From assembly GCA_025924315.1 (NCBI GenBank), contig JAICIO010000039.1, positions 1 through 46,668 of the forward strand: 46,668 nucleotides of DNA. Reading direction: 5' to 3'. This stretch comes from Phycisphaerae bacterium. Its GTDB lineage: Bacteria > Planctomycetota > Phycisphaerae > Tepidisphaerales > Tepidisphaeraceae. Both the position numbers and the translations under genes were made by a program. A model generated the notes under the pieces. It did not search any database. It was not told where the DNA came from and worked only from the letters and a program-made list of their open reading frames with translations. This document shows positions 1 through 46,668 of this stretch, piece after piece. Position 1 is the stretch's first letter. Each line of letters begins with the position of its first letter.

Positions 1-1517
1 AACAGCGGCGTTCCTTCGCCGAGCTTGTGGCCCGCGCGAAGCGGCGCGCTGAGCAACTGTGGAATCGTTTTCCCTTGGATCTCCACACCGAGCTGCTTCA
101 ATCCCGCGGAAGCTTTCTCCGGCAGGATCGGCAGCAGCGCCACCAGCGCCCGGTAAATCGCCTGGGCGGACAGATTTAATACCGTATCGAGCCGTTTGGC
201 CTTGGCGGGATCCTTCGCGAGGCTGAACGGAGCCGTCGCGTCGATGTAGCCATTCGTCGCCCGCGCCAGTTCGATCGGCAACAGCGCGCACTGCTGAAGC
301 TCGAGGCGCTGATACGCATCGCTCAGCTGCTGCGGAAGTTTTTCCGTCAGCGACACGACGTTATCGTCGATCGAATCGCGATCGCCCACCGCGGGCAGCA
401 CACCGCCGCGATATTTGCCGATCATTTTCAGCGTGCGGTTCAAACAATTGCCCACGACGTTCGCGAGTTCGTTGAATGACTTGTCGAACTCGTCCTGGCT
501 CCATTCCAGATCGCTTCCGAAGGGCGCTGCGCGCAGGAGGTAATAGCGCAGCGCGTCGAAGCTGTACGTCGACGCGAGCTGGCGAATGTCGCTCAGCGGA
601 ATGATCCCGCCGGTAGATTTGCCGGCCTTTCGTCCGCCGCTCACCCACCACCCATGGGCGGCGACGGTCTTCGGCAGCGCGATGCCCAGGCTCAGCAGCA
701 TGGCCGGCCAATACACCGTGTGAAACCACAGAATGTCCTTGCCGATCACGTGCACATTCGCCGGCCAGAATTGATCAAACTTCGATTGATCGCTCGTTCC
801 GTATCCGAGGGCAGTGATGTAATTCGTCAGCGCATCGATCCACACATAGATCACGTGCTCCGGATCGTGCGGCAGCGGGATGCCCCACTTCAATGTCACG
901 CGGCTGATCGACAGATCCTCCACGCCCGCGCGCAGCTTGCTCAGCACTTCATTGCGGCGACCGGCGGGGACGATGAAGTCCGGATTCTTCTCGATGTGCT
1001 CGATGATCCGCGGGACGTATTTCTTCAGGCGAAAGAAGTACGTCGGCTCGCTGTAGCGAGTCAGCGGCTTTCCGCTGATGGCCGACTTGTATTCGCGGTT
1101 CTTCGCTTCAGTTTCAGTGACGAATTCTTCCTGGCCCTCGTCGTACCACCCTTCATAGCTGCCCAGATAAATGTCGTCTTTCGCGAGAAACCGGCGCGCG
1201 ATCTCCTGCACCGCCGACTTGTGACGCTCTTCGGACGTGTGGATGAAATCGTCGAAGGTGATGCCGAGCTCTTTCCAGACGGAACGGAAGAGTTCCGTGT
1301 ATCGCGAGGCCAAATCCTTCGGCGAGATGCCTTCTTTCTCGGCCGCCTTCGCCATCTTGATGCCGTGCTCGTCTGTCCCGGTGAGGAAAAACGTCGGCTC
1401 GCCGGCGAGACGGTGATAGCGCGCGAGCGTGTCGCAGATGACGGTCGTGTAAACGCTGCCGAGATGCGGCTCGCCGTTGGGGTAATAGATCGGGGTTGTG
1501 ATGTAAAACGTGCTCAT
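1..1517 (-). CDS. metG: Methionyl-tRNA synthetase, 3' end cut by window edge
   Basis: Charges tRNA-Met with methionine in the cytoplasm. About 505 N-terminal codons are visible; the gene runs off the left edge. The N-terminus carries the class I signature in PIYYPNGEPHLGS (the HIGH-box equivalent is HLGS), followed by TGTDEHGIKM, and WIDAL lies near residue 225. The connective region (YEGWYDEGQEEF) has none of the cysteines of the zinc-knuckle forms, so this is a zinc-free short-type enzyme. The KMSKS loop is unusual: residues 297-301 read KAGKS (615-629), keeping both lysines and the serine but not the Met and first Ser. ATG at 1517 gives the expected start MSTFYITTP. It is divergent from the gene at 1876. 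Identity is certain from the motifs; only the C-terminus is unseen. Confidence 0.95.
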   Translation of the reverse strand, partial: MSTFYITTPIYYPNGEPHLGSVYTTVICDTLARYHRLAGEPTFFLTGTDEHGIKMAKAAEKEGISPKDLASRYTELFRSVWKELGITFDDFIHTSEERHKSAVQEIARRFLAKDDIYLGSYEGWYDEGQEEFVTETEAKNREYKSAISGKPLTRYSEPTYFFRLKKYVPRIIEHIEKNPDFIVPAGRRNEVLSKLRAGVEDLSISRVTLKWGIPLPHDPEHVIYVWIDALTNYITALGYGTSDQSKFDQFWPANVHVIGKDILWFHTVYWPAMLLSLGIALPKTVAAHGWWVSGGRKAGKSTGGIIPLSDIRQLASTYSFDALRYYLLRAAPFGSDLEWSQDEFDKSFNELANVVGNCLNRTLKMIGKYRGGVLPAVGDRDSIDDNVVSLTEKLPQQLSDAYQRLELQQCALLPIELARATNGYIDATAPFSLAKDPAKAKRLDTVLNLSAQAIYRALVALLPILPEKASAGLKQLGVEIQGKTIPQLLSAPLRAGHKLGEGTPL

Positions 1518-1756
1518 GTGCCGGCCCAGTGTATTCGCGGTGCGATGGATGTCACTGTCCGAAGCCGGGCGGCACCGTTGAAATGGTCAAACGAAAAACC
1601 ATCGCCCGATCGGACGGAAGCAAATGCAGAGCGGGGGCGATCGGTCACTCCGAAGAGCGCCGGCCCCTACCGCATCGACATCATTCCGAACGAGCGATGG
1701 TTCATGCCCTGATTATCGGCAGGATTCGATGAGCAATCAAGTGACGAGACGCTCAC
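1518..1756. other. Intergenic, no convincing gene
   Basis: This is the divergent gap after metG. The short open frames here have no family signature or ribosome binding site. An imperfect inverted repeat pairs AACCATCGC near 1597 with GCGATGGTT near 1692 and could be another decayed palindromic element. Promoters for the two divergent genes should lie here, but none stands out. Confidence 0.5.
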
Positions 1757-1844
1757 GGCCGTCCCAGAGCGAAGCGCCGGGCGGCATTTCTCCGGTCCGC
1801 TCGCGCGACGCGATGCCGCCCCCCGCTAAAGCTCTGGGACGGCC
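1757..1844. repeat. Long palindrome, family J
   Basis: The outer arms GGCCGTCCCAGAGC (1757-1770) and GCTCTGGGACGGCC (1831-1844) are perfectly complementary. Inner arms ending GGGCGGCAT (to 1787) and beginning ATGCCGCCC (1813) extend the stem with a few mismatches. It ends 31 nt before the ATG of the next gene. There is no T-run, so it is not an ordinary terminator. Confidence 0.8.
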
Positions 1845-1875
1845 TTGAAGGTGATTGCGCGTTACAATTTCACCG

Positions 1876-2178
1876 ATGGCCAGCCGAGTTCATTGCGACA
1901 TCTGCAACGTCGTCATCGCACCGCACGCCCACTACATCGTGCGGATGGATATCTTTGCCGATCCGTCCATTCCGGAATTGAACACCGAAGACCTGGAGGA
2001 AATGGACGCCGACGCGACGTTCGCGAAGCTGATCGAGCAGATGAAGCAGATGACCGCCGACGACTTGCAGGACCAGGTCCATCGGCGGTTTGAGTTTAAG
2101 TTGTGCCCTTCCTGTCAGAAGCGATTCCTCGCGAACCCGCTCGGTCTTCCGCGAAAGGTGTCGTCCGGTGAAAACTGA
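1876..2178 (+). CDS. Small two-CxxC zinc-ribbon-like protein
   Basis: This is a 100-residue protein with no signal peptide. A CDIC motif lies near the N-terminus and CPSC near the C-terminus, the layout of a small zinc-binding knuckle. Between them is an acidic helical stretch rich in Met, Glu and Asp (ELNTEDLEEMDAD, then LIEQMKQMTADD). Proteins of this pattern are recalled from planctomycete genomes as conserved hypotheticals; the function is unknown. ATG at 1876 is preferred because the protein then begins MASRVHCDIC; a TTG at 1855, preceded by AAGGTGA, would add seven residues. It may be cotranscribed with the downstream glycosidase (34-nt gap), but the functional link is unclear. Confidence 0.75.
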   Translation: MASRVHCDICNVVIAPHAHYIVRMDIFADPSIPELNTEDLEEMDADATFAKLIEQMKQMTADDLQDQVHRRFEFKLCPSCQKRFLANPLGLPRKVSSGEN

Positions 2179-2212
2179 CAACAGGCGCGCTCATCGCCGG
2201 TAGTGATAACGC

Positions 2213-4276
2213 GTGATTCGATTTTTGATCCTCCTGATGTCACTTCTCTCCCCTATCGCGTTCGCGGCCGTTCCGGACGATTTTCCGCGCTTCGTCGTGC
2301 CTGGACACGATGATGAAATGCGGGCGATTCGCGAGTTGTTTTATTACCACTATCAGAACGCGGGGCCGGTCATTCCGCTGTGGGATGAGTGGCTGCCGAA
2401 CGCGACGCTCTGGCCTGCGGTAGGGGATGTGCAACATCTCGACGACATGCGGCACCGCTGGGCGAGCGCGCTGGCGAGTCGTCCGATGGATGCGGATGGT
2501 TATGTTTTCACGCTGCAGCATGACGGGACGGCGCATGCGCTCGGTTGGCCGTTTCCACTTTGGCAACAAGGCGGCGGGATTGGGTGGCACTTTGTTGGAA
2601 CCGGGGTTCAAGGCTACGACGCGCCGCTGGTGAAGCCGGACAACTGGACCGTCGTTCATGCAGTCAGCGGCGCGATTAACGACAAAGGCTGGCAACTCGA
2701 TCTGACCTCGCCGCACGCGACGGCGCAAACGCCTGCATTTCATATCGATGCGAAACAAGCGCCATGGCTGCGATTGAACTGGTGGGCGAGCGGATCGGAA
2801 TCGGCGCATCCGTACATCGAATGGACGACGAGCGATCACCCGGGGTTTTCGCTCGACCGCCGCGTGTCATTCGAACCGGCGAAGGTCGGCCTCGATGGCG
2901 GCGAGACGCGCACGATGATCTGCATGTACAAAGTGCCGAGCTGGAAAGGGACGATCACCAATCTGCGGATCGGTTTCGACAACCCCGCGGCGGCGAAAGT
3001 CGTCATCAAGTCGTTTCATACCGCGTACGACTCGCGGCATCCGGTCAACAACCTCAACCTCATCCGCGGATCGCATGATTACTTCATGTGGACTGGCGAC
3101 ATGAGTTTTCTGCAGTCCCAAATGCCGCGGCTGCGCAAGGCGATGCGGTATGTCATGAGCGAATTTCAGACGCGCACGCACAAGTGCATCTACAACACCT
3201 GGCCCGGCCACGATGGCCGCAGCGGCGTGCGGTATGTGAACGGGAAGAAACAGATCGTGTTCGGCGAAGGGATTGGCAGCAATTACTGGGACCTGCTTCC
3301 CTTCGGCGGAGAGGATGCGCTCGCTACGATTTATTACTACGATGCTCTCGAAGATCTGGCGCAACTTGAGGCGGAAACGGCTCGGCTGGAGCCTCGCCCT
3401 CCCATGGCGCCGGACGGCTTTGATCCGGTCGATCTTCGCACGCATGCCGAAGAGGTTTGCGCGTATGGACGGAAGCGATTCTGGAACGACCAGCCGCAGC
3501 GGTTTGGCACGGTTGATCTCGATGGCGTGATGCACGACTACGGCTTCACGTTTCTCAATCTCGAAGCCATTTATTACGACTTCGCCTCGCCCGATCAGGC
3601 CAAGTCGATCCTGAGCTGGATCGACGGCGAGCGCACGGTCGCGGGCGATACGTCGACGGGCAAGGACATTTATCACTGGCGTTTCGGCCCGCGATCGACG
3701 ACCAGGCGCAACATCGATTATTACTTCTGGGCATGGTCCGATCCGGAAAAGATTCCGTTCGGCGATCAGGTGCAGGACGGCGGCGCGGTGCTGGGGTGGT
3801 CGTATCACGATCTGATGGCGCACATCAAAACGCTCGGCCCCGACAGCGCTGCCGCGCGATTGAATGAGATCGCGAAATGGTTTGAGGACGTGCAAGCCGC
3901 CGGCGGATATCGAAAGTATTACGACGTGCCGGGTCGTGGAACGCTGCAAGGCGGGAATGTGCCCGGCGGGCTCGGGCTCGATAAGGAATTCTTCGAGAGC
4001 GTCCTTCCGCCGAACGTCATGCTGTATGGGTTCCTTGGATTAAAGCCCGGCGTCGATACGCTGACGGTCGATCCGAAGCTGCCGCGCGATTGGCCGAGCC
4101 TGCGCGTCACGCAAATTCATTGGCGTAACCTTGTGCTCGACATCACCGCGTCACGCGACAAAGTTCATCTCGCCTGGCGGGGAAAGAGCGAAACTCCGAT
4201 CTTTGCCCGATTCGGATCCGGCGCCTCGACTCCCATCGCATTAAACGGCCAAAGCGAGATTGATCTGAAGCGCTAG
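2213..4276 (+). CDS. Exported six-hairpin glycoside hydrolase (GH78-like)
   Basis: A 687-residue protein starting at GTG with a signal peptide (basic start, hydrophobic MSLLSPIAFAA, cleavage near residue 19). The ATG at residue 9 would remove the n-region, so GTG is preferred. Residues about 100-290 look like a beta-sandwich. The central part (about 290-620), with a DYFMWTGDMSFL-type stretch and many aromatic and acidic residues, resembles an (alpha/alpha)6 barrel. The C-terminus, with GLKPGVDTLTVDPKLP, matches the small beta-sandwich that follows the barrel in GH78 rhamnosidases and relatives. The exact substrate cannot be read from sequence. It lies 55 nt upstream of the sugar-binding protein gene, which suggests it releases the sugar that the transporter imports. 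Confidence 0.75.
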   Translation: MIRFLILLMSLLSPIAFAAVPDDFPRFVVPGHDDEMRAIRELFYYHYQNAGPVIPLWDEWLPNATLWPAVGDVQHLDDMRHRWASALASRPMDADGYVFTLQHDGTAHALGWPFPLWQQGGGIGWHFVGTGVQGYDAPLVKPDNWTVVHAVSGAINDKGWQLDLTSPHATAQTPAFHIDAKQAPWLRLNWWASGSESAHPYIEWTTSDHPGFSLDRRVSFEPAKVGLDGGETRTMICMYKVPSWKGTITNLRIGFDNPAAAKVVIKSFHTAYDSRHPVNNLNLIRGSHDYFMWTGDMSFLQSQMPRLRKAMRYVMSEFQTRTHKCIYNTWPGHDGRSGVRYVNGKKQIVFGEGIGSNYWDLLPFGGEDALATIYYYDALEDLAQLEAETARLEPRPPMAPDGFDPVDLRTHAEEVCAYGRKRFWNDQPQRFGTVDLDGVMHDYGFTFLNLEAIYYDFASPDQAKSILSWIDGERTVAGDTSTGKDIYHWRFGPRSTTRRNIDYYFWAWSDPEKIPFGDQVQDGGAVLGWSYHDLMAHIKTLGPDSAAARLNEIAKWFEDVQAAGGYRKYYDVPGRGTLQGGNVPGGLGLDKEFFESVLPPNVMLYGFLGLKPGVDTLTVDPKLPRDWPSLRVTQIHWRNLVLDITASRDKVHLAWRGKSETPIFARFGSGASTPIALNGQSEIDLKR

Positions 4277-4331
4277 CTCGTTCGACGATTCCCGCGGCAT
4301 TTGTTACATTCGCCGCTCGCGGAGAGGCTTT

Positions 4332-5909
4332 CTGATTCGTTTCAAGAACATCATTCTGCCGATCATCATTTTGCTCGGCCTGTGGGCGCTGTGGCCTCCG
4401 CCGGAAGGCAAAAGCCAGGCGCGGCTGGGCAGCGCGCCAAGCACTCAACCCGCCAACGTCAAATACGTCATCAAGTTCAATCCCGGGCCGCTGTATCTGC
4501 CGGGCGTCGTGCCGGAAAATTCCGATAAGCCGATCGAAGGCATCGCGAAGGTGGGCAAGGCGTTTGAAGCGCTCTATCCGGATACAAAGATCGAGTTCAT
4601 CGGCGTGCCGGGCGACGTTCGCGAATGGCTCGTGACATCGCTTTCGTCGGGCGAGGCCCCCGATGTCGTCCAGATCAATGTCGAAGACGTCTGGCAGGAC
4701 ATTCAGAAGCACTGGTATCTCCCGCTCGACAAGTATTACGACTCGCCCAATCCGTTCGCAAAGCCAGGCGCGCCCGGCAGCGTGAAGTGGTGGGACATGT
4801 TCAAGTATCCCATCCCCACTCGAGGCACGATGGCGCCCGATGGGCACATGTACTGCATCACGCTCGACATGATCGAAACGGGGATTTTCTACAACAAGAC
4901 GCTGTTCAAAAAGCTCGGCCTCCATGAGCCGAAAAACTGGAGCGAGTTCATTCAGATCCAGAAGGTGATCAAGGAACACGGCATCACGCCGACGGTTATC
5001 GATCGGCAGTCATTGGCGGACTGGGGTGTCGATCTCACGTTCTATCAAATCTATGAGCCGCTGCGCGATTTGATGGATTTGAATTACGACCCGAAACGCG
5101 GCGAGTACATGCATGGGTATCTCGACTGGGACGAATTGATCTTCCTGCACGACAAAGGCTTCTTCACGCCGGCCGATCCGCGCTGGCAGGAAGTGTGGCG
5201 CATCCTGAAGGAGTGGCGGCCGTATTTGTCGCAGGATCTCAATCCGATCGGCACCGACTTCATGCAGCAGTTCGTCACGCAAAAGGCGGCCATGCTATGG
5301 GGGCACAGCATGATGGTCAGCCGATTGGTCAACGATCCGAATCTCGGCTTCGAATGGGGATTGTTCTACCTTCCGCCGATCACGAAGGAGTACAGCCGCT
5401 TTGCAACGGGCGTCGATCAATGCGTCATTGGTGGATCGGCCATGCAGTACACGGTGACGAACCACGCGTGGAGCGATTCGCCGAACGATCCCGACAAGAG
5501 CGAGCGACTGAAGCGCGTGATCGCGTTCCTGCAGTTCCTCACGACTCCAGAGAATTGCGACAAGGTTGTGAACGAGCAGATCGCCCTGCTGCCGAACATC
5601 AAAGGCGTCGAGCCGCACAAAGAGCTGATGAAGTTCGACGAAATCCTTCAGCGGCACTATGCGATGACGAAGTGGTTCTTCACGTTTGACAACCAGTGGG
5701 ACGAAGTGCTGATGCGCGAGCTCGAGCTGTTCCTCAACGACGGCATCGATCGTGAGGATTTCGTGCGCGTGCTGGAGAAAGACCTGGAGCGCACGACGAA
5801 GCGCATCACCGAACGAAAGGATCTTGACATCGATCGATTTCAGAAAGTGTGGGATGAACGGGCGAAGATGCGAAAGCAGTTCAGCGGACTTCCGAATGAC
5901 GGAAAGTAG
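4332..5909 (+). CDS. ABC sugar transporter, extracellular solute-binding protein
   Basis: Family 1 sugar-binding protein that captures an oligosaccharide outside the inner membrane and hands it to the two permeases downstream. The fold is indicated by EAPDVVQINVEDVW, ETGIFYNKTLFKKLGL and the conserved helical C-terminal half. The start is non-standard. No in-frame ATG, GTG or TTG exists upstream of TTG 4371, yet the frame upstream encodes an ideal signal sequence (RFKNIILPIIILLGLWALW). GGAGAGG at 4321-4327 is 4 nt before CTG 4332, so CTG (or ATT 4335) is proposed; from 4332 the product is 525 aa. There is no lipobox cysteine, so it is either secreted or held by an uncleaved anchor. The gene overlaps the first permease by 14 nt, which implies translational coupling. 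Confidence 0.88.
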   Translation: MIRFKNIILPIIILLGLWALWPPPEGKSQARLGSAPSTQPANVKYVIKFNPGPLYLPGVVPENSDKPIEGIAKVGKAFEALYPDTKIEFIGVPGDVREWLVTSLSSGEAPDVVQINVEDVWQDIQKHWYLPLDKYYDSPNPFAKPGAPGSVKWWDMFKYPIPTRGTMAPDGHMYCITLDMIETGIFYNKTLFKKLGLHEPKNWSEFIQIQKVIKEHGITPTVIDRQSLADWGVDLTFYQIYEPLRDLMDLNYDPKRGEYMHGYLDWDELIFLHDKGFFTPADPRWQEVWRILKEWRPYLSQDLNPIGTDFMQQFVTQKAAMLWGHSMMVSRLVNDPNLGFEWGLFYLPPITKEYSRFATGVDQCVIGGSAMQYTVTNHAWSDSPNDPDKSERLKRVIAFLQFLTTPENCDKVVNEQIALLPNIKGVEPHKELMKFDEILQRHYAMTKWFFTFDNQWDEVLMRELELFLNDGIDREDFVRVLEKDLERTTKRITERKDLDIDRFQKVWDERAKMRKQFSGLPNDGK

Positions 5910-6903
5910 CACACCCTTAAGCGACACGACCGACGCGACCGGGCCCGGCGGGCCGGTGCTGGCGTACACCACCTTGCGCGAGACTGCGCGCTCGCGGTCG
6001 CTTATCGATCACATCGCAGCAAGCGCATCGCTTTATGCGATGCTGATCCCGACGTTTCTCCTTCTCGCGCTCTTCTGCCTCGTGCCGTTTGTGATCGCGA
6101 TTTGGAGATCGTTTCAAGAATACGAGGTGGGTGGAACGGCCAAGTTCGTCGGCCTCGCGAATTATCGCGAATATCTCTTTCACGATTACACATTCCTCCA
6201 GAGCTTCGGGAACATGATTTTCCTGACGCTTTTCGCGGTGATATGCGTCATGATTGTTCCGCTGATCGTCGCGAAGCTGATCTTTTCTTTGACCAGCGAG
6301 CGCGCGAGCTACATTTACCGCATCCTGTTCCTCATTCCGATTATCGTGCCGAATGTCGCGATCTTTTTGATCTGGCGAGGCGTGATCTACGGCGACGACG
6401 GGCTGCTCAATCTCGTCAGCAGGGCGCTGCATCTTCCGCTGCCGGCGCACGGCTGGTTTTCAACGCCGTCCACCGTCCTCTGGGCGATCGCGTTTATCGG
6501 TTTTCCCTTCGCGGGCGGGATCAACATCCTGATCTATTACGCGGGCCTGACGTCGATTCCCGACAGCGTGCACGAAGCGGCCGAGCTCGACGGAGCGATC
6601 GGCCTGCGCAAGTTTTTTACGATCGACGTGCCGATGGTCATGAGCCAGATCAAACTGCTGGTGATGCTCACGATCATCGGCGGAGTGCAGGCGTTTGAAG
6701 GTGTTTACATCCTGACCGGGGGAGGACCGGGCTTCCGCTCGCTCGTTCCGGGTTTGTGGATGTACGACAACGCCTTCAAGTTTCAGCGAATGGGATACGC
6801 GTGTGCGATTGGTGTGATCCTGTTCCTCCTGATTTTGGCGCTGACGATTTTCAATATGCGCTATTTCCGCTCCGCGGAACAATTGCAAGGACAAACGCGG
6901 TGA
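5896..6903 (+). CDS. ABC sugar transporter permease, MalF/UgpA type
   Basis: Inner-membrane permease of 335 residues, a CUT1-class partner of the permease at 7013. It has a 45-residue hydrophilic N-terminus and then six membrane segments. The EAA loop that contacts the ATPase is present (HEAAELDGAIGLRKFFTIDV). ATG at 5896 lies inside the 3' end of the binding-protein gene and gives MTESSTPLSD; frames upstream of it are shadows of that gene. No ATPase is encoded nearby, so it probably uses a shared MsmK/UgpC-type ATPase encoded elsewhere (inference). Confidence 0.93.
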   Translation: MTESSTPLSDTTDATGPGGPVLAYTTLRETARSRSLIDHIAASASLYAMLIPTFLLLALFCLVPFVIAIWRSFQEYEVGGTAKFVGLANYREYLFHDYTFLQSFGNMIFLTLFAVICVMIVPLIVAKLIFSLTSERASYIYRILFLIPIIVPNVAIFLIWRGVIYGDDGLLNLVSRALHLPLPAHGWFSTPSTVLWAIAFIGFPFAGGINILIYYAGLTSIPDSVHEAAELDGAIGLRKFFTIDVPMVMSQIKLLVMLTIIGGVQAFEGVYILTGGGPGFRSLVPGLWMYDNAFKFQRMGYACAIGVILFLLILALTIFNMRYFRSAEQLQGQTR

Positions 6904-6915
6904 CTGAGAGAATTT

Positions 6916-6995
6916 GTCATCCTGAGCAAAGCGAAGGATCTCGGGATGGCAAGACGTGTTCGATAATGGAGATCCTTCGCTTCGCTCAGGATGAC
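6916..6995. repeat. Long palindrome, family A copy 1
   Basis: The left arm 6916-6942 (begins GTCATCCTGAGCAAAGCG) pairs with the right arm 6969-6995 (ends TTCGCTCAGGATGAC) over 27 bp with one mismatch. It sits between two permease genes of one operon and ends 17 nt before the GTG of the second. The right arm is repeated at 12189-12215. Confidence 0.9.
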
Positions 6996-7012
6996 AGCTG
7001 GGGTCTGAGGCA

Positions 7013-8008
7013 GTGAAGCAAAAACGTTCCGACATCTTCATCCACCTGATCCTGCTCACGATCCTGGGGCTGACGCTCCTGCCGTTTGTGTTCGTGATCA
7101 ACAATTCCTTTCGCCGCACGAACGAGCAGTATCACAGCTTCTTCGGGGTGCCGGAGTCGGCGTCGAACCTCGTGCGGTTCACGTGGTTCAAATTGACGGG
7201 CCAGCCGGATCGCATCGAGCTCCGCATTATGCCCGAACGGAAAGACGGCAAGGCGCAGACGGTGCGCGCCGCGGACGTGCCGATGACACGCATCAGTTAC
7301 GGCGAAGCGATGTCCAATTGCTGGCACGAGCTGTACAAAGGGTTCGTTTATGCGTGGCAGGTTTTTCGCCCGTTCATGATCAACTCGCTGATCGTTTCAA
7401 TCAGCAGCGCCTTCGGTGTGGTGCTGGTGTCGTCGATCAGCGCATACGTCTTTGCGCGCTATCGATTCCCCGGCCATCGCGCGCTCTTCTTCGTGATCAT
7501 CAGCTTCATGATGATCCCATGGGTGCTGACGCTCGTGCCGTCGTTTTTGTGGGTGAAGACGCTCGGTCTGATCAACAGCTACTGGGTGCTGATCCTGCCG
7601 TACATCGCCGGCGGGCAGATCATCGCGATTTTTTTGTTCAAAGGATTCTTCGAGGGACTTCCGGAAGAACTGTTTGAATCGGCAAGGCTCGATGGCGCCG
7701 GACATTTCGCTCAGTACTGGAACATCGTCGTGCCGCTGAGCAAGCAGATCATGGCGGTCGTGGTGATCGTGAACATCCTGGGGACGTGGAACAATTTCCT
7801 CTGGCCGCTTATCGCAAATCCCGATCAGAAATTCTCCGTCGTGTCGACGGGTCTCTATTACCTTTCTCAAACGCAGGCAGCGGGGAATGGCGATAAGTCG
7901 ACAATGTTCGCCGCGTATGTGATTGCGAGCATTCCGCTGCTGGTGTTGTTCATCTACGCGACGAAACCTTTCATGACCGGCGTGACCGCGGGGGCGTTCA
8001 AGGCGTAA
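7013..8008 (+). CDS. ABC sugar transporter permease, MalG type
   Basis: Second CUT1 permease, 331 residues, starting at GTG (MKQKRSDIF). The EAA-type loop is ESARLDGAGHFAQYWNIVVP, and the C-terminus ends FMTGVTAGAFKA as is usual for MalG relatives. The loop between membrane segments 1 and 2 (about residues 35-110) is longer than usual and contains a basic insertion (GQPDRIELRIMPERKDGK). Only weak Shine-Dalgarno complementarity precedes the GTG. It is co-oriented with the binding protein and first permease, but separated from the latter by a palindrome. Confidence 0.92.
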   Translation: MKQKRSDIFIHLILLTILGLTLLPFVFVINNSFRRTNEQYHSFFGVPESASNLVRFTWFKLTGQPDRIELRIMPERKDGKAQTVRAADVPMTRISYGEAMSNCWHELYKGFVYAWQVFRPFMINSLIVSISSAFGVVLVSSISAYVFARYRFPGHRALFFVIISFMMIPWVLTLVPSFLWVKTLGLINSYWVLILPYIAGGQIIAIFLFKGFFEGLPEELFESARLDGAGHFAQYWNIVVPLSKQIMAVVVIVNILGTWNNFLWPLIANPDQKFSVVSTGLYYLSQTQAAGNGDKSTMFAAYVIASIPLLVLFIYATKPFMTGVTAGAFKA

Positions 8009-8024
8009 ATGTGGCACGGATGAA

Positions 8025-8132
8025 TGGTGGCACCGACATTCCCGATCGGTGATCGGGCACGGTATTCCGTGACCGATTGCGTCGATGAGTACATCGGCGC
8101 ATCACAGGTCCCGGCGCGCCGGGATGCCACCA
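8025..8132. repeat. Four-hairpin cloverleaf repeat, family C copy 1
   Basis: The closing stem TGGTGGCA (8025-8032) pairs with TGCCACCA (8125-8132). Inside are four hairpins: ACCGA/TCGGT (8032-8050), ATCGG+CACGG/CCGTG+CCGAT (8052-8077), TGCG+CGAT/ATCG+CGCA (8078-8101) and TCCCGGC/GCCGGGA (8109-8124). It is homologous to copies at 16323-16425 and, inverted, 45498-45600. The fourth hairpin has an entirely different sequence from the other copies but is still fully paired. Confidence 0.85.
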
Positions 8133-8162
8133 ACACCTTCCAAGGTTGCGCGTATTCTGAAC

Positions 8163-8888
8163 ATGGCTGAATCCCACACTCGCCGTCGGAATTTCCTTCT
8201 CAGCGGCCTCGCATCCCTCGCCGCTTGCGTCTTCGCAAAAAGGTCGGATGCGTTACAGACGAATGAGACCTCGGATCTCGTCCATCGCCACATGCGCCAG
8301 GGCCAACCCCCGTCACAGCCACTCGACACGATGCTCCTCTTCGAGCGCGGCGACAGCAACAACGGCACCGCCATCACGCACGAGGTCCTCTCGCTGATCC
8401 ATCAGGAGAAGGGAGAGAACTCGTATCCGTGGACGCTTTACACCAGCCTCGAAACGCATCACGTGAACGGCGACGCGTGCGTTCATTGCGCGCGCCTGCA
8501 CAAGAACGGCGCCGGTTGGTCGACGGGATTGCATTCGGAAGTCTTCAACCACGCCCGCGGCGTGGCGCTGGGCGCGAATATCGAGATGAGCAGCGACTTC
8601 ACGGGTCCGGAATCCACCGAGGTCATCGGCCTGAACATTCAAGCCGTCGGTGGATCCCGGCCGATGCAGCACGGCATCCAGATCCACGACAGCGGAAACC
8701 GTTTCGACACGGGCATCAACCTCAAAGGCACGTTCAAAAACGCCGGCCTCGCAATGCACGGAAATGCGATCGCCCTCGACGAAAAAGGCGAGATCACCGT
8801 CCGCTACCGCGGGGGAAAAATTGAATTCCTAAATGGCAAAAAGTGCATTGGACACATCGATGTGAATGGCGAAGATCATGCCCTCTAG
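8163..8888 (+). CDS. Tat-exported protein of unknown function
   Basis: A 241-residue protein starting at ATG 8163 (MAESHTRRRNFLLSG). The twin-arginine motif RRRNFLL, a hydrophobic stretch and a possible cleavage site near residue 30 predict folded export by the Tat route. The mature part contains repeated short beta-type phrases (HSEVFNHARGVALGANIEM, GIQIHDSGNRFDTGINLKG) and ends GHIDVNGEDHAL, which resembles beta-rich tail-fibre or lyase-like folds; no family is assigned. No clear ribosome binding site is seen before the ATG. Its place between the transporter genes and the GH106-like gene suggests a role in the same carbohydrate locus. Confidence 0.7.
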   Translation: MAESHTRRRNFLLSGLASLAACVFAKRSDALQTNETSDLVHRHMRQGQPPSQPLDTMLLFERGDSNNGTAITHEVLSLIHQEKGENSYPWTLYTSLETHHVNGDACVHCARLHKNGAGWSTGLHSEVFNHARGVALGANIEMSSDFTGPESTEVIGLNIQAVGGSRPMQHGIQIHDSGNRFDTGINLKGTFKNAGLAMHGNAIALDEKGEITVRYRGGKIEFLNGKKCIGHIDVNGEDHAL

Positions 8889-8893
8889 GTTGC

Positions 8894-8977
8894 GGGAATT
8901 GGGATTCGGGAATCGGGATTCGGGTGCATTCACTGCACCTACCCAAGTCCCGGATCCCGAGCCCCGAATCCCGATTG
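8894..8977. repeat. Imperfect palindrome, family F
   Basis: The left arm has repeated ATTCGGGAATCGGGATTCGG phrases; the right arm reads CCCGGATCCCGAGCCCCG and ends AATCCCGATTG. The central GTGCA/TGCAC closes the loop. The right arm ends 10 nt before the ATG of the GH106-like gene, so the structure would lie in its leader. Confidence 0.8.
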
Positions 8978-8987
8978 TGGAGTCTGA

Positions 8988-11900
8988 ATGCCAACGCCGC
9001 CGTGGATCGCCGATTTCAAAGCTCCCCCCGCCGTCTTCAAGCCCGTTCCCTTCTGGAGTTGGAACGAGTGGATGGAACCGGATGAGGTGAAGCGGCAGAT
9101 CGCGGAGATGGACAAGGCCGGTTGGGGCGGAGGATTTGTTCACAGCCGTGTTGGGCTGACTACACCTTATCTCGGCGAAGAATGGTTCAAAGCCGTCGAC
9201 GCCGCGATCGAAGGTTGCCGCGAGCACGGCATGAAGATCTGGCTCTACGACGAAGACAAATGGCCGAGCGGATTCTCCGGCGGATCGGTCCCGCTGGCGA
9301 ATCCGAACTTTCGTCAGAAATGCCTCGTCGCGCGAAAAGTTGGCGTGAAGGTCACTGACGCATTCACGCCCGTCGGCAAAGCCGTCGATGGGTTGCAGAT
9401 CTACCGCTGGCTCGCGCCGTTGGGTCACGACTGGTTCAACGGCACCTGCTACGCCGACCTGATGGACCAGGCGGCGATGCGCAAGTTTCTCGATGACGCA
9501 TATGAGTCGTACTACAAGCGTTATTCCAAGCATTACGGCAACGACATCGTCGCGGAGTTCACCGACGAGCCCTGCAGCATGGTGCGCAACCGCATCCCCG
9601 CCGGCGCGGTGCCGTTCACCGATGCGCTGATCGATCGCTTCAAGACGCTGTGGGGCTACGATCCGGCCGACAAGCTGCATCTGCTCTTCGTCGAATCCGA
9701 CGACGCGCCCAAATTCCGCCTGCACTATTTCCGTACCGTCAATGACCTTTTCGAAACGAATTTCTCCAAGCAGCTGGGCGACTGGTGCAACGAGCACGAC
9801 ATCGATCTCACCGGCCATTACATGTGCGAGCACGGCCTGTACGACCAGCAGAACTGGGGCGTGAAGATCATGCCGAACTACCGGCATGAAGGCATCCCCG
9901 GCATCGATCATCTCGCGCGGCAAATCGAAGAGCGCATCAGCGCCAAGCAATGCCAGAGCGTAGTGAACCAGTATGGCAAGAAGCGGATGCTCAGCGAGCT
10001 GTACGGCGTCGCGGGTGGATCGCTTTCGTTTGAGGATCGCATTTGGATCGCGTCGCAGCAGATGTGCCTCGGCGTGAACCTGCTTAATCCGCATCTCTCG
10101 CTCTACACGATGAGCGGCGTCCGCAAGCGCGACTATCCGCAGAACATGTATTACCCGCAGCCGTGGTGGCCGCTGAATCGCGTGTGCGATGATCAACTCA
10201 GCCGCACGTGCGTCGCGCTCTCGCAAGGCAAGTACATCGCCGAAGCGCTCGTGATTCATCCGCAGGAATCGACGTTTGTCCTGTGGCGCAGCAAGAGCGC
10301 CCCGAGCCCCGCCGGCGATGACATGAAGAAGAAAACCGTCTTCGACATTCAATCGACCGAGCTGGAAGTCGCGCCGCTGATCCACGAGCTCGACAAACAG
10401 GTCAAGGCGGTCATCGACACAATCCTCGGCGCGCAGCGAACGTTCGACTTCGGTGACGAGACCATCATCGGCCAGGTCGCGCGCGTCGTTGTCGGCTCCG
10501 ACAACAAGCCGCGCGTGCGGATCAACGAGATGGAGTATCCGCTGGTGATCATTCCCGGCATGCAGACGATCGCGATGCCGACGATGGATCTGCTGCGGCG
10601 GTTTCAGGAAAAAGGCGGGCCGGTTTATCGCTGCGGAAAAGCGCCGGAGCTGCTGGAAGGCTCGCCATCGGGCGACTTGCAGAAGTGGCTCGCAAGCGTT
10701 CCCGAAATACAGCCCGCGGACATTCCGGAGATCCTGCGGAAGCATGTTCCGCCGATGGTCGAGCTGGTCGACACGTCGCGCGAGAATGCCGAGATGCTGT
10801 GGATCCATCCGCGTGAGCTCGACGGCGGAGATCGGCTGATCTATCTGACGAATCTCAGTCGCACGCGCGCGTTTAGGGCCCCCGTTCGCTTCAGCGGAAA
10901 CTTCAATTCGGCCTGGCTGCTTGACACGATGACCGGCGAGGAACGGGCGCTGCAAACGCGATCGTCGGAAGGGTCGCTCATCGTCGACATGAGCTTCGCG
11001 CCGACGCAGAACTATCTCGTCCGGCTTTCACAGGACGCGCCCGGCAAATCGGCGATCTCGCTCCTCGCACCGAAAAACGCAACCACGACTGAAATCGCCC
11101 AGAGTGCATGGACAGTCGAGCGCCTCGATGACAACGCCATCACGCTGGACTTTGCCGAGTGGCGCGAAGGTAGCGGCCAATGGTCGAAGCGCGCTCTTCC
11201 GCTCGTTTCAATCCAGGAGCGCCTCAATGAATTGAAGTACGATGGCCCGCTCACGCTTCGCTATCACGCGAAGACGAAATCGCTTTCGCCGAGTCGCAAG
11301 GTGCATCTCGTCGTCGAGTATCCCGAGCGATACCGGATCACCGTGAACGGCAAGGAAGTGAAGTACGCCGGCCTGCCCTTCTGGCGCGACATTCGCTTCA
11401 GCCCGATCGACGTCACTGGCCTCTTAAAGGACGGCGACAACGTCATCGAACTGCACAACGAAAAGTTCCAATACGGCGATCTCGCGAGCGTGCACGATCA
11501 ATTTCGGCGGTATGGAACCGAGATCGAAGCAATCTATCTCGTCGGCGATTTTTCCGTGGATGCAAAGCTGGCGGATGAGAAGCGGGAATGTCCATGGTGG
11601 AACAAGTTCCAGCTTCCGCCGATCACGTCGATGTGTCTCGCATACGACAGCTTCGTGGTCACCGATCCAAGGCCGTTGAAGGCGGGCGACGTGACGACGC
11701 AAGGCTTGCCGTTTTATCCCGGCCGCCTGAAACTGTCGGCCGATCTTCCATCGTCGGCGCAAAGCGGGGCAACGCTCGAGATCGACAAACTCGACGCCGC
11801 CGTCGCGGAGGTGAGCGTCGATGGAATGCATGTCGGTTATTTCAGCAGCCATCCGCTGCAAGTGAAACTTCCGCCGGGCAAGCAGGTTTCGATTACGTTG

Positions 11901-12125
11901 TACGGTACGCTGCGCAATTTGCTTGGCCCGCACCATCACATGATGGGCGAAATGCCGAGCGTCGGCCCGCATAGTTTTCATCCGAAGTATCCGGAAAACG
12001 TTGGGCGCGCCGAGTTCGTCGAGAAATGGGCAAACGGCCAATCACAGGCGGATGATTGGCGTGACGGATATTCCATGGTGTCGTTCGGAGAGACGGGGAA
12101 AATCACAATTTCAAAGGCGGAGTGA
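8988..12125 (+). CDS. GH106-like glycoside hydrolase (alpha-L-rhamnosidase family)
   Basis: A large 1045-residue protein. The N-terminal third has the signatures of GH106-type glycosyl hydrolases: VPFWSWNEWMEPDEVKRQI, GGFVHSRVGLTTPYLGEEWF and KIWLYDEDKWPSGFSGG. Candidate acids lie in EFTDEPCSM and LSELYGVAGG. The middle is an assembly of beta domains, and the last 300 residues contain two carbohydrate-binding or beta-sandwich modules (VVEYPERYRITVNGKEV). No signal peptide is evident from ATG 8988, so it may act in the cytoplasm on imported oligosaccharides, or a non-classical export route may be used. GGAG 9 nt upstream gives a clear ribosome binding site. GH106 enzymes mostly remove L-rhamnose; the substrate here is inferred only. 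Confidence 0.82.
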   Translation: MPTPPWIADFKAPPAVFKPVPFWSWNEWMEPDEVKRQIAEMDKAGWGGGFVHSRVGLTTPYLGEEWFKAVDAAIEGCREHGMKIWLYDEDKWPSGFSGGSVPLANPNFRQKCLVARKVGVKVTDAFTPVGKAVDGLQIYRWLAPLGHDWFNGTCYADLMDQAAMRKFLDDAYESYYKRYSKHYGNDIVAEFTDEPCSMVRNRIPAGAVPFTDALIDRFKTLWGYDPADKLHLLFVESDDAPKFRLHYFRTVNDLFETNFSKQLGDWCNEHDIDLTGHYMCEHGLYDQQNWGVKIMPNYRHEGIPGIDHLARQIEERISAKQCQSVVNQYGKKRMLSELYGVAGGSLSFEDRIWIASQQMCLGVNLLNPHLSLYTMSGVRKRDYPQNMYYPQPWWPLNRVCDDQLSRTCVALSQGKYIAEALVIHPQESTFVLWRSKSAPSPAGDDMKKKTVFDIQSTELEVAPLIHELDKQVKAVIDTILGAQRTFDFGDETIIGQVARVVVGSDNKPRVRINEMEYPLVIIPGMQTIAMPTMDLLRRFQEKGGPVYRCGKAPELLEGSPSGDLQKWLASVPEIQPADIPEILRKHVPPMVELVDTSRENAEMLWIHPRELDGGDRLIYLTNLSRTRAFRAPVRFSGNFNSAWLLDTMTGEERALQTRSSEGSLIVDMSFAPTQNYLVRLSQDAPGKSAISLLAPKNATTTEIAQSAWTVERLDDNAITLDFAEWREGSGQWSKRALPLVSIQERLNELKYDGPLTLRYHAKTKSLSPSRKVHLVVEYPERYRITVNGKEVKYAGLPFWRDIRFSPIDVTGLLKDGDNVIELHNEKFQYGDLASVHDQFRRYGTEIEAIYLVGDFSVDAKLADEKRECPWWNKFQLPPITSMCLAYDSFVVTDPRPLKAGDVTTQGLPFYPGRLKLSADLPSSAQSGATLEIDKLDAAVAEVSVDGMHVGYFSSHPLQVKLPPGKQVSITLYGTLRNLLGPHHHMMGEMPSVGPHSFHPKYPENVGRAEFVEKWANGQSQADDWRDGYSMVSFGETGKITISKAE

Positions 12126-12136
12126 ATACGAGGACC

Positions 12137-12215
12137 GTCATTCTGAGCGCAGCGAAGAATCCCGGGATCGGAACCGACTTTCGATATCGAGATCCTTCGC
12201 TTCGCTCAGGATGAC
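12137..12215. repeat. Long palindrome, family A copy 2
   Basis: The right arm 12189-12215 is identical to that of the copy at 6969-6995. The left arm 12137-12163 (GTCATTCTGAGCGCAGCG) carries several changes that weaken pairing. It lies between the GH106-like gene and the PVC dehydrogenase gene. Confidence 0.88.
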
Positions 12216-12245
12216 AAAGAAGCGTTCGTGGGGACTACATTTCTT

Positions 12246-15200
12246 ATGCGCAAAAGCATCATTCTTGGTGTCGCAATTCTTGGCCTGAACCTTTACGCCG
12301 CTGACGCGCCGACGAGTCAGCCGGTTGGCGTTCTGCCGGTCGCGGACGACGGGCACACCGTCAACACCGACTTCGAAAGCGGCACGCTGAAGGACTGGAC
12401 GCTGGAAGGCAAAGCGTTCATCGGCCAGCCCGTCCGCGGCGATACGGTGCACGAGCGCCGTCCCGACATGCACTCGCAGCACCAGGGGCAATATTGGATC
12501 GGCACCTACGAAACGACCGAAAGCGACGGCCCGCGCGGATCGATGGAATCGATCCCGTTCAAGTGCTCAAAACCGTGGGCGATGTTTCTCATCGGCGGCG
12601 GGAGCGGCCCCAGCACGCGCGTCGAGATCTGCGATAAGGACACGCGCTCGATTCTTTACGAGGCCAGCGGCGCGGACGAAGAAGACATGCGCCCGATGGT
12701 CGTCGACATGCGCCGCTACGTCGGCAAGGAAATCTACCTGCGCGTGGTCGATGACATCAGCTTCGGCTGGGGCCACATCAACTTCGACGACTTCCGCTTT
12801 TACGATACCGAGCCGGACGTTCCCCAGCGCCGGCGGCTTACGCCGGATGTCGTGAAGAATGCGGGCCTGAAGCCAGAAGACGCGGTGAAGGCGATGACCC
12901 TTCCGCCGGGGACGAAGGCGACGGTCTTCGCCGCCGAGCCGGACGTGCATCAACCGATCGGTTTCGCGATCGACGACCGCGGACGGCTTTGGGTCGCGGA
13001 GGCGTACACCTATCCGACGCGCGCGCCCGAAGGCAAAGGCAGAGACGACATCCTCATCTTCGAAGACACCGACGGCGATGGGAAATTCGACAAGCGAACG
13101 GTCTTCACCACCGGATTGAATCTCGTCAGCGGAATTCAAGTCGGCTTTGGTGGCGTGTATGTCGGTGCGGCGCCGTATCTGCTTTTCATCCCGGACAAGA
13201 ATCACGACGACAAGCCCGACGGTCCGCCGGAGGTTTTGCTCGACGGGTGGGCCTATCAGGACACGCACGAGACGCTCAACACGCTGTCGTGGGGCCCGGA
13301 CGGTTGGCTGTACGGTTGCCAGGGCGTTTTCACGCATTCGAACGTCGGCAAGCCCGGCACGCCGGAGAACGAGCGTACGCCGATCAACGCCGGCGTGTGG
13401 CGCTTTCACCCCACAACGCACAAGTTCGAAATCTTCGCGGAGGGCACCAGCAATCCGTGGGGGATCGACTGGAACGACGACGGCCAGCTCTTCAGCGAAG
13501 CGTGTGTTATTCCGCACCTGTATCACTTGATCCAGGGCGGTCGCTTTCAGCGGCAGGCGGGGCAGCATTTCAACCCGTACGTCTACGACGACATCAAGAC
13601 GATCGCGGATCACCTGCACTGGGAAGGCGATACGCCTTGGCAGGGAAACAACAAGTCCGCCGGCGCCGGCGGCGGGCACGCGCACGCGGGCATGCTCATG
13701 TACAAGGGCGGCGCATTTCCTGATTCCTGGCGCGACCAGTTCTTCATGGGCAACATCCATGGCAATCGTATTAATCACGACATACCGGAGGCCAAGGGCT
13801 CGGGCTTCGTCGGACATCACGGACCCGATCTGCTGCTCATGAACGATTCGTGGGCGCGCATTGTCGACCTTCAGTCCGGTCCCGACGGCGGAATTTATTT
13901 CAACGACTGGTACGACCGCCAGGCGTGCCACAACCTCGATCAGAACATCTGGGACCGCACCAACGGCCGCATTTACAAGCTCACCCCGTCCGATGCGAAA
14001 AACGCCGAGCCGGTGAATGTCGGCGCGATGACCGACGAACAACTCGTCCAGGAGCAGCTCAACAAGAATGACTGGTTCGTTCGCACCGCGCGGCGAATCC
14101 TGCAGGAACGCGGGCCAAACCCGAAGGTCCACGAAGCGCTGCTCAAGATCATCCGCGAAAATCCGGATGAAACGCGCAAGCTGCGCGCGATGTGGGCGCT
14201 GCATTCCACACAGGGCTTCACCAGCGCCATCGCCGAAGAACTGCTCGCAAGTCCGATGCAATACGTCCGCGCCTGGACCATTCAGCTTGCGGTGGAGAAT
14301 GGCGAGACGGACAGCGTCCTCTCGACCTTCGCGAAGCTCGCGCACAGCGACCCCTCACCGGTCGTGCGACTTTATCTCGCCAGCGCCATGCAGCGAATTC
14401 CGGAAGAGCAGCGACACGATGTGCTCGTCGCGCTGGCGGCGCACGGTGAAGACAAGGACGATCACAACCTTCCGCTGATGTACTGGTATGCGATCGAAGG
14501 CGCCGTCGCGAAGGATTTGAAATTCGCCCAGACGATGGCGCAATCCACGGCCCTGCCGATCCTGCGCGAATACACGGCGCGCCGCGTATCGGTCGTGGGC
14601 GATGGCAAGGAATCGCTCGCGATGCTTTCAGGATTGCTCGCGAAATCCGATGACGCGGCCGCGAAGAGCATTCTCACCGGCATTCGTGACGGCCTTGCGG
14701 GCAAGGACGCGATGTTCACGCCCCAGGGCTGGACGGAGGCATACGACAAGCTCAGCGCCAGCAAAGACGAGCAGGTGCGAATGCTCGCCCAGAACCTCGC
14801 GGTGCTGTTTGGCGACGAGCGAGCGCTCGCCGCTGTTCGCCAGGTCCTCGCGGACAACAAATCCGACACCAACGCGCGAAAGACCGCGCTCGAATCGCTC
14901 GTCCGCGCGAAGGACAAGCAGCTGGCGCCGATCCTGCTCTCGCTGCTCGACAACGCCGAGCTTCGCGATGATGCCATCAAAGCGCTGGCGACACAGGACG
15001 ATCCGAAAACACCCGAGGCTTTGATCGGGCGTTATGCGTCGTTCGAGCTCTCGGAAAAACGCGATGCGCTCAACACGCTCGCGTCGCGCACGGCCTATGC
15101 GAGCGCGCTCGTCGATGCGGTGAAAGGCGGCAAGATCAGCCGGACCGACCTTCCGCCGTCGATCGTGCGGCAAATCTCGGATCTGAATGATCCGGCCCTC

Positions 15201-16283
15201 AGCAAATGGGTGGGTGAAACGTACGGCGCGATTCGTCAGACGCCGCAGGACAAGTTGGACCTGATCGCAAAGCTCCGCCGGGTGCTCAAATCGAAAAACA
15301 GCGTCGAAGATCCATCGCGCGGCCGGGCCATTTTCGCCGCGACGTGCGCGCAATGTCACACGCTGTTCAACGAAGGCGGACACGTCGGGCCGGATCTCAC
15401 CGGATCGAATCGAAAGGACCCGGAGTACCTGCTGCAGAACATCGTCGATCCGAGCGCGGTGATTCCAAAGGACTACACGGTTTCGATCATCGGCATGAAA
15501 GACAACCGCGTGCTCTCCGGCATCATCCGCAAGGAAGATCCGGACGCGGTCACCGTGCAGACGGAAAACGAGCAGCTCGTTCTCCCCCGCGGGCAGATCA
15601 AGAAGATCACGCGCAGCGACGTGTCGATGATGCCCGAAGGTCTGATGACGGCGCTGAAAAACGACGAGATCCGCGATCTGTTCTCATATCTGCGTGGGTC
15701 GTCGCAGGTGCCGATGCTGGCGACGGAGAAAACGGTCAAGAGCTTCTTCAACGGCAAGGACCTGACCGGCTGGACTGATCCGGACATGTCGCTGTGGCAT
15801 GTGGAGAACGGCGAGATCGTCGGCAAGACCGATGGGCTCAAGCAAAACCATTTCCTGGTGAGCAAGATGATCGTCGGCGACTTCAAGCTGACGGTGCAGA
15901 TCAAGCTCGTCGACGACAAAGGCAACAGCGGAATCCAGTTCCGCAGCCAGCCGATCGAGAACGGCGAGATGAAGGGCTATCAGGCGGATGTCGGCCCCGA
16001 CTGGTGGGGTCGCTTGTACGAGGAACAAGGCCGCGGAATCCTGGCCGAGCCAACCACGAAAGACGCGGTAAAGCCCGGCGATTGGAACACGTACGAAATC
16101 ACCGCCGTCGGCGATCACATCGAAACGAAGATCAACGGTAAGCCGTGCGTGAACCTGAACGACCCGCCGGGCGACAAACGCGGCGCGGTTGCCTTCCAAC
16201 TCCACGCCGGCGGACCGACAGAGGTGCGCATCAAGGACATCAAACTCGAGGTCGATCCGAAGACGCTTGGCATCGTGCAGTAA
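12246..16283 (+). CDS. PVC-type haem-binding dehydrogenase fused to DUF1080 domain
   Basis: An exported multidomain protein of 1345 residues. ATG 12246 gives a signal peptide (MRKSIILGVAILGLNLYAAD). Order of parts: a jelly-roll-like module (about 35-190), a beta-propeller of the PVC membrane-dehydrogenase type (about 215-570, with FAAEPDVHQPIGFAIDDRGR and SWGPDGWLYGCQG), alpha-helical HEAT-like repeats (about 590-1010), a cytochrome c haem site CAQCH at 1034-1038 inside the PVC haem domain (NEGGHVGPDLTGSNRKDP), and a C-terminal DUF1080 domain (about 1165-1340, SFFNGKDLTGW). DUF1080 is now linked to 3-keto-disaccharide hydrolysis, and the propeller plus haem suggests sugar oxidation with electron transfer, so one polypeptide may oxidise and then cleave a glycoside (inference). 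It is the last gene of the carbohydrate locus. Confidence 0.88.
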   Translation: MRKSIILGVAILGLNLYAADAPTSQPVGVLPVADDGHTVNTDFESGTLKDWTLEGKAFIGQPVRGDTVHERRPDMHSQHQGQYWIGTYETTESDGPRGSMESIPFKCSKPWAMFLIGGGSGPSTRVEICDKDTRSILYEASGADEEDMRPMVVDMRRYVGKEIYLRVVDDISFGWGHINFDDFRFYDTEPDVPQRRRLTPDVVKNAGLKPEDAVKAMTLPPGTKATVFAAEPDVHQPIGFAIDDRGRLWVAEAYTYPTRAPEGKGRDDILIFEDTDGDGKFDKRTVFTTGLNLVSGIQVGFGGVYVGAAPYLLFIPDKNHDDKPDGPPEVLLDGWAYQDTHETLNTLSWGPDGWLYGCQGVFTHSNVGKPGTPENERTPINAGVWRFHPTTHKFEIFAEGTSNPWGIDWNDDGQLFSEACVIPHLYHLIQGGRFQRQAGQHFNPYVYDDIKTIADHLHWEGDTPWQGNNKSAGAGGGHAHAGMLMYKGGAFPDSWRDQFFMGNIHGNRINHDIPEAKGSGFVGHHGPDLLLMNDSWARIVDLQSGPDGGIYFNDWYDRQACHNLDQNIWDRTNGRIYKLTPSDAKNAEPVNVGAMTDEQLVQEQLNKNDWFVRTARRILQERGPNPKVHEALLKIIRENPDETRKLRAMWALHSTQGFTSAIAEELLASPMQYVRAWTIQLAVENGETDSVLSTFAKLAHSDPSPVVRLYLASAMQRIPEEQRHDVLVALAAHGEDKDDHNLPLMYWYAIEGAVAKDLKFAQTMAQSTALPILREYTARRVSVVGDGKESLAMLSGLLAKSDDAAAKSILTGIRDGLAGKDAMFTPQGWTEAYDKLSASKDEQVRMLAQNLAVLFGDERALAAVRQVLADNKSDTNARKTALESLVRAKDKQLAPILLSLLDNAELRDDAIKALATQDDPKTPEALIGRYASFELSEKRDALNTLASRTAYASALVDAVKGGKISRTDLPPSIVRQISDLNDPALSKWVGETYGAIRQTPQDKLDLIAKLRRVLKSKNSVEDPSRGRAIFAATCAQCHTLFNEGGHVGPDLTGSNRKDPEYLLQNIVDPSAVIPKDYTVSIIGMKDNRVLSGIIRKEDPDAVTVQTENEQLVLPRGQIKKITRSDVSMMPEGLMTALKNDEIRDLFSYLRGSSQVPMLATEKTVKSFFNGKDLTGWTDPDMSLWHVENGEIVGKTDGLKQNHFLVSKMIVGDFKLTVQIKLVDDKGNSGIQFRSQPIENGEMKGYQADVGPDWWGRLYEEQGRGILAEPTTKDAVKPGDWNTYEITAVGDHIETKINGKPCVNLNDPPGDKRGAVAFQLHAGGPTEVRIKDIKLEVDPKTLGIVQ

Positions 16284-16322
16284 ATAATTGCGCTCGAAGA
16301 CGCAGAGGACTTTGTCCCCTGC

Positions 16323-16425
16323 TGGTGGGACCGGCATTCCTGTCGGTCACGGTCGGATGTACTCATCCGAACGATCGGCTCGCGGGTACGACGAGCCGTG
16401 ACAGGCAAGAATGCCTGTCCCACCA
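16323..16425. repeat. Four-hairpin cloverleaf repeat, family C copy 2
   Basis: The closing stem TGGTGGGA (16323-16330) pairs with TCCCACCA (16418-16425). The four inner hairpins are ACCGGCA/TGTCGGT (16330-16347, one G-T wobble), TCGGATG/CATCCGA (16353-16370), CGGCTCG/CGAGCCG (16376-16398) and GACAGGCA/TGCCTGTC (16400-16419). Hairpins 2 and 3 share almost no sequence with the other copies, yet pair perfectly. Confidence 0.9.
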
Positions 16426-16464
16426 ATGTGTTCGCGCGGAGCTTCGAGAATGATGGCGATTTCC

Positions 16465-16516
16465 CTAGTAAAGGATTCTTTACCGGGCGCGGTAGCTAGT
16501 AAAGCATTCTTAACTA
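16465..16516. repeat. Short tandem motif in prfB leader
   Basis: CTAGTAAAGGATTCTTTACC (16465-16484) is followed by CTAGTAAAGCATTCTTAACT (16496-16515). The two 20-mers match at 17 positions, and each is itself an inverted repeat (GTAAAG/CTTTAC in the first). They lie 60-110 nt before the prfB start and could be paired protein-binding sites or small hairpins. Confidence 0.5.
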
Positions 16517-16574
16517 ACGATCCCTTCAGTGCGGTCGAGTTGCCTGATCGCGAGCGCTCTACTAAGGTGTGAAT

Positions 16575-17691
16575 ATGATTCACGAGAACCTGTCTCAATC
16601 GATCGAAGACCTTTCATCCCGGATGCTCGCCATTCGGGACTCTCTTTGACGTTCCGTCTAAACAAATCCGCAAGAAAGAACTCGAAGACAAAATGGGCCA
16701 GCCGGGGTTCTGGGATCACCAGGACTCGGCCAAGGCGGTCGTGTCGGAAGTGAAGGTCCTCAAGGCCGTCATTGAGCCGATCGAGTCGATGCTGCGCGAC
16801 ATCGATGACGTCAAGGCGCTGTACGAGCTCGGGGAAGAGGCGGGCGATCAGGCTTCGCTTGATGAGGCGGATCAGTTGCTCGCGAAGCTCGAGAAGCGCG
16901 GCGAAAAGGTCGAGCTGCAGGCGCTCCTCGACGACCCGAACGATCCGCGGAACTGTTTCTTTACGATTCAGGCGGGCGCGGGCGGAACCGAGGCGCAAGA
17001 CTGGGCGGAGATGCTGCTGCGGATGTATCTGTACTTCTTCGAGCGCCGCGGATGGGATGTGAGCGAAGTCGACCGGCAGTATGGCGAACAGGCGGGGATC
17101 AAGACCGCGACGCTCTATGTGAAGGGCGAGTACGCGTTTGGTTATCTGCGCGCGGAGGCGGGCGTGCACCGATTGGTGCGGCCGTCGCCGTTCAATGCGC
17201 AAGGCAAACGGCAAACGAGTTTCGCATCAGTGAACGTCGTGCCGGAGTTCGATGGGGCGGACACCGAATCGGAAATCCCGGAACAGGATCTCGATATCGT
17301 TGCGTTCGTGCGCGCGTCAGGCCCCGGCGGGCAGAACGTGAACAAGGTCGCCAGCGCCGTTCGCATCGTTCACAAGCCGACGGGAATCGCAGTGACCTGT
17401 TCCGTCGAGCGCTCGCAGCAGCAGAATCGTCGCCTGGCGATGGCGATCCTGACCAGCAAGCTCGAGGCGATCGAGCAGGCGAAGCGCGATGAAGAACTGC
17501 GTGCGGTCGTCGGCGATCCGAAGGCGGTTAGCTTCGGGTCGCAGATCCGCTCGTACGTCCTCGACGACCGCCGCGTGAAAGATCACCGCACAGGCGTCGA
17601 AACCGCAAATGTCGAGAGCGTGCTGGATCGCGGGGAACTGGACGAGTACATCGATGCGGAATTGAGACGACGGAAGGAAAAGAAGAAGTGA
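16575..17691 (+). CDS. prfB: Peptide chain release factor 2, +1 frameshift gene
   Basis: Releases finished proteins at UGA and UAA codons. The gene is read in two frames: 24 codons from ATG 16575 (AAGGTG lies 7 nt upstream), an in-frame TGA at 16647, then a +1 shift so that GAC at 16648 continues to 17691, giving 371 residues, the normal RF2 size. The RF2 stop-recognition tripeptide SPF is in RLVRPSPFNAQGKRQ, and the catalytic GGQ is in ASGPGGQNVNKVAS. The shift makes synthesis respond to RF2 level: scarce RF2 lets the ribosome pause at UGA and slip. Reading only the second frame from ATG 16693 would lose the N-terminal helix. Convergent with the PIN-domain gene. Confidence 0.95.
16632..16650 (+). 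promoter_or_regulatory. prfB programmed frameshift site
   Basis: The slippery CTT TGA C (16644-16650) is identical to the classic RF2 site. The upstream Shine-Dalgarno-like stimulator is poor here: only CGGGAC (16635-16640), where enterobacteria have AGGGGG three bases before CTT. Confidence 0.92.
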
Positions 17692-17709
17692 TGGTGGCCG
17701 GGATGACGT

Positions 17710-18102
17710 TTAGCGCCGGAGGAGCTGTACGAAACCCTCTTGTTCAAAATGATGATCCGTCGTGAGCGCCTGCATGACGCCGTGCCTTCTCATCAGCAAA
17801 AAGCTTATGGCGTCGCATAAGGAATAATTTTTGTCTGCCCGTTCCCGAAGAAGGTCCATGGCTGATCGATGATCGTCGGGGCCGACCCACAGAAAATCGA
17901 CCGTCGGATCATCTGCCAATGCTGTAACGAATCCCAGAATTGCCGCGCGATTGAGACTTCGCGCGGTGCCAAGCGCGACAAGTTCTGCCAGTACGTAATT
18001 GTGAGTTATCCTTGCGGTCGCAGCGTCCAGCAGTGAAACCGCTTGAGGATGACGCGCGTCTCCGTCGAGATAACAATACAGGCCCGACGTATCCAGCAGC
18101 AT
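17710..18102 (-). CDS. PIN-domain ribonuclease toxin, VapC type
   Basis: A predicted metal-dependent RNase of about 130 residues, the usual VapC length. Acidic residues of the PIN active site are visible: LLDTSGLYCY at the N-terminus, VLAELVALG in the middle, and SLCDAISFLLMRR then LTTDHHF near the C-terminus. ATG at 18102 overlaps the TGA of the upstream gene (TGATG), typical of an antitoxin-toxin operon with coupled translation; a TTG one codon earlier is also possible. The partner is the gene at 18102-18362. Confidence 0.87.
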   Translation of the reverse strand: MLLDTSGLYCYLDGDARHPQAVSLLDAATARITHNYVLAELVALGTARSLNRAAILGFVTALADDPTVDFLWVGPDDHRSAMDLLRERADKNYSLCDAISFLLMRRHGVMQALTTDHHFEQEGFVQLLRR

Positions 18103-18362
18103 CAAGGATCCGCCTTCGATGGATTGGCATGCTCGCCGGCGAGGTCAGCATCGATTCGGTCGTTATCTCCCGCCCGAACATCGTTGGTGTTGATTGCGCC
18201 CGCGAACCGGCGCCAGCCATCGTTGGCGGGTGGAGTTGCATTTTCGCGGTTTTGCTGCTTCACAATGACCGTCACTTCTGCCTGGTCTCCCTCGTGAAGC
18301 TCGGGCGAACGGACCTCAATCAGGCCGCCACTGCGCACCGTCACAGTCATTCGGATGGACAT
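18102..18362 (-). CDS. Putative VapB-type antitoxin
   Basis: An 86-residue protein immediately upstream of, and overlapping, the PIN toxin gene. The N-terminus (MTVTVRSGGLIEVRSPEL, then HEGDQAEVTVIV) looks like a short beta-strand DNA-binding domain. The C-terminal half is charged and probably disordered, as expected for a tail that wraps the toxin. The start is ATG 18362 or the second ATG at 18350; no ribosome binding site is seen. Assigned mainly by position and size, since the family is not certain. Confidence 0.75.
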   Translation of the reverse strand: MSIRMTVTVRSGGLIEVRSPELHEGDQAEVTVIVKQQNRENATPPANDGWRRFAGAINTNDVRAGDNDRIDADLAGEHANPSKADP

Positions 18363-18369
18363 ACACGGA

Positions 18370-18384
18370 AGTATAGCGTCCATA
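18370..18384 (-). promoter_or_regulatory. Possible toxin-antitoxin -10 element and operator
   Basis: On the minus strand TATACT (18375-18370) lies 7 nt before ATG 18362, which would start transcription at or next to the start codon (leaderless mRNA). It is the right half of GTAT-N7-ATAC, a small inverted repeat suited to autorepression. No good -35 box is seen. Confidence 0.35.
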
Positions 18385-18440
18385 CAGGCCTCGCGGCTAA
18401 TCATTTCAGGCCATGGGGAGATCCGATCAGACGACTTAAA

Positions 18441-19595
18441 TCAATTGAGCGGTAGGTACTTCGGCTCATCGGCAAGTTGTATCTCGCGAGTTGCGACCTG
18501 CGCCTTATGTGATGCTCCCGCGGTCCATACGGCGAGCTTTCGCTCGTCGCCCTTTTTGAACTGCAACACGTAATCATCATCGCGCGCCGTTTTCAGGCGC
18601 TTCTCGAAACGATATCCATCGAGCTCGGTCATCAACTTCTTCGCCGCTTCGTACGCGGGCTTGGGTTTCAGCGGGGGATTTTCGGCTTTGCGATACTCAT
18701 TGGCGACGAGGCCGAAGTTGTTTTCTGTGTTTTTGGGGTCTGGACCATCATCGCGCCAGTCGTACCAGATGCTCAGGTTGATGCCGTTGGCGAGGTTCGT
18801 CAGGAACATTCTCGCCAAGTATTTCGCTTGAACGTCAGCGGGGACATTCGCGCTGCTGTAGCCCCACTCGCCGCTGTAAACGGGGATGTGTTTTCCTTTT
18901 GGCATGTAGCGGGCGAGGAGCGCTATCGTGCCGTCGTAGTGGATCTTGCGGCCCTCGGGGGGAAAGTCGCCGTAGGGATGGACGGTGATGGCGTCGAGAA
19001 CATTAAGCAGTCCGGATTTGTAGATTTGTTCCATCCACGCGCCATCTGTGCCGGAGAGCGCGGGGCCGACCACCGGTTCATTCGGCTCGGCCGACTTGAT
19101 CGCCTTCGCGGTCGCGAGGGCGAGCTTGATGTACGCCGCGGGGTCGGGCTGTGGCCGCCAGAAGACGTTGTTCGGCTCGTTGTAGATTTCCCACATCGCC
19201 CCGCGGCCTTTGAAGTGATGGGCGCACGCCGCGGCCCATTTCGCGAAGGCGGTCACGCCTTGATCACTGTGCGGGGAAAGATCGTTGTCGTACAGCGGAT
19301 TTGAATACGCCAGCACCACCATCGCGCGGATCTTGAATCGATCGAGCGTCGCGAAGAGTTTGTCCGCCTGCGAGAAGTCGTACTCGCCCTTCTTCTTCTC
19401 CATGCTGGACCAGACGAAATCCGCGCGGACCCATTTGAACCCGGCCGCGGCGAGCATTTCCATCTCGCCAGGTTCAGGTTCGAGGAAGTGAATATTCACG
19501 CCGAACGAATCGGACACGCGGCCGTCGGGCAACTGAGCGGCCGCGACGATTCCTACGGATCCGACCATCAGCAGCGCACAAAGTAATCGAGCCAA
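18441..19595 (-). CDS. Exported clan GH-A glycoside hydrolase (GH39/GH5-like)
   Basis: A 384-residue protein with a signal peptide (MARLLCALLMVGSVGIVAAA). It reads as a single TIM-barrel domain: FKWVRADFVWSSME at the second strand, acid/base Glu140 in WEIYNEPNN, ITVHPYGDFPP, and nucleophile Glu243 in YSGEWGYSS. These two glutamates at the ends of strands 4 and 7 define clan GH-A. The pattern is closest to GH39 xylosidase-like and related cellulase-fold proteins. It is monocistronic, between a toxin-antitoxin pair and a divergent amidohydrolase, and not linked to the transporter locus. Substrate unknown. Confidence 0.85.
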   Translation of the reverse strand: MARLLCALLMVGSVGIVAAAQLPDGRVSDSFGVNIHFLEPEPGEMEMLAAAGFKWVRADFVWSSMEKKKGEYDFSQADKLFATLDRFKIRAMVVLAYSNPLYDNDLSPHSDQGVTAFAKWAAACAHHFKGRGAMWEIYNEPNNVFWRPQPDPAAYIKLALATAKAIKSAEPNEPVVGPALSGTDGAWMEQIYKSGLLNVLDAITVHPYGDFPPEGRKIHYDGTIALLARYMPKGKHIPVYSGEWGYSSANVPADVQAKYLARMFLTNLANGINLSIWYDWRDDGPDPKNTENNFGLVANEYRKAENPPLKPKPAYEAAKKLMTELDGYRFEKRLKTARDDDYVLQFKKGDERKLAVWTAGASHKAQVATREIQLADEPKYLPLN

Positions 19596-19890
19596 CTCAG
19601 CACCTCAGTGGATTCCGAAGATCGGAATCACCACAACTGTATTGGAACCCGGTGGTTATATTTCCCGCAAAGCTTCGCTCGCCGCACGTCCGATAAATAG
19701 ATGACGCCGATATCGGGAGAATCCCCTCTCGCGGCGCCGATACGGGCGCGGTTAGTCTTTGACGGCCGGACGGGTATCCCTACACTATCGGACGCCGCTG
19801 CGAGCGGCGCCGGGATGTTGGTGACCGGGACGTAACACCGACCCCTCCGTTCAGAACGGAAGACACCGGCCGCAGCGAAGCGACAACTCT
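19596..19890. other. Divergent intergenic region with a hairpin
   Basis: No gene is seen. GTGGATTCCG pairs with CGGAATC-A-CCAC across 19608-19634 (7 bp, a bulged base, then 4 bp), just upstream of the glycosidase start on the minus strand, and may be an operator or leader hairpin. CCGCT/AGCGG and other short GC-rich inverted repeats follow near 19795-19808. Confidence 0.5.
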
Positions 19891-20772
19891 ATGATTGTTG
19901 ATTGTCACACGCATATTTGGCAGTCGCCCGACCAGCTTGGCCAGGCCGACCTGGGTGAACTCTCTCGAAACTCGCGCCCCCGCGCACCCCGCCTTTCCCC
20001 AAGTGGTAAATCCCTCTGGCGCACCATGCCCGCGGCCGATCCGGAACATCACTGGACGCAAAGCGGTACCGTCGACAAATCGATCGTCCTCGGCTTTAAA
20101 AGCCGCTACCTGCGGGCGGAAATTCCGAATCGTTTCGTCTCCGAATACGTCAGCCGAAATCCGGAAAAGCTCATCGGCTTCGCCGGCATCGATCCGACCG
20201 AACCCTCTGCCCGTGCAGAAGTACGTACCGCAAAGATCGACCTGCGTTTACGCGGCGTCACGATTTCCCCCGCCAATCAGGATTTCCATCCCAGCGATTC
20301 GCGGGCGATGAAGGTCTACGAGGAATGCGAAGACCTCAGCATGCCCATCCTGGTTCATCCGGTCGGACAGTTCACGGAACAAAGCAAGCTCGAGTTCGCC
20401 CGGCCGTATCTGTTCGACGAAGTCGCCCGAACGTTCCCCAAGCTTCGTGTGGTGATCGCCCAGATGGGCCAGCCGTGGGTCGATGAAACGATTGTCCTGC
20501 TCGGCAAGCACCCCAACGTCTTCGCCGACGTGAGCGGCCTGCTCTCCCGTCCGTGGCAGGCGTACAACGCACTCATCAGCGCCTATCAATACGGCGTGAT
20601 CGACAAGCTCCTCTTCGGCAGCGATTTCCCCTACACCAGCGCCACCGATTGCATCGAAACGCTCTACAGCATGAACCAGCTCGCCCAAGGCACGAACCTC
20701 CCCGTCGTCCCCCGCGAAGCGCTACGCGGCATTGTGGAGCGAGATACTCTGAATCTGCTGGGGCTCGGCTAA
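19891..20772 (+). CDS. Amidohydrolase family 2 (TIM-barrel metal hydrolase)
   Basis: A cytoplasmic 293-residue protein of the amidohydrolase-2 group (ACMSD/OHCU-decarboxylase-like hydrolases and decarboxylases). Metal-site residues are visible: DCHTHIW at the N-terminus, the His in PILVHPVGQF, and the Asp in LLFGSDFPYT near the C-terminus. LRLRGVTISPANQDFHP matches the central strand. ATG 19891 starts MIVDCHTHI directly, as usual in this family, though no ribosome binding site is seen. The substrate cannot be inferred. Confidence 0.87.
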   Translation: MIVDCHTHIWQSPDQLGQADLGELSRNSRPRAPRLSPSGKSLWRTMPAADPEHHWTQSGTVDKSIVLGFKSRYLRAEIPNRFVSEYVSRNPEKLIGFAGIDPTEPSARAEVRTAKIDLRLRGVTISPANQDFHPSDSRAMKVYEECEDLSMPILVHPVGQFTEQSKLEFARPYLFDEVARTFPKLRVVIAQMGQPWVDETIVLLGKHPNVFADVSGLLSRPWQAYNALISAYQYGVIDKLLFGSDFPYTSATDCIETLYSMNQLAQGTNLPVVPREALRGIVERDTLNLLGLG

Positions 20773-20847
20773 CCAAATCCGCGACTATCGAATCAAGCAA
20801 CGTAGCACGGGTTTTCCAACCCGAGCTTTCGTTCGCCAACTATTCGT

Positions 20848-21129
20848 ATGAAAGTGTTACGCAACATCGGGAAGGCTGTGATCTGCATAGGCGGAGGTGC
20901 AGTCGCTGGGATCGCCATCGGATTAGGGATCGCGATCGCAGTCGGTCTCTACGGAAAGTGGCGCGCACCCGATGATCCTAGTGCGGGAAGCGGCGCGATC
21001 ATCGCAATGCTTACGGTGCCCTTTGGGCTACTTACGGGCGTGATTGTCGGTGTTGTGGCGACGGCACGCTGGATCAAAGCCGGCTCCGCTCGCGTGCTGC
21101 GCGAAGATGAGCGAGTTGAAATGAAGTAG
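20848..21129 (+). CDS. Small hypothetical membrane protein
   Basis: 93 residues with two membrane segments. The first is glycine-rich (AVICIGGGAVAGIAIGLGIA), the second is IIAMLTVPFGLLTGVIVGVV, and a short basic/acidic tail follows. GxxxG spacing suggests tight helix packing. No family is recognised. It lies after a 6-bp hairpin (CGGGTT/AACCCG, 20808-20823). Confidence 0.6.
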   Translation: MKVLRNIGKAVICIGGGAVAGIAIGLGIAIAVGLYGKWRAPDDPSAGSGAIIAMLTVPFGLLTGVIVGVVATARWIKAGSARVLREDERVEMK

Positions 21130-21205
21130 CGAGCCTCTCATGTTCTCAACATACAGCAATCGGAGCCGTCGTTGATCGTCCCGCGGGTCGTGCTACATTG
21201 CGCTC

Positions 21206-21610
21206 GTGCCAAAAGTTTTGATCAATCCGAAGTCATCTGACATTGAGACGGGGAACGCGTTTGTGCAGACGGTGGAACTGCGCGAGAACGGCGTGCTGCT
21301 GGGGCGGGCGATTTGGGCGGCGCCTTCGGATCTCTCGCAGGGGGTGGCGCAAATTGTCGATCTGACCGTGCCGGACGATCGTCGGCGCAATGGATTTGGT
21401 GGGCAGCTAATCCTGGCTGTGGTCGAGCAGGCACAGATCTATTTCAAGTCGCGCGGGGCGAAACTGAGGCGACTGTGGTTCAGCGTCGAGCAGAAGTCGC
21501 AGGTGAACGCGCGGGCATTTCTGATGAAGCACAATTTTCATCACACCGCGAGCATCAGCGAGCTGCTCATCAAGCAGGATGCACTGATCTATACGCGGGC
21601 GTTTGATTGA
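21206..21610 (+). CDS. GNAT-family N-acetyltransferase
   Basis: A 134-residue protein starting at GTG. The acetyl-CoA pyrophosphate loop is seen in LTVPDDRRRNGFGGQLI, fitting motif A (R/Q-x-x-G-x-G). The following helix and the C-terminal VNARAFLMKHNFHHT fit the end of a GNAT fold. The acceptor substrate is unknown. The nearest + strand neighbour upstream is the small membrane protein; a palindromic repeat follows. Confidence 0.78.
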   Translation: MPKVLINPKSSDIETGNAFVQTVELRENGVLLGRAIWAAPSDLSQGVAQIVDLTVPDDRRRNGFGGQLILAVVEQAQIYFKSRGAKLRRLWFSVEQKSQVNARAFLMKHNFHHTASISELLIKQDALIYTRAFD

Positions 21611-21630
21611 ATCACATTGAAAAGGAATCT

Positions 21631-21706
21631 GTTGGGTGCGCTACAGCGCACCGGTTATTTCTTCGATGCGCACTGCGAATAACCGGTGCGCTGAAGCGCA
21701 CCCTAC
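21631..21706. repeat. Long palindrome, family B copy 1
   Basis: Arms GTGCGCTACAGCGCACCGG and CCGGTGCGCTGAAGCGCAC pair across a short loop with AATAACC/GGTTATT inside; the right arm ends CCCTAC. Each arm is also a self-hairpin (GTGCGCT/AGCGCAC). It lies between convergent genes. Confidence 0.88.
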
Positions 21707-21727
21707 AAGACTGGAGTCACTCGATGA

Positions 21728-23497
21728 TCATTGAGGCGCGGGCGCGGGAGTCGTGCTTGCCGGACCAGGCGCTGCGCCTCCAGCTGGCGCGGGTGCGGTT
21801 GCGGCAGTTGGCGCGGGTGCGGTCGTTGGCACGATTGGGGCTGCCGGCGCCGTTGCGGGCGGAACAACGAGCGCGGCGAGTTCGCCGGGCAACGGCGGAA
21901 TCGCCGGGACCGGGCTTTCGTTCTGCAGATCGGTGATCGCCTGCTTCGCGGTCGCGAAATACTGGTCCGCCTTCTGCGGTTGGCCCGCGAGGCGCGCGGC
22001 GTGCGTTCGGCCGTAGAGTTCGAAGATTCGCTCGATTCGGGCGGCGTTCTTCATGTCTTCGGAGCCATTGCCTTCGGCCACGTTTCCGAGCGCCTCGTCC
22101 GCGGAGTTGTATGCCTCATCCGCCAGCGACAGCGCTTCCTGCTCGCGCTTGCTCATGTCGCCGCTCTGGAGCTGATCCGGAATTTGCAGGCCCGCCTTGG
22201 TGAAGATCGGCGAGAGGTAATCCGCCAGCTGCACGCGGGCATTCAGGCTGGTCGCCCGCGACGCTTCCGCATCGCCCAGCAGCCGCTGAGCAATTGCCCT
22301 TTGCAGCTCGAACGTGTTTGGATTCACGACGCCCAGCTCGACGTCCCAAGCCGCCTTCTGTGGCTTGCCCTGGTAATCGTTGGATTTCGTGCGGATGTCC
22401 TGCTGCAACAAGGTCGCGGCGCTCTTGGCGTCTTCGAACTGTTTCGAAGCTTCGTGAAGGCTGGCGATCGCGGTCTCACGCAGATCGTCTGCCTGCTTCG
22501 CGGCCTCTGCCATCGCGACGGCCTTTTCGGCGATCGACTTGCCTGATGCCCCCGCCGCATCGCCGCTCGGGGCGCTCGTCGCACCGGCCGTAGCCGTCCC
22601 AACGATCTCCTTCGCGACGTCCGCCTGCTTGGTCATCAGGCTCTGCACGTTCTGCCAGCTCGCGTCGAGCTGCTGCGATTGCTCCTTCAACTGCGCGATC
22701 ACATCGTTCAGCATCTTTTCCTGGCCCTGCGCTACCGCGAGATCGCCCTGGAGCGGAACCAGCGCCGCCTTTCCCTGATCGATCTTCACACCCAAATCGG
22801 CGGCGTCTTTGCGAAGATCCGCGGCCTTCTTGAACGCATCAACAGCCGCCTGTCCCTTGGCGGTGGTCGATTCTTTCGTGATCTTCTCCGCGTCTTCCAG
22901 CTTCTGCACGCGCTGCTGATCGAGCTGCTTGAGCGCGTCGCTCTTCTGAGCGATCTGGCCTTCCAGCTGCGAGATCGTCTGCTTGACCGTCGCGAGTGTG
23001 GGAATCGTCATCTTTTCGTTGGTGAACCACGCCGCTTTGTCCGCGCCGCCCTGCGCCTGGGCGATTTGCTGATCGATCGATTCCTTCACCTTTTGCGGGT
23101 CGTTCTGCTTGTAACCTTCGACCAGTGTGTTGCTGCGGCCGACGAGGTCCGACAGCTGCGCGATCTCAAGCGCCAGCCGCCCTGCTTCAATTTCATACCG
23201 GCTCGAATCCCGAAGCGTCGCGCGGGCGGCATCGAGCTGAAGCTGGCCAAGGGCTGATTTCGCCTGGGCTTTTGTGCCGTTGGAGGCGTCGGTCTTTGCA
23301 ACCGCGCCCTCGAGGATCTGCTGTGCTTCCTTCTGCCCCTCTTCGCCGCCCTTACGCTGCGCTTCCTGCGATTTGACGATTGCTTCGCGAACCGATTGAT
23401 CCGCTTCGGCGCTTCCGCATCCGCCCGCCAACAGCGCACTGCTCACCGTCGCGGCCGCCATGCCCAGAACTGTCCATCGCTTCAAGGAAGATCGCAT
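21728..23497 (-). CDS. Coiled-coil lipoprotein with Pro/Ala-rich tail
   Basis: A 589-residue protein starting at ATG 23497 (AGGAG about 8 nt upstream). The lipoprotein signal peptide MRSSLKRWTVLGMAAATV ends in the lipobox LAGGC, so it should be acylated and anchored. The body is almost entirely heptad-like Ala, Gln, Lys and Glu helices (QISQLEGQIAQKSDALKQL) and contains repeats resembling TPR or tubular coiled coils. The last 50 residues are Pro-Ala-Thr rich (VVPPATAPAAPIVPTTAPAP), as in proteins that span the periplasm or touch the cell wall. No enzymatic motif is seen. A structural envelope role is inferred. Confidence 0.75.
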   Translation of the reverse strand: MRSSLKRWTVLGMAAATVSSALLAGGCGSAEADQSVREAIVKSQEAQRKGGEEGQKEAQQILEGAVAKTDASNGTKAQAKSALGQLQLDAARATLRDSSRYEIEAGRLALEIAQLSDLVGRSNTLVEGYKQNDPQKVKESIDQQIAQAQGGADKAAWFTNEKMTIPTLATVKQTISQLEGQIAQKSDALKQLDQQRVQKLEDAEKITKESTTAKGQAAVDAFKKAADLRKDAADLGVKIDQGKAALVPLQGDLAVAQGQEKMLNDVIAQLKEQSQQLDASWQNVQSLMTKQADVAKEIVGTATAGATSAPSGDAAGASGKSIAEKAVAMAEAAKQADDLRETAIASLHEASKQFEDAKSAATLLQQDIRTKSNDYQGKPQKAAWDVELGVVNPNTFELQRAIAQRLLGDAEASRATSLNARVQLADYLSPIFTKAGLQIPDQLQSGDMSKREQEALSLADEAYNSADEALGNVAEGNGSEDMKNAARIERIFELYGRTHAARLAGQPQKADQYFATAKQAITDLQNESPVPAIPPLPGELAALVVPPATAPAAPIVPTTAPAPTAATAPAPAGGAAPGPASTTPAPAPQ

Positions 23498-23643
23498 CGA
23501 AAGTCTCCTGACAAAGATGCTTAAACCCAAGATGTCGGCGCGGCCACAAACCCCGCACGCCATTGCGATTGTGCCAGATTCGCGGGGGCAAAGTCAAACT
23601 GCAGGCCCGCTTGCGCAAGGGACGGGTGGACCTCGATTGAAGC

Positions 23644-23760
23644 TCGAAATTCGAAATTCGAAATTCGAACAAATCACAATGCCCGAAATTCGAAACTAGG
23701 CGTTTCGGTCATTGGAAGTTGGAACTTCTTTCGAATTTCGAATTTCGAATTTCGAATTTG
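23644..23760. repeat. Palindrome of short repeats, family G
   Basis: Three to four tandem copies of TCGAAATT (23644-23670) face their complement AATTTCGA (23731-23760). A smaller hairpin, GGAAGTT/GGAACTTC, lies between. The rest of the 342-bp gap (23498-23839) between the lipoprotein and hsp20 genes shows no gene; TTATGAT near 23803 is a possible -10 element for hsp20. Confidence 0.8.
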
Positions 23761-23839
23761 CATCCATTACCTCGTTTTCGCCTACCTCCCTCTCCCATCC
23801 CCGCTTATGATGTGAGCCAACTCGCTTTTGGGAGCACCG

Positions 23840-24262
23840 ATGACCGTCGAAGTAGCCAGTGAACCGCCCTTTGGCAGCGTCGCTCGACAGATGAACAAGC
23901 TCGTCGATCAGATGAACAAGGGTTACTACAACTTCCTGCCCAACGAAACCTGGACCCCTTCCGTCAACCTCTACGAGACCGAAACCGCCTACGTCGTTTG
24001 CGTCGATCTCGCCGGCGTTGATAAAGAGAAAATCGATCTCACCGTCGCGGATCAGCGCCTCAAGCTCCGCGGGGCGCGGGCCGTGCCCATCCAGCCTGAC
24101 ACCGAAGCCGAAATGGCCAGCAAACGCGTGAAGGTCCACCTGATGGAAATCGACCATGGCGGATTCAGCCGCGAAGTCGAGCTGCCCCACGACGTCGAGC
24201 ACGACAAAATCTCCGCGAACTATCGCAATGGAATGCTCTGGATCGAGCTGCCGAAGAAATAA
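23840..24262 (+). CDS. Hsp20/alpha-crystallin small heat-shock protein
   Basis: An ATP-independent chaperone of 140 residues that holds unfolding proteins. ATG 23840 is chosen because GGGAG lies 6 nt upstream. The alpha-crystallin domain begins at WTPSVNLYETETAYVV, continues with VCVDLAGVDKEKIDL, and ends with the NGMLWIELPKK strand that carries the conserved G-x-L-like motif. It has a short N-terminal arm and almost no C-terminal extension, so the IxI oligomerisation motif is missing. It sits 114 nt upstream of lon, which suggests a heat-shock pair; no CIRCE operator is visible. Confidence 0.88.
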   Translation: MTVEVASEPPFGSVARQMNKLVDQMNKGYYNFLPNETWTPSVNLYETETAYVVCVDLAGVDKEKIDLTVADQRLKLRGARAVPIQPDTEAEMASKRVKVHLMEIDHGGFSREVELPHDVEHDKISANYRNGMLWIELPKK

Positions 24263-24274
24263 GGAGGTAGGAGC

Positions 24275-24366
24275 TAGAAGCCAGTAGCCAGAAGCCAGAA
24301 GAAAGCAGCGACCGAGCGTCGCATTTGTCTTTCTACTGGCTTCTGGCTTCTGGCTCCTGGCTTCTT
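24275..24366. repeat. Palindrome of 7-bp units, family D
   Basis: Repeats of AGAAGCC/AGTAGCC on the left (24275-24305) pair with GGCTTCT/GGCTCCT units on the right (24328-24366), which holds one extra unit. GCGAC/GTCGC closes an inner loop. It fills the hsp20-lon gap and ends 10 nt before the lon ATG. Confidence 0.88.
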
Positions 24367-24376
24367 TTCAAGAACA

Positions 24377-26815
<2,439 letters not shown>

Positions 26816-26847
26816 TCAATTGCACATCTTTCAAAGGGAGGTTTGCC

Positions 26848-27297
26848 ATGCGCGAAAATCGTCGGCATCTGCAGATGGTTGTTCTTCTGAGCGGAGCCGT
26901 CGCTCTCATCGCACTCGCGATCTGTGCGCGAAAGAGTCAAGCGGACGCGACAACCCAAAAGAGCGCAGAGGCACACATCGCTCAATTGCAGGTACAGCGA
27001 GTTGAAATCCTCCGCGACGCCGTTACCTCCGCGACTACCCTTTTCGAGAAGGGCGCGGCCTCATATGGTGACATGTATCGCCGGAAGATCATCCTGTATG
27101 AAGCGCAACTCGAACTGGCTCAGACCCATGCGCAGCGGGTCGAGCTGCTTCAAGGGGAGATTGGTGCGGCGAAAGCGCTCGAGGAGTACGACGCACTCTT
27201 GTCGACACAAGGCAAGACCGCACCGTGGGATGCCAACGATGCCAAGGCCGAGCGACTGAAATATGAGATTGCGCTCGCGAAGGAAACAATGAAGTAG
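26848..27297 (+). CDS. Exported helical-repeat protein, TolC-repeat-like
   Basis: A 149-residue protein with an N-terminal membrane or signal segment (MVVLLSGAVALIALAI). Its two helical units resemble the hairpin repeats recalled from planctomycete TolC-like proteins: a helix with VEILRDAVTSATTLFEKG, then LYEAQLELAQTHAQRVELL, and EIALAKE at the end. It has a strong ribosome binding site (AAGGGAGG) 7 nt before the ATG. It is a paralogue of the gene at 27609. Function unknown; a periplasmic structural or efflux-accessory role is possible. Confidence 0.7.
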   Translation: MRENRRHLQMVVLLSGAVALIALAICARKSQADATTQKSAEAHIAQLQVQRVEILRDAVTSATTLFEKGAASYGDMYRRKIILYEAQLELAQTHAQRVELLQGEIGAAKALEEYDALLSTQGKTAPWDANDAKAERLKYEIALAKETMK

Positions 27298-27319
27298 CTT
27301 TGCAGGTTTGCTTTAGCCG

Positions 27320-27742
27320 GTGAAGTCTCGCAAATCGTTCCCACAAGTGCGCGATTGGAAATCGATCGGTATCGTCTTCGAAAATCAGCCGATCCTTGTC
27401 GATGGGCTGAACCTCTGGGCGTTCAAGTGGCATGACACCCATGAGGAGCCGGTGGAATTGCCGCATCCCGCCTATCCGAACGAGCGGCATCAATTGTCGA
27501 TTTACGAGATTGAAACCGGCGGCAAACGAATCCGATTCGCCGCGGCAGAGTTGTCGGCGAATGTGTGGGGATTACGTACCGGCCGAGTAGTCTTAATCGG
27601 GAGACGCCGTGAAGAGAAATCCAATTGCGAAAATGAATTCCGTCATCGCGCTATGCGGCGCCATCGTGGTCGGGATGCTCCTTGTGCAGACGCGAACGAG
27701 CGGCGCTCCGCCGTCGACAAGCGGTCCAGTGAACTCGCGTGA
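27320..27742 (+). CDS. Small hypothetical protein, probable 3' frameshift
   Basis: Starts at GTG. About 85 residues look like a real protein (RDWKSIGIVFENQPILVDG, WAFKWHDTHEEPVELPHP, IRFAAAELSANVWG). After NVWG the frame turns Arg-rich and overlaps the next gene by 134 nt in another phase, which is how a shadow frame behaves. Deleting one G near 27567-27571 would continue as Y-V-P-A-E and stop at TAG 27588, just before the ribosome binding site of the gene at 27609. So either the gene has a recent 1-nt indel or the sequence has an error. Function unknown. Confidence 0.5.
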   Translation: MKSRKSFPQVRDWKSIGIVFENQPILVDGLNLWAFKWHDTHEEPVELPHPAYPNERHQLSIYEIETGGKRIRFAAAELSANVWGLRTGRVVLIGRRREEKSNCENEFRHRAMRRHRGRDAPCADANERRSAVDKRSSELA

Positions 27743-28070
27743 GATCGAAAAACTTCAGCAAGACCGCATCGAAGAGCTTCGCGCGGCGGCGAATGATGCG
27801 GCGGTTATGTTTCAGACTGGGTCGTCGAACATCACGTTTGAAAAAGTTTACGAGCGAAAGCAGATGCTTTTGCAGGCCGAGTTGGATGCGGCGGATACCC
27901 CTCGGCAGCGCGTGACCGTCCTGCGATCGATGCTCGCCAGCGCCCGCGATCTGGAGCAACACGTTCAACAGCAGGAACAGCACGGCAACGCCCGGCCATT
28001 CGCGGTGCATGATGCGAAGGTCGCGGTCCTGGACGCGGAGATCGCGCTCGCGAAAGAACAAGCGCACTAA
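27609..28070 (+). CDS. Exported helical-repeat protein, paralogue of 26848
   Basis: A 153-residue protein starting at GTG (GGGAGA upstream) with a signal or anchor segment (SVIALCGAIVVGMLLVQ). It shares the pattern of the gene at 26848: IEELRAAANDAAVMFQTG, LLQAELDAADTPRQRV, then AEIALAKEQ at the end. The middle contains a Gln/His-rich insert (QHVQQQEQHGNA). The two copies flank an unrelated small gene. Function unknown. Confidence 0.7.
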   Translation: MKRNPIAKMNSVIALCGAIVVGMLLVQTRTSGAPPSTSGPVNSREIEKLQQDRIEELRAAANDAAVMFQTGSSNITFEKVYERKQMLLQAELDAADTPRQRVTVLRSMLASARDLEQHVQQQEQHGNARPFAVHDAKVAVLDAEIALAKEQAH

Positions 28071-28094
28071 TTCGTACCGAGCCGCAGGTCTGTC

Positions 28095-28152
28095 GTAGGG
28101 TGTGCTTCAGCACACCATTGCATCGCAGACGGTGTGCTGAAGCACACCCTAC
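28095..28152. repeat. Long palindrome, family B copy 2
   Basis: GTAGGGTGTGCTTCAGCAC pairs with GTGCTGAAGCACACCCTAC. This copy lacks the AATAACC inner stem of the others. Where copy 1 has GTGCGCT and copies 3 and 4 have TCCGCT, this one has GTGTGCT, with matching changes on both sides. Confidence 0.88.
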
Positions 28153-28241
28153 AAGCGCTACGAAGGGCCGCCGCGAAATCGGGGTGGACGCGTCGCTCGT
28201 CATCGCTAGACTTTCACTTCGTCAGTTCGCAAGGGAACCGC

Positions 28242-28619
28242 ATGACTCAGCCCGTCAATCCGACCTCGGCGCACTTCATCACGCAGCACATCGAAAAATG
28301 GCTCGTGATCGAGTTCAAGACCGCTTCGCTGATGGATCCGCTCGAGTTGGAGAAGATCGGGCAGCAGCTGTATCACCTCGTCGACGCCGAGGACAATCGC
28401 CGGGTAATCATGGATTTCGAGAAGGTGCAGTATCTTTCGTCGCAGGCGATCGGCATCGTGATCACGATGCACAAGAAGCTCAATTCTCTCAAAAACAGCA
28501 AGCTGGTCCTGTGCGCGGTGAATCCGAAGCTGATGGAGCTGATCAAGATCACGCGGCTGGACCGCATTCTGACGATCAAGCCGAGCCAGAAAGAAGCGCT
28601 CAAGACGCCGCTGATCTGA
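28242..28619 (+). CDS. STAS-domain protein (anti-sigma-factor antagonist type)
   Basis: A 125-residue protein starting at ATG 28242 with AAGGGA upstream. The STAS fold is shown by RRVIMDFEKVQYLSSQAIG, where the Ser-Ser pair sits at the site phosphorylated in SpoIIAA-type antagonists, and by NSKLVLCAVNPKLMELIKI and LDRILTI. It probably takes part in partner-switching regulation, but no anti-sigma kinase is encoded nearby. Confidence 0.88.
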   Translation: MTQPVNPTSAHFITQHIEKWLVIEFKTASLMDPLELEKIGQQLYHLVDAEDNRRVIMDFEKVQYLSSQAIGIVITMHKKLNSLKNSKLVLCAVNPKLMELIKITRLDRILTIKPSQKEALKTPLI

Positions 28620-28630
28620 CCCGGGGCTTT

Positions 28631-28707
28631 GTAGGGTTCGCTTCAGCGGACCGGTTATTTCTTCGACTCGAAAAGGCGAATAACCGGTCCGCTGAAGCGG
28701 ACCCTAC
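28631..28707. repeat. Long palindrome, family B copy 3
   Basis: Arms 28631-28659 and 28679-28707 pair over 29 bp with one mismatch. The variable stem reads CCGCTTCAGCGG-type, matching copy 4. It lies between the STAS and MgtC genes. Confidence 0.92.
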
Positions 28708-28740
28708 ACAGGATCGCGCTATCCGCATTAAGATGCAGGC

Positions 28741-29490
28741 ATGGTTCTTCTCGCATCCCTTCAGTCGCTGGATCAATCAATTACAAACTGGACGGCCGCG
28801 ATGGGTTGGCCGGGGGAGGCGGCTTTTCGGCTCGTCCTCGCTGGGATCTTTGGGGGGCTGGTTGGGCTGGAGCGCGAGATCCGCGGACGACAGGCGGGGT
28901 TTCGGACGAACCTTCTCGTTTGCCTCGGCAGTGCTTTGACGATGATTGTGTCGAACCGGATCGCGGAGCATGCATGGCACCAGGTCGGCCCCGAGTACAC
29001 GATTCGGACCGATCCCGCGCGCATCGCGTACGGCGTGATGATGGGCATTGGTTTCCTCGGCGGCGGCGTGATCATGCGCGAGGGGAACGAAAAGATCCGA
29101 GGCCTCACAACCGCAGCGGCGATGTGGTGCCTCGCGGCCGTCGGATTGTGCGTCGGGTTCGGCCTCTATCTGCTCTCATTGTGGGCGACCATTCTCGTGC
29201 TGTTGTCGTTGTGGTTGCTGGATTACGTCGAAGACGTCTTGCCGAAATTGCGATATCGCACGCTGACCGTCCGCGTTCCATGGGGACCCAATGTCGTCGC
29301 AGTTTTAGTCGCGCGAGCGCAGCAGGCGAAGTTACGCGTCGCCGATGCCAGCTTCGAACGCAATGCGGACCTGCATTTCGCCGACGTTTTTCTTCGCGTT
29401 GCCTTCACCCACAAGGATGTTTACCACAACTTTGAGCGGGCCCTCGAGGCCGATTCGGATTATCAGCTGATCGCGGCGCGGGAGATTTAA
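28741..29490 (+). CDS. MgtC/SapB-family membrane protein
   Basis: A 249-residue inner-membrane protein with about five hydrophobic segments in the first 160 residues. The family signatures are clear: AGIFGGLVGLEREIRGRQAG, FRTNLLVCLGSALTMIVS, GIGFLGGGVIM and IRGLTTAAAMWCLAAVGLC. The C-terminal 80 residues form a soluble, ACT-like domain. MgtC proteins affect magnesium homeostasis and membrane ATPase control in other bacteria; the role here is not known. Confidence 0.92.
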   Translation: MVLLASLQSLDQSITNWTAAMGWPGEAAFRLVLAGIFGGLVGLEREIRGRQAGFRTNLLVCLGSALTMIVSNRIAEHAWHQVGPEYTIRTDPARIAYGVMMGIGFLGGGVIMREGNEKIRGLTTAAAMWCLAAVGLCVGFGLYLLSLWATILVLLSLWLLDYVEDVLPKLRYRTLTVRVPWGPNVVAVLVARAQQAKLRVADASFERNADLHFADVFLRVAFTHKDVYHNFERALEADSDYQLIAAREI

Positions 29491-29552
29491 GTCAGGATTT
29501 GCACCGGTGCGGCCGATCTTTCGTGATACAATACGGATGAAAGGATCGTCCT

Positions 29553-30098
29553 ATGCGCGCCGTATTCGGGCTTGTCGGAATCCTGGTGGTGGTTGGTGTG
29601 ATCGTGTGGATTCTGGGCGCGCCGGGCGGTTACCTCGACAAGACGCAGGCGGACATCAAGGCCGGCAACAAGGCCAAGGAACAGGTGAACGTCATCGCCG
29701 GAAACTCGAAGGACGGCGAGTATCCCTTCCGCAAGACGATCACGATTGACCTCGCGACCAATACCAGCGGCAAGACCGAAGGCCTGCTCGTGACGAGCGT
29801 GAATCCGTCGGGCCCCGCGGCGACGTACTACGGGTTACAGCGAAGCGACGTGGTCATCGATCTCGGCCAGATGGGGCCGGTGAAAGGCCAAACGTGGAGC
29901 GCAGACGAAGCGCTCGACTGGCTCGACGACGCGTACCGCAAACAACAGCGGCTCACGGTGATTCGAAACGGCACGACGATCACCCTCCCCCAAGCACCCA
30001 CCGCCGCGGCGGCACCGGCGAATGGTAATGCCAAGAGCTCCAACGGCACTCCGCTGAGTCAGCAACTCGACGCGATTCAGAAGATTCCGACGCACTGA
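29553..30098 (+). CDS. Membrane-anchored PDZ-like protein
   Basis: A 181-residue protein with one N-terminal membrane segment (VFGLVGILVVVGVIVWIL). The central part (GLLVTSVNPSGPAATYYGLQRSDVVIDLG, read as two pieces: GLLVTSVNPSGPAATYYGL and QRSDVVIDLG) resembles a PDZ domain, and the C-terminus is Ala/Asn/Ser-rich and disordered. No protease domain is attached, so it is a scaffold or regulator. It ends 2 nt from the convergent Uma2 gene. Confidence 0.7.
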   Translation: MRAVFGLVGILVVVGVIVWILGAPGGYLDKTQADIKAGNKAKEQVNVIAGNSKDGEYPFRKTITIDLATNTSGKTEGLLVTSVNPSGPAATYYGLQRSDVVIDLGQMGPVKGQTWSADEALDWLDDAYRKQQRLTVIRNGTTITLPQAPTAAAAPANGNAKSSNGTPLSQQLDAIQKIPTH

Positions 30099-30100
30099 GT

Positions 30101-30667
30101 TCAGGAATTGAAAACCTCGCTCAGCGCAATGCGAAGCGCCGGCAATGCGTCGCCACCCTCAAGAGTTTGCGTGACGTTGAACAAGGCCGGCTCTGCGTCT
30201 GGACGGTGAACCGTGACGGTCTTGAACGCGGGATCCACGATCCACACCCGCTTCACGCCTGCATCCAAGTAAGCCCGAACCTTTTCAGAAATCTCTTCGA
30301 TGTGGTCTGAAGGCGACAGGACCTCGACGGCCAGCACCGGCGCACCGTCGATGTAAGGAAAGTTTGCAGGGCTCGCGGCAACGATCTCACGCGCGACGTA
30401 GGCGACATCGATGCCGACCGTGCTATCGGGGTTCTTGCGAAGCCGAAACCCGGCCTCGCCGCAATAAACTTCACCGCGCGGCTCGGGCTGAGCGAGATTC
30501 CAATTACCAAGGAGCCTTGCGAACCTTGCCTCAACCGCGCTGTGACTTTTATTGCGTCGGGTAATTTCCTTCTCTCGCAGTTCTCCGTTGATGAGCCAAC
30601 GATCCTTGCCATCGTCGGGCATCGCCAGGAGCTGTTCGGTTGTGAGGATAGGCGCAGCAACTGTCAT
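30101..30667 (-). CDS. Uma2-family (DUF820) PD-(D/E)XK nuclease-like protein
   Basis: An 188-residue protein starting at ATG 30667 with GGGAG 6 nt upstream. It shows the Uma2 pattern: LTTEQLLAMPDDGKDRWLI, the Asp of STVGIDVAYVA, and the active-site Glu in APVLAVEVLSPSD, then VWIVDPAFKTVTVH. These families are expanded in cyanobacteria and planctomycetes, often as lone genes of unknown target. Confidence 0.87.
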   Translation of the reverse strand: MTVAAPILTTEQLLAMPDDGKDRWLINGELREKEITRRNKSHSAVEARFARLLGNWNLAQPEPRGEVYCGEAGFRLRKNPDSTVGIDVAYVAREIVAASPANFPYIDGAPVLAVEVLSPSDHIEEISEKVRAYLDAGVKRVWIVDPAFKTVTVHRPDAEPALFNVTQTLEGGDALPALRIALSEVFNS

Positions 30668-30722
30668 GATATCTCCCAAAAACCTCACTACGATTGTAGC
30701 ATTCAAGCGTGCCGAAGAGTTG

Positions 30723-32546
30723 TCATTTCACCGTCAGATCCACCGTGCGGATCGGTTTGCCCTGGTAGTCGAGGCTCTTGATCTTCGTTCCGTCGGCGAT
30801 GAGGAATGCGATCCAGACGTCCATGGGGCGGCCGTCTTCTTTCTGGACCGAAGTTACCGGCGATGATGCGTCGTATCGCGCGACGCCTTTCTGGGCCGCG
30901 CCTTGCGAGACCTTCGCCCACGCGCCGTACGGTTGATGCTTCTGGCCTTTGCCGTCGACGAGCGTGAAGGCGGAGAGGTCCTGCGCCCATCCCCACGGAT
31001 CGGATGTGGTCGCGGTCGGAGGCTCGGCGCTCACCTGAACCATCTTCATGCCTTGTGGGACGAAGAAGGTGTCGAGCGTGGTGTTCTGGCCGAGGAGTTG
31101 AAGGCTTTGGCTGGCGTTGAGCGTCAACTTTGTGAGCTTGCCATCGCGGACGGAAGCGCTGCCGGATCCGAACGTCGTTTCCTGCGCCCCGCTTCCGCTG
31201 TAACCGACATTGATGCCCTGGAAGAGCTTGTCGCCGACTGCGACGTCTTTGATGGTCAGCGGCGCATTCGCGGCGGCAGCGGCCTGGGCGGCGGGTGCGC
31301 CAGCGGCGGCGGCAGCCGCTGCGGCGCCTGCGACTTGCGGGAGCGTCACCTTCTTGGTCAGCACGCCGACATTTTCGGATGCGGGCGGCTTGCCGTCGGT
31401 GATGGGCATGCCCCCGACCGCGACGATTCCGCCGCGCTTCGCTTCATACACCGCGTCGGCGGTCATCTTGCCGGGCGATTTCGGGTCCCCGCCGTTGTCG
31501 ACGAGCTCGGGCGCCATAAGGAACACGAAGTCCGCGGTCGCTTCCGATCCGCGGATCGGAATGATGATGTAGTCGTCCGGGCGATTCCGATAGATCACGC
31601 CGTTGTTGAACGTGCCGATCGGATGCAGCAGCACGCCGTTGCCTGCGAGATGCACAGCGCCGCAGCTCACGCGCACCTTCTGATCTTCATCGGCGGCGGC
31701 GGCCGTGAACGACGTGCGGACAATCAACACGTCGGACTTGAGGATCTCCTCGCCCTTCGAGACCGTCGGCTGGATCGGTTGGCGGATCGAGATCAGCTCG
31801 GCATCGACCTGCGGAAGCGAGTTGGCGCGATAGATGCCTTTTACACTGACGGCCGGCGCGTTTTGGAAATTGATGGCGGTGTGCTTCGCGCCGAGTTGAA
31901 TGCCGAGGCGCTGGGCGAAGAGCTCGTTGAGGAAATCGGGATGGACCGCGTCGAACGGCGCGCCGTTGGCGAGCGAGCCGTTGTCGCTGAGGTGCGAGAC
32001 GAGCCCGGTCACGGCTTCACCCGCGGGGATGATCGGCGTGGAGGCCTGCTTCGGGTCGAGATCAGCCGAGCGCAGCTCGTCAGTGATGGTCACGTCGACG
32101 TTGCGCTGGCCGGGGATCGCTGCCGTTGCGCCCCGGTCGGCAGTGGGCCAGCGCGTGAACCCGCCGATCGACGGACCCCAGGGCAGCATCTGCACCGCGA
32201 CGGAGAAAATACCCGCGGCGAACAGCGCTGCGACGACGCCCATCAATCCAGCGCCGACTTTGTCGACCATGAGCGGCACCGCGACGTTGCCGGGAACGGT
32301 CTTGTCGAAGATCACGCGAAGGATGATGTAGCTCAGTGCGAAGAGGAGCACGAGCGCGAAGGCATGCGACTCGTCGGGCATCTTTCCTTGAAAGATCGTG
32401 TTGACGACCGGCTCATAAAACGAGAAGGCGATCAGCGCCGCGAAAACCGCACAGATCGTGGAAAGCGTCGCGCTGAAGAAGCCTTGCGCGTAATGGAAGT
32501 ACGCGACGGCGGCGATCATGATGATGAGGATTATGCTGAAGAGCAT
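30723..32546 (-). CDS. CvpA-like membrane protein with large extracytoplasmic domain
   Basis: A 607-residue protein. The first 130 residues hold four membrane segments in a CvpA-like arrangement (MLFSIILIIMIAAVAYFHYA, then VFAALIAFSFYEPVV, then MGVVAALFAAGIFSV). The remaining 470 residues are soluble and mostly beta, and contain an Ala-rich linker (GAAAAAAAAGAPAAQAAAAA). A tail of this size is not part of ordinary CvpA proteins, which are about 160 residues long. It lies downstream of the GspE-like gene, with a palindrome between. Function unknown. Confidence 0.72.
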   Translation of the reverse strand: MLFSIILIIMIAAVAYFHYAQGFFSATLSTICAVFAALIAFSFYEPVVNTIFQGKMPDESHAFALVLLFALSYIILRVIFDKTVPGNVAVPLMVDKVGAGLMGVVAALFAAGIFSVAVQMLPWGPSIGGFTRWPTADRGATAAIPGQRNVDVTITDELRSADLDPKQASTPIIPAGEAVTGLVSHLSDNGSLANGAPFDAVHPDFLNELFAQRLGIQLGAKHTAINFQNAPAVSVKGIYRANSLPQVDAELISIRQPIQPTVSKGEEILKSDVLIVRTSFTAAAADEDQKVRVSCGAVHLAGNGVLLHPIGTFNNGVIYRNRPDDYIIIPIRGSEATADFVFLMAPELVDNGGDPKSPGKMTADAVYEAKRGGIVAVGGMPITDGKPPASENVGVLTKKVTLPQVAGAAAAAAAAGAPAAQAAAAANAPLTIKDVAVGDKLFQGINVGYSGSGAQETTFGSGSASVRDGKLTKLTLNASQSLQLLGQNTTLDTFFVPQGMKMVQVSAEPPTATTSDPWGWAQDLSAFTLVDGKGQKHQPYGAWAKVSQGAAQKGVARYDASSPVTSVQKEDGRPMDVWIAFLIADGTKIKSLDYQGKPIRTVDLTVK

Positions 32547-32580
32547 CGAAAGTACTCGCTGTATTCGAATCGAACTTTAA

Positions 32581-32648
32581 CGAGCCACGACCGTGAGGGA
32601 GCGTTTTCTCACGTCCGGCTCACACCGCTCCCTTACGGTCGTGGCTCG
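32581..32648. repeat. Long palindrome, family I
   Basis: Arms 32581-32603 (CGAGCCACGACCGTGAGGG) and 32626-32648 (CCCTTACGGTCGTGGCTCG) pair over 23 bp with one mismatch. It starts 6 nt after the stop codon of the GspE-like gene (minus strand) and ends 34 nt before the start of the CvpA-like gene. Confidence 0.93.
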
Positions 32649-32654
32649 TTTCAA

Positions 32655-34340
32655 TCACTTTCGTTTCGCGGCCGCGGGCGCTGCACTGCTGCCGCCATCG
32701 GTCGCTTTCAGGACGCGCAGCACTTCCTGCACGCTGGTGTCGCCCGACTCCACGCGCGCCAGCGCCATCTCCTGCATGTAACGGCGGCGCTGTTTGCGGA
32801 AGAGCTGCTTGAGCTGGTTGATCGATCCGCCGGCCAGCAGCACCTGCCGCACTTCGTCGTCGACTTCGAAGATTTCGAACACGCCGGTGCGGCCCTTGTA
32901 GCGAAGGTCATTGCAGAAATCGCACGGCATCGGGTTGCCCTTCTGATCGACCATCGGTTGCGTGCGCGCCTGGAAGAGCTTGGCGGTTTTTTCCGGCGAC
33001 ATGTTGAGCCGGCGGAGTGTTTCCGGGTCGGCGGTGTAGCCGACCTTGCACGCCATGCAGAGCTTGCGAACGAGGCGGCCATTCACAACCAGGCGAAGAT
33101 ACTTCAGCGCGGCCTTGTCATCGCCCACGATCTTTCGCCATTGGCTCAGTGCGTCGAACGTGCTGCTCGCGCGCATGCCGACGTACGCGCGCTTTCCGCC
33201 GGACGCGTGGCGAATGATCGCCTGCGCGGTCTTCGGATCGGTCACTTCATCGATGAGGAAAACATGCGGCTCCTGGCTGACGAGCCACTCCGCCTGCTTG
33301 GCTTCCTCCGCCGGCGAAGCGCCGGACGGCAGCGGCGTTTGCGTGATCCCTTCGAGGTCCTGCTCCTGCTTGTGCTCGAGCGTGACGATGTGCGTCAGGA
33401 ACGCGTCGTGCCGACGCATCACCGCATAAAGCAACGAGGTCAGTCCCTGATCTTTCGGCGCCGAAAGAATGACGATGCCATCCTTCTCCTGAACGTACTG
33501 ATCGATCGTCTGCAGTTGATCTTCGGAGAAACCGAGCTCATCCAGCTTCTCCATGTGACGCTTCTTGGGATCGAACTCGATCCAGAGCGATTCGCCCGCG
33601 GTGCTTCCGGCGGTCTTTACTTCGAGGTCGTGCTTCTTGCCGTCGAGCGAAACCTTCATCTTTCCTTTTTGCGGTTTGCGCTTGTCGGCGAGATCCATGC
33701 CCGCGAGGCTTTTGAGGTAGGTGATGGCCGCGCTGCTCGAGTTTTTGTCGAGTGTCGAGCCGGAGTAGCTCACGCCATCGACCGAGTAACGCACGGCGGC
33801 GGCGTTTTCCTGCGGCGCCATCTGCACACTTTCAGCGGTGTGACGCATCGGGCCGGTGAGAATCGACTGGACGCCCATGTATCCGGCGAGATCGGGCGAT
33901 TCGGAATCCGGCGGCGAGATCGCCGAGCCGCTCTTATTGTGCAACATGACCTCGCCTGCGGCCGCTTCGACTTCCTTCGGGCCTTTGCGGCCAAATCCGC
34001 CGATCCAATCGTTGAACTGCTTGCTGAGATCGCCGAGGCCGACCTTCTGATTTCGCAGGATCAGGTAGGTCGCGATTTCAGCGACCAGGATGAACATGAA
34101 GACAGCCAGCGCCACGGCGAAGCCGGGGACGAACAGAAAGAGCACAACGGCCGCGATCAATCCACCGAGAAATGCTGCACCGAGCGCCTGGCGGGGAAGG
34201 TGAGCATCGATCGAATCTTTATCGACCCAGGTCAGAAGGCGTGCCCAGATCAGCAACACAATGAGTATCGGCACCATCTTCCAGATGCTGATGTACTGGC
34301 CGACTTGAACTGCTGCGGCCAGGATGGAGCTCAATTCCAT
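32655..34340 (-). CDS. Membrane-anchored GspE/PilB-like protein with degenerate ATPase site
   Basis: A 561-residue protein with two or three membrane segments in the first 95 residues, a variable linker, then a domain aligned with type II secretion/type IV pilus ATPases. Walker A is lost: residues 294-301 read APKDQGLT where the family has GPTGSGKT, so the essential Lys is Leu300. Walker B keeps IDE at 363-365, and the His box (TLHT in the family) reads GMRA. The zinc-binding cysteines C428-x-x-C431 and C473-x-x-C476 are intact, and GRTGVFEIFEVDDEVR matches the C-terminal signature. It is therefore a GspE relative probably without normal ATP hydrolysis, tied to the membrane. A ribosome binding site (GGAGAG) precedes ATG 34340. 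Confidence 0.85.
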   Translation of the reverse strand: MELSSILAAAVQVGQYISIWKMVPILIVLLIWARLLTWVDKDSIDAHLPRQALGAAFLGGLIAAVVLFLFVPGFAVALAVFMFILVAEIATYLILRNQKVGLGDLSKQFNDWIGGFGRKGPKEVEAAAGEVMLHNKSGSAISPPDSESPDLAGYMGVQSILTGPMRHTAESVQMAPQENAAAVRYSVDGVSYSGSTLDKNSSSAAITYLKSLAGMDLADKRKPQKGKMKVSLDGKKHDLEVKTAGSTAGESLWIEFDPKKRHMEKLDELGFSEDQLQTIDQYVQEKDGIVILSAPKDQGLTSLLYAVMRRHDAFLTHIVTLEHKQEQDLEGITQTPLPSGASPAEEAKQAEWLVSQEPHVFLIDEVTDPKTAQAIIRHASGGKRAYVGMRASSTFDALSQWRKIVGDDKAALKYLRLVVNGRLVRKLCMACKVGYTADPETLRRLNMSPEKTAKLFQARTQPMVDQKGNPMPCDFCNDLRYKGRTGVFEIFEVDDEVRQVLLAGGSINQLKQLFRKQRRRYMQEMALARVESGDTSVQEVLRVLKATDGGSSAAPAAAKRK

Positions 34341-34464
34341 TCAGACTCTCCTCAAACGGTCGCGCTGCGCGAGCGCGGTAATTCTTGTTGCAATTGTAAG
34401 CCGGTGGGATGCGATTCGCCAAATTTGGGTGTGGCTGATGATCGAGACGGCTTGGTCGCCGCTT

Positions 34465-34504
34465 GCGGTTTCGCAGAGGAATGCGTGTTGATAGGCGAAA
34501 CCGC
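34465..34504. repeat. Short palindrome, family K
   Basis: GCGGTTTCGC (34465-34474) and GCGAAACCGC (34495-34504) are perfectly paired around a 20-nt loop. It lies just beyond the stop of the three-helix membrane gene and may end its transcript, though no T-run is seen. Confidence 0.65.
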
Positions 34505-34544
34505 GACTCGACTGAGCTCGTCGAAGTCAAGCGGATTCCAGAAA

Positions 34545-35030
34545 TCATTCCAGCGGAATGCTCGGCTTTTCCGGCGGCACGTCCGGCGTGAGATTGATCC
34601 GCTCGCGCGGCGCGTCGTCCTTCTCGGCTACGCGCGCTTCCTTCTGGGCCTGCAGGTGCGGCGGAAGCGGGATGATCACTTCTTTCTCATGTTCTCCGCG
34701 GCGCACCACTTCGATCATGTCGTCCGCAAAATCGCGCACAGTCAGTCCGCCGACGCACAGCACCAGCATCACGATCGCGCCGATCTGAAGAATCGCTGTT
34801 ATGAAACCCTCGAACACGATGAACCCCGCCGCTTTGATCATCAATCCCAGCGCGTGCAGGAAGATCACGATGAGGATCGCGCCAAGCGCCGCGTAATACT
34901 GCTGGCGGTTTTTCACCAGGCTTGGGAAGACAAGGCAAACAAATACAAACGCCACGATCGCCGCCGTGACCCCCTCGTTGGTCGGCACGATGAGATTGGT
35001 CGTGTTGTAGGTCTCGCCAAGGATGTTCAT
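34545..35030 (-). CDS. Hypothetical three-helix membrane protein
   Basis: A 161-residue protein starting at ATG 35030 (MNILGETYNTTNLIV). Three membrane segments lie at about residues 20-38, 43-63 and 68-92, followed by a charged cytoplasmic tail with ADDMIEVVRRGEHEKEVI and a proline-rich end. It is the first gene of a same-strand trio with the GspE-like and CvpA-like genes, so it probably acts with them. A TTG at 35063 would lie inside the direct repeat and has been discarded. Family unknown. Confidence 0.65.
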   Translation of the reverse strand: MNILGETYNTTNLIVPTNEGVTAAIVAFVFVCLVFPSLVKNRQQYYAALGAILIVIFLHALGLMIKAAGFIVFEGFITAILQIGAIVMLVLCVGGLTVRDFADDMIEVVRRGEHEKEVIIPLPPHLQAQKEARVAEKDDAPRERINLTPDVPPEKPSIPLE

Positions 35031-35052
35031 GGCCGACAGGATACCACAGAAC

Positions 35053-35073
35053 TCAATCCTCAATCACGGAGAA
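35053..35073. repeat. Left 21-bp direct repeat
   Basis: An exact copy of 36192-36212, in the same orientation. Confidence 0.9.
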
Positions 35074-35626
35074 CCTGGATCGGCATTCAAGATTCGAGCG
35101 GGGCCTCGGCAACTGGCGCGCGTTTTTCTTCCTCGGGAATATCCTCATGCATGCCAACTTTTTTCTTGCATCGGGCTTCGCCGCGAATGTAGTTTCTTCT
35201 CAGGCCGGAGCACTGTTTCAGCTGCACACCATCAAAAGGGAAGGGCGGGAACGAGCAGGTTACTCGCGCGAGCAATCTCTCCACAGTTACTGCTGCCGAC
35301 AGCCCAACGTTAAGCACTACCGGCATCATAGCGGCCGATGGCGCAAGCCACATCCGTCGATGTTACCTACGTGTTTGACGTGTACGCAGTGTGACAATTT
35401 ACCGACCAGAGCATTTACATACTTCGGAAGACGGGGTGGAAGGTGACATTCCAAGGATCCATTTCGAACCGGGGCGCAGACGTAACATTCACGCCAGGTG
35501 CGAGCGACGCGAATTCTCCAAGTAGCTCGTTTAGTTTCAGCCATACTCTTCCGACCGCACTGATTCAGCCATTCGCTAACGGAGCCGGGCGCTGCGTGGC
35601 GGTAACCGAGGGGAGGCGCCATATCC
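35074..35626. other. Low-information stretch inside the insertion
   Basis: There is no convincing gene. The best candidate is a minus-strand frame at 35087-35353 whose last 30 residues (RRNYIRGEARCKKKVG, then EEEKRAPVAEAPLES) look protein-like, possibly the end of a broken gene. Plus-strand frames have no ribosome binding site. Confidence 0.4.
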
Positions 35627-36184
35627 ATGAATTACGCGGCCCCACTCACGCTAGTGTCTTTGATGTTCGGATGCTGCCATAGTCACCAGATAGCTGCATC
35701 GAATCCTCAAATCCCGGTCCCACATCAGAGCGCTTCTGCGAAGATTGCCGAGCTCCCCGTTCGTTATGTCGGAAATGACGACGAGACGTACAGCCCTGGG
35801 TTCTTCGACGTCGACGCACGCGTTTTCTATCGATGGAACGGCGTCTATATTCCTGAAGACGAGGTGCCCTGCAACGGTCCGATCAGCGCGGGCGCGGTGC
35901 TTATCCCGTTCAAAGGTTTAGTTCAACGAAGCATTGACCCACCGATTGGATACGCCATGAAGGGCGACTACGCGGTGCCTGGTTATTACGACCGGTCATG
36001 TCAGACGTTTTTTCAATGGCGAGGTGTCATGTTCGATCCGTCCAAGGTCTCACTTAAGGCGTTCGGCAGGTTCCTCAAACAGGAGGATTTGCACTTTGAG
36101 GTATCGACAATCCCTGTCCCACCGCACCTTCGTGGCTTCGCCGACAAACTGAACGAAAGTGTTCCGTACGAGAGACGACATTAG
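35627..36184 (+). CDS. Putative exported protein/lipoprotein in the insertion
   Basis: A 185-residue protein starting at ATG with GAGGGGAGG about 9 nt upstream. The N-terminus MNYAAPLTLVSLMFGCC is a short signal peptide with a poor lipobox. The mature part has two similar segments, SPGFFDVDARVFYRWNGVYI and VPGYYDRSCQTFFQWRGVMF, so it contains an internal duplication of a motif of the form PG-[FY][FY]-D-x-x-x-x-x-F-[FY]-x-W-[NR]-G-V. No family is recognised. Its codon use differs from flanking genes. Confidence 0.6.
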   Translation: MNYAAPLTLVSLMFGCCHSHQIAASNPQIPVPHQSASAKIAELPVRYVGNDDETYSPGFFDVDARVFYRWNGVYIPEDEVPCNGPISAGAVLIPFKGLVQRSIDPPIGYAMKGDYAVPGYYDRSCQTFFQWRGVMFDPSKVSLKAFGRFLKQEDLHFEVSTIPVPPHLRGFADKLNESVPYERRH

Positions 36185-36191
36185 GCGTTCA

Positions 36192-36212
36192 TCAATCCTC
36201 AATCACGGAGAA
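36192..36212. repeat. Right 21-bp direct repeat
   Basis: An exact copy of 35053-35073. It encodes the C-terminal codons of the minus-strand gene and is therefore probably the original. Confidence 0.9.
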
Positions 36213-36602
36213 TTGCCCGTCGTGCCAGCGAATCGCGGCCTCGCCGAGCGCTGACTGGTATCGGATCGACCCATCCACCTCGCGCTTCAGCTGGAGCAAC
36301 GACCGCTGCGCGCCATGCACACCGATCGAATTCACATGCACCCCCGCCGCCTGCGCGAACATGATCTGGCGACAGGTCCGCACCGGAATAAACGCCGTCG
36401 CCGGCTTGTGCTCGCGATCGACGAGCATCTGGAATTCGTTCCTCGGCGTCGTGATGCGTGCGACGAACGTCGCATCGGCGCAGGCATAATGCTCCCCCGC
36501 CGCATGCGTGCACGTCAGTTGGCTTCGGCGACATTTGCCTGTCGCCAAATCGAGATTCGAACAGTTCGAATAGAGTTCGATCGATGGAGTATGAACGGGC
36601 AT
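36192..36602 (-). CDS. Hypothetical cytoplasmic protein
   Basis: A 136-residue protein with AAGGA 7 nt before ATG 36602. It has four cysteines in the first 42 residues (C14, C24, C31, C41) that could hold a metal, followed by ITTPRNEFQMLVDREHKP and a beta-rich end (AIRWHDGQFSVIED). Family unknown. Its last 21 nt form the right-hand direct repeat of the insertion at 35053-36191. Confidence 0.6.
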   Translation of the reverse strand: MPVHTPSIELYSNCSNLDLATGKCRRSQLTCTHAAGEHYACADATFVARITTPRNEFQMLVDREHKPATAFIPVRTCRQIMFAQAAGVHVNSIGVHGAQRSLLQLKREVDGSIRYQSALGEAAIRWHDGQFSVIED

Positions 36603-36656
36603 GGCAGAATCCTTTTCTGCGCCGCCCTGCGAGAGCCGAAGGTGAGATCGGGCAAT

Positions 36657-36690
36657 AAAAAAACCACCCGCAACCGATGGGTTGGGATGG
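36657..36690 (-). terminator. Rho-independent terminator for the glycosyltransferase gene
   Basis: On the minus strand CCATCC-CAACC pairs with GGTTG-C-GGGTGG (one mismatch, one bulge) and is followed by seven T. It lies about 140 nt beyond the stop of the gene at 36831. Confidence 0.6.
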
Positions 36691-36830
36691 CCTCTTTTGC
36701 AATCGCGCCGAGAACTTCTCTTCGCGCTTTAGCAGTTAAGGCCGCAAGCTGCAATCAAATCGCCTTGGCGGAGCTGCGTGTCCGCCGATTCAGTTGTCGC
36801 GAGTAAATCTATTCCGCGCCGCTCAATGTG

Positions 36831-38498
36831 TCAACCGCCGATGCCTTTGAGAAACGTGACACGATACGGCTTCGCCGCCCAGGATATCGGCGTCGAAAAC
36901 AATCGCGGACGAATCCAATATTCGATCGGAGAGTCGATCGACTTCGGACCCACGGTGTCGACGGTGGTGATATGCAGATCAGCTCCCGCCGGCGGTTGAT
37001 GATTGACCGGAGTGAGAACGATCTTCAGATCGAAGAGATTGGCCGGTGGAAAACAGTACGGCGCGGGCTCTGAATCCAGAGCGATCGTCCTGACGCTCTT
37101 GTAATCCGCGAGTCGCTCGGCGGCGATGATGCGTGTGCTTCGATCGACGGAATCCCGCATGAAGTGCCACACATATCCGGCTCCCCACACGCCCGTGATC
37201 AAACAGAGCGACAGAAGTCCTCCCACTCGCAGCGGCACTTCGCGAATCTTTCCCATCAACACGACGGCCGCAATTGCGAGCACAATATCGGGGAGAATCG
37301 CGAACCGCGCATATTCGCCCGGCTTCCCCGTCGCAAGCAGCACGAACTGCACGAGCACCATCACACTCGCCGCGAGCAGCAGCCACGCGAGCGCCGACCC
37401 GCGACGAATCAGACACACGATTCCGCACACGCCAACAATCGCCAGCACAGGCGTCGCGCCATCGCCAATCAGGTTCAGCGCGTTGCCAAAGCCTCTCGCG
37501 CTGAATGGCGCCTGGTACATCGCGCTCGAGTTCCCGAGGTTCGACTTGAGCATCGCGGGATCGGTGAGCAGATGCTTCACCACGAAAGGATTGGTCATCG
37601 CGTAAACGCCAAAGCCGATCGCTATCGACGCAACCAGCACGCCGATGCGCTTGGACCATTTCGCTTCGACGAGTAAGACCATGATCAGCAGCACGACGAA
37701 GCCGAGCAGCGCCGACAGCACCATTCCAAACGCAGCCCCACACAACGCGCCGCTGATCAGCGCCCACTTCCACCGTTTCGTCTCGACGAACTTCGTCGCG
37801 GCGATGATCGCGAGCAGCTCGAGCACCGCGCCGGGAAGATGCGGCTTCGCTTCATGCGCCATGTTCACGACGACCGGCATCAGCGCGTAACAGATCGCAG
37901 CAGTGCTCGCGACGATCACGTCATTGCTCAAACGCTTCGTGATCCAGAACACCGCCCACACGCCGACGAGTCCCCACAGGACGACGTACATGCGTGCGAC
38001 GATGTAGAAGCGGCCGAAGGCTTCGGGATGATCGAGGTAGTAAACGCGATCGGCGCGAAGATCGACGAGATGAACGATCGACGCCGCCTTCAGCATCGCG
38101 CCGACCGGATAGATCCACAGTCCGCCGTACTGGTAGAGCCGCGGGTCGCCATTGAACTGGCGGATGCGCGACAGAGACTTGAACGTGATCATCTCGTCCG
38201 GCTGATAGCTGAAAAGCCGGTAGCGCCGGACGATCTCGGCGCGCTTCGAGTCGGTGTCATTCAGGACAACCGGCACATCCCGATTCGCGATCGGGTTTGC
38301 ATCCACATCGGCCCCGAGGTTGGCATTCTCTTGCGGAGCAAGTCGATCGATCTGGGTGCCGGACCAAACTGGATGGGAACCAAACAAAAACGGGTCGACC
38401 TTCCGCGAAGGCAGCCCCCAGTTGATTCCGACGCAAAAGACCACCGCCGCGAAGAGGGTCAGGCCGGCCAAAATCAACCGCTCCCGAGCAGGCATCAT
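36831..38498 (-). CDS. GT39-like polytopic membrane glycosyltransferase
   Basis: A 555-residue inner-membrane protein with about ten membrane segments. The first extracytoplasmic loop holds acidic residues and a long hydrophilic stretch (about residues 35-110), followed by YQYGGLWIYPVGAMLK and MAHEAKPHLPGAVLELLAI, the arrangement of PMT/ArnT-like transferases that use polyprenyl-phosphate sugars. The C-terminal 120 residues are soluble. It is the only gene on its strand here, divergent from the ATP synthase operon. The acceptor is unknown; assignment rests on topology and scattered motifs. Confidence 0.72.
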   Translation of the reverse strand: MMPARERLILAGLTLFAAVVFCVGINWGLPSRKVDPFLFGSHPVWSGTQIDRLAPQENANLGADVDANPIANRDVPVVLNDTDSKRAEIVRRYRLFSYQPDEMITFKSLSRIRQFNGDPRLYQYGGLWIYPVGAMLKAASIVHLVDLRADRVYYLDHPEAFGRFYIVARMYVVLWGLVGVWAVFWITKRLSNDVIVASTAAICYALMPVVVNMAHEAKPHLPGAVLELLAIIAATKFVETKRWKWALISGALCGAAFGMVLSALLGFVVLLIMVLLVEAKWSKRIGVLVASIAIGFGVYAMTNPFVVKHLLTDPAMLKSNLGNSSAMYQAPFSARGFGNALNLIGDGATPVLAIVGVCGIVCLIRRGSALAWLLLAASVMVLVQFVLLATGKPGEYARFAILPDIVLAIAAVVLMGKIREVPLRVGGLLSLCLITGVWGAGYVWHFMRDSVDRSTRIIAAERLADYKSVRTIALDSEPAPYCFPPANLFDLKIVLTPVNHQPPAGADLHITTVDTVGPKSIDSPIEYWIRPRLFSTPISWAAKPYRVTFLKGIGG

Positions 38499-38564
38499 GG
38501 ACGGCAGTTTGCCTCCAACGGCACCGGACGCAAGCCCGCGGCGGCTTGCCGCACTTTGCGTTTC

Positions 38565-38593
38565 TTGACGATATGGGCGGGCTTCACTACCCT
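38565..38593 (+). promoter_or_regulatory. Probable sigma-70 promoter of the ATP synthase operon
   Basis: TTGACG (38565-38570) and TACCCT (38588-38593) are separated by 17 nt, with the first operon gene starting 53 nt downstream. Confidence 0.5.
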
Positions 38594-38604
38594 ACAGAGA
38601 GGAA

Positions 38605-38626
38605 GTTCGTGATATTTTGCACGAAC
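38605..38626. promoter_or_regulatory. Inverted repeat in the atp leader
   Basis: GTTCGTG and CACGAAC (7 bp) flank an AT-rich 8-nt loop 21 nt before the first start codon. It would lie in the 5' leader and could act as an operator or hairpin. Confidence 0.45.
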
Positions 38627-38646
38627 TGCGGCAAAGGCAGTCGAGC

Positions 38647-38856
38647 ATGGCCTCCGGCGGCGATCGAAACTCCGGACCCACCCTCGTTCAGGGGTTTGAG
38701 GTCGTCGTCGGCGTCGGGCTCGGCTACCTCATCGGCTCCTGGTTCGATCGGCGATTTCATACCGCCCCGTGGGGGCTGTATATCGCAATCATGCTCGGAT
38801 GCGCCGCCGGGATGTACCAGTTGATCCGCGATTCAATGCGCTCGAACAAGGATTAA
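38647..38856 (+). CDS. AtpZ/AtpI-family small membrane protein
   Basis: A 69-residue protein starting at ATG 38647 (MASGGDRNSG); upstream TTG codons are ignored. It has two membrane segments (FEVVVGVGLGYLIGSW, then GLYIAIMLGCAAGMYQLI), the usual layout of the AtpZ/AtpQ partner encoded first in many atp operons. It is thought to help c-ring assembly or magnesium entry. The next gene follows after 18 nt. Confidence 0.8.
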   Translation: MASGGDRNSGPTLVQGFEVVVGVGLGYLIGSWFDRRFHTAPWGLYIAIMLGCAAGMYQLIRDSMRSNKD

Positions 38857-38874
38857 AACGCGCGAGGAACGAGT

Positions 38875-39276
38875 TTGTTACGCGGCATCATCATTAATCC
38901 GATTGTGATCGCCCTGCTTTGCGGCGGCGTCGTCGTGTTCTGCCGCGGCGCGGGCTTCGATCCGCACACGTACGAAATGGCGCTGGCGGCGGTCGTCGTG
39001 CTCGTCGCTTCGGAAGTGGCGCTCGTCCCACTCGTCCTCACGCGCGGCGCGAGCCAACTCGCGGTCACCCAGGCGGGGCTGGTCGCCACGCTTGTCCACC
39101 TGTTTTTGATCCTCGCGCTGGGAGCGCTGGTCGTGTTTTTGATGCACGTGTCGAAGCCATTTAACTACTGGGCGCTCGCGCTGTATTGCCCCACGCTCGC
39201 CGTCATCTCAACGACGAGCATCAAGGCGATTCGGCAAGCGCCTATGGAATCGATTCCCGCGCCAACCAGGGAATAA
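38875..39276 (+). CDS. ATP synthase subunit I-like protein
   Basis: A 133-residue protein starting at TTG 38875 with GAGGA 6 nt before it. It has four membrane segments, which fits AtpI, the membrane chaperone that aids c-ring assembly. Sequence similarity is weak, as is common for AtpI, so position between the AtpZ-like gene and atpB is the main support. Confidence 0.7.
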   Translation: MLRGIIINPIVIALLCGGVVVFCRGAGFDPHTYEMALAAVVVLVASEVALVPLVLTRGASQLAVTQAGLVATLVHLFLILALGALVVFLMHVSKPFNYWALALYCPTLAVISTTSIKAIRQAPMESIPAPTRE

Positions 39277-39303
39277 TGGCGAAGCCATAAGAGAGAACCG
39301 CAC

Positions 39304-40440
39304 ATGCAACTGATCCTGTCCGCCGCAGATCCGATGGAAGAAGTTCTGCCGCATGACCTGTTTCATATCGGTGGTCTCCATGTGACCAACCAGATGATTA
39401 TGGTCGTGGTCGCGGCCGTCCTCATGCTGCTGATCTTTCCAAAGTACTTCAAAGACCCCAAGTCCGACGCGCCCAGCGGCGTGCGCAATTTCCTCGAATC
39501 GATCCTCGAATTCCTACGCGTCGAGGTTTTCCGCCCCGCGCTCAAGGAACACACCGACCGGTTCGTTCCGTTCCTCTGGACCACATTCTTCTTCATTCTC
39601 TTGTGCAACCTGCTCGGCCAGATTCCCGTCGGCGAAACGGTTTCGCTCTTTACGCACAGGCCGACGCACTGGTGGGGAACCGCGACCGGCACGCCGATCG
39701 TTACCGGTGGCTTAGCGATTTGCGCGTTCTTCTTCATTCACATCAGCGGGATCGCACAGGTCGCGCGGTCGCTGATTAGTGGAACCTACGGACATCACGG
39801 TCACCACGAGGAGCACTCCGCAAACGGCACGCAGGGTCACGAAGCCGCACATGATCTGGAGCATGTTCGCGGCGAAGCTCTGGCCGCTGACATCCCAGGC
39901 GACTTCCGCGCCATGGGCGATCCGACCAGGCATTACGCGGACGACAAGAGCCTCCTCCGCGGACATGATGGCATCGGCAGTCGCGATGCTGCCAACCACG
40001 TGTCCGGGCACGGCAACGCCATGAGCCCCGCCGCGGCGTGGCTGGTCGCGCCGGCGCTCTATCTCTGGAACTTCGCCCCGCATCCGTTCAAACCCGGTCC
40101 CGGCACGTCCGCATTCGCGAAGCTGTTCCTGTCGATTGCGGATATCTTCATGTGGGCGTTTTTGCTGATCCTTGAATTAATGGGCGCGGTGATCAAGCCG
40201 TTCGCGCTGACGATTCGTTTGTTCGCCAACATGATCGGCGGGCACATCGTCCTTGGCGCGCTCATCTTGATGATCCCGGTGACGGCCGGGTTCGTGCACC
40301 AGCTTGGAGCCGGCGCTCCGGTGACATTGCTCAGCCTTGTGATTCGGTTCCTCGAATTGTTTGTCGCGTTTTTGCAGGCCTATATCTTCACGTTCCTTGT
40401 GACATTGTTTATCGCGAGCGCGGTAGCGCCGGAGCATTGA
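39304..40440 (+). CDS. atpB: ATP synthase F0 subunit a
   Basis: Proton-channel subunit, 378 residues, longer than the usual 240-280. The essential arginine is Arg305 in KPFALTIRLFANMIGGH, and the last helices (FLELFVAFLQAYIFTFLVTL) are typical. The extra length is one insertion between membrane segments, about residues 160-245, rich in His, Asp and Glu (GTYGHHGHHEEHSANGTQGH). It begins right after the ISGIAQVARSL helix. The following helix set is intact, so the protein is probably functional. Confidence 0.95.
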   Translation: MQLILSAADPMEEVLPHDLFHIGGLHVTNQMIMVVVAAVLMLLIFPKYFKDPKSDAPSGVRNFLESILEFLRVEVFRPALKEHTDRFVPFLWTTFFFILLCNLLGQIPVGETVSLFTHRPTHWWGTATGTPIVTGGLAICAFFFIHISGIAQVARSLISGTYGHHGHHEEHSANGTQGHEAAHDLEHVRGEALAADIPGDFRAMGDPTRHYADDKSLLRGHDGIGSRDAANHVSGHGNAMSPAAAWLVAPALYLWNFAPHPFKPGPGTSAFAKLFLSIADIFMWAFLLILELMGAVIKPFALTIRLFANMIGGHIVLGALILMIPVTAGFVHQLGAGAPVTLLSLVIRFLELFVAFLQAYIFTFLVTLFIASAVAPEH

Positions 40441-40507
40441 TCGAACCAGCGTTCTGAATCTCGGAATATCTCGTGGCAGCGAAGTACCCGCGGTGGTGAA
40501 CGCCGTT

Positions 40508-40537
40508 GAAAAGCCATCCCCCTCCCCCAGGCTTTTC
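40508..40537. promoter_or_regulatory. Hairpin in the atpB-atpE gap
   Basis: GAAAAGCC (40508-40515) pairs with GGCTTTTC (40530-40537). The gap is 203 nt, wide for this operon. TATACT at 40613-40618 could be the -10 of an internal promoter for atpE, but no clear -35 is seen. Confidence 0.45.
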
Positions 40538-40643
40538 ATGTCGTGTCATCCGTGCGGACCCGCAACGCTGCCCCAGGCCTTGCCGAATGCCGATGCCGGC
40601 GAGACCTGATCCTATACTTGCGTCGGCGCATTGGAGTCTGAAC

Positions 40644-40895
40644 ATGTTGGACATTCTTGCACAGGCGGCGACCGACGGTCGCGGTCTTGCGGCGCTGGGC
40701 GCCGGTCTCGGTATCGGTTTGGCGGTCATCGGTGGTGGACTCGGAATCGGTCGCATCGGTGGACAGGCGATGGAAGGCATCGCGCGTCAACCCGAAGCCG
40801 GCGGACGTATCGGCACGAACATGATCATCGCCGCCGCGCTGATCGAAGGCTTCACGTTCTTCGCGATCATCTTCGCCAAGGGCGTGACGTTCTAA
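40644..40895 (+). CDS. atpE: ATP synthase F0 subunit c
   Basis: An 83-residue hairpin that forms the rotor ring. The first helix has the glycine-rich run ALGAGLGIGLAVIGGGLGIG, and the second carries the ion-binding Glu68 in AAALIEGFTFF. The residue after the Glu is Gly rather than Ser/Thr, so the sodium-type signature is missing and proton use is inferred. ATG 40644 has GGAG at 40633. A strong hairpin follows the gene. Confidence 0.96.
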   Translation: MLDILAQAATDGRGLAALGAGLGIGLAVIGGGLGIGRIGGQAMEGIARQPEAGGRIGTNMIIAAALIEGFTFFAIIFAKGVTF

Positions 40896-40913
40896 GCGAA
40901 ATCGAATGAATCA

Positions 40914-40943
40914 GGTCGCGATCCGTGAAAGCGGATCGCGACC
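40914..40943. promoter_or_regulatory. 12-bp perfect hairpin between atpE and atpF
   Basis: GGTCGCGATCCG (40914-40925) and CGGATCGCGACC (40932-40943) flank the 6-nt loop TGAAAG. Only three T follow, so it is a weak terminator at best. It could stabilise the upstream atpE message and partly stop transcription, which would raise c relative to the other subunits. Confidence 0.85.
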
Positions 40944-40970
40944 TTTATGCTCGCGAACAAGGACAATCGG

Positions 40971-41630
40971 ATGTCGCTTCTGAAACGATTCACTGTGATG
41001 ACCGCGCTGGTCGGGATCTTCGTGCTCGGCGGGAACCGCCTCGTCCGCGCCGCGGATGAATCCGCCGCGCCGTCGGGCACGGTTCACACCGCCGTGGCCG
41101 AGGAAGAAACCAAGGCCCCAATCGTGCCGGATGTGACCTCCGGCCAGACTTGGGCACAGGCGCTGTGGACGATCATCATCTTCGTCATCATGCTCCTGAT
41201 CCTCTACCCGACGGCCTGGAAGCAGGTGTTGACGGGTTTGAAGAATCGCGAGGATCGGATCCGCAAGGACATCGCCGACGCCGAAGCCGCACGCGTGCGG
41301 GCCGAATCGACGCTCGCGGAATACAACAAGCAACTTGCCGCCGCGGAAGCACGTGGTCGCGACATCCTCAACAAGGCAACCTCCGACGCGGAAGGCCTCG
41401 CGACCACGATCCGCAATCGGGCTCAGAAAGATTCGGAAGAGATCAAGGATCGCGCGACGAAAGACATCGAAGCCGCCCGCGCTCAGGCCGTCGCCGACGT
41501 CCAGCGCCAGGCCGCCGAGCTCGCAACGCTCGTTGCGGAGAAAATCCTGCGTCGAAGTCTCAATGTGTCGGATCAGGAAGACCTCGTCCGCCAGAGCCTC
41601 GATCAGATGCAGACGGTCAGCAAGAACTAG
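40971..41630 (+). CDS. atpF: ATP synthase F0 subunit b
   Basis: Peripheral stalk subunit, 219 residues from ATG 40971 (AAGGA upstream). It has an additional N-terminal segment with a signal-peptide look (MSLLKRFTVMTALVGIFVLG), then a 40-residue hydrophilic stretch, then the usual membrane anchor (ALWTIIIFVIMLLILYPTAW) and a long charged coiled coil (DAEAARVRAESTLAEYNKQL). It may be cleaved at the N-terminus or cross the membrane twice; that differs from the E. coli protein of 156 residues. Confidence 0.93.
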   Translation: MSLLKRFTVMTALVGIFVLGGNRLVRAADESAAPSGTVHTAVAEEETKAPIVPDVTSGQTWAQALWTIIIFVIMLLILYPTAWKQVLTGLKNREDRIRKDIADAEAARVRAESTLAEYNKQLAAAEARGRDILNKATSDAEGLATTIRNRAQKDSEEIKDRATKDIEAARAQAVADVQRQAAELATLVAEKILRRSLNVSDQEDLVRQSLDQMQTVSKN

Positions 41631-41637
41631 GAGAATT

Positions 41638-41709
41638 AGTTGTCAGTTGATAGTTGGCAGTTGTCAGTAGATGACTTCACTGCCAACTGACAACTGCAAA
41701 CTGACAACT
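41638..41709. repeat. Long palindrome, family E
   Basis: Arms 41638-41668 and 41679-41709 are built from CAGTTGTCAGT-like units and pair over about 31 bp with three or four mismatches. It ends 9 nt before the ATG of atpH and starts 7 nt after the atpF stop. Confidence 0.9.
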
Positions 41710-41718
41710 GTTCACAAC

Positions 41719-42279
41719 ATGGCGAAAACCACACACAACTCTCCGCTGGCGCTCGCATACGCCCAGGCGTTACTGGATCTCGCGCAGGAGCAGAACCAGG
41801 CCGAGCCGATCGGCGGCGAACTGGCACAGATCCGCGAGATCGTGGAGCAGAACAAGACCTTCGCGCTCTTCCTCGCCGACCCTGCGATCGGCGACATCGA
41901 GCACGGTGAAATGCTCAAGCGGATCTTCGAAGGGAAGATCAACCCCCTGCTGATGAAGTTCCTGGGCATCGTCGCTCAGAAGGGCCGACTCAAGTCGCTC
42001 GTGCAAATCTCGCAAGCCTATGATGATCTCCTCGACGAGCTGCTCGGCAAGATCGAAGTGGACGTCACCGTCGCGCAGCGATTGACGGATGCACAGCTCG
42101 AAGAGGTGCGGCAAAAGGTGAGCACGGCACTCAAAAAGAACGCCGTCGTTTACCAGTACGTTGACGAGAGAATCATCGGCGGCCTGGTCCTTCGCGTGCA
42201 GGACCGCCTCATCGACGGCAGCGTGAAAGCCCAACTCGACATCATGCGCCGCCAACTACTCACCGCGAAAACAAAGTAA
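41719..42279 (+). CDS. atpH: ATP synthase F1 subunit delta
   Basis: Stalk subunit that joins F1 to the b dimer; 186 residues from ATG 41719 (MAKTTHNSPLALAYAQALL). The helical N-terminal domain (KRIFEGKINPLLMKFLGIV) and the C-terminal signature VDERIIGGLVLRVQDRLIDG are both intact. Upstream in-frame starts lie inside the palindrome and are rejected. There is no Shine-Dalgarno sequence before the ATG. Confidence 0.95.
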   Translation: MAKTTHNSPLALAYAQALLDLAQEQNQAEPIGGELAQIREIVEQNKTFALFLADPAIGDIEHGEMLKRIFEGKINPLLMKFLGIVAQKGRLKSLVQISQAYDDLLDELLGKIEVDVTVAQRLTDAQLEEVRQKVSTALKKNAVVYQYVDERIIGGLVLRVQDRLIDGSVKAQLDIMRRQLLTAKTK

Positions 42280-42291
42280 TAGAAAACAGGA

Positions 42292-42437
42292 ATCACAGAT
42301 GAACACAGATGCACACAGATAGTTGTAGGGTCCGCTTCAGCGGACCGGTTATTCATCGCTGGAAAGGCAAATAACCGGTCCGCTGAAGCGGACCCTACAA
42401 GAGGCGCAGTTTGATCTGCGTTCATCTGCGTGCATCC
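42292..42437. repeat. Split inverted repeat, family H, hosting family B copy 4
   Basis: The left arm (42292-42320) has three CACAGAT-type units; the right arm (42413-42437) has ATCTGCG-type units that are roughly complementary. Between them lies a complete family B palindrome, so one repeat is nested in the loop of another. All of it fills the atpH-atpA gap. Confidence 0.8.
42325..42398. repeat. Long palindrome, family B copy 4 (nested)
   Basis: Arms 42325-42353 and 42370-42398 form a perfect 29-bp stem. The variable part is CCGCTTCAGCGG, the same as copy 3. Confidence 0.95.
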
Positions 42438-42461
42438 GCGGTTCAATTCGGAGAATCGGAA

Positions 42462-43973
42462 ATGGCGATCAATGTTGCGGAAATCACCAGCGTCCTTAAG
42501 CGCGAAATCGCGGGCTTCGAACAGAAGCTCCAGGTTTCGGAAGTCGGCACCGTGATCGAAGTCGGTGACGGCATCGCACGCATCTACGGCCTCAACAACG
42601 CGATGGCCAGCGAGCTGCTCGAATTCGAAAACGGCACGATGGGCCAGGTCTTCAACCTCGAAGAAGACTCGATCGGCGCCGTTATCTTTGGCAATTACCT
42701 CGAGATTAAGGAAGGCGACACGGTCAAGTCGACCGGTCGTCTGCTCGAAGTGCCCGTCGGCGACGCGATCATTGGCCGCGTGGTCAATCCGCTCGGTCAG
42801 CCGCTCGATGGTGGCCCCGCGATTCAAACCACCGAGACGCGCAAGCTCGACATCGTCGCGCCCGGCATCGCCGAGCGCCAGCCGGTGAAAGAGCCGCTGC
42901 AGACCGGCATTAAGGCGATCGACTCGATGATCCCGATTGGCCGCGGACAACGCGAGCTCATCATCGGCGACCGCAAGACCGGCAAGACTGCGATCGCGAT
43001 CGACACGATCATCAATCAAAAAGGCAAAGGCGTTAAGTGCTTCTACGTCGCGGTCGGTCAGAAGGAATCGACCGTCGCGGGTCTCGTCGAAGTGCTGCGA
43101 GCGAACGGCGCGATGGAGTACACCACGGTCGTGATCGCAACCGCCGCCGACCCTGCCCCGCTGCAATACATCGCCCCCTACGCCGGCGCCGCGATGGCCG
43201 AATACTTCATGTGGAAAGGCGAGCACACGCTGTGCGTCTACGACGACCTTTCGAAGCAGGCCGCGGCGTATCGCCAGCTGTCGCTGCTGCTTCGCCGCCC
43301 GCCGGGCCGTGAAGCGTTCCCCGGCGACGTGTTCTATTTGCACAGCCGTCTGCTCGAGCGCGCGGTGAAGCTGAGTGACGAGCTCGGCGGCGGATCAATG
43401 ACCGCTCTCCCCGTCATCGAGACACAGGACGGCGACGTGTCGGCCTACATCCCGACCAACGTCATCAGCATCACGGACGGACAGATCTACCTGGAACCGG
43501 AACTCTTCTTCGCGGGCGTGCGGCCTGCCGTTAACGTCGGCATCAGCGTGAGCCGCGTCGGTGGCAACGCGCAGACGAAGATGATGAAGAAGATTGCCGG
43601 CTCGCTTCGACTTGACCTCGCCGCTTATCGCGAGCTCGAAGCGTTCGCACAGCTCGGCACGGAGCTCGACGCCGCCACGCAGAAGCAGCTCGACCGCGGC
43701 GCGCGCCTCGTCGAATTGCTCAAGCAACCGCAGTACAAGCCGATGCCCGTCGAGCAGGAAGTCATGGTCATCTACGCCGGCACGCAAGGTTATCTCGACG
43801 ACGTTCCGCTCAATAAGGTGCAGGACTTCCAGAACAAGTTCCTCGCATACGTCGATAGCTCGTTCACGGCCCTGCGCTCGGGCCTGGCCGAGAAAAAGGA
43901 ACTGACCGCTGAGTACGAACAGCAGCTCAAACAGGCGCTGGCGGACTTCAAGGCGAAGGTGTTTACGAAGTAA
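42462..43973 (+). CDS. atpA: ATP synthase F1 subunit alpha
   Basis: Non-catalytic nucleotide-binding subunit, 503 residues from ATG 42462 ([20 protein letters not shown] upstream), normal length. The P-loop GDRKTGKT is at 169-176 with Lys175, the same number as in E. coli. The alpha signature region [17 protein letters not shown] and the C-terminal helical domain are complete. It is the last atp gene in the window: a terminator follows directly, and no gamma, beta or epsilon gene is seen. Confidence 0.97.
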
Positions 43974-44003
43974 ATTTCGATTCGAGAAAAGTGACATTCA
44001 TTC

Positions 44004-44041
44004 GGAAATCCCTCTCCGCCCGGAGAGGGATTTCCTTTTTT
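44004..44041 (+). terminator. Strong rho-independent terminator after atpA
   Basis: GGAAATCCCTCTCC (44004-44017) and GGAGAGGGATTTCC (44022-44035) form a perfect 14-bp stem with a 4-nt loop, followed by six T. It starts 30 nt after the atpA stop. Confidence 0.92.
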
Positions 44042-44109
44042 AGTCGCTGTCCCCGTCGGGGATTGAGGAGAGGGAAGGTAAGAGCGTGCGCCTTGCGGTG
44101 CGGACGTTC

Positions 44110-45408
44110 TCACGTCGCCTTCTCTTTGAAATTCGGAATCTTCATCGGCTTGCTCCCCCCCCGGATCGACTCTTCGGACAACGGCCGGATGCAGCTCCAC
44201 GTGGCGGCGTCGTAAACGTCGATTGCGCTCTTGCCGGTGCGGATCGAATCGAGGAAATCGGAGATGACGAAGTAGTCTCCGCCACCATGTCCGCGTTTGG
44301 CGGCCTCTTCGCCGCGCTGGGCCCAGTAGGGGTGGTTGTATTTCTCTTTGTACTCGTCCATGTCCTGCCACTTCTCCGGCTTGCTCTGGCCTTCGATGTA
44401 GATCTTTCGTTCGCCGAAGCACGAGAGGAAGCAGCCTTGTGATCCTTGCAACGAATATTCGCCCATGCCCGGTGGCCGCGGAGAAGACGTGTCGTATCGC
44501 ACTTCGATCAGCCGCCCGCCCTTCGTGCGAACGAGGCATTGGTTGTTATCACCATTTTCGAAATTCACCTTCGCGGGATTGCTGTCGGCGCCGAATTTTT
44601 CGACCGCGTACTTGTGCGTGCTGACGGCCTTCGTATCCATCGCGACGAGCGTGTCGAGCCAATCGGTTTTGTTGATCCCCATCCACCGGCACACCGGGCC
44701 GATCGCGTGCGTCGGGTAAACAATTCCGCGGTTGTGCAGGATGTTTTCTCCGCGCCACGTAAGGCTGCCGTCCTTCTCGAAGCGCATCTTTCGGATCTCG
44801 TGAATGTACGAGCCGGTGCCGTAGGTGAGATCGCCAAACACACCCTGGTCCACCATGTTCTGCACCATCATGACGGGCTGGCTGTAGAGATAATTCTCCA
44901 GCATCATGTAGCCGGTTTTCGTCTCCTCGTGCGCCTTCACGAGCTTCCAGCATTCATCGACCGTCTCGCACGCGGGTACTTCCGACCCGGCGAATTTTTT
45001 CGCCTTCATCGCATCGACCACCATCTCCGCGTGCAGTTCCTGTGGCGTTGCGATGAGAACCGCGTCAAGATCGTCGCGCGAGAGCAAGCGGCGATAATCG
45101 TGCGCATCTTTGCTGTATCCTTCGGGCTTCGCGCCACCCCGCGCTTTGGCGACGAGATCCTGAGCTTTGTTCAGGTGGTCCTCGTTGATATCGCAGATCG
45201 CGGGGATGTCGACTTCCGGAAACGCCAGCGTGACCTTGAGCAATTCCGTCCCGCGACCGCCGACGCCGATGAAGCCGATGCGCAATTTCTTCGAATCCTT
45301 CGACGTCTCGGCCGCTTTGACCGCCTGTCCGACCGCGCCGCTCATCGCAAGCGCCACGCCCGAAGAAATCGCCCACTTAAACGCATCCCGCCGGCTCAGT
45401 TCGTTCAT
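44110..45408 (-). CDS. Tat-exported GH109-like Gfo/Idh/MocA oxidoreductase
   Basis: A 432-residue protein. ATG 45408 (GGGAG upstream) gives a Tat signal: SRRDAFKWAISSGVALAM. A Rossmann NAD-binding fold follows (LRIGFIGVGGRGTELLKV). The motifs SEVPACETVDECWKLV, YMMLENYLYSQPVMMV and GIVYPTHAIGPVCRWMGIN are those of GH109, which uses bound NAD to cleave N-acetylgalactosaminides by redox chemistry, rather than the EKP form of ordinary sugar dehydrogenases. The substrate here is not proven. It is convergent with the atp operon and divergent from the phosphodiesterase gene. Confidence 0.88.
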   Translation of the reverse strand: MNELSRRDAFKWAISSGVALAMSGAVGQAVKAAETSKDSKKLRIGFIGVGGRGTELLKVTLAFPEVDIPAICDINEDHLNKAQDLVAKARGGAKPEGYSKDAHDYRRLLSRDDLDAVLIATPQELHAEMVVDAMKAKKFAGSEVPACETVDECWKLVKAHEETKTGYMMLENYLYSQPVMMVQNMVDQGVFGDLTYGTGSYIHEIRKMRFEKDGSLTWRGENILHNRGIVYPTHAIGPVCRWMGINKTDWLDTLVAMDTKAVSTHKYAVEKFGADSNPAKVNFENGDNNQCLVRTKGGRLIEVRYDTSSPRPPGMGEYSLQGSQGCFLSCFGERKIYIEGQSKPEKWQDMDEYKEKYNHPYWAQRGEEAAKRGHGGGDYFVISDFLDSIRTGKSAIDVYDAATWSCIRPLSEESIRGGSKPMKIPNFKEKAT

Positions 45409-45497
45409 CGATTGACTCCCAGAAAAGGATTTGCACCGACAGCGTAACCAAGCGCGAAGCGATTGCAATCGATACTTGATTTCCTCGCCTCTTGAAT

Positions 45498-45600
45498 GGC
45501 GGGACAGACATTCCTTGTCTGTCATGCGCCGAGGTATTGCTCGACGCATCTCGGACTCGGAATACCGCGTCCGAGCACCGACAGGAATGTCGGTCTCACC
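45498..45600. repeat. Four-hairpin cloverleaf repeat, family C copy 3 (inverted)
   Basis: Relative to copies 1 and 2 this copy is reversed. The hairpins, in + order, are GACAGACA/TGTCTGTC (45503-45523), ATGCG+CGAG/CTCG+CGCAT (45524-45549), CTCGGAC/GTCCGAG (45550-45575) and ACCGACA/TGTCGGT (45577-45594). A closing stem joins 45498-45505 with 45593-45600, with one mismatch and one wobble. It lies in a divergent promoter region. Confidence 0.88.
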
Positions 45601-45655
45601 GTGCATGCAGAGGTGTTTGCATGACCGAGACCACCCCGGTAAAACCGTGCCCCTC

Positions 45656-46668
45656 ATGACCTACCGCCTCGCGATTTTCGTGCTTCTCATCTCGGTTTTC
45701 GCCCCGACTTCGCTCGCTCAGACGACGCGCCCGTCCACAACGCGTGCCGCCCTTCCGACCACGCGCCCCATCCCCGCGATTTCGCGGGTGCTCATCATGA
45801 GCATCGATGGACTGCGCCCGGACCTCATCTTCCGCGCAAACACGCCGAACATTCACAAGCTCTACGAATCCGGCAGCTTCACCTTCTGGGCGAAAACCAC
45901 GCCGATGGCGAACACGTTGCCGTCGCACGTGAGCATGCTCACTGGCGTTGGTCCCGCCCGTCACGCGATCATGTGGAACGGGGATCTGCCGCTTTCGGCG
46001 CCGGTGTATCCCCTCGTGCCGACGATTTTCGAAGTGGCGCACAACGCAGGCTACACCACCGGGGTGGCGACCGGCAAAAGCAAGTTCGAAGTGATCGCTA
46101 AACCCGGCACGATCGATCACGCCTACTTTCCCATCCTTCCGAAGACGACCGACAGCGAAGTGGCAATGGAGGCGGTACAGATCATTCGGCAATACAAGCC
46201 ACAGGTGATGTTCGTGCATTTCCCCGGCAACGACTCCGCCGGCCACATGTACGGCTGGGGCACGCCCGAGCAAATTGATGCCGTCGAACAGGCGGACGTT
46301 TCCGTCGGCGCCGTGATCAAGGCGCTCGAGGACCTCAAGCTGAAGGATTCGACGCTGATCATCCTGAGCGCCGACCACGGCGGAGCGGGACGCACGCACG
46401 GCCCCGACGACGTTCGTTCGCGAACCATCCCGTGGATCGCCGTCGGTCCCGGCATCCGCAAAAACTTCGACCTCTCGCGCTTCCCCGATCTCGAAGTGAA
46501 GACCGAAGACACGTGCGCGACCGCGATGTGGGCGCTCGGCCTCACTCCGCCGAAAAAGCTCGACGGGAAACCGATCGTCGAAATGCTGGAGAATCGCGAG
46601 CTGATGAGCGATGCGCCGATGGCGTATAACCCGGAGATCGGAAAGCCAACGACAAAACCAACGAAGCG
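45656..46668 (+). CDS. Exported type I phosphodiesterase/nucleotide pyrophosphatase-like protein, 3' end cut
   Basis: The first 337 codons of a secreted alkaline-phosphatase-superfamily enzyme; the gene continues past the right edge. ATG 45656 gives a signal peptide (MTYRLAIFVLLISVFAPTSL, cleavage near A21) followed by a Thr/Pro-rich linker. Metal and nucleophile residues are visible: Asp51 in MSIDGLRPDL, Thr87 in MANTLPSHVSMLTG, GNDSAGHMYGWG, and SADHGGAGRTHG. The NPP branch hydrolyses phosphodiesters or nucleotide sugars; the substrate is unknown. Confidence 0.88.
   Translation, partial: MTYRLAIFVLLISVFAPTSLAQTTRPSTTRAALPTTRPIPAISRVLIMSIDGLRPDLIFRANTPNIHKLYESGSFTFWAKTTPMANTLPSHVSMLTGVGPARHAIMWNGDLPLSAPVYPLVPTIFEVAHNAGYTTGVATGKSKFEVIAKPGTIDHAYFPILPKTTDSEVAMEAVQIIRQYKPQVMFVHFPGNDSAGHMYGWGTPEQIDAVEQADVSVGAVIKALEDLKLKDSTLIILSADHGGAGRTHGPDDVRSRTIPWIAVGPGIRKNFDLSRFPDLEVKTEDTCATAMWALGLTPPKKLDGKPIVEMLENRELMSDAPMAYNPEIGKPTTKPTK

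Follow-up and report, generated by a model that had tools for sequence, protein, structure and literature searches.

The window analysed here, a stretch of 46,668 nucleotides of contig JAICIO010000039.1 from a Phycisphaerae bacterium, carries transporter, hydrolase, release-factor and oxidoreductase genes among which three copies of a repeated element are dispersed. These copies had been noticed in a sequence-only reading, and all three were found at the positions listed in Table 1, two on the forward strand and one on the reverse strand. The closing stem GGTGG/CCACC that this reading had assigned to all of them is intact in the copy at 16324 and degenerate in the copy at 45498.

Table 1. Positions of the element copies, their parts and neighbours in the window, and of the ThiE-RAYT fusions in related genera. 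Likely gene starts were judged from the sequence.
Feature	Position	Strand	Description
Element copy 1	8026..8131	+	106 nt; hairpin 4 tip replaced by TCCCGGCGCGCCGGGA (8109-8124)
Copy 1 neighbours	7013-8008; likely start ~8164		ABC-transporter permease gene; next gene
Element copy 2	16324..16424	+	101 nt; GGTGG, four hairpins, CCACC
Copy 2 neighbours	12228-16283; 16693-17691		DUF7133/3-keto-disaccharide hydrolase gene; peptide chain release factor gene
REP half-unit end, copy 2	16324..16348	+	GTGG foot and end hairpin 1 (GACCGGCA TTCC TGTCGGTC)
Inner hairpins 2 and 3, copy 2	16349..16399	+	tips GTACTC and GGGTAC
Inverted REP end, copy 2	16400..16424	-	end hairpin 4 (GACAGGCA AGAA TGCCTGTC) and CCACC
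Element copy 3	45498..45600	-	103 nt; closing stem degenerate (GGTGA/CCGCC)
Copy 3 setting	likely start ~45408	-	copy upstream of Gfo/Idh/MocA-type oxidoreductase gene
ThiE-RAYT fusion	L143:1947-3728
ThiE-RAYT fusion	L144:3018-4769
ThiE-RAYT fusion	L146:1716-3374	-
ThiE-RAYT fusion	L147:1606-3342	-

A covariance-model search, proposed at the outset as a check, revealed that the own genome contains at least 75 copies of full length, including all three window copies. The model was derived from 15 ungapped copies; at least 150 rows were obtained, corresponding to at least 77 places once the strands were merged, and 75 were kept after two contig-end duplicates had been dropped. The two strands scored near-equally because the element is a pseudo-palindrome. 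When the copy at 16324 was used as a DNA query against the same genome, 55 matches were obtained. Four loci (L050, L055, L060 and L061), for which the offset was wrong, do not enter the results. The element consists of GGTGG, hairpin A, hairpin B, hairpin B′, hairpin A′ and CCACC, and the consensus accommodates the four proposed internal hairpins exactly (5 + 20 + 26 + 26 + 20 + 5 = 102 nt). Each half comprises GGTGG, an 8-bp end hairpin with the loop TTCY, and an inner hairpin of about 5 bp, one mismatch and 5 bp with a GTANTC tip, the halves being mutually inverted and usually abutting. The modal length is 102 nt (30 of 75 copies; range 92-125), with the extra bases of longer copies placed mostly between hairpins 2 and 3, and the median identity among the 102-nt copies is 80%. 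Across 130 in-register halves, the foot, the hairpin tips and some stem positions were near-invariant, while other stem positions were variable yet paired.

Two types of halves could be distinguished, A (CCGACA arm) and B (CAGRCA arm), and the 60 typed doublets comprised 51 A/B, 9 B/B and no A/A combinations. We considered whether this hetero-pairing reflects selection against perfect inverted repeats; since the copies share ancestry, the lack of A/A doublets (0/60) was not accepted as independent evidence, and the A/B pairing was probably inherited from a common ancestor. In seven copies, namely window copy 1 and six others (L089, L090, L095, L097, L102 and L103), the end-hairpin tip is replaced by TCCCGGCGCGCCGGGA. 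A larger repeat, whose ends are inverted (ACTCCTTTCGCGTTCTC / GAACGCGAAAGGAGTGG), surrounds four copies (L015, L016, L017 and L026), of which three are at contig ends. We looked for an empty version of this larger repeat and found none. With the exception of one short partial match, all matches to the larger repeat adjoin the element, and it therefore offers no evidence of insertion.

The three window copies folded far better than dinucleotide shuffles, both as RNA and as DNA (z approximately -6 to -8.6 on the described strand), and none of the shuffles folded as well as these copies. For single copies, the predicted fold was either the cloverleaf or one long hairpin, two forms that compete. 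In the 15-copy alignment, 95.8% of the cells were paired and 24 of the 41 pairs had changed on both sides, whereas this pattern collapsed in slid controls. On the tree, 72 independent double changes were counted as compared to 1.2 (maximum 4) under random re-pairing, and one-sided intermediates were few both in this count and in the alignment. This was in agreement with the initial proposal that the structure is conserved. Paired changes in hairpins 2 and 4, on which that proposal was built, are indeed present, but the stem TCCCGGC/GCCGGGA of the 8026 copy represents the tip replacement by TCCCGGCGCGCCGGGA rather than point-by-point compensation. One stem position departs from pairing: 31.46 was non-Watson-Crick in 113 of 130 halves (87%), mostly as G.A or A.G and across 40 different stem backgrounds, whereas pairing at the adjacent positions was 92-96%. 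A mismatch of this type is also readable in several copies from another genus (G013).

According to passages in PMC6006769, a REP is recognised by a GTAG or GTGG tetranucleotide located 0-2 nt 5′ of a hairpin. Exactly this arrangement is found in the element, where GGTGG precedes the end hairpin and is near-invariant in the 130 halves. The exact REP pattern had 128 matches in the genome (63 forward, 65 reverse) and 0 for the reversed control, and a 22-nt REP pattern with up to two mismatches matched the window 4 times against 0.16 expected. With these 128 REP matches and at least 75 elements, mostly extragenic, the copy number is as high as that of REPs; singlets are rare, as only 4 of the 100 REP matches listed fall outside a complete element. 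The repeated unit is thus the doublet of two inverted REPs that defines a REPIN. The sequence-only reading had placed the element outside the REPs, and this had to be revised: each end hairpin, together with its GTGG foot, is a REP, so that the element amounts to a REP doublet carrying additional inner hairpins.

The suggestion to look for a RAYT proved fruitful. The Y1 transposase domain (PF01797) occurs ten times in the own genome and is present in all nine element-bearing relatives. Relatives from four genera (G003, G013, G021 and G022) encode an in-frame fusion in which a RAYT domain is joined to the C-terminus of the thiamine-synthesis protein ThiD2-ThiE; the Pfam domains of the fusion were checked for G003, G013 and G022, and a murJ-like gene follows, as read from neighbouring frames. 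In all four fusions, the RAYT part is flanked on either side by the element's REP, as is typical of REPINs, and in G013 and G022 the downstream REP copy belongs to a complete four-hairpin element. In the linker of the fusion, the REP is translated as VGQTFLSV. Among all Y1 loci fetched, REP matches were confined to the four fusions, one own-genome locus (L161) and one G047 locus. For L119, L137, L144 and L146, this result rests on REP presence in the locus, and distances to the RAYT are disregarded. RAYTs scoring above 250 bits were detected only in G003, G013, G021 and G022, all element-positive, among 28 genomes; since the profile was built from the same four fusions, this result speaks to absence elsewhere, and the ranking is not independent.

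The own genome lacks a ThiE-RAYT, with no RAYT at its thiE-murJ junction, and no close RAYT was seen in the incomplete assemblies of the element-bearing G001 and G025. The closest RAYT of the own genome (L161; G000:C20:5030-5455) is a distant relative of the fusions that scores above the Y1_Tnp cut-off and keeps the HUH and tyrosine motifs. One element lies 0.9 kb upstream of it, and the REP just upstream (L161:1381) contains TCCCGGCGCGCCGGGA, the tip found in seven element copies. This gene thus appears to be the best candidate partner of the element in the own genome. Directly downstream of it lies another REP type (GTGGCACAGCCG...CGGCTGTGC; L161:1961-2090). On a further contig (G000:C124; L162:1-2589), a RAYT domain is located in frame inside a DinG-like helicase gene, where the bounding palindrome differs (CACGGGC...GCCCGTG); the same arrangement may recur in several relatives in which RAYTs were seen within long open frames.

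Element matches were obtained in 9 of 60 relatives, seven from the same family and two from another, and these elements differ in length and in their inner hairpins. G013 has a GTAC-tip type like that of the window together with a longer CATTC-tip type, and the foot at the RAYT locus of G021 and G003 is GTAG. Furthermore, the pattern is matched in named records that include MAGs of Planctomycetota and Acidobacteria. In one Acidobacteria MAG (QHYE01000052.1; L177:5695-5772), a 78-nt relative has inverted GGTRGGACAGRCATTC REPs around an apparent single inner hairpin with a GTACTC tip, possibly a three-hairpin form. The element also occurs on a contig of a Hyphomicrobium MAG (L176; JAICLG010000263.1). 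Horizontal spread was ruled out in this case, as the contig shares 99.7% identity with the window's genome over 3,110 bases; this indicates that a contig was misplaced in one of the two bins, most probably in that of Hyphomicrobium.

The element boundaries are sharp and the adjoining sequence is AT-rich. C or T precedes GGTGG in 74 of 75 copies, and A or G follows CCACC in 68 of 75. Direct repeats of 2-6 nt in the flanks did not exceed the shuffled expectation, so that the target duplication of DDE-type MITEs was not observed. An ad hoc coding score assigned 68 of 75 copies to intergenic positions or gene edges, in agreement with the dispersed and mostly intergenic distribution proposed earlier, while ~86% of the window is coding. 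A two-sided coding test placed seven copies inside genes; a first count of 26 in-gene copies was inflated by start-codon choice and is superseded by this figure. The gene-pair settings were 31 tandem, 13 convergent and 3 divergent. One copy (L005) lies in frame within a COX15/CtaA gene (ctaA), adding ~35 residues that are missing from the ctaA homologues of G006, G007, G010 and G014. Since the length of this loop varies in other homologues, the empty site is approximate, but the comparison suggests that the element was inserted into ctaA. Between close strains, neither excision nor insertion of a copy was observed. The copies are fairly diverged, and it is therefore uncertain whether they are presently active.

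Together these findings make it likely that the element is a REPIN in which each half contains an additional, mismatched hairpin, and that it is mobilised by a RAYT; binding, cutting and movement are what we infer. In the single-stranded state, for instance on the lagging-strand template, each half would fold into two hairpins. A RAYT/TnpA-REP protein, with its HUH motif and one tyrosine, would then recognise the GTGG foot together with the conserved loops, and perhaps also the mismatch, and would cut at or near both ends of the element. Moving as single-stranded DNA, the unit would enter an AT-rich region at a pyrimidine-purine site, and the target would not be duplicated. More tentatively, the REP may be bipartite, with the transposase or its dimer engaging both the footed end hairpin and the mismatch-bearing inner hairpin of each half. 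If so, the RAYT would recognise the four-hairpin junction as a single-stranded DNA structure of a type undescribed for such enzymes, and within this bacterial family element and RAYT would constitute a REPIN lineage of their own.

Conceivably, the paired changes could have arisen without selection on structure. Template switching or whole-hairpin exchange can yield paired changes, so that selection need not be their sole source, and together these processes could explain part of them. A mainly mutational origin, in which template switching or hairpin exchange between copies repairs the arms, draws on the ability of template switching to create and repair stems (PMC8794818), on the observed whole-tip replacements and on the scarcity of one-sided intermediates. 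We nevertheless regard it as unlikely, because arm-copying would erase a mid-stem mismatch; its retention in so many stem backgrounds points to more than arm-copying, and loops and foot are near-invariant in sequence. The sequence-only reading had allowed for DNA or RNA as the folded molecule. Strong covariation, a stable predicted RNA fold and the many copies between tandem genes would suit a structured RNA product of the copies, non-coding or regulatory, whose cloverleaf fold is under selection. Under selection on RNA, however, G-U would be expected to exceed A-C on the transcribed strand. When elements were turned the same way, 13 G.T and 19 A.C were counted, and per half, with the weak pair 26.51 left out, 22 and 19, so that G.T was no commoner than A.C on either strand. 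In addition, an Rfam 15 scan of the window gave 0 matches, in line with the earlier view that the element is not a tRNA or other known RNA. With the strand symmetry, the lack of a G.T excess over A.C and the absence of an Rfam match, we favour folded DNA rather than RNA as the constrained form. Given also the unrelated gene settings, the many copies, the REP feet and the RAYT association, an RNA function is very unlikely.

Roles as a terminator, mRNA stabiliser or gyrase site have been hypothesised for REPs in passages of PMC3733652, and the intergenic placement with its preponderance of tandem and convergent over divergent settings would be compatible with a regulatory or topological site that the host retains because it serves the adjacent genes. 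Against this stand the copies within reading frames, such as that in ctaA, and the unrelated genes around the others, which render such an origin highly unlikely; a host role could moreover accompany mobility as a secondary effect and need not be a competing explanation. It also seems very unlikely that the element is a MITE dependent on an IS200/IS605-type insertion sequence or on some other non-RAYT transposase. It is small and repeated, has hairpin ends and lacks target duplication, and an IS200-like TnpA (L031) is encoded in the genome. Yet the hairpins beside this TnpA are unrelated to the element, whose ends carry the GTRG foot of REPs and whose REP flanks RAYTs in four genera.

The movement of REPs and REPINs is still unproven, and the present family of REPINs amounts to a natural experiment, with many stem sequences and a constant foot, constant loops and one mismatch. 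Its copies separate the parts kept in sequence, which are candidate protein contacts, from those for which only pairing is kept. A RAYT lies beside the same REP in several genera, and binding and cutting are directly testable with short oligonucleotides. Furthermore, such strong covariation in an apparent DNA element is a warning to methods that take covariation as proof of RNA.

The IS200/IS605 elements encode HUH/Y1 transposases, have end hairpins and cause no target duplication. The present element resembles their ends, and MITEs, in its link to HUH/Y1, its hairpin ends and the lack of target duplication, but unlike IS200/IS605 it has a GTRG foot and near-symmetric ends. Apart from the REP-flanked RAYT genes, no autonomous copy with the element's ends was seen. 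The REP and REPIN literature, as far as the available passages cover it, describes doublets, feet, mismatches and compensatory changes, and a four-hairpin unit is absent from these passages; the REPIN class itself is already known, and the novelty is the four-hairpin architecture. The E. coli REPs and BIMEs with TnpA-REP, as described in parts of PMC8266576, share the GTRG foot, the hairpin, a conserved mid-stem mismatch, which is needed for TnpA-REP cleavage, and the inverted arrangement. There, however, foot and mismatch reside in one hairpin, whereas in the present element the footed hairpin is perfectly paired and it is the inner one that contains the mismatch. The GTAG-tagged REP families, reported also in the PVC superphylum, are likewise tagged palindromes that form dimers preferably of two different types, but the passages of PMC3733652 mention no four-hairpin unit. 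Also close to the present element are the REPINs of Pseudomonas fluorescens SBW25, for which the relevant parts of PMC3116915 describe an extragenic inverted REP doublet as the unit, frequent compensatory changes, a RAYT nearby, and a proposed clover-like fold with competing fold forms. In contrast to these, each half of the present element has a second hairpin that bears the mismatch and ends in a conserved tip of its own, the foot is GGTGG, and the halves usually join without a spacer.
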